Origin: Minisyncoccota bacterium
Lineage (GTDB): Bacteria; Patescibacteriota; Minisyncoccia; Minisyncoccales; Minisyncoccaceae
Direction of reading: 5' to 3'
Length of the DNA stretch: 37,368 nt
Assembly (NCBI GenBank): GCA_028693895.1
Contig: JAQUUL010000003.1
Location: forward strand, 1 to 37,368
The notes under the pieces: model-generated
What the model was told of the DNA's origin: nothing
The model's database searches: none
What the model saw: the letters and a program-made list of their open reading frames with translations, nothing else
In this document: positions 1-37,368 of the stretch, in pieces
Layout: each line of letters opens with the position of its first letter
Numbering within the stretch: the stretch's first letter is position 1
Position numbers and translations under genes: made by a program

Positions 1-1
1 T

Positions 2-883
2 CCTTCATCAGAAAGACGAATTAAAAATAATTATCATTATGTATATTTAATGTATAGAGATGATATTGGCTGGAGGATTGGGAAAACAGATAACTTATTC
101 GGAAGATTAATACTCGAAAGATCAGCAGACAGTATTATAGGGTTAAGAGATTTTGATAGTGATTCTGAAGCAAGATATTATGAAACATTATGGTCTTTGA
201 AGTACGGAATTCCTACGAGTTGTTTTTGTGAAAGGGAAGGAACCGTTATTAAAAAAGAATTACTTCGTAAGCTTTACGAGGAAATAGATGTTTCGAAGGG
301 AGTCATAACTCTTGCTAGAGATTTAAATATTGATTTAAATACACATCATTGTTATTCGGGTGGAGTGAATAGAGGAGATAAGAAGAGAGTTAAAATTAAT
401 ATTGTGATGTGTTCAAGAAATAGCAGAATTAAAAATGCAAAATATATTATAGAGAATCCAAAAATTATACATACACTAAATCTTAATACTTCGATTAAAG
501 AGGTAATTAATAAATTAGAGAAAGCAGGTTTTAAATTAGCAAAATCCAAAAATGGAAAAAAATTAGTTATAAGTAGTACCGATATACGGGAGATAGGCAA
601 AAAAGCTGAAGAGTTTCAGAATCTTTTGGGTGGTTTTATAGATTTTAAATTTTATGCAGGACTTGGACTCGATGTTAAAAATAAGAAAAGAAAAAATAAC
701 CCAGCAAAAGTTATTCCTGCCAAAAACTTGTTAAGAGGACATTATTTGCCAATTAAGAGAGGAAACGATGTTGTTTATGATGAAATTATTGATATTAAAA
801 GAGAAAGCAAAACAGTTGATGTTTATGACCTAGAAGTAAAGGGGACTCATAATTTTATTGCTGAAGAAATTGTTGTTCATAAT
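2..883 (+). mobile_element. Intein (C-terminal portion; N-terminal splice block outside window) inserted in the helicase before the SIxSFxG motif; N-terminal part of the visible segment resembles a GIY-YIG fold
   Basis: C-terminal splicing block VYDLEVKGTHNFIAEEIVVHN followed by Ser (+1 nucleophile); the downstream sequence resumes at SIFSFQGS, the conserved DDQ|SIYxFRGA position. YVYLM...GWRIGKT...EARYYETLWSLKYGIPT resembles the GIY-YIG core. Confidence 0.85.
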
Positions 884-3046
884 TCAATCTTTTCCTTTCA
901 AGGAAGTTCGTTTAATAATGTTTTAAGATTTAAAAAAGATTATCCTAAATCTAAAGAAATTGTTCTAATAGAAAATTATAGGTCCCCTCAAAATGTTCTT
1001 GATTTGTCATATAATTTTATTCAAAAGAATAATCCTAATAGGTTGGAATGTAGATTAAATGATCCAGAAATATCTATAGAAGCAGAGAAAAAAGGAATAA
1101 ACTTAAATAATTTTGAAGGAATAAGTAAAAAATTAAAAAGCAATAAAGATAAAAAAGGTATAGTTGAGTTATTAAGTTTTGAAGGATTTGACGAAGAAAT
1201 TACAGGTGTAGTTAATAAGATTTGGGAAATTAAAGAAATAGATGATGAATCTTCTTTTTCTAGTTTTTCTATTTTAACAAGAAATAATAGTACTGCTGAT
1301 ATATTTTCTCGGGCGTTAGAAAGAGCAGGTATTCCTTATCAATTCATTTCTTCTAAAGGCTTATATACCGATCCATTAATAATAGATATTATTTCATACT
1401 TGAAGGTTGTTATTAATTTCTATGATTCTCTAAACTTTTATAGAGTTTTAAGATTAATGAATTTTTCTCCAGAAGAAGTTTCAACAATAATACAATATAG
1501 CGATAAGAAAGGAACACCTATTTTTGAAGTTCTTAAAGATAATCATTTATTAAGTAAGTTTGTGCCTAAAACAAAAATTAAGATTAATAAATTAATTAAA
1601 AATCTTAATTCCCATTATGATATTTCTAAAGAAAAAAATGTCAGTGAAATTTTTGTAAATGTTATTCAAGACCTTGAATATGGTAAATATATTCCAGATA
1701 ATACAGAAGATGGATTTAGGAAATGGGAACTAATTGACCAATTTTATGAAAAAATTAAAGAATTTGAAAGCTCTCAGGTAGATGTAAGACTTCCTGCCTT
1801 TATTGAAAATATTCAAATGGAATTAGATGCTGGAGAAGAGGGGTCATTAAAGAAGAATATTGATTCTCATTTTGATGCGGTAAAGATAATGACAGTTCAT
1901 TCAGCAAAAGGATTAGAGTTTGATTATGTTTTTCTTCCATATTTAGTTTCAAGAGTTTTTCCTTCTGATCAAAAAAGAGATCCAATAGAACTGCCTATTG
2001 AGTTAATTAAAGAAGTTTTGCCAAAAGGAGATTTTCATATACAAGAAGAAAGAAGGCTCTTTTATGTTGCTTTAACAAGAGCAAAAAAGGGAATGTTTTT
2101 AACATGGAGCGCTGACCATGGAGGAAAACAGTTGAAAAAACCATCAAGATTTTTAATAGAATCAGAACTTATTAGTGAGGATATAATTAAAACTCAAAAA
2201 TTTGAAAGAAATCCAGATTTTTGCATAAAAAGAACTTTAAGTTTCAAAAAAGAATCAGATGAAACAAATGGATCAGGAAGAGATTTGAAACTTTTTATGC
2301 CTGATCATTTTTCTTATTCTCAATTAGAATCTTTTAGAAAGTGTCCGTTAGAGTATAAATTTAAGAATATATTAAAAATACCAATAAGAGGGAAACCAGT
2401 TTTTAGCTTTGGAAAAACTATTCATGCTACAGTTCATAGATATGCGATGGAAGCACTTAAAAAAGAACAAACAAGTATTTTTAACAATAATTTAGATGAG
2501 ATTTATAATATATATAATGAAGAATGGATTGATAATTGGTATAGATCAGTAGAAGAGAAGAATGAATTTTATGATAAAGGAAAAGAAATACTTAAAAATT
2601 TCTATAACAATTTTAAGGAAGATTGCAATATACTTTTAATCAATAATGAATTAGCCTTAGAAAAATCATTTCAACTTAAAATAAATGGTGATATTATAAT
2701 AGGTACAATTGATAGAATTGATGAAGTAAAAGGAGGTGTTGAAATTATTGATTATAAGACCGGTTCTCCTAAAAAAACATTAACTAAAGAAGATAAACTT
2801 CAATTATTAATATATGCATTAGCTTCTAAAAAAGTTTTAGGGCTTAATCCAGTTAAACTAACATATTATTACTTAGAAGATTGTTCTAAGGCATCATTTA
2901 ATGTTAAAGATGAAATTATTGAAAAAACAGAATTAGAATTAAAAGAAATAATTAATAAAATAAAAAGAAGTAACTTTAAGCCTTCTTCTGGCTGGCATTG
3001 TCAGTTTTGCGACTTTAGAGATATTTGTGTTCATAAAAAAAATTAA
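2..3046 (+). CDS. UvrD/PcrA-type superfamily 1 DNA helicase, C-terminal part (5' truncated by window), containing an intein; C-terminal PD-(D/E)XK nuclease domain with Cys cluster
   Basis: Frame is open to the window edge (PSSERRIKNNYHYVYLMYRDD... upstream of the listed ATG at 50, so 50 is not the real start). Helicase motifs: SIFSFQGSSFNNVLRF, ENYRSPQNVLDLS, VKIMTVHSAKGLEFDYVFLP, EERRLFYVALTRAKKGMFLTW. Nuclease motifs: FSYSQLESFRKCPLEYKF, GTIDRIDEVKGGVEIIDYKTG, WHCQFCDFRDIC. Confidence 0.9.
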   Translation, partial: PSSERRIKNNYHYVYLMYRDDIGWRIGKTDNLFGRLILERSADSIIGLRDFDSDSEARYYETLWSLKYGIPTSCFCEREGTVIKKELLRKLYEEIDVSKGVITLARDLNIDLNTHHCYSGGVNRGDKKRVKINIVMCSRNSRIKNAKYIIENPKIIHTLNLNTSIKEVINKLEKAGFKLAKSKNGKKLVISSTDIREIGKKAEEFQNLLGGFIDFKFYAGLGLDVKNKKRKNNPAKVIPAKNLLRGHYLPIKRGNDVVYDEIIDIKRESKTVDVYDLEVKGTHNFIAEEIVVHNSIFSFQGSSFNNVLRFKKDYPKSKEIVLIENYRSPQNVLDLSYNFIQKNNPNRLECRLNDPEISIEAEKKGINLNNFEGISKKLKSNKDKKGIVELLSFEGFDEEITGVVNKIWEIKEIDDESSFSSFSILTRNNSTADIFSRALERAGIPYQFISSKGLYTDPLIIDIISYLKVVINFYDSLNFYRVLRLMNFSPEEVSTIIQYSDKKGTPIFEVLKDNHLLSKFVPKTKIKINKLIKNLNSHYDISKEKNVSEIFVNVIQDLEYGKYIPDNTEDGFRKWELIDQFYEKIKEFESSQVDVRLPAFIENIQMELDAGEEGSLKKNIDSHFDAVKIMTVHSAKGLEFDYVFLPYLVSRVFPSDQKRDPIELPIELIKEVLPKGDFHIQEERRLFYVALTRAKKGMFLTWSADHGGKQLKKPSRFLIESELISEDIIKTQKFERNPDFCIKRTLSFKKESDETNGSGRDLKLFMPDHFSYSQLESFRKCPLEYKFKNILKIPIRGKPVFSFGKTIHATVHRYAMEALKKEQTSIFNNNLDEIYNIYNEEWIDNWYRSVEEKNEFYDKGKEILKNFYNNFKEDCNILLINNELALEKSFQLKINGDIIIGTIDRIDEVKGGVEIIDYKTGSPKKTLTKEDKLQLLIYALASKKVLGLNPVKLTYYYLEDCSKASFNVKDEIIEKTELELKEIINKIKRSNFKPSSGWHCQFCDFRDICVHKKN

Positions 3047-3047
3047 T

Positions 3048-4049
3048 ATGAAAAAAACAAAAATTACAATATTAGGAGATGGTGCATGGGGAACAACCTT
3101 AGCAATATTATTATCTAAAAATGGACATGAAGTAATGGTTTGGAGTGTTTTCGGTAACCATCTTGATATACTTAATAAACAAAGGGAGAACAAAAAATAT
3201 TTAAAAGGGATCAAGATTCCCGAGAATATTGTATTTGAAAAAGATATTAAAAAAGCAATTGAATTTGGTGAATATATTGTTTTTAGTATCCCTTCAAAAT
3301 TCTTTAGAAGTGTTAGTAAATTAATTAAGAAAGAGAAAATTTCCTTGAATAAAAAAGTATTTATAACCGTTACTAAGGGATTAGAACAAGATTCATTAAA
3401 GAGGATGACAGAAGTTTTGAAAGAAGAACTTGGCAATATTAAAACATGTGTTTTGTCTGGACCAACTATTGCTATTGAAGTTGCTCGTGAATTACCCGCA
3501 CTTTTAGTTATTGCTTGTAAGAATAAAAAAATTGCAAAAGATATACAAGAAAGATTTAGTAATAATTATTTTAGGGTATATACCTCTACCGATGTTGTAG
3601 GAGTAGAATTAGGAGGGCCTCTTAAAAATATTATTGCAGTGGTTGCAGGAATATCTGATGGGCTTGGTTTTGGCTCAAACGCTAAAGCAGCTATACTTTC
3701 TCGTGGAATAGTCGAGATTCAAAGATTAGGAGAAAAAATGGGAGCTAAACGAAAAACATTTTATGGATTAGCAGGATTAGGAGATCTTTCTACTACATGC
3801 ATTAGCCCAGAGAGCAGAAACAGAAAATTAGGAGAAAGAATTGCAAAAGGTGAGAAACTGAAAGATATAGTTAATTCAACAGATAGTATTATTGAAGGAG
3901 CAACAACAGCAGAAGCAGTTTACAGGTTAAGTAAAAAATATAAAGTTGATATGCCTATAGTTGATGCAGTCTATAATATTTTATATAAAAATATGAAACC
4001 AGAGAATGCTTTGAAAATAATGATGAAAAGAGAAAAAAAATCAGAGTAA
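3048..4049 (+). CDS. gpsA: NAD(P)H-dependent glycerol-3-phosphate dehydrogenase
   Basis: MKKTKITILGDGAWGTTLAILLSKNGHEV Rossmann motif, SGPTIAIEVARELPA, GGPLKNIIAVVAGISDGLGFGSNAKAA, FYGLAGLGDLSTTCISPESRNR. Start moved to ATG 3048. Confidence 0.95.
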   Translation: MKKTKITILGDGAWGTTLAILLSKNGHEVMVWSVFGNHLDILNKQRENKKYLKGIKIPENIVFEKDIKKAIEFGEYIVFSIPSKFFRSVSKLIKKEKISLNKKVFITVTKGLEQDSLKRMTEVLKEELGNIKTCVLSGPTIAIEVARELPALLVIACKNKKIAKDIQERFSNNYFRVYTSTDVVGVELGGPLKNIIAVVAGISDGLGFGSNAKAAILSRGIVEIQRLGEKMGAKRKTFYGLAGLGDLSTTCISPESRNRKLGERIAKGEKLKDIVNSTDSIIEGATTAEAVYRLSKKYKVDMPIVDAVYNILYKNMKPENALKIMMKREKKSE

Positions 4050-4105
4050 TTTGAATATTTTTTAGTTTTGGGGTAAAGTTTATAAAGATAATAAATAATA
4101 AAATT

Positions 4106-4579
4106 ATGAAAATAAATATATTTATAGAAAATCCAAAAGGAACATCAAATAAGTACGAATTAGACAAAGAGTCAGGAAAGATAATGTTAGATAGAGCTCT
4201 TTACTCTTCTGTTTTTTGGCCATTTGAATATGGATTTATTGAAAATACATTAGCTGACGATGGAGACCCTCTTGATGCCTTAGTTTTAGTTAATGAACCT
4301 ACTTTTCCAGGATGCGTTATTCCTTCAAAGATTATAGGGATGTTAAATATGGAAGATGAAGGAGGATTAGATTATAAAATTATTGCTGTTCCAGATGATA
4401 AAATCGACCCAAGATTTAAACATATTAATGATATTAGTGATTTGACGGAACATCAAAGAAAAGAGATACAAGAATTTTTTGAAATATATAAAAGACTAGA
4501 ACCAAATAAATGGGTAAAAGTTACGGGACTTGAACCAAAAGAAACAGCAGAAAAAATAATAGAACAATCTAAGAAATAA
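4106..4579 (+). CDS. ppa: Inorganic pyrophosphatase (family I)
   Basis: KYELDKESGKIMLDR, FWPFEYGFIENTLADDGDPLDALVL, KIIAVPDDKIDP. Confidence 0.95.
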   Translation: MKINIFIENPKGTSNKYELDKESGKIMLDRALYSSVFWPFEYGFIENTLADDGDPLDALVLVNEPTFPGCVIPSKIIGMLNMEDEGGLDYKIIAVPDDKIDPRFKHINDISDLTEHQRKEIQEFFEIYKRLEPNKWVKVTGLEPKETAEKIIEQSKK

Positions 4580-4581
4580 AA

Positions 4582-4797
4582 ATGGAAAAATTAAACAAAG
4601 AATACAAAGTAAATAAAGAAAAATGTTTAGGGTGTGGTAGTTGTAGCTTATCTTGCCCAGAAGGCACAGAAATGGATACAGACGGAAAGGCAGTAGTAAT
4701 CAGTTCTGCTAAAGTTGAAGAGTGCGGAGGGGTCGATTTATGCCCTTATGAAGCAATAGAGATAGAGAATGGAACTGATGATAACGAAGAAGAATAA
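4582..4797 (+). CDS. Ferredoxin, single 4Fe-4S-type
   Basis: KCLGCGSCSLSCPEG and CGGVDLCPYEAI cysteine motifs; acidic small protein. Confidence 0.85.
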   Translation: MEKLNKEYKVNKEKCLGCGSCSLSCPEGTEMDTDGKAVVISSAKVEECGGVDLCPYEAIEIENGTDDNEEE

Positions 4798-4803
4798 AGA
4801 TAG

Positions 4804-4835
4804 TAACCCAAACTAATAATTTGGGTTATTTTTAT
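4804..4835 (+). terminator. Intrinsic terminator between ferredoxin and mnmA
   Basis: TAACCCAAA (4804-4812) / TTTGGGTTA (4820-4828), 9-bp perfect stem, 7-nt loop, followed by TTTTTAT. Overlaps the TTG start of ORF 4821, supporting the ATG at 4839 for mnmA. Confidence 0.75.
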
Positions 4836-4838
4836 ATA

Positions 4839-5828
4839 ATGAGTAAAAAAATATTAATTGCTTTCTCGGGGGGAGTTGACTCGGCAGTAGCTTCTTTAAT
4901 TCTTAAAGACAAAGGCTATGATGTAACAGCTGCTTTTATAAGGAATACAAATTCTTTCCTAATAGAAAAAAAGGCAAAAAGTTTAGCTAAAAAAATAGGA
5001 ATATCTTTTTTAGTTTTTGATTTCAAAAAAGAATTTAATGATATTGTTATAAAATATTTTATTGAAGAGTATAAAAAAGGTTTAACTCCTAATCCTTGTG
5101 TTTTATGCAATAAAGAAATAAAGTTTGGGTTATTTCTGAAAAAAGCAATAAATATGAATTTTGATTTTATTGCTACGGGGCATTATGCTTCTATAAAAAA
5201 TGGTTTAATTAATCAGGCAAGAGATTTACATAAAGATCAAACATATTTTTTGTGGAGACTAAATAAAAAGCAAATTAGTAGAATAATTTTTCCTTTAGAA
5301 AATTATACAAAAGAAGAAGTTAGAATTATTGCTAAAGATAAAAAAATAGATTCGTTTGTTGTTTCAGAATCTCAAGAAATTTGCTTTATAAAATCTGCTA
5401 ATGAAGAATTTTTAAGAAAAAATATTAAAAACAAAAAAGGAAGCATAGTTGATAAAAATAAAAATATTATTGGTTATCATGATGGTATTTGGTTTTATAC
5501 TATTGGGCAAAGAAAAGGAATAGGCTTGTCAGGTGGGCCATATTGGGTGATTGATAAAAATATTAAAAAGAATGAACTCATTGTTTCTAAAAGCGAAAAA
5601 GACCTTTATTTGAAAGAAGTTTTATTTAAGAATGCGAATTGGACAAAAAAAATAGATATTGGGAAAAGATTAAAAGCGAAAATAAGATATGGACATAAAC
5701 AAGCTTTTGGAGTATTAATAAGTAACAATAAATTTGTCTTTGAAAAACCTCAAAAATCAATAACAAAAGGACAATCAATTGTTTTTTATAATAAAAAAGA
5801 AGTAATAGGAGGAGGAATAATAAAATGA
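4839..5828 (+). CDS. mnmA: tRNA-specific 2-thiouridylase MnmA
   Basis: IAFSGGVDSAVASLIL PP-loop, TPNPCVLCNKEIKFG, TGHYA, DQTYFLWRL, ESQEICFI, YTIGQRKGIGLSGG. Confidence 0.95.
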   Translation: MSKKILIAFSGGVDSAVASLILKDKGYDVTAAFIRNTNSFLIEKKAKSLAKKIGISFLVFDFKKEFNDIVIKYFIEEYKKGLTPNPCVLCNKEIKFGLFLKKAINMNFDFIATGHYASIKNGLINQARDLHKDQTYFLWRLNKKQISRIIFPLENYTKEEVRIIAKDKKIDSFVVSESQEICFIKSANEEFLRKNIKNKKGSIVDKNKNIIGYHDGIWFYTIGQRKGIGLSGGPYWVIDKNIKKNELIVSKSEKDLYLKEVLFKNANWTKKIDIGKRLKAKIRYGHKQAFGVLISNNKFVFEKPQKSITKGQSIVFYNKKEVIGGGIIK

Positions 5829-6979
5829 AACAAAAAATATATTTTGATTATGCAGCAACAACTCCCATTGATTCAAGGGTTGTTAAAGCAATGGAACCTT
5901 TTTTTAATAAAAAGTTTGGAAATGCATCATCTTTGCATTCTTTTGGAAATGAAACAAAAAAGGTATTAGAAAAAAATAGAAATATAATTGCTAAAACAAT
6001 AAACGCAAAAGAAAGTGAGATAATTTTTACAAGCTCTGCTACAGAAAGTAATAATACTGCACTTAAAGGTGTTGCTTTTGCAAATAAAGGAAAGCACATT
6101 TTAGTTTCATCAGTTGAACATGATTGTGTTTTAAATAGTGCTAAGTGGCTAAAAGCAAAAGGATATGATGTTGAATTATTATCTGTTGATAAATATGGAA
6201 TGGTTAATCCAAAAGAGGTTGAAAGGAAGATAAGAAAAGATACTATTTTAGTCTCAGTAATGCACGTTAATAATGAAGTTGGAACAATCGAACCAATTAG
6301 TGAGATAGGAAGTATTTGCCGAAAGAATAATGTATATTTTCACACAGACGCCTCTCAAAGTTTTGGTAAAATACCAATTAATGTGGTAGATATGAACATT
6401 GACTTATTAACTGCATCATCTCAAAAAATATATGGCCCAAAAGGAGCAGCTATTTTATTTATTAGAAATGGAGTAAAGATAGAACCTTTGTTGCATGGTG
6501 GAGGACAAGAAATGAATATGAGATCATCAACAGAAAATATTCCAGCTATTGTTGGTTTTGGAAAAGCAACAGAATTATGCCTTGCTGAAATGAAAAAAGA
6601 AAATAAAAGATTAACTAAATTAAGAGATAGAATTATTAAAACAATACTAAAAAAAATAGATAATTCTTATCTTAATGGTCATCCAAAAGAAAGGATTTCA
6701 AATAATGTTAATATTCGTTTTTCATTTATTGAAGGAGAGTCAATATTATTTATGCTTGATTCTTTTGGTGTTGGAATTTCAACAGCTTCAGCGTGCTCTT
6801 CTCCTAAATTAGAACCATCTCATGTTTTAAGTGCTATGGGTCTAAAACATGAAGAAGCACATGGATCAATTAGGATAAGTATAGGAAGAATGACAAAAGA
6901 TAAAGATGTAGATTATTTATTAAATGTTTTACCTAAAGCTATAGAAAAGATAAGATTAATTTCACCACATAAAAAATGA
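5825..6979 (+). CDS. iscS: Cysteine desulfurase (NifS/IscS family)
   Basis: IYFDYAATTPID, FTSSATESNN, HTDASQSFGKI, SSQKIYGPKGAA (PLP Lys), STASACSSPKLEPSHVLSAMG (active Cys loop). ATGA overlap with mnmA. Confidence 0.93.
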   Translation: MKQKIYFDYAATTPIDSRVVKAMEPFFNKKFGNASSLHSFGNETKKVLEKNRNIIAKTINAKESEIIFTSSATESNNTALKGVAFANKGKHILVSSVEHDCVLNSAKWLKAKGYDVELLSVDKYGMVNPKEVERKIRKDTILVSVMHVNNEVGTIEPISEIGSICRKNNVYFHTDASQSFGKIPINVVDMNIDLLTASSQKIYGPKGAAILFIRNGVKIEPLLHGGGQEMNMRSSTENIPAIVGFGKATELCLAEMKKENKRLTKLRDRIIKTILKKIDNSYLNGHPKERISNNVNIRFSFIEGESILFMLDSFGVGISTASACSSPKLEPSHVLSAMGLKHEEAHGSIRISIGRMTKDKDVDYLLNVLPKAIEKIRLISPHKK

Positions 6980-7413
6980 TATATTCAAAAGAAGTGTTAA
7001 AACATTTTAAGAGTCCTCATAATTATGGGAAGATTGAAAATCCTGATGGTTTAGGAGTTGTTGGTAACATGGCTTGTGGAGATGAAATGTTTATTTATCT
7101 AAAAATAAAAGGAGACGTAATTAAAAGTATAAAATTTGAGACTTTTGGTTGTGTCGCAGCAATTGCTACAAGTAGTGTAGTAACTGATTTAGTAAAAGGA
7201 AAGACAATTAAAGAAGCTTTAGAGGTAACGAAGCAAGATGTTATAAATGCCTTAGGTGTTCTTCCTCCAATTAAAATTCATTGTTCTGTTTTAGCAATAG
7301 ATGCTCTTAACGAAGCAATATATAATTATTATGAAAAGAATGGTATTATTATTCCCAAAGAAATAGAAGAAAAACATAAACAAATAATTAAAAGAAAAAG
7401 TTGTCATTCATGA
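6976..7413 (+). CDS. iscU: Fe-S cluster assembly scaffold, IscU/NifU N-terminal type
   Basis: HFKSPHNYGKIENPDGLGVVGNMACGDEM, FETFGCVAAIATSSVVTDLVKGKT, IHCSVLAIDALNEAI with three conserved Cys. ATGA overlap with iscS. Confidence 0.9.
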   Translation: MIYSKEVLKHFKSPHNYGKIENPDGLGVVGNMACGDEMFIYLKIKGDVIKSIKFETFGCVAAIATSSVVTDLVKGKTIKEALEVTKQDVINALGVLPPIKIHCSVLAIDALNEAIYNYYEKNGIIIPKEIEEKHKQIIKRKSCHS

Positions 7414-7607
7414 AAATCAATAAAAAAACAAAATTATCAGAAATAATAAATGATAAAAATAAAAGAAAGATATTAGAAGAATTTGATTTTCCTTGTCTTT
7501 TTTGTCCGCATATGGCTGAGGAAATAGAAAAATTAGAGATAGGGTTTGTTTGCGAGTCTTATGGTATCAATGAAGAAGAATTAATTAAAAAATTAAATGA
7601 AAAATAA
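7410..7607 (+). CDS. Small DUF1858-like protein with CxxC
   Basis: MKINKKTKLSEIINDKNKRKILEEFDFPCLFCPHMAEEIEKLEIGFVCESYGINEEELIKKLNEK matches the DUF1858/hybrid-cluster-associated architecture. ATGA overlap with iscU. Confidence 0.65.
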   Translation: MKINKKTKLSEIINDKNKRKILEEFDFPCLFCPHMAEEIEKLEIGFVCESYGINEEELIKKLNEK

Positions 7608-8412
7608 GGCAATATTTATATTGTTGATATTAAACATTATATCTTTTTCATATTTATTTTGTTCGTATTTGTCACCTGAATTGGAGGTGACTTTTTTTAA
7701 TGTTGGACAAGGTGATTCAATTTTTATAGAAACTCCTCAAGGACATCAAATTATAATTGATGGGGGACCATCAAAAACAACATTAATAGAAAAGATATCA
7801 GAAAATATACCTTTTTGGGATAAAACAATTGATTTAATTATTTTAACTCATACAGATAGGGATCATATTACAGGTTTATTTGAAGTTTTAGATAATTATA
7901 TCGTTGAAAATATTTTATGGTCAGGAATGGGAGAAAATAAGATATGGGAAGAAATGATTAAGAAAGAAAATGCAAAAATATATTATTCTTCTAATGTTAA
8001 AAAAATAAATATGGGAGAAGTTTCGTTTGATATTATTGCTTTTTCAGAAGAATTTGAAAATAATAACGATAATTCAGTTATTTCAAAATTAAAATATAAA
8101 GAAAGTACATTTCTTTTTCCTGGAGATATTACTTTTAATATAGAAAAAAAGATATTAGAGAATGATATTTCTTCAGATATTTTGAAGGTTGCTCATCATG
8201 GTTCAAAATATTCTACTTCAGAAGAATTCTTAGAAAAGGTTAATCCTTTTTTAGCTGTAATTCAAGTTGGTAAAAATTCTTATGGTCATCCAACTAACGA
8301 GGTTTTGACACGTCTTTCAAATTTTGATATTAAAGTACTAAGAAACGATATAGATGGAGACATTAAAATTGTTTCTAACGGATTTGTTTATAAAAGAATA
8401 ATTAATAAATAA
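7597..8412 (+). CDS. ComEC-like metallo-beta-lactamase-fold hydrolase with N-terminal signal/TM segment
   Basis: LEVTFFNVGQGDSIFIETPQGHQIIIDGG, ILTHTDRDHITGL, LFPGDIT, LKVAHHGSKYSTS. No ComEC competence TM domain. Confidence 0.88.
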   Translation: MKNKAIFILLILNIISFSYLFCSYLSPELEVTFFNVGQGDSIFIETPQGHQIIIDGGPSKTTLIEKISENIPFWDKTIDLIILTHTDRDHITGLFEVLDNYIVENILWSGMGENKIWEEMIKKENAKIYYSSNVKKINMGEVSFDIIAFSEEFENNNDNSVISKLKYKESTFLFPGDITFNIEKKILENDISSDILKVAHHGSKYSTSEEFLEKVNPFLAVIQVGKNSYGHPTNEVLTRLSNFDIKVLRNDIDGDIKIVSNGFVYKRIINK

Positions 8413-8418
8413 AAAAAT

Positions 8419-9474
8419 ATGGATTTTCCAATTTCAAAAATTAAAATGGGAAATGATAAAAAGTTTAATTTATCAGACCCAAAAGAAAGAGAAGAATATT
8501 TCAAGTTAAAATGTGGACCCGAAATAGAAAAACTAAGAGAGTATTTAAAAACAAATACTTTTATCGCTTACTTATTAGGCAAAAAGAATTCTGGAAAAGG
8601 AACTTATTCAAAAATGTTTTCTGAAGTTATTGGAGGAGATATGATAGAGCACTTATCAGTTGGAGATATGGTAAGAAGTATTGATGAAGAAGTTCAAGAC
8701 CCTGAGAAGAAAAAAGAATTAGTTGAATTCCTTGAAAAACATTACAGAGGATTTTATTCACTAGATGAAATTATTAAAAGCTTGGAAGATAGAGATACTA
8801 AAAGTTTATTGCCTGATGAAGTTATTTTAGTTCTAGTTAAAAGAGAAATATCTAAAAGACAAGGGAAAGTTATACTATTAGATGGTTTTCCTAGAAACTT
8901 AGATCAAGTAGGGTTCTCATTATTCTTTAGAGATTTAGTTGAGTATAGAGATGATCCAGACGTTTTTGTTTTAATAGATGTTCCAATGAATATAATTAAT
9001 GAAAGAATTAAATGGAGAAGAATTTGTCCAAAATGTAATACTTCAAGAAGTCTAAAACTTCTTCCAACTTCAAAAATTGAATATGACGAAACAACAAAAG
9101 AATTTTATCTAATATGCGATGAACCAAATTGTGATGGAGGAAGAATGATTATGAAAGAAGGAGATGAAAAAGGAATAGAACCAATTAAAGAAAGATTGTT
9201 AATGGATGAAGAAATATTAAAGAGAGCATATTCATTGTACGGAGTTCCAAAAGTATTGTTAAGAAATGCTATTCCTGCAGATGTTGCTCAAGAATATGTT
9301 GATGATTATGAAATGACTCCGGGATATTCTTTTAAATATGCTGATGGTAAGGTTGAAACAATTGAAGAGCCTTGGATTGTTGCTGATGATGAAGGTGTTC
9401 AATGTGTTAGTTTGCAAGCTGCTCCAGTAGTTGTTTCAATGATTAAACAGCTTGTTGAAGTTTTGAAAATATAA
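8419..9474 (+). CDS. Adenylate kinase-like nucleoside monophosphate kinase with extended N- and C-termini
   Basis: AYLLGKKNSGKGTYSKMF P-loop, HLSVGDMVR, VILLDGFPRNLDQV, zinc-like LID CPKC...CDEPNCDGG, PIKERL. Confidence 0.8.
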   Translation: MDFPISKIKMGNDKKFNLSDPKEREEYFKLKCGPEIEKLREYLKTNTFIAYLLGKKNSGKGTYSKMFSEVIGGDMIEHLSVGDMVRSIDEEVQDPEKKKELVEFLEKHYRGFYSLDEIIKSLEDRDTKSLLPDEVILVLVKREISKRQGKVILLDGFPRNLDQVGFSLFFRDLVEYRDDPDVFVLIDVPMNIINERIKWRRICPKCNTSRSLKLLPTSKIEYDETTKEFYLICDEPNCDGGRMIMKEGDEKGIEPIKERLLMDEEILKRAYSLYGVPKVLLRNAIPADVAQEYVDDYEMTPGYSFKYADGKVETIEEPWIVADDEGVQCVSLQAAPVVVSMIKQLVEVLKI

Positions 9475-9483
9475 TGTTAAAAT
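9455..9483 (+). promoter_or_regulatory. Sigma-70-like promoter for the downstream structured RNA
   Basis: TTGAAG (9455-9460) - 17 nt - TAAAAT (9478-9483); predicted TSS ~9489-9490, coinciding with the start of the RNA closing stem. Confidence 0.5.
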
Positions 9484-9487
9484 AAAG

Positions 9488-9634
9488 TTGGTCCTATCCA
9501 ATAAATTCCGAACAACTTTTTATTAGGGAGCTATAATATTTAACTACTTTGGTAGTTGAATGAGGCACCCACGTGGATTCTTCGGATTCACACAGATAGG
9601 GCCAAAGAAAACACTACTTTAATGTAGTGTTTTC
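9488..9634 (+). ncRNA. Structured small RNA, 6S RNA (ssrS)-like candidate
   Basis: Non-coding gap. Closing stem TTGGTCCTAT (9488-9497)/ATAGGGCCAA (9596-9605); inner hairpin ATTTAACTAC-TTTG-GTAGTTGAAT; 3' GGCACCCACGTGGATTCTTCGGATTCAC resembles the conserved GGCACCCAC 3'-arm of 6S RNA; terminator hairpin follows. Confidence 0.5.
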
Positions 9635-9639
9635 ATTTA
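9607..9639 (+). terminator. Terminator of the structured RNA
   Basis: GAAAACACTAC (9607-9617)-TTTAAT-GTAGTGTTTTC (9624-9634), 11-bp perfect stem with T-rich 3' arm. Confidence 0.7.
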
Positions 9640-9640
9640 C

Positions 9641-9667
9641 AAATAAAAACTTCCATTAAGGAAGTTT
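9641..9667 (-). terminator. Terminator of the minus-strand rpmB-tRNA-Pro unit
   Basis: On the minus strand AAACTTCC-TTAAT-GGAAGTTT followed by TTATTT. Confidence 0.65.
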
Positions 9668-9673
9668 CTATTG

Positions 9674-9744
9674 TCGGGTTGCTGGGAGTTGAACCCAGGT
9701 CTTACGCACCCCATGCGCAAATAATACCATTATACGACAACCCG
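9674..9744 (-). tRNA. tRNA-Pro (anticodon GGG)
   Basis: Minus-strand CGGGTTGTCGTATAATGGTATTATTTGCGCATGGGGTGCGTAAGACCTGGGTTCAACTCCCAGCAACCCGA: 7-bp acceptor, anticodon stem TGCGC/GCGTA, loop ATGGGGT, T arm CTGGG-TTCAACT-CCCAG. 3' CCA not encoded (next nt are CAA). Confidence 0.92.
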
Positions 9745-9751
9745 AAAGGTA

Positions 9752-9970
9752 TTATTTTTTATCCAAAGATTTGATGCATTTTGTGCAAGCTAAAATCTTT
9801 TTACCAGCAAAGTCTTTAAACTTTTTATTGGTTGGATTTGCAGGTACAGTAACTTTTTGTAGATTTGGGTGTTTTCTTTTCTTTGGAGAAGGATTATATC
9901 TTGAAATCAATTTATAATAGCTTCCTCCCATTGAAGAAGATTTTCCGCAAATTTGACATTCTTTTTCCAT
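9752..9970 (-). CDS. rpmB: 50S ribosomal protein L28
   Basis: MEKECQICGKSSSMGGSYYKLISRYNPSPKKRKHPNLQKVTV...KKILACTKCIKSL; start moved to MEKEC. Confidence 0.88.
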   Translation of the reverse strand: MEKECQICGKSSSMGGSYYKLISRYNPSPKKRKHPNLQKVTVPANPTNKKFKDFAGKKILACTKCIKSLDKK

Positions 9971-10036
9971 ATGCAAGTAGATTATCAAAAAAGGGAAATA
10001 ATTGCAAGTCTCTAATATTTTTGATAGGATTGGTTT

Positions 10037-10648
10037 ATGGAAATAACAATTATTTTTACATTAATTATACTTTTATTCTCTATAATTATTCATGAAGTTG
10101 CTCATGGTAGTGTTTCATATTCTTTAGGCGATAATACTGCTAAAGATGCAGGAAGACTAACATTAAATCCAATTAGTCATTTAGATCCAGTTGGTTCAAT
10201 TATGCTACCTTTATTTTTGTTTATTCTAAACCTTCCAATTATTGGATGGGCTAAACCAGTTCCAATTAATCCTTATAATTTTAACGACCAGAAATGGGGA
10301 GAAGTTAAAGTTTCAATAGCAGGTTCATTAGCTAATTTTATAATTGCTTTAGTTTTTGGATTAATTGTTATGTTTGTTTCTTTGCCACAAAGCTTTTTAG
10401 AAATTGCTTCTTTAGTAATTATTTATAACATTGCTTTAGGAATTTTTAATTTAATGCCAATTCCACCATTAGATGGTTCACATATATTATTTGCTTTATT
10501 AGGAGAAAGGTTTAATAATGTAAAAAAGTTTTTATATCAATATGGATTTTTTATATTAATTTTTTTAGTTTTTTTTAATGGTATAAATTGGTTATTTAGT
10601 TTTTCTTATTGGATCACTTCGCTTTTCTTTAAGTTTTCATTAGTATAA
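10037..10648 (+). CDS. Site-2 protease family (M50) membrane metalloprotease
   Basis: IIHEVAHGSVSYSLGDNTAKDAGRLTLNPISHLDPVGSIMLP, GWAKPVPINPYNF, NLMPIPPLDGSHI. Confidence 0.93.
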   Translation: MEITIIFTLIILLFSIIIHEVAHGSVSYSLGDNTAKDAGRLTLNPISHLDPVGSIMLPLFLFILNLPIIGWAKPVPINPYNFNDQKWGEVKVSIAGSLANFIIALVFGLIVMFVSLPQSFLEIASLVIIYNIALGIFNLMPIPPLDGSHILFALLGERFNNVKKFLYQYGFFILIFLVFFNGINWLFSFSYWITSLFFKFSLV

Positions 10649-10667
10649 TAATTAATAAAATAAAAAT

Positions 10668-11399
10668 ATGAAATTAGAAAATAAAATTGCAATTATTACG
10701 GGTTCAGCATCAGGAATAGGAAGGGCAATTGCCGAAAAGTTTATTGGAGAGGGTGCTAAAGTAGTTTTCTCTGACATAAATGAAATTGATATTAGTCAAT
10801 TTGGAGACAATGCCATTTTTGTAAAATGTAATGTTTCAAAATCAGATGAAGTAGATAATTTAATTAAATCTTGCTTAGATAAATTTGGTAGGGTTGATAT
10901 TATGGTTAATGATGCAGGAATAGGAACGATGGGAGATATTCTTACTTCTTCCGATGAAGATTGGAAAAAAACAATAGATATTAATTTATCAGGGGTGTTT
11001 TATGGTGCAAGAGCAGCAGCAAGAGCAATGAAAGAAAAAGGAATTCAAGGTTCAATTATTAATATGAGTTCAATTTTAGGCTCAGTTGGCTTTAAATGCA
11101 CAATTGCATATTGTGCAGCTAAGGGAGGAATAGACCAAATTACCAAGGCAGGTTCATTAGATTTAGCTCCATTAGGAATCAGAATAAATTCTATTGCTCC
11201 TGGTTTTATTAAAACAAATATGACTAAGGGATTACAAGATGATGAAAATTATTGCAGTTTTATTAACTCTATGACACCAATGGGGCACATGGGTAGTGTG
11301 GACGATATAGCGAACGCAGCAGTTTATCTTGCATCAGATGATTCAAAGTATGTAACAGGCTTAACTCTATATGTTGACGGAGGATATAGGGCACAATAA
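10668..11399 (+). CDS. SDR-family oxidoreductase (FabG-like)
   Basis: AIITGSASGIGRAIAEKF, VNDAGIGTMGD, YCAAKGGIDQ, SIAPGFIKTNM, YVTGLTLYVDGGY. Confidence 0.93.
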   Translation: MKLENKIAIITGSASGIGRAIAEKFIGEGAKVVFSDINEIDISQFGDNAIFVKCNVSKSDEVDNLIKSCLDKFGRVDIMVNDAGIGTMGDILTSSDEDWKKTIDINLSGVFYGARAAARAMKEKGIQGSIINMSSILGSVGFKCTIAYCAAKGGIDQITKAGSLDLAPLGIRINSIAPGFIKTNMTKGLQDDENYCSFINSMTPMGHMGSVDDIANAAVYLASDDSKYVTGLTLYVDGGYRAQ

Positions 11400-11403
11400 T
11401 TAT

Positions 11404-11432
11404 TTGACATTTAACATATTATTTGATAGTTT
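11404..11432 (+). promoter_or_regulatory. Putative promoter of the str-S10-spc cluster
   Basis: TTGACA (11404-11409) - 17 nt - TAGTTT (11427-11432), followed by a small AAGCG-TTTTT-CGCTT hairpin (11439-11453). Confidence 0.4.
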
Positions 11433-11476
11433 AATCACAAGCGTTTTTCGCTTATAATTTATTTTAGAATTAAAAT

Positions 11477-11893
11477 ATGCCAACAATAAGACAATTAATA
11501 AGAAAGAACAGAAAGCCACTTAAAAGTAAAGATAAAACTCCTGCTCTTGCTTTTGGTTTTAATCCATTAAAGAACAGACCTAAGAAAAGTTTTTCATCTT
11601 TTAAGAAGGGTGTTTGTTTGAAAGTTTTTACAACTACACCTAAAAAACCTAACTCAGCTTTAAGAAAAGTTTGTAGGATTAAATTAAGTAATGGAAGTGA
11701 AGTTACTGCATACATTCCAGGAGAAGGACACAATTTACAAGAACACTCAATCGTAATGATTAGAGGTGGAAAAGTTAAAGATTTACCAGGAGTAAGATAT
11801 CATGTTGTTCGCGGAAGATTTGATTGTGGTGGAGTTGAAGGAAGAAAAAAGAAAAGAAGTTTATATGGAGTTAAAAAGCCAGCAGCTAATTAA
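11477..11893 (+). CDS. rpsL: 30S ribosomal protein S12
   Basis: [16 protein letters not shown]...[47 protein letters not shown]. Confidence 0.97.
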
Positions 11894-11900
11894 ATAAAAT

Positions 11901-12371
11901 ATGTCAACAGGATTAAAATTTAAGAAAAAAGTAATAATGCCCGATGCTGTTTATGATGATATACTTGTTGCAAAGTTTATCAATCAAATAATGCTTGATG
12001 GGAAAAAAACTATAGCTCAAAAGATTGTTTATGGTTCTTTTGATATAATTAAAGAACAAAGCAAAAAAGACCCTTTAGATATTTTTAGACTTGCCATTCA
12101 AAATGTTTCACCTGTATTAGAAGTTAAACCTAGAAGAGTCGGAGGAGCAACATATCAAGTTCCTATGGAAGTAAAAGGAAATAGAAAATTAAGTTTGGCT
12201 ATGAAATGGATTATTACTTCTTCAAGAAGTAAAAAAGGAAAAGCAATGAAATTTAAGTTAGCAGAAGAGCTAATGGAAGCTTCTGAAAATAAAGGTAATT
12301 CAGTTAAGAAAAAAGAGAATGTTCATAAAATGGCAGAAGCTAATAGAGCCTTTGCTCACTTTGCCTTTTAA
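11901..12371 (+). CDS. rpsG: 30S ribosomal protein S7
   Basis: [55 protein letters not shown]. Confidence 0.97.
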
Positions 12372-12383
12372 TTATAAATATAT

Positions 12384-14495
12384 ATGAGTCGCGAATACCC
12401 AATAGAAAAATATAGAAATATCGGAATTATTGCTCACATTGATGCAGGTAAAACTACAACTAGTGAGAGAGTTTTGTTCTACACAGGAATTTCTCATAAA
12501 ATTGGAGAAGTTCATGAAGGTGGAGCAATTATGGATTGGATGGAACAAGAAAGAGAAAGAGGTATTACTATTACTTCAGCAGCTACTACTTGTTTTTGGT
12601 CTCCAAGAGAATACTTACAAAAAGAAAAAACAAACAGTCACAGAATTAACTTAATTGATACTCCTGGACACATTGACTTCACAGCTGAAGTACAGAGAAG
12701 TTTAAGAGTATTAGATGGAGCAGTTGTTGTTTTTGATGGTGTTGCAGGTGTAGAAGCACAATCAGAAACTGTTTGGAGACAGGCTGACAGATATAATGTT
12801 CCTAGAATTTGTTTTATTAATAAAATAGATAGAACAGGTGCATCTTTTGAAAAAAGTCTTCAATCAATTTTAGATAAATTAACTACTAATGCACTAGCAA
12901 TACAATATCCAATTGGAGAAGAAGCACAATTTGAAGCAATTATTGATTTGATAGAAATGAAGGCAATAAAGTTTGAAGGAGAAATGGGAAAAGATGTTAT
13001 CTTTTTTGATATTCCTGAAAATATGATGGCAAAGGCAAAGGAATGGAGAGAAAAGATGGTTGAAAAAATTGTTGCTGAAAACGAATCATTAATGGAAAAA
13101 TATTTAGGAGGAGAAGAAATATCAGCAGAAGAATTAAAGACGACATTAAGAAAAGCTGTTATTGATTGTAAATTAGTTCCTGTTTTAGTGGGAACATCTT
13201 TAAAGAATAAAGGAGTACAATTAGTATTAGATGCTGTGGTAGATTATCTTCCAAGTCCAGCAGATGTTCCAGCAGTTATTGGTACTGATGTTAATAACGA
13301 AGAAATTAAAATAGAGAGACATCCTAACGATGAAGAGCCTTTTGCTGGATTAGCTTTTAAAGTTGCTACTGATCCATTTGTTGGAACACTTACATATGTT
13401 AGAGCTTATTCAGGAAAATTTACTAAAGGAAATTACTTAATAAATACTGTTACAGGAGAAAGAGAAAGAGTTGGAAGAATATTAAGAATGCACTCCAATG
13501 AAAGAGAAGAGGTTGAAGAGGTTTTTGCAGGGGACATAGTTGCTTTTGTTGGAATGAAAAATACTTCAACAGGACATACACTTTGTGACGAAAAACAAAA
13601 ACTTATTTTAGAAAAAATAACTTTCCCAGAACCAGTTATTTCTATTCAGATTGAACCAAAAGCAAAAGCAGATCAAGAAAAATTAGGAGCATCATTAAAA
13701 AAATTACAAGACGAAGATCCTACATTTAGAATGGAAACCGATCAAGAATCAGGAGAAACTATTTTATCTGGAATGGGAGAACTTCATTTAGATATTATCG
13801 TTGATAGATTAAAGAGAGAATTCAATGTTGAAACTAATGTAGGAAGACCTCAAGTTTCATATAGGGAAACAATTGATAGAAATGCTGAAGCGGAATGTAA
13901 ATATATAAAGCAGACTGGTGGAAGAGGACAATATGGACATGTTAAGATTAGATTAGAGCCAAAAGAAAGAGGCGAGGGCTTTGAATTTGTTAATGAAATT
14001 AAAGGAGGTGTTATTCCTAGAGAATATATTCCTGCTGTTGAAAAAGGTATTAAAGAAGCAATGGATAAAGGTGTTGTTGCAGGGTTCCCATTAATAGACG
14101 CAAAGGTTACATTGTATGATGGTTCATTCCATGAAGTTGATTCATCTGAAATGGCTTTTAAGATTGCAGGTTCAATGGCATTACAAGATGGTGCCAAGAA
14201 AGCAGGAGCTTATTTATTAGAGCCAATAATGAAATTAGAAGTTGTTATTCCACCAGAATTTTTAGGAGATGTTATTGGAGATATTTCTTCAAGAAGAGGT
14301 CAAATTGATGAAACTATTGACAGACCGGGAGTAAAAGCAATTCATGCAAAAGTTCCTTTATCAGAAATGTTTAGTTATGCCACAACCTTAAGGTCATTAA
14401 CCCAAGGAAGAGGAACATCATCAATGGAATTTGAAAGTTATCAAAAAACTCCTGGAAATATATCACAAGAAATAGTTGAAGGAAAAAGAAAATAA
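12384..14495 (+). CDS. fusA: Elongation factor G
   Basis: [64 protein letters not shown]; full-length. Confidence 0.98.
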
Positions 14496-14496
14496 T

Positions 14497-14703
14497 ATGG
14501 ATATTACAGAAATTAGAAAAATAATTAATGAAGAGGGTGGAAAAATAATTATACCTGAAGAAGGTGGTAGCCCAACTCTTATTGTTATGAGCTTAGATAG
14601 TTATAGAAAAGAAAAAGAAGCTAAGCATATTAATAAGATTGAGAAACCACTAAGAGAAATAGAAGGAGAGTCTTTGAAAATAGAAGACCTTCCATTTAAT
14701 TAG
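14497..14703 (+). CDS. Small Phd/YefM antitoxin-like protein of unknown function
   Basis: MDITEIRKIINEEGGKIIIPEEGGSPTLIVMSLDSYRKEK... fits the Phd-type 'x-Ile-pvvI-p-g-p-llvlsleeYr' pattern; sits between fusA and tuf. Confidence 0.5.
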   Translation: MDITEIRKIINEEGGKIIIPEEGGSPTLIVMSLDSYRKEKEAKHINKIEKPLREIEGESLKIEDLPFN

Positions 14704-14706
14704 TTA

Positions 14707-14734
14707 TTGACTTTTTTCAAAATTTAGCTAAAAT
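14707..14734 (+). promoter_or_regulatory. Sigma-70-like promoter upstream of tuf
   Basis: TTGACT (14707-14712) - 16 nt - TAAAAT (14729-14734). Confidence 0.55.
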
Positions 14735-14781
14735 AGATAAGCGTAATAAATAATAAATATAAAAAATAAATAATAAAAAAT

Positions 14782-15972
14782 ATGGCAGAGTTTACAAGAA
14801 CAAAACCCCATTTAAATGTAGGAACTATTGGTCACGTTGACCACGGTAAAACTACTTTGAGTGCGGCAATATTACATTCTTTAGCATTAAGGAATGGAGG
14901 AGTATCTGAAAAATCAGTTGCTCAAATTGATTCAGCTCCTGAAGAAAAAGCAAGAGGTGTTACAATTAACATTTCTCATTTAGAATATGAAACAGACAAA
15001 AGACACTATGCTCACATAGATTGTCCAGGTCACGCAGACTATATTAAAAACATGATTACTGGTGCTGCTCAGATGGATGGTGCAATATTAGTAGTTGCTG
15101 CCACTGACGGACCTATGCCTCAAACAAGAGAACATATTCTACTTGCTAAACAAGTTGGATTACCTTCAATAGTAGTTTTCTTAAATAAGTGTGATATGGT
15201 AGAAGATGCAGAGATGATTGATTTAGTTGAAGATGAAGTTAGAGAATTATTAAAGAAGTATGAATTTGATGGAGAAAATGCTCCTATAATTAGAGGTTCA
15301 GCACTTAAAGCTTTAGAAGGAACATCTGTAGATGATGAATGGGTTAAGAAAGTTTTAGAATTAATGGATCAATTAGATTCATACATTCCTGATCCAGTTA
15401 GAGATAAGGAAAAACCTTTCTTGATGGCTATTGAAGATATTTTCTCAATTGAAGGAAGAGGAACAGTTGCTACAGGAAGAGTTGAAAGAGGTGTTATTAA
15501 TGCCAACGAAGAAGTTGAAATTGTTGGAATTAGACCAACTGCAAAATCAACAGCTGTATCAGTTGAAATGTTTAATAAATCATTAGGTTATGGAGAAGCT
15601 GGAGATAATGTTGGTATTTTATTAAGAGGATTAAAGAAAGAAGATATTGAAAGAGGTCAAGTTTTGTCAAAACCAGGAACTATTACTCCTCATACAGAAT
15701 TTACAGCTCAAATCTATGTTTTAACAAAAGAAGAAGGAGGAAGACATACACCTTTCTTTACAGGATACAAACCTCAATTCTTTATCAGAACAGCTGATAT
15801 TACAGGTGATGTATTTTTAGCTGAAGGAACAGAAATGGTTATGCCTGGAGATACAGTTGATGTTACAGTTAAATTAATTGTACCAGTAGCATTAGAAGAA
15901 AAACAAGGTTTTGCGATTAGAGAAGGTGGAAAGACAGTTGGAGCTGGAGTTATTACTAAAATTATAAAGTAA
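14782..15972 (+). CDS. tuf: Elongation factor Tu
   Basis: [54 protein letters not shown]. Confidence 0.98.
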
Positions 15973-15973
15973 A

Positions 15974-16312
15974 ATGACAGAAACCTCAAAAAAAACTGAA
16001 CATGTATCTAAGCTTAGAATTAAGCTTAAAGCATATGATCACAAGGTTATTGATAAAAGTGCTCAGCAGATAATAGAAATGGCTATTAGATGTGGAGTTA
16101 AAACTGCTGGGCCAATTCCCTTGCCGATAGAAATTAATAAATTTACTGTTAATAGGTCAACTTTTGTACACAAACCATCAAGAGAACAGTTTGAAATGAG
16201 GATTCACAAAAGAGTAATTGATGTTTTATCTCCTAATCAGAAAGTAGTAGAGTCATTAAAATCTCTTACTTTACCTGCAGGAGTAGATACAGAGATTAAA
16301 AGTATCTTATAA
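15974..16312 (+). CDS. rpsJ: 30S ribosomal protein S10
   Basis: KLRIKLKAYDHKVIDKSAQQI, GPIPLPIEINKFTVNRSTFVHKPSREQFEMRIHKR. Confidence 0.97.
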   Translation: MTETSKKTEHVSKLRIKLKAYDHKVIDKSAQQIIEMAIRCGVKTAGPIPLPIEINKFTVNRSTFVHKPSREQFEMRIHKRVIDVLSPNQKVVESLKSLTLPAGVDTEIKSIL

Positions 16313-16343
16313 TAGTATTGAATTGAGAGAATTAATTAAATAT

Positions 16344-16390
16344 GGTAACACTAGTCTTCTTTGCTAGGTTAGTTGCCCAGCTTTTTTTAT
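16344..16390 (+). promoter_or_regulatory. Attenuator/terminator-like leader hairpin between rpsJ and rplC
   Basis: GGTAAC (16344-16349) pairs GTTGCC (16372-16377, one G-U), inner CTAG (16351-16354)/CTAG (16364-16367), followed by CAGCTTTTTTTAT. Only long gap (88 nt) in the S10-L3 region. Confidence 0.55.
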
Positions 16391-16400
16391 AGTTAACAAC

Positions 16401-16988
16401 ATGAAATTTATATTAGGAAAAAAAATTGAAATGAGTCAGATATTTAAGGAGGATGGAACAGTTGTTCCAGTGACTTTAGTTACTGCAGGAGATTGTAGTG
16501 TTGTTCAAGTAAAAACTAAAGAAAGAGATGGATATGAAGCAATAAAGATTGGTTATGAGAATTTACCTGAAAGAAAGATTAAAAAGACGGGAACACCATA
16601 TAGATATTTGAAAGAGTTTAGAGGAGAGGTAGAAGATTTTAAAGTGGGAGATAAAATTTCATTAGATTCTTTCCAGCTTGGAGATAGAATTAAAGTTTCC
16701 GGAGTATCTAAAGGAAAAGGATTCCAAGGAGGTGTAAAAAGATGGGGATTTTCCGGAAAACTTACTTCAACTCATGGTAATAAACATGAACATAGAACTT
16801 TAGGTTCTACTGGTTGTTGTACTCCAGCAAGAGTTATTAAAGGAAGAAAAATGCCTGGAAGAATGGGAAGTGATAGAATATCAGTTAAGAATTTAGAGAT
16901 AGTTAATATTGATACTAAAAATAATACAATGATGATTAAGGGTGCTATTCCAGGAAGAAGAGGAACTCTTTTAGAGATAAGAGCATAA
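16401..16988 (+). CDS. rplC: 50S ribosomal protein L3
   Basis: MKFILGKKIEMSQIFKEDGTVVPVTLV, KGKGFQGGVKRWGF, GSTGCCTPARVIKGRKMPGRMG. Confidence 0.97.
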   Translation: MKFILGKKIEMSQIFKEDGTVVPVTLVTAGDCSVVQVKTKERDGYEAIKIGYENLPERKIKKTGTPYRYLKEFRGEVEDFKVGDKISLDSFQLGDRIKVSGVSKGKGFQGGVKRWGFSGKLTSTHGNKHEHRTLGSTGCCTPARVIKGRKMPGRMGSDRISVKNLEIVNIDTKNNTMMIKGAIPGRRGTLLEIRA

Positions 16989-16992
16989 TTTT

Positions 16993-17622
16993 ATGGCAAC
17001 AAAAAAAGAAACAAAAATTGAAGAAAAAAAAGTAGAAGATATCAATTTACCAAAAGATATTTTTGAAGTTCCAATGAATGTAGATTTGCTTCATCAGGTA
17101 GTTGTTTCTCAAATGGCAAATAGGAGAACAGTTATTGCTGATGCAAGAGGTAGAGGAGATGTTCGTGGAGGAGGAATAAAACCTTGGAAACAAAAAGGAA
17201 CAGGTAGAGCAAGACAAGGTTCAAGAAGGTCTCCTATATGGATTGGTGGAGGTGTTACTCATGGACCAACTAATGAAAGAATTTTTAAGAAAGTATTGCC
17301 AAAAAACATTAAAAGGAAAGGATTGTTTGTCGCTTTATCAGAAAAATACAGAAATAATGATATTAAAATTATAGATAGTCTTGAGTTAAAAGAAATTAAG
17401 ACTAAAGGGATGATTGAAACGTTGAAAAAGTTAGAAATTAAAGGAAGTTGTTTGATTGTATTGCCTAAAGTAGATAATAATTTAATATTATCAACAAGGA
17501 ATATTCCTAAGGTAAGTACAATTCAAGCAAAAGATATTAATTGTTTAGATGTTGTAACTGCAAAGACAATATTAATAGATAAAGAAGGAGTAAAAGTAAT
17601 TAAAGAAACATTTAAGAAATAG
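16993..17622 (+). CDS. rplD: 50S ribosomal protein L4
   Basis: RGRGDVRGGGIKPWKQKGTGRARQGSRRSPIWIGGGVTHGP. Confidence 0.97.
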   Translation: MATKKETKIEEKKVEDINLPKDIFEVPMNVDLLHQVVVSQMANRRTVIADARGRGDVRGGGIKPWKQKGTGRARQGSRRSPIWIGGGVTHGPTNERIFKKVLPKNIKRKGLFVALSEKYRNNDIKIIDSLELKEIKTKGMIETLKKLEIKGSCLIVLPKVDNNLILSTRNIPKVSTIQAKDINCLDVVTAKTILIDKEGVKVIKETFKK

Positions 17623-17623
17623 T

Positions 17624-17929
17624 ATGGAAAAAACAACTTTAAAAACTGAAAAATGGAATGTTTTGATATCACCTTGTATTACTGAAAAAGCAGTAGGAGT
17701 TTCTTCTTTGGGTAATTTTTATGTCTTTAAAGTTAACGGAGATGCTAATAAAATAGAAATTAAGAAAGCAGTAGAAGATAAGTATAAGGTTAATGTTATC
17801 CAAGTAAGGACAGTAAGTATTCCTCGAAAGAAAGTTAGAAGGGGTAGAGTTGAAGGTTTCAAGCCTGGATACAAGAAAGCTATTATAAAATTGAAAGAAG
17901 GTCAAAAAATAGAAATGATTTCACAGTAA
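17624..17929 (+). CDS. rplW: 50S ribosomal protein L23
   Basis: ISPCITEKAVGVSSLGNFYVFKVNGDANKIEIKKAVEDKYKVNV. Confidence 0.95.
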   Translation: MEKTTLKTEKWNVLISPCITEKAVGVSSLGNFYVFKVNGDANKIEIKKAVEDKYKVNVIQVRTVSIPRKKVRRGRVEGFKPGYKKAIIKLKEGQKIEMISQ

Positions 17930-17930
17930 T

Positions 17931-18743
17931 ATGCAAAGAAAAAAAACAAAAATGAAAAATTTTCTTGTTCTAACTAAGAAAAAACCCGAAAAGAGTTTGA
18001 CTGTTAGAATTAAGAGGACTGGTGGAAGAGGAAGTGATGGAAGAATAACCACTAGACACATAGGAGGTGGAGCAAGAAAGCTTTATAGGATTATTGAATT
18101 TGCTCAAAAGAGAATGGATATGTTTGCAGAAGTTATGGCAATTGAGTATGATCCAAACAGAAACGCTTTTATTGCTTTGATTCAATATGAAGATGGAATT
18201 AAAAAATATATTATAGCTCCAGAGGAATTAAAAGCAGGAGATAAAATTATTTTTTCTGAAAAATCTGAACCTAATATTGGAAACAGAATGAAGTTGAAAA
18301 ATATTCCAGAAGGAACTACGATATATAATATAGAGTTAGAACCAAATAGAGGAGGTGTATTAGTTAGAGCAGCAGGAACAGGAGCAATTCTTCAAAACTA
18401 TGAAGGTGGATACGCAAAGATAAAAATGCCTTCTTCTGAAATAAGAAGAATATCAGGAGAATGTTTCGCTTCAATTGGAAAAGTTTCTAATTCAGAATAT
18501 AGATTTATTAATTGGTCAAAAGCAGGAACAAGCAGAAGAAAAGGAGTAAGGCCAACAGTAAGAGGTTCTGCTATGAATCCTTGTGATCATCCACATGGTG
18601 GAGGAGAAGGAAGAACAGGAATTGGTTTAAAACACCCTAAGACTCCATGGGGAAAACCAGCATTAGGAATAAAGACAAGAAAAACAAACAAGAAGTCATC
18701 AAAGTTAATTATTAATAGAAGAGTTAAGAAAAAGAGAAAATAA
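17931..18743 (+). CDS. rplB: 50S ribosomal protein L2
   Basis: [53 protein letters not shown]. Confidence 0.97.
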
Positions 18744-18744
18744 T

Positions 18745-19068
18745 ATGTCAAGAAGTCTTAAAAAAGGTCCATATATTGACCCAAACGTAACAAAAAAAAT
18801 AGAAGGAAAGAAGCCGAGTGAAACTCCGCCTATTAAGACATGGTCTCGTGCATGCACTATCAGCCCTGAAATGATTGGATTTACTTTTGGTGTTCATAAT
18901 GGAAAAGACTTTCTTCAAGTTAAAGTTACAGAAGAAATGGTTGGACATAAGTTGGGTGAATTTTCTCCAACAACAAAGTTTTTAAGACATGGAGGAAAAA
19001 TGCAAAAAGAGTTAGAAAAAAATAAAGGAAAATCTGCTCCATCAAACGAGCCGGTTAAAATAAAATAA
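18745..19068 (+). CDS. rpsS: 30S ribosomal protein S19
   Basis: [50 protein letters not shown]. Confidence 0.96.
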
Positions 19069-19070
19069 TT

Positions 19071-19439
19071 ATGGCATTTGAAGTTAAATTAAAATATTTA
19101 CATATAGCCCCAAGAAAGGCAAGATTAGTAGCAGACTTGATTAGAGGGAAGAAAGCAGAGGAAGCTCAAACTATCTTAGGTTTTACTGTAAAGAAAGCTA
19201 GTGAGCCTGTTTTGAAACTTTTGAATTCAGCGCTATCTAATGCAAAAACATTAACAAATACAGATGCTAAAGATCTTTTTATTTCTAAGATTACAGTTGA
19301 TGAAGGCCCAGCTCTTAAAAGAATTTTACCTAAATCCAGAGGAAGAGGAGAAACGATTAAGAAGAAAATGTCACATATAACTTTAGTTTTAGACAAGAAA
19401 AGAGAAGAAGAAATTAAAAACAAAAAAAATGAGTCATAA
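19071..19439 (+). CDS. rplV: 50S ribosomal protein L22
   Basis: KYLHIAPRKARLVADLIRGKKAEEAQ, VDEGPALKRILPKSRGRGETIKKKMSHITLVL. Confidence 0.96.
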   Translation: MAFEVKLKYLHIAPRKARLVADLIRGKKAEEAQTILGFTVKKASEPVLKLLNSALSNAKTLTNTDAKDLFISKITVDEGPALKRILPKSRGRGETIKKKMSHITLVLDKKREEEIKNKKNES

Positions 19440-20100
19440 AGTTCACCCTAAAATTTTTAGAATAAAAGGAATCCAAGATTGGTTGTCACAAGGATTTTAT
19501 GGAAGCAAACCTTTAGAAGATATAAAGGAAGATTTTATAATCAGAAAATTTTTGATAAATAAATTGAAAGAATCAAGTGTTGAAAAAATTGAAATAGAAA
19601 AATATTCTAATAAAATCAATGTTGTTGTTTATTCAGCTAGACCGGGAATTATTATTGGAAGAGGGGGAGAAGGAATTGAAAAGATTAGATTAGAATTATT
19701 AAAAGAAGTATTTAAGAAAAATAATCTAACATTGAAAGATTTGAGCGTTTTAGAAAAGAAATTAAAAATGGAAGTTAGGGAAGTATCAAATCCTTGGACA
19801 TCATCTGTTTTAATTGGACAATGGATAGCACAAAGAATTGAAAAGAGGTCACCATTCAGAAAAACAATAAAACAAGCTATAGAAAAGACAATGGCAAATA
19901 AGGAAGTTAAAGGTATTAAGGTGCAGGTTTCAGGAAGATTAGATGGTGCTCAAATTGCAAGAACAGAATGGTTAGAAAAAGGAAGATTGCCAAGACAGAC
20001 AATAAGAGCAGAAATTGATTATAGTCTTTCAGAAGCAAGATGTACTTATGGAACAATAGGAATTAAGGTTTGGATATATAAAGGAGATAAATTTGAATAA
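19429..20100 (+). CDS. rpsC: 30S ribosomal protein S3
   Basis: MSHKVHPKIFRI, SARPGIIIGRGGEGIEKIR, GIKVQVSGRLDGAQIARTEW. Confidence 0.96.
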   Translation: MSHKVHPKIFRIKGIQDWLSQGFYGSKPLEDIKEDFIIRKFLINKLKESSVEKIEIEKYSNKINVVVYSARPGIIIGRGGEGIEKIRLELLKEVFKKNNLTLKDLSVLEKKLKMEVREVSNPWTSSVLIGQWIAQRIEKRSPFRKTIKQAIEKTMANKEVKGIKVQVSGRLDGAQIARTEWLEKGRLPRQTIRAEIDYSLSEARCTYGTIGIKVWIYKGDKFE

Positions 20101-20102
20101 TT

Positions 20103-20516
20103 ATGTTAGCACCAAAGAAATTAAAACACAGAAAACATCAAAAAGGTAGAGGAACAAAAAGACTTTTTGAAAGTAGAGGAACAAATATCAATTTTGGAAC
20201 TTTCGGATTGAAAGCAACTACAGAAAAATGGATTACAAGTAACCAAATTGAAGCTTGCAGAAGAGTAATTATTAGATATTTAAGAAAAGGTGGAAAACTT
20301 TGGATAAGAATTTTTCCTTCAAAAGTTATTACTAAAAAAGGACAAGAAGTGCCAATGGGAGGAGGTAAAGGTTCTTTAGACCATTATGTTTTTCCTGTAA
20401 AACCAGGTAGAATATTATTTGAAATTGAGGGAATTAGTGAAACTGATGCTAAAGATGCATTAAGAAAAGCGGGAGATAAGTTGCCATTAAAGACAAAATT
20501 TGTTAAGAAACAATAG
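20103..20516 (+). CDS. rplP: 50S ribosomal protein L16
   Basis: MLAPKKLKHRKHQKGR, ITSNQIEACRRVIIRYLRKGGKLWIRIFPSK, PMGGGKGSLDHYV. Confidence 0.97.
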   Translation: MLAPKKLKHRKHQKGRGTKRLFESRGTNINFGTFGLKATTEKWITSNQIEACRRVIIRYLRKGGKLWIRIFPSKVITKKGQEVPMGGGKGSLDHYVFPVKPGRILFEIEGISETDAKDALRKAGDKLPLKTKFVKKQ

Positions 20517-20520
20517 TAGT

Positions 20521-20703
20521 ATGAAAAAGAAAGATTTATCAACACAAAAGAAAGAAGACCTAATTAAGTTACTTGAGGAAAAAAGAGAAAATATTAAAGA
20601 TTTTAATTTTAAGTCTGTTTCTGGCGGAGTAAAAGACACAAAGAGATTAAGGGAAGACAAAAAAGATATTGCAAGAATATTGACAATATTAAATAAAAAA
20701 TAA
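20521..20703 (+). CDS. rpmC: 50S ribosomal protein L29
   Basis: MKKKDLSTQKKEDLIKLLEEKRENIKDFNFKSVSGGVKDTKRLREDKKDIARILTILN; position between L16 and S17. Start at ATG 20521. Confidence 0.92.
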   Translation: MKKKDLSTQKKEDLIKLLEEKRENIKDFNFKSVSGGVKDTKRLREDKKDIARILTILNKK

Positions 20704-20704
20704 T

Positions 20705-20944
20705 ATGCCAAAAAAAGAATTAATAGGTTTAATAGTTTCAGATAAAATGCAGAAGACTGCCGTGGTTGAGGTTGAAAGAATTAAAGAACATCCAAAGTAT
20801 AAGAGAAGATATAAGATTCACAAGAAATACAAGGCTCATGTTGAAACTGGAGAATATAAGATAGGAGATAAAGTTTTAATTAGAGAGTGTACACCAATTT
20901 CTAAAGACAAGAAATGGGAAATTATTTCAAAAATAGATAAATAA
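20705..20944 (+). CDS. rpsQ: 30S ribosomal protein S17
   Basis: LIGLIVSDKMQKTAVVEVERIKEHPKYKRRYKIHKKYKAHVETGEYKIGDKVLIRECTPISKDKKW. Confidence 0.96.
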   Translation: MPKKELIGLIVSDKMQKTAVVEVERIKEHPKYKRRYKIHKKYKAHVETGEYKIGDKVLIRECTPISKDKKWEIISKIDK

Positions 20945-20954
20945 ATAAAAGAAA

Positions 20955-21326
20955 ATGATACAGACAGAAACAATGTTAAAAGTTGCTGATAATAGCGGAG
21001 GAAAGACAGTAAAATGTATCCGTATTTTAGGTGGAACAAGAAAAAGGTATGCTGAGATAGGAGATATTATTGTTGTTGCTGTTAAAGATGCTGAACCTAG
21101 AAAGAATGTTAAGAAGCATCAAGTATTAAAAGCAGTTGTTGTTAGAAAGAAATCCTCAACAAGAAGAAAAAATGGTAGTTATATCAGATTTGATGATAAT
21201 GCTGTTGTGATATTAGAAGGAACTTCAAAAGAACCAAAAGGTACAAGAATAATTGGACCAGTTGCTCGTGAAGTAAGGGAAAAAGGTTTTGAAAAAATTT
21301 CAACAATGACAAAAAATTTAATTTAA
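20955..21326 (+). CDS. rplN: 50S ribosomal protein L14
   Basis: [60 protein letters not shown]. Confidence 0.97.
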
Positions 21327-21330
21327 GAAT

Positions 21331-21636
21331 ATGAAAATAAAAAAGGATGATCAAGTTTTAATAATTGCAGGAAACGATAAAGGAAAGAAAGGAAAAGTTT
21401 TAAAGTCTTTGCCATCAAAGGAAAAGATTGTTGTTGAGGGTATCGCTTTAGTTAAAAAACATGTTAAACCTAGAAAGTCCGGACAAAAAGGACAAATAGC
21501 TACAGCTCCTAGAGCAATTAGTGTAACAAATGCTAAAATTATTTGTTCTAAATGTGGAAAGGCAACTAGAGTTGGATACGAAGTTATAGATAAAAAGAAG
21601 TACCGTGTTTGTAAAAAATGCGGAGCAAAGATTTAA
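21331..21636 (+). CDS. rplX: 50S ribosomal protein L24
   Basis: MKIKKDDQVLIIAGNDKGKKGKVLKSLPSKEKIVVEGIALVKKHVKP, C-terminal CSKCGKATRVGY...CKKCGA. Confidence 0.96.
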   Translation: MKIKKDDQVLIIAGNDKGKKGKVLKSLPSKEKIVVEGIALVKKHVKPRKSGQKGQIATAPRAISVTNAKIICSKCGKATRVGYEVIDKKKYRVCKKCGAKI

Positions 21637-21646
21637 TTAAATTGAT

Positions 21647-22213
21647 ATGGCAATAATTAGCACAAAAGAAAAATATAAAGAAAAAGCAATTTCAGGAATG
21701 AAGGAAAAGTTTCAATACAAAAATGTAATGTCTGTTCCTCGAATTCAAAAAGTAGTTATTAATACTGGTTTTGGAAGAATTGTTTCTACTAAGACAAAAG
21801 ATGAACAAAGGAAATTTTCTGAATATATTATTAATAATATAGGTGCTATTTGCGGGCAAAGGCCAGTTTTAACAGTTGCTAGGAAATCAATTTCAACTTT
21901 TAAATTAAGAGAAGGAAGTATTATTGGTTCAAAGGTAACATTGAGAGGAAAAAAGATGTACGATTTTATTGATAAATTAGTAAATATTGTTCTTCCTCGT
22001 TCAAGAGACTTCTTAGGAATTAAATTAAGTGCTATCGATGCTAATGGTAACTTTAATTTAGGTATTAAGGAGCATATTGTTTTTCCTGAGATTTCTCCGG
22101 AAAAATCGCCAATCATTCTTGGATTAGAAATTACAATAGTTACAGATGCAAAGAACAGAGAAGAGGGATTAGAATTATTTAAATTACTTGACTTTCCTTT
22201 CAAGAAAAGTTAA
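21647..22213 (+). CDS. rplE: 50S ribosomal protein L5
   Basis: MSVPRIQKVVINTGFGR, GQRPVLTVARKSISTFKLREGSIIGSKVTLRGKKMYDFIDKLVNIVLPRSRDF. Confidence 0.97.
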   Translation: MAIISTKEKYKEKAISGMKEKFQYKNVMSVPRIQKVVINTGFGRIVSTKTKDEQRKFSEYIINNIGAICGQRPVLTVARKSISTFKLREGSIIGSKVTLRGKKMYDFIDKLVNIVLPRSRDFLGIKLSAIDANGNFNLGIKEHIVFPEISPEKSPIILGLEITIVTDAKNREEGLELFKLLDFPFKKS

Positions 22214-22228
22214 AGTCAATAAGTATTT

Positions 22229-22414
22229 ATGGCAAAAACATCAAAAATAGCAAAATCAAATAAAAAACCAAAGTTTTCAACAAGAATAGAAAACAGATGT
22301 TTTAAGTGTGGAAGAAATAGAGGATACATTAGAAAATTTGGATTATGTAGAATTTGTTTCAGAGAAATGGCTAATCGTGGCGAATTGCCAGGAGTTAAGA
22401 AAAGTAGTTGGTAA
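22229..22414 (+). CDS. rpsN: 30S ribosomal protein S14, zinc-binding type
   Basis: [39 protein letters not shown]. Confidence 0.96.
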
Positions 22415-22429
22415 TATAATACAAAAAAA

Positions 22430-22822
22430 ATGGATCCAATAGCAAACATGATCAGTTCAATAAATAATGCACAAGCTGTAGGAAAAAAACAGATAGTTTT
22501 TTATCCTTACTCTAATTTTAAGTATTCGATTTTAGAGCTTTTGCAAAGAGAAGGTTTTATAGAAAACTTAGAAAAAAAAGGAAGACTTTCAAAAAGAAAA
22601 ATCGTTGCAGATTTAAAATATGACGAAGAGGGAAATCCTAAAATTACAAAGATTAAAATGATTTCAAAACAAGGTCAAAGAATTTATTCAACATATAAAG
22701 AAATGAAATCAGTAAAATCAGGACACGGTTTTTCAATAGTTACAACTTCAAAAGGGTTGATGACTAATAAAGAAGCAAGAAAAGAGAAAGAAGGGGGAGA
22801 AATAATTTGTGAAATTTGGTAA
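22430..22822 (+). CDS. rpsH: 30S ribosomal protein S8
   Basis: MDPIANMISSINNAQAVGKKQ, GHGFSIVTTSKGLMTNKEARKEKEGGEIICEIW. Confidence 0.95.
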   Translation: MDPIANMISSINNAQAVGKKQIVFYPYSNFKYSILELLQREGFIENLEKKGRLSKRKIVADLKYDEEGNPKITKIKMISKQGQRIYSTYKEMKSVKSGHGFSIVTTSKGLMTNKEARKEKEGGEIICEIW

Positions 22823-22826
22823 AAAT

Positions 22827-23363
22827 ATGTCAAGAATAGGAAAACAAGAAATTTTAATACCAGCGGGAGTGGAAGTTTCAATCAATGGATCAAAGGTAGA
22901 TGTTAAAGGCCCAAAAGGAAGCCTAAAAATGAAAGCACTTCCTGAGATTTTAATTGAAATTAAAGATAATGCTATCTATTTTTCTCCTAAAAAAGAAGAT
23001 TTAAAATCTAAAGCATATTGGGGACTAACAAGAACTCTTGTTAGCAATATGGTAGAAGGTGTTTCTAAAGGTTTTGAGAAGAAGTTGGAAATTAATGGAG
23101 TTGGATTTAAAGTAAGATTAGAAGGAAAAAAATTAATATTAGATGTTGGTTTTAGTCATTCAGTAGAAGTTGAAGCTCCAGAAGGAATAGAATTCTTAGT
23201 AGAAAAGAACTTAATTACTGTTTTGGGAATAGATAAAGAACTTGTTGGTCAGGTTTCTGCAAAGATTAGAAGAATTAGACCACCAGAACCTTACAAAGGA
23301 AAAGGTATTAAATATTTAGATGAGATTATTAAAAGAAAAGTAGGTAAGAAAACTGCTGCATAA
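22827..23363 (+). CDS. rplF: 50S ribosomal protein L6
   Basis: [52 protein letters not shown]; start at ATG 22827. Confidence 0.96.
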
Positions 23364-23367
23364 TAAT

Positions 23368-23700
23368 ATGTTAGAAAAAAAAGAAAAAAGAATAAAAAGA
23401 CATAAGAAGATTACTTCTAGAATAGGAATTGAGAAGCCAAGGCTTTGTGTTTTTCGAAGTAATCAATATATTTATGCTCAAATAATAGATTCAGGTAAAA
23501 CTATTTTATCTGTTAATGACTCAAAAGATAAGGCTAAAAATAATAAAGTAGAGTCATCTAAAAATATAGGAAAATTAATTGCTGAAAAAGCTATCGAGAA
23601 AAAAATAACTGAAGTTGTTTTTGACAGGGGAGGTTATAAATATCACGGAAGAGTAAAAGCCTTAGCTGAAGGCGCAAGAGAAGGAGGATTAAAATTCTAA
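23368..23700 (+). CDS. rplR: 50S ribosomal protein L18
   Basis: [54 protein letters not shown]. Confidence 0.96.
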
Positions 23701-23704
23701 TATT

Positions 23705-24187
23705 ATGATGAAAAATACAAAGTTTGAAAGAAAAAGAGAAAAAGAAGAAGTAAAAGATGAATTTGATTCAAAGCTTTTGGATTTAGCAAGGGTTACTAAG
23801 GTTACTGGGGGAGGAAAAACAATGAGATTTAGGGCAGTTATGGTAGCAGGAAATAAAACTGGAAAGGTTGGAATCGGTGTTTCTAAAGGACTTGATGTTT
23901 CTCAGGCAATTGAAAAAGCAACTAAGGCTGCTAAGAAGAATTTAAAAGATATTCCTATTGTAAACGGGACAATTCCTTTTGAAGTAGAGGCTAAATTAGG
24001 ACCATCAAAAGTAATTATAAAACCTCAAAAGAAAGGAAAAGGTCTTGTTGCAGGAGGAACAATTAGATTGATATGTTCTTTGGCAGGAATTGAAGATGTT
24101 TCTTCAAAATCAATTAGTAGAACAAAAAATAAATTAAATAATGCAAGAGCAACAATGAAAGCCTTGTCTAAATTGAATAAGAAATAA
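23705..24187 (+). CDS. rpsE: 30S ribosomal protein S5
   Basis: RVTKVTGGGKTMRFRAVMVAGNKTGKVGIGVSKGLDVSQAIEKA. Confidence 0.96.
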   Translation: MMKNTKFERKREKEEVKDEFDSKLLDLARVTKVTGGGKTMRFRAVMVAGNKTGKVGIGVSKGLDVSQAIEKATKAAKKNLKDIPIVNGTIPFEVEAKLGPSKVIIKPQKKGKGLVAGGTIRLICSLAGIEDVSSKSISRTKNKLNNARATMKALSKLNKK

Positions 24188-24188
24188 A

Positions 24189-24623
24189 ATGCAATTACAC
24201 GAGATAAAAAAGAATAGTACTTTCAAGAGCAAAAAGAGAGTTGGAAGAGGAGGTAAAAAAGGAACCTATTGTGGTACAGGCGGAAAGGGACAAAAAGGTA
24301 GAGCTGGTGCAAAATTCCAACCAATTATTAGAACTTGGATTAAGAAGTATCCTAAGCTTAGAGGTTATAATTTTAATATTATTAATAAATATTCTATTGT
24401 TGATGTTAGTGTTTTAGAGAATAAATTTGAAGAATCAGCAATTATCAATCCTAAAGTTTTAACAGACGATAAGATTATAAGAAGAATAAATGGAAAGATT
24501 CCATTAATTAAGATATTAGGAAAAGGTGATATTAAAAAAGCTTTAACTATTGAAGGTTGTTTAGTTTCAAAAACTGCTAAAGAAAAAATTGAAAAAGCAG
24601 GAGGAAAAGTTAAAGAAAAATAA
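24189..24623 (+). CDS. rplO: 50S ribosomal protein L15
   Basis: RVGRGGKKGTYCGTGGKGQKGRAGAKF; directly after rpsE (no rpmD between). Confidence 0.94.
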   Translation: MQLHEIKKNSTFKSKKRVGRGGKKGTYCGTGGKGQKGRAGAKFQPIIRTWIKKYPKLRGYNFNIINKYSIVDVSVLENKFEESAIINPKVLTDDKIIRRINGKIPLIKILGKGDIKKALTIEGCLVSKTAKEKIEKAGGKVKEK

Positions 24624-24625
24624 AA

Positions 24626-25870
24626 ATGTTTAAAAAAATCATTGAAATTTTTAAAGCAAAAGAATTAAGGTATAAAATACTTTTTGTTTTGTTTGTTTTT
24701 GCAATATTCAGATTAATGGCTAATATCGCCATTCCGGGAATAGATGTTTCAAAAATAAGAGATTTCTTTTCAGGAAATCAATTTTTCGGTTTAATGAATT
24801 TATTTACAGGAGGAGCATTAGATAATGTTTCTATTGTGATGCTTGGACTTGGACCGTATATTACAGCAGTTATTATATTCCAATTGTTAACAATGGTCTT
24901 TCCTCAGATGGAAAAATTATATAAAGAAGAAGGAGAAGCAGGAAGACAAAAATTTAATCAATACTGTAGAATAGCCGCAGTTCCTTTTGCCCTTATTCAA
25001 GGATATAGTATGATTTTCTTTTTAAAGTCTCAAGGAGCTATTACCACTCTAGATCCAATTACAATGATAACAGCAGTTTTATCTATTGTTGCTGGTTCTA
25101 CTATTTTAATGTGGCTAGGAGAATTGATTTCTGAAAAAGGAATTGGAAATGGTGTTTCACTTTTAATTTTTGCTGGTATTGTTGCAGATTTTCCAAACAA
25201 TATTCAGAAAATGTTTATAACATTTGATCAAACTCAGATATTCTCATATATCTTATTTGTAGCTCTTTCTTTGTTAGTTATAGTTGGTGTTGTTTTAATT
25301 AATGAAGGCAGAAGAAATATTCCTATTTCTTATGCTAAAAGAGTAAGAGGGAATAAGATGTACGGAGGAGCTTCAACTTATTTACCTTTGAATATTAATC
25401 CAGCAGGGGTTATTCCAATCATATTTGCACTTTCATTCTTGATGCTTCCTTCAATGTTAGCTTCATTCTTAGGATGGGAAGCAGTTTCAAGATTTTTAGA
25501 TAATCCTTGGATATATGGAACAATATACTTTATTCTTGTGTTTATGTTTACATTTTTCTATACAGCAGTTACATTTGATCCTAAAAGTATATCAACTAAT
25601 TTACAAAAGATGGGAGGCTTTATTCCAGGAATTAGACCAGGTGAAAATACAGCACAATTTTTACAGAATATATTAAGTAAAGTTTTAGTAATTGGAGCAA
25701 CATCATTAGGATTGATTGCAGTGATGCCTTCAATTATTCAAGGAATAACTGGAATTCAAGAATTTAGTTTCATGATTGGTGGGACTGCATTAATCATTAT
25801 TGTTTCTGTTGCTTTGGAAACAATGAGACAGATTAATTCTCAGTTAGAAATGAGAGAGTACGATGCATAA
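24626..25870 (+). CDS. secY: Protein translocase subunit SecY
   Basis: FRLMANIAIPGIDVSKI, LMNLFTGGALDNVSIVMLGLGPYITAVIIFQLLTM, GIRPGENTAQFL. Confidence 0.97.
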   Translation: MFKKIIEIFKAKELRYKILFVLFVFAIFRLMANIAIPGIDVSKIRDFFSGNQFFGLMNLFTGGALDNVSIVMLGLGPYITAVIIFQLLTMVFPQMEKLYKEEGEAGRQKFNQYCRIAAVPFALIQGYSMIFFLKSQGAITTLDPITMITAVLSIVAGSTILMWLGELISEKGIGNGVSLLIFAGIVADFPNNIQKMFITFDQTQIFSYILFVALSLLVIVGVVLINEGRRNIPISYAKRVRGNKMYGGASTYLPLNINPAGVIPIIFALSFLMLPSMLASFLGWEAVSRFLDNPWIYGTIYFILVFMFTFFYTAVTFDPKSISTNLQKMGGFIPGIRPGENTAQFLQNILSKVLVIGATSLGLIAVMPSIIQGITGIQEFSFMIGGTALIIIVSVALETMRQINSQLEMREYDA

Positions 25871-25889
25871 TTTTTAATATCTATTAAAG

Positions 25890-25917
25890 ATAGAAGAATT
25901 TTTCTTCTATTTTTTTA
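25890..25917 (+). terminator. Intrinsic terminator between secY and adk
   Basis: ATAGAAGAA (25890-25898)-TTT-TTCTTCTAT (25902-25910) followed by TTTTTTATTTTTTT. Confidence 0.75.
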
Positions 25918-25951
25918 TTTTTTGTAATATAATTAAATTAATATAAAAAAG

Positions 25952-26632
25952 ATGAACAAAAATCCATTAGTTTTAATTTTGCTTGGTAAGTCTGGTGCTG
26001 GAAAAGGCACACAATTAGATTTATTAAAAAATAATCTTAAATTAGATTTTATTGGTACGGGAGAGCTTTTGAGAAATAGAAAAAAGATAGAAGATTTTAC
26101 GGGCAAGAAAATTGCTGATGTGATAGATAATGGCGGTATTATTGCTACCCCAGTTCCATTTAAGTTATGGATGGATTCTTTTGAGAATATTAAAAATAGT
26201 GGAGATATTGAAAACGGTCTTATTATTGATGGTTCTCCAAGAAAAATTAAAGAAGCATGGTTATTAGATGATGCATTAGATTGGTTTGAATGGAATAAAA
26301 GAGTAAAAATTATTCTTATTGATATTTCTAACGAAGAAGCTATTTCTAGACTTACTAGAAGAAAGACTTGTCCTCAATGTGGTAAAATTATGATGTTTTC
26401 AAAAGATATGGAGGATATAGAAAATTGTCCTAACTGTGGAAGTAAACTTGTAAAAAGACAAGATGATACTGCTGAAAGAATTCAAAAAAGATTAGAATGG
26501 TTTGACGATGAAGTTGGGCAAGTTATCAAATATTACGAAGACAACAATAAACTTATAAGGGTAAACGGAGAACAAAGTGTAGATGATGTTTATAGCGATA
26601 TAATAAAAGCTATTGAAAATGATAACGATTAA
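25952..26632 (+). CDS. adk: Adenylate kinase
   Basis: ILLGKSGAGKGTQLDLL, IGTGELLR, IIDGSPRKIKEAWLL, zinc LID TCPQCGK...CPNCGSKLVKRQDDT. Confidence 0.92.
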   Translation: MNKNPLVLILLGKSGAGKGTQLDLLKNNLKLDFIGTGELLRNRKKIEDFTGKKIADVIDNGGIIATPVPFKLWMDSFENIKNSGDIENGLIIDGSPRKIKEAWLLDDALDWFEWNKRVKIILIDISNEEAISRLTRRKTCPQCGKIMMFSKDMEDIENCPNCGSKLVKRQDDTAERIQKRLEWFDDEVGQVIKYYEDNNKLIRVNGEQSVDDVYSDIIKAIENDND

Positions 26633-27413
26633 AACAAAAGAAGAAATTGAATTAATGGCTAAGGGTGGTAAAATCTTAAAGTCAGTAATAGATAAATTAG
26701 GTAAATATATTACTGTTGGAATAAGTGGTAAAGACATAGAAAAAATAGCAGATAAGCTAATTGAAGAAACAGGAGGAATAGCTAACTTTAAAGGTCAAGA
26801 CGGTTTTCCGTCTTGTCTTTGTTTTTCAATTAACGAAGAGATTGTCCATGGTACACCTGATGAAAGAGTTTTAAAAAATGGAGATATAGTAACTCTTGAT
26901 ATTGGAATATTTTTTCCCTTAAATGTTTTTTTAGAAGGAAGTATAGATTATAAAAAATATCCTAATCTAAAAAATGGTTTTCATACTGATATGGCTAGAA
27001 CATATGCTGTAGGAGAAGTTGATTTTAATATACAGAGATTAATTAAAGCCAATAAAAAAGCCCTTAAGAGAGGGATTAGTCAAGTTAAGGCTGGAAATAA
27101 ATTTGGACAGATTGGTTCAGAAATAGAAAAGTTTGCCACAAAAGAAGGATATAATGTTATTAAAGATTTATGTGGACATGGTATAGGCTCCAATCTTCAT
27201 GAAGATCCAGATGTATTAAATTATGGAGATAAAAAATGGGGAGAGATAATGAAAGAAGGTATGGTTTTTTGTATAGAACCGATGCTTTCACTTGGAAGCG
27301 ATGAAATTATTAAAAAAGGAACATCTTATGTTACTGAAGATAATTCTCTTACTGCTCATTTTGAAGATATGGTAGCTGTGACAAAAAATGGAGTTATAAT
27401 TTTGACATTATAA
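26619..27413 (+). CDS. map: Type I methionyl aminopeptidase
   Basis: MITIKTKEEIELMAKGGKIL, VTLDIGIFF...HTDMARTYAVG, DLCGHGIGSNLHEDP, VFCIEPML, HFEDMVAVT. Start at ATG 26619. Confidence 0.93.
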   Translation: MITIKTKEEIELMAKGGKILKSVIDKLGKYITVGISGKDIEKIADKLIEETGGIANFKGQDGFPSCLCFSINEEIVHGTPDERVLKNGDIVTLDIGIFFPLNVFLEGSIDYKKYPNLKNGFHTDMARTYAVGEVDFNIQRLIKANKKALKRGISQVKAGNKFGQIGSEIEKFATKEGYNVIKDLCGHGIGSNLHEDPDVLNYGDKKWGEIMKEGMVFCIEPMLSLGSDEIIKKGTSYVTEDNSLTAHFEDMVAVTKNGVIILTL

Positions 27414-27445
27414 TAAAAAATATATATAATAATTTTGGTGAAAAG

Positions 27446-27595
27446 ATGACTAAAAAAATAGAAATCTTGGGTATTGAAATTAATGCCGAAAGAACAGAAA
27501 AAATAAACATGCCTGATTACAAATTCTATAGAATCAGGTCTGCTGAAAAAGCAGATAGACAAATAGAGTCACACAACAAGCGATTATTTCAATAA
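27446..27595 (+). CDS. Small conserved-looking hypothetical protein (49 aa), not in ORF track
   Basis: ATG 27446: MTKKIEILGIEINAERTEKINMPDYKFYRIRSAEKADRQIESHNKRLFQ*. Fills the gap between map and the SMEP gene; its 3' end overlaps a terminator. Confidence 0.5.
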   Translation: MTKKIEILGIEINAERTEKINMPDYKFYRIRSAEKADRQIESHNKRLFQ

Positions 27596-27605
27596 TCGCT
27601 TTTCA
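27578..27605 (+). terminator. Intrinsic terminator
   Basis: AAGCGATTAT (27578-27587)-TTCA-ATAATCGCTT (27592-27601), followed by TT. Confidence 0.65.
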
Positions 27606-27633
27606 TATTCTTAAAATATGTTAAGATGTTATT

Positions 27634-28089
27634 ATGTTTTATGAATTGCAAACTTTTTTAATAGCAATGACACCCATTTTTGAATTAAGGGGTTCTATTC
27701 CAATTGCTTTATTTCAATATAATTTATCTATTAATTCAGCTTTTATTTTTTCAGTATTAGGAAATATATTTTCTTCAATAATTATTCTCCTTTTTTTAGA
27801 TAAAGTATCAATGTTTCTTTCGCAAAAAAGCAAGCTATTTAATAAATTTTTTGAATGGCTTTTTTCAAGAACGAGAAGAAAACATCAAAAAAAGTATGAA
27901 AAGTTTAAAGAGTTATTTCTAGTTATCTTTGTTGCAATTCCATTACCAGTAACGGGAGCTTGGACTGGTTCTTTATGTGCTTTTCTTTTTGATATACCTT
28001 TTAAAAAATCTTTTCCTTTGATATCATTAGGAATAATAATAGCAGGTATAATAGTTACAATAATTAGTCTAGGAATAAAAATTATATGA
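27634..28089 (+). CDS. Small multi-drug export protein (SMEP, PF06695-like) membrane protein
   Basis: MFYELQTFLIAMTPIFELRGSIPIAL, FVAIPLPVTGAWTGSLCAFLF, multiple TM segments. Confidence 0.85.
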   Translation: MFYELQTFLIAMTPIFELRGSIPIALFQYNLSINSAFIFSVLGNIFSSIIILLFLDKVSMFLSQKSKLFNKFFEWLFSRTRRKHQKKYEKFKELFLVIFVAIPLPVTGAWTGSLCAFLFDIPFKKSFPLISLGIIIAGIIVTIISLGIKII

Positions 28090-28739
28090 ATAAATTAATT
28101 ATAGCAAATTGGAAGTGTAATCCACCAACAATAGAAGAAGCCAAAGAATTATTTGAGAAAATTAAAGACAATGCTTTAGAAAAAAATGTTGTTATTTGTC
28201 CGCCTTCAATATTTCTTTCATCTTTAATTTGCGAAGGAATAAAGTTTGGAGTCCAGAATTGTTTTTGGAAAGAGAAAGGTGCTTTTACTGGAGAAATATC
28301 TCCTCAGATGATTAAAAGTCTTGGTGTAAACTATGTTATTATTGGACACTCAGAAAGAAGAAATATATTAAAAGAAACTAATGAAGAAATTATTCAAAAA
28401 ATTAATGAAGCTGTTAGGGCAGGTCTAACCCCAATCGTTTGTATTGGAGAATCTAAAGGAGAAGATACTTTTGAGGTATTAAATAATCAAATTAAAGATA
28501 TAGACGAAAATATCATTTTAGCTTATGAGCCATTATGGGCCATTGGAACAGGGGAGAGTGCACCAATTGAAAAAGTAAAAGAAGTAAAAAGTTTTTTGAA
28601 AGATAGAAAAGTTCTTTATGGGGGAAGTGTTAATTCTCAAAATGCTCCAAATTATTTAGAAATAACAGACGGTCTTTTAGTTGGCGGAGCGTCTCTTAAT
28701 TCAGAAGAGTTTTCTAAAATTATATTGTGCGACATTTAA
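28086..28739 (+). CDS. tpiA: Triosephosphate isomerase (short form)
   Basis: LIIANWKCNPP, GAFTGEISPQMIKSLGVNYVIIGHSERR, AYEPLWAIGTGESAP, YGGSVNSQNAPNY, GLLVGGASL. Confidence 0.95.
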   Translation: MNKLIIANWKCNPPTIEEAKELFEKIKDNALEKNVVICPPSIFLSSLICEGIKFGVQNCFWKEKGAFTGEISPQMIKSLGVNYVIIGHSERRNILKETNEEIIQKINEAVRAGLTPIVCIGESKGEDTFEVLNNQIKDIDENIILAYEPLWAIGTGESAPIEKVKEVKSFLKDRKVLYGGSVNSQNAPNYLEITDGLLVGGASLNSEEFSKIILCDI

Positions 28740-29692
28740 TTCTTCATATCTTTTCCGCTATGAAATTGCCTGTGAACATCTCTTAATCTTTTATTAGTAA
28801 CATGAGTATATATTTGTGTGGTGGCAATATTTCTATGTCCCAAAAATTCTTGAATTGTTCTCAAATCAACTCCTTGTCCAAGTAAATCAGTTGCATAACT
28901 ATGCCTTAAAGTGTGAGGAGTTGTAAAAAAAGGAATATTTGCTAATGTGGCATACTTCTTTACGATTCTTTCTATTGAACGAGGCGTTAAACGGGCCTCT
29001 AAAGCTGTTTTAGACCTATAATTGATAAATAGAGCCTTCTCATCATCTCCGCGTGTTTTGAGGTAATTTTTAACCCAATCTAATGCTCTTTTTGAGAAAT
29101 ATACAGTTCTAGGATGATTTCCTTTACCTATAATACTTATTTCAAGGTCTTCTTTGTTTTCTATGTTCTTAAATTGTTCTTTATTCAATGCGACTAATTC
29201 AGCTATTCTTAATCCTGTAGAAAATAATGATTCAAGTATCGCACGATCTCTTAAACCGCTCATGTTTTCTATATTAGGAGCAAGTAATAATTTTTCTATT
29301 TGATCCAGCGTTAAGAACTTTATAGTTTTTTCTTTTTGAGCATCTTTAGATAGTTTTATCTTATCAGCTGGTAAAGAGATAACATCTTTATCAGTGAAAA
29401 AGCTTAAAAGGGCTCTTAAGGCAATTAAATAGTAATTTTGAGTAAGCTTAGACAATGGCTTATTTTTTTCATCTTTATATCTAGCCAAGTATAATCTATA
29501 ATTCCAAACTTCTTCAGGAGTTAATTGATGAGGAAGTAAATCTTTTTTATTTGTAATTAAAAGCCAGTCAGTAAACTTTTTTAAATATCTGCTATAATTT
29601 TTTTGAGTATTATCTGATAGTCCTTTTTCAATTTCACAATAATCGAGAAAGTCAGGAATATGCTTGATTATGGGCTTATTTGAATTATCCAT
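28736..29692 (-). CDS. Tyrosine recombinase, XerC/XerD family
   Basis: N-terminal SAM-like DNA-binding domain (LDYCEIEKGLSDNTQKNYSRYLKKF), catalytic GLRIAELVALN, PHTLRHSYATDLLGQGVDLRTIQEFLGHRNIATTQIYTHV. Confidence 0.95.
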   Translation of the reverse strand: MDNSNKPIIKHIPDFLDYCEIEKGLSDNTQKNYSRYLKKFTDWLLITNKKDLLPHQLTPEEVWNYRLYLARYKDEKNKPLSKLTQNYYLIALRALLSFFTDKDVISLPADKIKLSKDAQKEKTIKFLTLDQIEKLLLAPNIENMSGLRDRAILESLFSTGLRIAELVALNKEQFKNIENKEDLEISIIGKGNHPRTVYFSKRALDWVKNYLKTRGDDEKALFINYRSKTALEARLTPRSIERIVKKYATLANIPFFTTPHTLRHSYATDLLGQGVDLRTIQEFLGHRNIATTQIYTHVTNKRLRDVHRQFHSGKDMKN

Positions 29693-29711
29693 ATATTAAT
29701 TGTCGCTTAAC

Positions 29712-29972
29712 CTACATTGTACGACATTTATGATTATATATCCTTACACCCCTTTTTGTCAACAATAAAGGATGACATATGTCATCCCATTCAATTTTGG
29801 CGCTATAATTTATAGCGGCATTGGCGAAGATACTTATAAGAGCACTCCTTTCTCTCTTATCAAGCTTCTTCTCAATCTCTACGATTTTATTAAGAGCTTC
29901 TCTGATTTTTCCGTTTTCTGCAAGCTCTTTTACTGTTCCAAAATTTTTTAGATTGTAAATAACTCTGTCCAT
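29712..29972 (-). CDS. Hypothetical small protein with strong promoter and SD
   Basis: MDRVIYNLKNFGTVKELAENGKIREALNKIVEIEKKLDKRERSALISIFANAAINYSAKIEWDDICHPLLLTKRGVRIYNHKCRTM; preceded by AAGGTG SD-like motif. Confidence 0.55.
   Translation of the reverse strand: MDRVIYNLKNFGTVKELAENGKIREALNKIVEIEKKLDKRERSALISIFANAAINYSAKIEWDDICHPLLLTKRGVRIYNHKCRTM
29733..29762 (-). promoter_or_regulatory. Promoter for the Xer recombinase gene
   Basis: Minus strand TTGACA (complement 29757-29762) - 18 nt - TATAAT (complement 29733-29738). Confidence 0.6.
29770..29787. repeat. Perfect 18-bp palindrome GGATGACATATGTCATCC (operator-like)
   Basis: Read directly; lies 7 bp upstream of the -35 box of the xer promoter. 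Confidence 0.8.
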
Positions 29973-29989
29973 TTTCAATCACCTTATAT

Positions 29990-30018
29990 ATCATAATAAT
30001 ATATTAATATATTGTCAA
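29990..30018 (-). promoter_or_regulatory. Near-consensus sigma-70 promoter for ORF 29712-29972
   Basis: Minus strand TTGACA (complement 30013-30018) - 17 nt - TATGAT (complement 29990-29995), overlapping the uppS stop codon. Confidence 0.65.
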
Positions 30019-30701
30019 GAGCCTTTTCTTCTTTCTCTTTCTGAATAATTTTCTATGGCTTTTTCAAACTCTTTTCCTTTGAAATCAGGGAAAAGTTTAT
30101 TTGTGAAATATAATTGAGAGTATGATGTTTTCCACATCATAAATCCAGTTGAATTATGAGGATCATCTTTACAGCCAGTTCTAATAATAAAATCTACATC
30201 AGGAAGATTTTTTGTCCAAAGATTTTCCTTTATTTTTTCTTCTGTTACTTCCCCTTTAATTTTTTTAATACAATCAATCATTTCATCTGTTCCGTTGTAT
30301 GCCATTAAAAAGGTTAACAAGAAATTATTATAATCTTTAGTGCAATCTATTGCTTTTTCCATAGCTATTTTAGTAGATTCAGGAAAATATTCTTTCCACT
30401 TCCCTATTATTTGTATCTTAACCTTGTTTTTGTGTATGTCTTCATTGTTAATTACTCTATTGAATTGGTCCTCAAACACTATAAAAAGGTTTCTAACCTC
30501 TTCTTTTGTTCTTTTTGTAATATTGTCTAAAGAACTTCCCCAAAAGGTAAAATAAGGTATTTTAAGGCTTAGAACGGTATTTAATATATCTTCTAGTGTT
30601 TCTGCTCCTTTTTGGTGCCCCATTAAGGTAAAAAGTCCTTTTTTTTGCGCCCAACGTCTATTTCCATCAGGAATTAATGCAACATGTTTTAGAATATTCA
30701 T
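30015..30701 (-). CDS. uppS: Polyprenyl (undecaprenyl) diphosphate synthase
   Basis: KHVALIPDGNRRWAQKKGL, HQKGAETLEDIL, YFTFWGSSLDNITKRTKEEV, DVDFIIRTGCKDDPHNSTGFMMWKTSYSQLYF. Confidence 0.93.
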   Translation of the reverse strand: MNILKHVALIPDGNRRWAQKKGLFTLMGHQKGAETLEDILNTVLSLKIPYFTFWGSSLDNITKRTKEEVRNLFIVFEDQFNRVINNEDIHKNKVKIQIIGKWKEYFPESTKIAMEKAIDCTKDYNNFLLTFLMAYNGTDEMIDCIKKIKGEVTEEKIKENLWTKNLPDVDFIIRTGCKDDPHNSTGFMMWKTSYSQLYFTNKLFPDFKGKEFEKAIENYSERERRKGS

Positions 30702-30846
30702 ATGTTATTATTATTGGCTCTTTTTTTTGATTTTTAATATATATACAACCTAAAGAAAAGAAAAAAGAACAAATTAAAGCTAATAAAATAATGTTAATTA
30801 TAGTATCTCTTTTTTCTTTGACAAAATTGATTATTTTTGATAGCAT
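30667..30846 (-). CDS. Small single-TM protein (59 aa), not in ORF track
   Basis: MLSKIINFVKEKRDTIINIILLALICSFFFSLGCIYIKNQKKEPIIITYEYSKTCCINS*; overlaps the uppS start by 35 nt; fills an otherwise empty gap. Confidence 0.55.
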   Translation of the reverse strand: MLSKIINFVKEKRDTIINIILLALICSFFFSLGCIYIKNQKKEPIIITYEYSKTCCINS

Positions 30847-30848
30847 CT

Positions 30849-30898
30849 ACTTATTAATAATAAGTATTAATTAATCTAATGCTTATATATTAGATTAA
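30849..30898. repeat. Two inverted repeats in the rpmA upstream region
   Basis: ACTTATT-AAT-AATAAGT (30849-30865) and TTAATCTAAT (30871-30880)-GCTTATAT-ATTAGATTAA (30889-30898), the latter a perfect 10-bp stem. Confidence 0.7.
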
Positions 30899-30919
30899 AA
30901 TTAATAAAGAGTCAAAAAA

Positions 30920-31192
30920 ATGGCAACAACCAAATCCGCCGGTACAAGTCGTTTGGGAAGAGATTCAAACCCTAAGTATCTAGGCGTTAAATTATTCGAA
31001 GGACAAAAAACTAAAGTTGGTTCTATTATTATCCGTCAAAGAGGGACTAAGTTTCTTGCGGGTAAAAATGTAAAAATGGGAAAAGACAATACCCTTTATT
31101 CAATAAAAGAAGGTAAAGTCTATTTCACAACCAAAAGAAAAAAACTTTTTGATGGTTCTCAAAGAATAGCAAAAACAGTAAACGTAGAATAA
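30920..31192 (+). CDS. rpmA: 50S ribosomal protein L27
   Basis: MATTKSAGTSRLGRDSNPKYLGVKLFEGQKTKVGSIIIRQRGTKFLAGKNVKMGKDNTLYSIKEGKVYF. Confidence 0.93.
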   Translation: MATTKSAGTSRLGRDSNPKYLGVKLFEGQKTKVGSIIIRQRGTKFLAGKNVKMGKDNTLYSIKEGKVYFTTKRKKLFDGSQRIAKTVNVE

Positions 31193-31217
31193 AAAAGAGG
31201 ATTACTCCTCTTTTTTT
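31191..31217. terminator. Bidirectional terminator between rpmA and pyrG
   Basis: AAAAAAGAGGA (31191-31201)-TTAC-TCCTCTTTTTT (31206-31216). Confidence 0.8.
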
Positions 31218-32835
31218 ATTTCCCTGCTATTTTTATGAATTCCTTAAATAAAGGATGTGGGTTTAACGGACGAGATTTTAGCTCAGGATGGAATTGAACA
31301 GCAATAAAAAATGGATGATCTTTTAATTCAATTATTTCTACAAGATTCTTTTTGGGATTAACTCCTCCAATTACAAGACCCTTTGAAGTTAACAAATCTA
31401 AATATTTATTGTTAAATTCATATCTATGTCTATGCCTTTCTGAAATTGAATTTTGTTTGTAAGCTCTACTACTAATTGTTCCTTTTTTAATTTCACAATC
31501 CCATGATCCTAATCTCATTGTTGCACCATATTTATGATTTTTCATTACTTCTTTTTGCTCTTCCATTAAATCTATTAATGGGCTTTTAGTTGATGGTTCA
31601 AATTCAGTTGAAGTAGCATCTTTAATGTTGCAAACATTTCTAGCAAATTCAATAACGGCTAATTGCATTCCTAAACACAATCCTAAGAAAGGTATTTTAT
31701 TCTTTCTGCAATATTCTATTGCTTTAATCTTTCCTTCAGTTCCTCGAGATCCAAAACCACCAGGAACAATTATTCCATCGTAATTCTTAAGTATAGAAAC
31801 AGCATTTTTATCTTTTTCAATTGTTTCAGCAGATATCCACTCGATTACAGGATTTCTGTTGTTTGCCCATGCGCTATGTTTTATAGCTTCTATTACCGAT
31901 ATGTAAGAATCTGTTAAAGAAAAACCTCCGCTTTCAAAGTATTTTCCAACAATACCAATTCTAATATCTTTTTTGTTTTTATCATCAATTCTTTTAATGA
32001 GTTTTTTCCAATCTTCTCCTCCTTTCTTTTTAGTTCTTAGTTTTAGCTTCTTTAATATTCTTTCTCCCAATCCTTCTGTTTCAAAATTAAGAGGTATTTT
32101 ATATATTGAATCAGTATCAGGAGCAGAAATAACATCTTTAATGTCAACGCTACAAAATGTTGATATCTTTCTTTTTCTAGGTTCATCTAATGGAACACTT
32201 GCTCTTCCAAGTATGAAGTCTGCTTGAATACCAGATTCATTTAATAATCTTGAAGATGTTTGAGTTGGTTTTGTTTTCATCTCTCCTATTGTTTTTATAG
32301 TTGGAAGATAGGTTACTAAAGCAAAAAGAACTTTTTTAGGATATTTAAGTTTCATCATTCTCGCTGCCTCTAAGAATAAAAGATTTTGATATTCTCCTAC
32401 GGTTCCACCTATTTCAATAACAACAAAATCTAGTTTATCTTTTTTAGCCACCCTTTCAATTCTGCGAATTACTTCATTAGGAATATCTGGAACAACTTCA
32501 ACGCATCTACCGTTAAATTCAAGATTTCTTTCTCTTTGAATAACTGATTGATAGACTCTTCCTGTAGTAATCGAATTTTCAGTAGATAAGTCTATATTTA
32601 AGAATCTTTCATAATTACCTAAATCTTGATCGCATTCTGTTCCGTCGTCGGTAACAAAAGTTTCACCATGTTCTATTGGGTTCATTGTTCCTGCGTCAAC
32701 ATTGATATAAGGGTCAATTTTAACGGCTGAAACACTAAAACCTTTATCTTGAAGAATTCTTGCAATTGAAGCGGTAGCAGCTCCTTTTCCAACGCTTGAC
32801 ATTACCCCTCCTGCAACAAAAATATAGTGTGCCAT
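31216..32835 (-). CDS. pyrG: CTP synthase
   Basis: HYIFVAGGVMSSVGKGAATASIARILQDKGFSVSAVKIDPYINVDAGTMNPIEHGETFVTDDGTECDQDLGNYERF; GATase GFGSRGTEGKI, PFLGLCLGMQLAVIEFARN, AVQFHPELKSRP. Confidence 0.97.
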   Translation of the reverse strand: MAHYIFVAGGVMSSVGKGAATASIARILQDKGFSVSAVKIDPYINVDAGTMNPIEHGETFVTDDGTECDQDLGNYERFLNIDLSTENSITTGRVYQSVIQRERNLEFNGRCVEVVPDIPNEVIRRIERVAKKDKLDFVVIEIGGTVGEYQNLLFLEAARMMKLKYPKKVLFALVTYLPTIKTIGEMKTKPTQTSSRLLNESGIQADFILGRASVPLDEPRKRKISTFCSVDIKDVISAPDTDSIYKIPLNFETEGLGERILKKLKLRTKKKGGEDWKKLIKRIDDKNKKDIRIGIVGKYFESGGFSLTDSYISVIEAIKHSAWANNRNPVIEWISAETIEKDKNAVSILKNYDGIIVPGGFGSRGTEGKIKAIEYCRKNKIPFLGLCLGMQLAVIEFARNVCNIKDATSTEFEPSTKSPLIDLMEEQKEVMKNHKYGATMRLGSWDCEIKKGTISSRAYKQNSISERHRHRYEFNNKYLDLLTSKGLVIGGVNPKKNLVEIIELKDHPFFIAVQFHPELKSRPLNPHPLFKEFIKIAGK

Positions 32836-32843
32836 ATATTTGT

Positions 32844-33275
32844 TTAAATTATTATCTTAATTTTTCCACTTAACTCCCCTAATTTTATCTCAACTAAATA
32901 CTCCCCTATATGTTTTATTGGGCTATCAATTTTAATTTGATTTTTTTCAATATTATAACCAAGTTCTTTCAATTTTTCAGATATTTTTTGTTCATTTATT
33001 GATTCAAAAAGTTGTCCTTCGTCCCCTATTTTTGTTTCAATTTTAATTTCTTTAGAATTTATTTCTTTGATAGTTTTTTCGTTTTCTTTATTCTTTTCTT
33101 CAATCTTTTTTTCTTCTATTTTCTTTTTTTCTTCTAAATTTTTCAAAGAATCTTTATCTGCAATTATTGCAAAACCATTAGGTAAAAGAAAGTTTCTAGC
33201 ATAACCAGAAGAAACCTCTTTAATATCTAATTTTTTACCAACTCCTTTTATATCTTTTAATAATATTATTTTCAT
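32844..33275 (-). CDS. rplI: 50S ribosomal protein L9
   Basis: [37 protein letters not shown]. Confidence 0.94.
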
Positions 33276-33277
33276 AT

Positions 33278-34447
33278 TTATATTATTTTATTAATTTCTT
33301 CTAATGCTTTTTCTAATTGACTATCATTATCATTATCAAATTCAATTTCAATATTTGGTAATATTCCTTCTCCATCAATTTTATTTCTATTTGGTGTTAG
33401 CCACTCCGCAATCGTAAGTTTTAAAGATAGTTTATTTGATAAACTTATTACTTTTTGAACAGTTCCTTTTCCAAAAGATTTTTGTCCAATAATCAAAGTA
33501 TTTTTATTATCCTTAATTGCTCCAGCAAGTATTTCAGCAGCCGAAGCAGTTCCTTCGTCAATTAAAATAACTAACGGATAATGACTAAAATTAGATGGTC
33601 CAGATGATTTAATCTCAGACTCAATATTGTCTTTATTTTTTTCAATCATTACTGTTTGTTCTTTATTTAAGAACCATCCAGCAACATCAATTGCTTGATT
33701 TACTAATCCTCCGGGATTACTTCTTAAATCTAAAATTATTCCTTCTGCCTTTGAGTTTAATATCTCAGAAGATATTTTTTTAAAATCTTGATAGGTTGAA
33801 TTGGAAAAATGATATAATCCTAAATGTGCAATTTTCTTCCCTGTTTCAGTTTCTATTAATTCCCACTCTACGGTAGGAACATTAATAATTGCTCTTGTGA
33901 TTTCTATATCAAAAGAATGTCCATCCCTTTCTATGGTTAAAATAACATTGGTTCCTTTTTCTCCTCTGATTTTTTTTACTGCTTCATCAATTGATAAATT
34001 AATTGTTGATTCTCCGTTTATTGCTAATATTATATCTTTAGGCTTTAATTCTGCTTTTTCAGCAGGAGTTCCTTTTATAGGAGAAATAGCTGTTAATTTA
34101 TTGTCTTTTATTGCTATTTGTAATCCTATTCCTTCAAAACTTCCAGTTATAGTTTCTTGAAGGTCTTCTGTTCCTTCAGGATCAAAAAATTCAGTATAAG
34201 GGTCATCTAATGCCTTAACCATTCCTGATATTGCTCCATATGTCATTTTTTCTAAATCAATCTTATCTTGATTGATATAGCTAATGTAAATATGGTCAAG
34301 AGTTTTTTTAAGAAGAGAAAAATCTATGTTTTCATCGGAATATGCCCTTTCGTAATAATCTTCAAATAAATATTGATGGAAATAAAAACCACCGATAAAA
34401 GAAATTAAAACAAAAAATAGTCCAATTATTTTTGAGTCAACTTTCAT
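33278..34447 (-). CDS. S41 family C-terminal processing peptidase (CtpA-like) with PDZ domain
   Basis: [112 protein letters not shown]. Start at MKVDSK. Confidence 0.94.
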
Positions 34448-34475
34448 ATGCTTAAAGAATAGCATATTTTTAATT

Positions 34476-35687
34476 TTAAGACAATTTATCAGCTATTAAA
34501 TAGTTCCACTTGCAATCTTTTATTATAACATTGATATATTCACCTATTTTTCCTTTATTCAAGACAACTGCTCTTCCAGAATCAGTTCTTGCTAAATATT
34601 TATTATTTCTTTTTTCAACAATTAGAACATTAAACTTCTTATTGATATATTTTTTATTTTTTATTAAATTTTCTTCTTGAAATAATTTAGAAAGTTTTCT
34701 GGACCTTTCTTTTTTAATTCTATCTGGCAAATCTTTAAGTTCAAAATCCTCAGTTCCCTTTCTTCTTGAAAACTTAAAGATATGAATAACTTCTGGCTTT
34801 ATTTTTTTAATTAATTTTATAGTTTTATTAAATGATTCCTCTGTTTCTAAAGGATGCCCAACAATTATATCGGTAGCAATAATACTTTCTTTATAAAGTT
34901 TTCTAAATTTTTTAACTATATTTTCAAAATCTGAAGATAGATATCCTCTATGCATTTTTTTTAGTAAATTATCATCTCCTGATTGAAGTGGAAGGTGTAT
35001 AAATTTATAAATTTTATCTGATTCATAAAGATTTAAAAGTCTATCGTCAATATATTTAGGATTCATCATTCCTAATTTTATCTTAAATTTTCCATTAATC
35101 TTTATAATTTTTTCTAATAAATTAGACAAACAAGTCCCTCTATCAATTCCATATATAGATAAATCTTGAGAAGTTAATAGAATTTCTTTTATATTTTTAT
35201 TGACTAAGTTTCTTATCTTTTCTATGATATTTTCTTCTCCAAAAGAAAAGAGTTTTTTTCTTGCTAATTTTGTAGCACAGTAAGAACAATTTCCTAAACA
35301 TCCTTCAGAGATAGAAACTATTTTTGAAGGTAATGATGATTTATCAAGATTTATTTTCCTTGTTTCAATAATATCTCTTTTTACAGCTTCTTCAATTAGT
35401 AATATGTTTGATGGTCCAATAATTGCATCAGCAACTTTTTTACATTCTTCTAATGATATTTTAGGTAGGCATCCTGAAATAATGATTCTTTTTCCTTTAT
35501 CTTTTAATTTTTTTGATTCTTTTAATATCTTTCTTTCTGTTTTTTCTACTACTCCGCAAGTATTAATTACAACAAAATCAGCATCCTCTATAGAAGTTTC
35601 TTTGTGTTTCTTCAATAATATCTCTCTCATAATTTCTGAATCAGCTTGATTTAGCTTACAACCGTATGTTTTAATATAAAAATTCAT
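34476..35687 (-). CDS. MiaB/MtaB-family radical SAM tRNA methylthiotransferase, e-MtaB (archaeal/CDKAL1)-like
   Basis: YIKTYGCKLNQADSEIM, VVINTCGVVEKTE, SEGCLGNCSYCATKLARKKL (radical SAM CxxxCxxC), IKLGMMNPKYI, FIHLPLQSGDDNLLKKMHRGY, IATDIIVGHPLETEESF, C-terminal TRAM-like. Confidence 0.88.
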   Translation of the reverse strand: MNFYIKTYGCKLNQADSEIMREILLKKHKETSIEDADFVVINTCGVVEKTERKILKESKKLKDKGKRIIISGCLPKISLEECKKVADAIIGPSNILLIEEAVKRDIIETRKINLDKSSLPSKIVSISEGCLGNCSYCATKLARKKLFSFGEENIIEKIRNLVNKNIKEILLTSQDLSIYGIDRGTCLSNLLEKIIKINGKFKIKLGMMNPKYIDDRLLNLYESDKIYKFIHLPLQSGDDNLLKKMHRGYLSSDFENIVKKFRKLYKESIIATDIIVGHPLETEESFNKTIKLIKKIKPEVIHIFKFSRRKGTEDFELKDLPDRIKKERSRKLSKLFQEENLIKNKKYINKKFNVLIVEKRNNKYLARTDSGRAVVLNKGKIGEYINVIIKDCKWNYLIADKLS

Positions 35688-35726
35688 AAATTAATAATAT
35701 TTCATTTAATATCTTTTTTCAACTAA

Positions 35727-35752
35727 TGTAACAAAATTGATTTTAGTGTATT
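35727..35752 (+). promoter_or_regulatory. Putative ECF-type promoter upstream of the sigma factor gene
   Basis: TGTAACA (35727-35733) and GTATT (35748-35752), ~15-nt spacing; start codon at 35763, so the transcript would be leaderless or nearly so. Confidence 0.35.
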
Positions 35753-35762
35753 ATATATATTG

Positions 35763-36344
35763 ATGGAGGAAGACGAACTTAAAGATATAATTTTAAGAAT
35801 AAAAAACAAAGACAAAGATGCTTTTCAAAAGTTATTTGATTTATATTATGATAAAATTCTTAAATATGTTTTTAGAAGAACACTTGATGTTGAATATAGT
35901 AAAGATATAACCTCTAACGTTTTTCTTAAGGTTTTAGATAATATAGATAATTTCAGATGGAAAAATTTCAATGCTTGGATATTTAAAATTGCTACTAACG
36001 AAACAAATCAATATTTTAGAAAACAAAATAGATATAAGTTAATAATTGATGACCCAGAAATATATTTTAATTTAAGCGATAATAATAAAGCTTCAATAGA
36101 AATAGAAAAAAAGGTAGACAATGATAAATATTTATTAATATTGAATAAAGCGATAAAGCAATTAAAACCAATATATCAAGATATTTTACATCTAAGGTAT
36201 TTTGAGGAATTACCATATAATGAAATATCAATTATTTTAAGAAAGAATGAGTCAACAATTAGAGTTTATGCTAAAAGAGCAATAGAAGAATTAGAAATTG
36301 TGTTAAAGAATGACGCCGTTAATTTTATTAATTATGGAAATTGA
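35763..36344 (+). CDS. ECF-type sigma-70 family RNA polymerase sigma factor
   Basis: AFQKLFDLYYDKILKYVFRRTLDVEYSKDITSNVFLKVLDNIDNFRWKNFNAWIFKIATNETNQYFRK (region 2); LKPIYQDILHLRYFEELPYNEISIILRKNESTIRVYAKRAIEEL (region 4). Confidence 0.93.
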   Translation: MEEDELKDIILRIKNKDKDAFQKLFDLYYDKILKYVFRRTLDVEYSKDITSNVFLKVLDNIDNFRWKNFNAWIFKIATNETNQYFRKQNRYKLIIDDPEIYFNLSDNNKASIEIEKKVDNDKYLLILNKAIKQLKPIYQDILHLRYFEELPYNEISIILRKNESTIRVYAKRAIEELEIVLKNDAVNFINYGN

Positions 36345-36708
36345 AGAAATATTTAAAAAAATAAATAATAAAGATATATCTTTTGGCAACCACAAAGAAG
36401 AATTAAGAAATTTGTTATTGTCTAGAGATTATTTTAATGAAAGAAAAGATTATTGGGATTGGAGACTTATTTTTGGCTCATTGTCTTTTTCGTGCTTGTT
36501 AATTGTTTTTATATTTATTTCCCCTACTAATAGTGGCAATATGGCTGTTAATCTTGAAAAAAATATTAATGTTAATAATCTTGGTTTAGATGAATGGGCT
36601 GGCCAAGATGTTAAAGTATATGAAATGGTCGAACAAGAAACAAGAACATTATTCTATTTTGATACTAGAAATGATGTTCTTGTCCATTCAGAAGTAAATA
36701 ATAAATAA
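36334..36708 (+). CDS. Putative anti-sigma factor, single-TM protein
   Basis: MEIEEIFKKINNKDISFGNHKEELRNLLLSRDYF...WRLIFGSLSFSCLLIVFIFISP; overlaps the ECF sigma gene by 11 nt, one TM segment. Confidence 0.6.
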   Translation: MEIEEIFKKINNKDISFGNHKEELRNLLLSRDYFNERKDYWDWRLIFGSLSFSCLLIVFIFISPTNSGNMAVNLEKNINVNNLGLDEWAGQDVKVYEMVEQETRTLFYFDTRNDVLVHSEVNNK

Positions 36709-36722
36709 TAATAAAAAAATAT

Positions 36723-37368
36723 ATGCAAATATTAGAAAACAAATTTTTTCAAATTCTTTCTTTTGTGTTAATGATTGTAATTATTGTTTTTGTAGCTGTT
36801 TTAATTAATGAAAAAACAGAAGCAAACAATAATCTTATTTCTGTTTCAGGATTAGGAGAGGTTTATGTTACTCCCGATGTTGGATTAATAACTATTTCTG
36901 TTCAAACTGAAAATAGAAATGTTTCAGTTGCAACCGATGAAAATAGTCAAAAGATGAATGAAGTTATAGAATATATAAAAAGTGAGGGGGTTGAAAGTAA
37001 AGATATTAAGACAACAGGATATAATATCAATCCAAGATATGAATGGAATAATGATACAGGAAAAAGAACTTTAGCAGGTTATGAGGTAAGTCAGTCAGTT
37101 AATGTTAAGATTAGAGATTTATCTAAAATAGGAACAATAATTTCTAATGCAACATCAAAAGGTGCTAACGATATAAGTAGTTTATCATTTATAGTTGATG
37201 ATGATGAAGAAGCTAAAGCAAGTGCAAAAGAAATTGCTATTCAAAATGCTAAAGAAAAAGCTAAAGAATTAGAAAAATTATTAGGCATTAAAATGGTTAG
37301 AGTAGTAAGCTTTTCTGAAAATTCAGGGGGATACGTTCCATTAAGAGTTGCTTATGACGAAGTAGTAA
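36723..37368 (+). CDS. SIMPL-domain (DUF541) protein, 3' truncated by window
   Basis: ATG 36723: MQILENKFFQILSFVLMIVIIVFVAVLINEKTEANNNLISVSGLGEVYVTPDVGLITISVQTE...DIKTTGYNINPRYEW...GYEVSQSVNVKIRDLSKIG...AKEIAIQNAKEKAKELEKLLGI; open to window edge. Confidence 0.88.
   Translation, partial: MQILENKFFQILSFVLMIVIIVFVAVLINEKTEANNNLISVSGLGEVYVTPDVGLITISVQTENRNVSVATDENSQKMNEVIEYIKSEGVESKDIKTTGYNINPRYEWNNDTGKRTLAGYEVSQSVNVKIRDLSKIGTIISNATSKGANDISSLSFIVDDDEEAKASAKEIAIQNAKEKAKELEKLLGIKMVRVVSFSENSGGYVPLRVAYDEVV

Follow-up and report, generated by a model that had tools for sequence, protein, structure and literature searches.

What is the function of the short region between uppS and the tyrosine recombinase gene xer, which packs two promoters, a small ORF, an 18-bp palindrome and two further inverted repeats into a few hundred base pairs of a Patescibacteria (Paceibacterota) genome? 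A sequence-only reading took this dense regulation for a self-regulated small-protein/recombinase cassette, with the 18-bp palindrome bound by the small protein or serving as a Xer site. All of the elements that it listed (promoters, palindrome, 17-bp repeat, TGTCG...CGACA repeat and small ORF) are present where it placed them. Our analysis points to another interpretation, namely that the island is, with a probability of roughly 0.92, the single-recombinase Xer/dif chromosome-dimer-resolution module of this genome, located at the replication terminus. At the sequence level it is supported by the build of the site, its extreme conservation, a copy number of about one per genome, its linkage to xer and its position at a GC-skew switch, together with a single Xer and an FtsK gamma domain.

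Organization of the uppS–xer region

The window, i.e. the whole stretch of DNA analysed (37,368 nt), is an entire contig (C33) of a 479-kb genome in 44 contigs that is 96.6% complete. Genes lie on the plus strand up to tpiA (28086–28739) and mostly on the minus strand from xer (28736–29692) onward. The neighbours of xer include the housekeeping genes uppS and tpiA, and the order uppS, small ORF, xer, tpiA is kept in the other congeners as far as their contigs reach. The following features are referred to below:

28736–29692, minus strand: xer, single Xer tyrosine recombinase, 318 aa, XerD-like (PF00589, PF02899)
29700–29727, minus strand: dif-like recombination site ATGTCGTACAA-TGTAGG-TTAAGCGACAA, with left arm at 29717–29727, 6-bp centre at 29711–29716 and right arm at 29700–29710 (basis: invariance, copy number, xer linkage, GC-skew switch)
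29733–29762, minus strand: xer promoter TTGACA-N18-TATAAT, 12/12 consensus bases, in all four congeners with a spacing of 17–18 bp
29769–29788, minus strand: terminator-like hairpin (the 18-bp palindrome) at the 3′ end of the small ORF, from a terminator scan; T-run weakened in this species
29801–29817, no strand: 17-bp inverted repeat CGCTATAATTTATAGCG in the small ORF
29712–29972, minus strand: genus-specific small ORF, 86 aa from ATG, with homologues at the same place in G001, G002 and G003
29990–30018, minus strand: small-ORF promoter TTGACA-N17-TATGAT, 11/12 consensus bases, overlapping the uppS end and conserved in G001 and G002

The region from uppS to xer was aligned between this genome and three congeneric species (G001, G002 and G003). 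Column identity across the four species averages 66%. The small ORF and its flanks show little conservation, but almost no changes occur between the −10 box and the xer ATG.

Several other features of the window deserve mention in their own right. A UvrD/AddB-like helicase-nuclease frame at 50–3046 (plus strand) begins with about 280 residues that match an intein splicing domain (PF14890, 3e-12); the intein-like part ends ...VVHN before a serine, and the N-terminal part of the host gene and intein falls past the contig edge. A 59-aa small membrane-like ORF at 30667–30846 (minus strand) overlaps the uppS start, with a similar frame at the same place in G001. There are also two adenylate-kinase-like genes, at 8419–9474 and 25952–26632 (plus strand), the first of which is long (351 aa) and matches ADK only partially.

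A dif-like site lies immediately upstream of xer

The TGTCG...CGACA inverted repeat (29722–29726/29701–29705) is the outer part of a 28-bp site in which a 6-bp centre separates two partly inverted arms of 11 bp, which is the architecture of dif. Arm symmetry is only partial, with 7 of 11 positions matching. The site ends 7 bp from the xer ATG, and both the 28-mer and its link to the ATG are unchanged in 4/4 congeneric species despite diverged surroundings, the bases TAAATGTCGTACAATGTAGGTTAAGCGACAATTAATATATG being identical in all four. Given the 11-6-11 build, a single exact copy per genome, and a consistent location on the upstream side of xer, the element is very probably the dif site of the chromosome, at which Xer resolves joined chromosomes once replication ends; in this lineage of ultra-small bacteria it is part of the leader of the recombinase gene itself. 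In proposing a Xer site among the inverted repeats here, the earlier reading was right in kind, but it named the 18-bp palindrome, which is terminator-like and replaced in G002, rather than TGTCG...CGACA.

The pattern GTCGNACAA-N6-TTAAGCGAC occurs without mismatch once each in 18 of 21 genomes of the family, while the backwards pattern, used as control, gives 2 matches in all. Exactly one match is present in 17 of the 18 site-bearing genomes, and the remaining one has an extra match with 1 mismatch. Within the family the centre varies, reading TGTAGG, TGTACC or TGTACG, as does one base of the left arm. All 17 genomes that show both site and gene on one contig have the site upstream of xer and oriented like it, with 7 to about 240 bp between them; in the 18th genome the site falls at the end of a contig.

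Linkage of the site to xer extends well beyond the family. Among 74 Patescibacteria xer loci drawn from a public genome collection, 70 have a dif-like 28-mer scoring above 13 bits within 700 bp upstream of xer, compared with 0 matches above 13 bits in the downstream control. The 70 related sites yield an 11-6-11 consensus and fall mainly into three types: GTCGCACAA-TGTAGG-TWAAGCGAC, which is in the direction of xer, and TTCGCACAA-TATATG-TAAAACGAA and ACTTCGCATAA-TGTATA-TTAAT, which are both opposite to it. The dif site of E. coli is GGTGCGCATAATGTATATTATGTTAAAT, and the third type is close to this canonical site; some of the xer-linked sites are nearly canonical (ACTTCGCATAATGTATATTAAT...).

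In other classes of Patescibacteria, site and gene are frequently separated. A motif scan within 1 kb of xer had suggested that most of these genomes have no dif, a view overturned by a genome-wide search, which covered 20 of them and finds a dif match elsewhere in 19. Furthermore, of 60 other-class genomes, 21 have a lone half-site, GTCGYAYAAT, in the 150 bp before xer, versus 0.7 expected, making it about 30 times commoner there than in the rest of those loci. Of the genomes whose xer promoter holds such a half-site, 13 were searched, and every one has a fuller match to dif at another place.

G206, G177, G264, G261, G217, G192 and others (L239, L236, L267, L269, L240 and L250) carry a lone TGTCGYACAAT 20–90 bp upstream of xer, and one near-palindromic full dif, e.g. 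GTCGCACAATGTATCTTGTGCGAC, elsewhere in the genome. In family f105 (L271, L272, L273 and L274), a different, strongly palindromic dif-like site adjoins xer, e.g. AGTTAACATAA-TGCATT-TTATGTTAACT. In family f67 (G172, G188, G202, G215, G240, G252, G263, G292 and G302), the sampled genomes are 95–99% complete and show no Xer relative at E ≤ 1e-20; another recombinase may act there, or dimer resolution may have been lost.

The site coincides with the GC-skew switch

The position of the site relative to GC skew is clearest in G085, a closed genome of 661 kb. Its cumulative GC-skew maximum is at 422,268 and its dif at 422,295–422,318, i.e. 27 bp away; about 72 kb of this genome was read as N, which leaves the maximum unaffected. 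The sign change in G091 lies no more than about 1 kb from dif. Skew in the window stays at about +0.2 to +0.35 up to 28 kb, flips at the site (29–30 kb) and is negative between 29 and 35 kb; because the genes also change direction there, it is confounded with gene strand. In G206, of another class, the full dif is within a few kb of where skew changes, and some 170 kb separate it from xer. No clear switch marks dif in the distant G299, where skew is uninformative.

A single XerD-like recombinase and an FtsK with a gamma domain

The product of xer matches PF00589 (3.8e-38) and PF02899, and the catalytic residues R-K-H-R-H-Y are visible in the aligned sequence. It is the only PF00589 protein found in this nearly complete genome, and orthologues are found phylum-wide, usually one per genome. 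The closest relatives in named records are from Patescibacteria / Candidatus Paceibacterota (UBA2558, STD2_206 and others). Among solved structures, the best match is E. coli XerD (1a0p, 1.5e-36), with XerH far weaker (4.4e-11). The genome also encodes one FtsK of 727 aa with membrane, alpha, motor and gamma domains, the last matching PF09397 at 4.3e-28.

These components suggest a mechanism in which the single Xer, encoded 7 bp downstream, would bind both dif arms, bring together the two dif sites of a chromosome dimer at the division septum, and carry out strand exchange in the 6-bp centre. The likely activator would be FtsK, which here has a gamma domain.

The xer promoter ends at dif

The near-consensus promoters described in the sequence-only reading are confirmed, and both are conserved wherever congener sequence is present. 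They are also two of the three best promoter matches in the surrounding 3.5-kb stretch; the stretch as a whole is nonetheless not enriched in promoter-like sites (23 found versus 17.9 ± 4.6 expected).

A gap of 5 bp separates the −10 box of xer from dif, and the predicted transcription start falls on the first bases of dif. Where dif has the direction of xer at other loci, the distance from the end of a good promoter to dif is often exactly 11 bp. Overall, a promoter matching at least 10 of 12 consensus bases is placed at dif in 31% of 62 loci, versus 1.1% of shuffles. Since dif starts some 6 bases past the −10 box, bound Xer would cover the transcription start, and the site is thus probably also an operator that limits Xer synthesis. 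Xer may in this way repress its own gene. Loci whose dif type points against xer usually show no promoter that ends there, and the operator role may therefore be confined to this lineage.

Binding of Xer to its own promoter region would be the simplest reading of the promoter and half-site data taken together. More tentatively, and at somewhat less than an even chance, Patescibacteria Xer may generally autorepress through a dif-type sequence: many classes would keep a dedicated half-site in the xer promoter together with a distant full dif, and in Paceibacteria operator and dif would have merged into one site that doubles as a switch for the recombinase gene and keeps xer tied to the terminus.

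The small ORF and the palindrome are bystanders

The small ORF (88 aa if the alternative TTG start is used) shows an excess of changes at third codon positions (42 versus 26/26 and 42 versus 32/18), so it is probably a real, fast-evolving gene. Homologues were found in no genus but this one, where all four species have it between uppS and xer. It has no match above the cut-off in Pfam, and its matches outside the genus are weak and mostly pieces of unrelated long frames; assignment to a known family was accordingly rejected. The last part of the ORF is read-through past an ancestral stop, which G001 and G003 retain (CAT TCC TAA) and this species has lost, into the xer promoter and dif. The stop loss lets the frame run toward xer, which explains why the palindrome appears inside the ORF.

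The palindrome itself, GGATGACATATGTCATCC at 29770–29787, is exact and folds as a hairpin of −11.1 kcal/mol (z −4.1). Each of the three relatives also has a hairpin at this position; three of the four species retain the 18-bp palindrome, and in G002 a hairpin of unrelated sequence followed by T8 replaces it. It looks like the terminator of the small gene. A search for further copies found it to be single-copy in the genome, even with 2 mismatches allowed, and its copy number, terminator position and replacement in G002 led us to reject it as a Xer site or operator. The 17-bp inverted repeat is not conserved in the three relatives and was likewise set aside as a functional element; it probably arose by chance. 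A structured leader RNA was also discarded, a search of the region against Rfam giving no match. We conclude that the small ORF and the palindrome are bystanders to dif and xer.

Alternative explanations

The element might serve only as an operator of xer, or as a hairpin in its mRNA leader, with no role in recombination: it lies at the predicted transcription start and folds weakly as RNA (−7.3 kcal/mol, z −3.2), and the lone half-sites near xer in other classes resemble operators. A purely regulatory element is nevertheless unlikely. Spacing from xer is variable within the family, sometimes placing the site well upstream, two of the three dif types are oriented against xer, the consensus approaches canonical dif, and other classes have the full site far from xer, as in G206, where it is near the skew change.

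A mobile or self-regulated unit, in which the small protein binds the 18-bp palindrome and thereby controls xer, would fit the coding-type substitution in the small ORF, its adjacency to xer in 4/4 congeners and the conservation of the palindrome in three species. However, the small ORF was found in no other genus while xer and the dif element stay, an outcome that counts against the unit by the refutation test of the sequence-only reading itself; the palindrome sits where a terminator belongs, and synteny is vertical rather than mobile, the small ORF standing between uppS and xer in all four species instead of at variable loci. Such a unit is very improbable; what stands of the proposed self-regulation is the plausible action of Xer on its own site. 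A tyrosine recombinase that adjoins its presumed site could also point to an integrated mobile element (IMEX or integron-like) carrying an integrase and attachment site of its own, but this is hardly credible given housekeeping neighbours in the same order in congeners, one site copy per genome, phylum-wide and usually single Xer orthologues, and no second site bounding an insert. The single-recombinase Xer/dif module remains the preferred reading.

Relation to known Xer systems and significance

Linked single-recombinase modules are known as XerS/difSL in streptococci, XerH/difH in epsilonproteobacteria, and in some archaea (PMC5357621, PMC2731167). In streptococci and lactococci, the single tyrosine recombinase gene is immediately beside dif, forming one terminus module (PMC5357621, PMC2731167), as in the arrangement described here. 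However, difSL is 31 bp with an 11-bp centre, whereas the present site is 28 bp with a 6-bp centre, and the present Xer best matches XerD among solved structures. The module thus works like the linked single-recombinase modules but is not XerS/difSL proper, since its site is of the canonical 28-bp form and its protein XerD-like. XerH/difH of Helicobacter and Campylobacter shares the genetic linkage of a single recombinase to its site, but XerH is the far weaker sequence match, and difH resembles difSL rather than canonical dif (PMC2731167).

Archaeal XerA/dif has a single recombinase and a 28-bp 11-6-11 site, linked as a xerA/dif module in some species (PMC5357621), and is in these respects like the present system; it is, however, reported to be FtsK-independent, whereas an FtsK with a gamma domain is present here. 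XerCD/dif, found in E. coli and most bacteria, shares the 28-bp site, the XerD-like protein and FtsK gamma, and the left arm and centre of the family consensus have CGCAYAATGTA in common with canonical dif. The differences are that one recombinase replaces two and that dif lies in the promoter region of the recombinase gene rather than unlinked. A single-recombinase system has recently been found in Legionellales (PMC9765430); this XerL/dif belongs to a different lineage.

A search of the open-access literature gave no paper that links dif to Patescibacteria or the candidate phyla radiation, and chromosome-dimer resolution in Patescibacteria seems to be previously undescribed. The module provides a comparison case for the independent XerS and XerH modules, and autoregulation by Xer can be tested directly by way of the xer-promoter half-site. 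Our results suggest that the reduced Patescibacteria keep Xer, dif and an FtsK with a gamma domain, and a reliable dif motif would mark the replication terminus in thousands of uncultured genomes.
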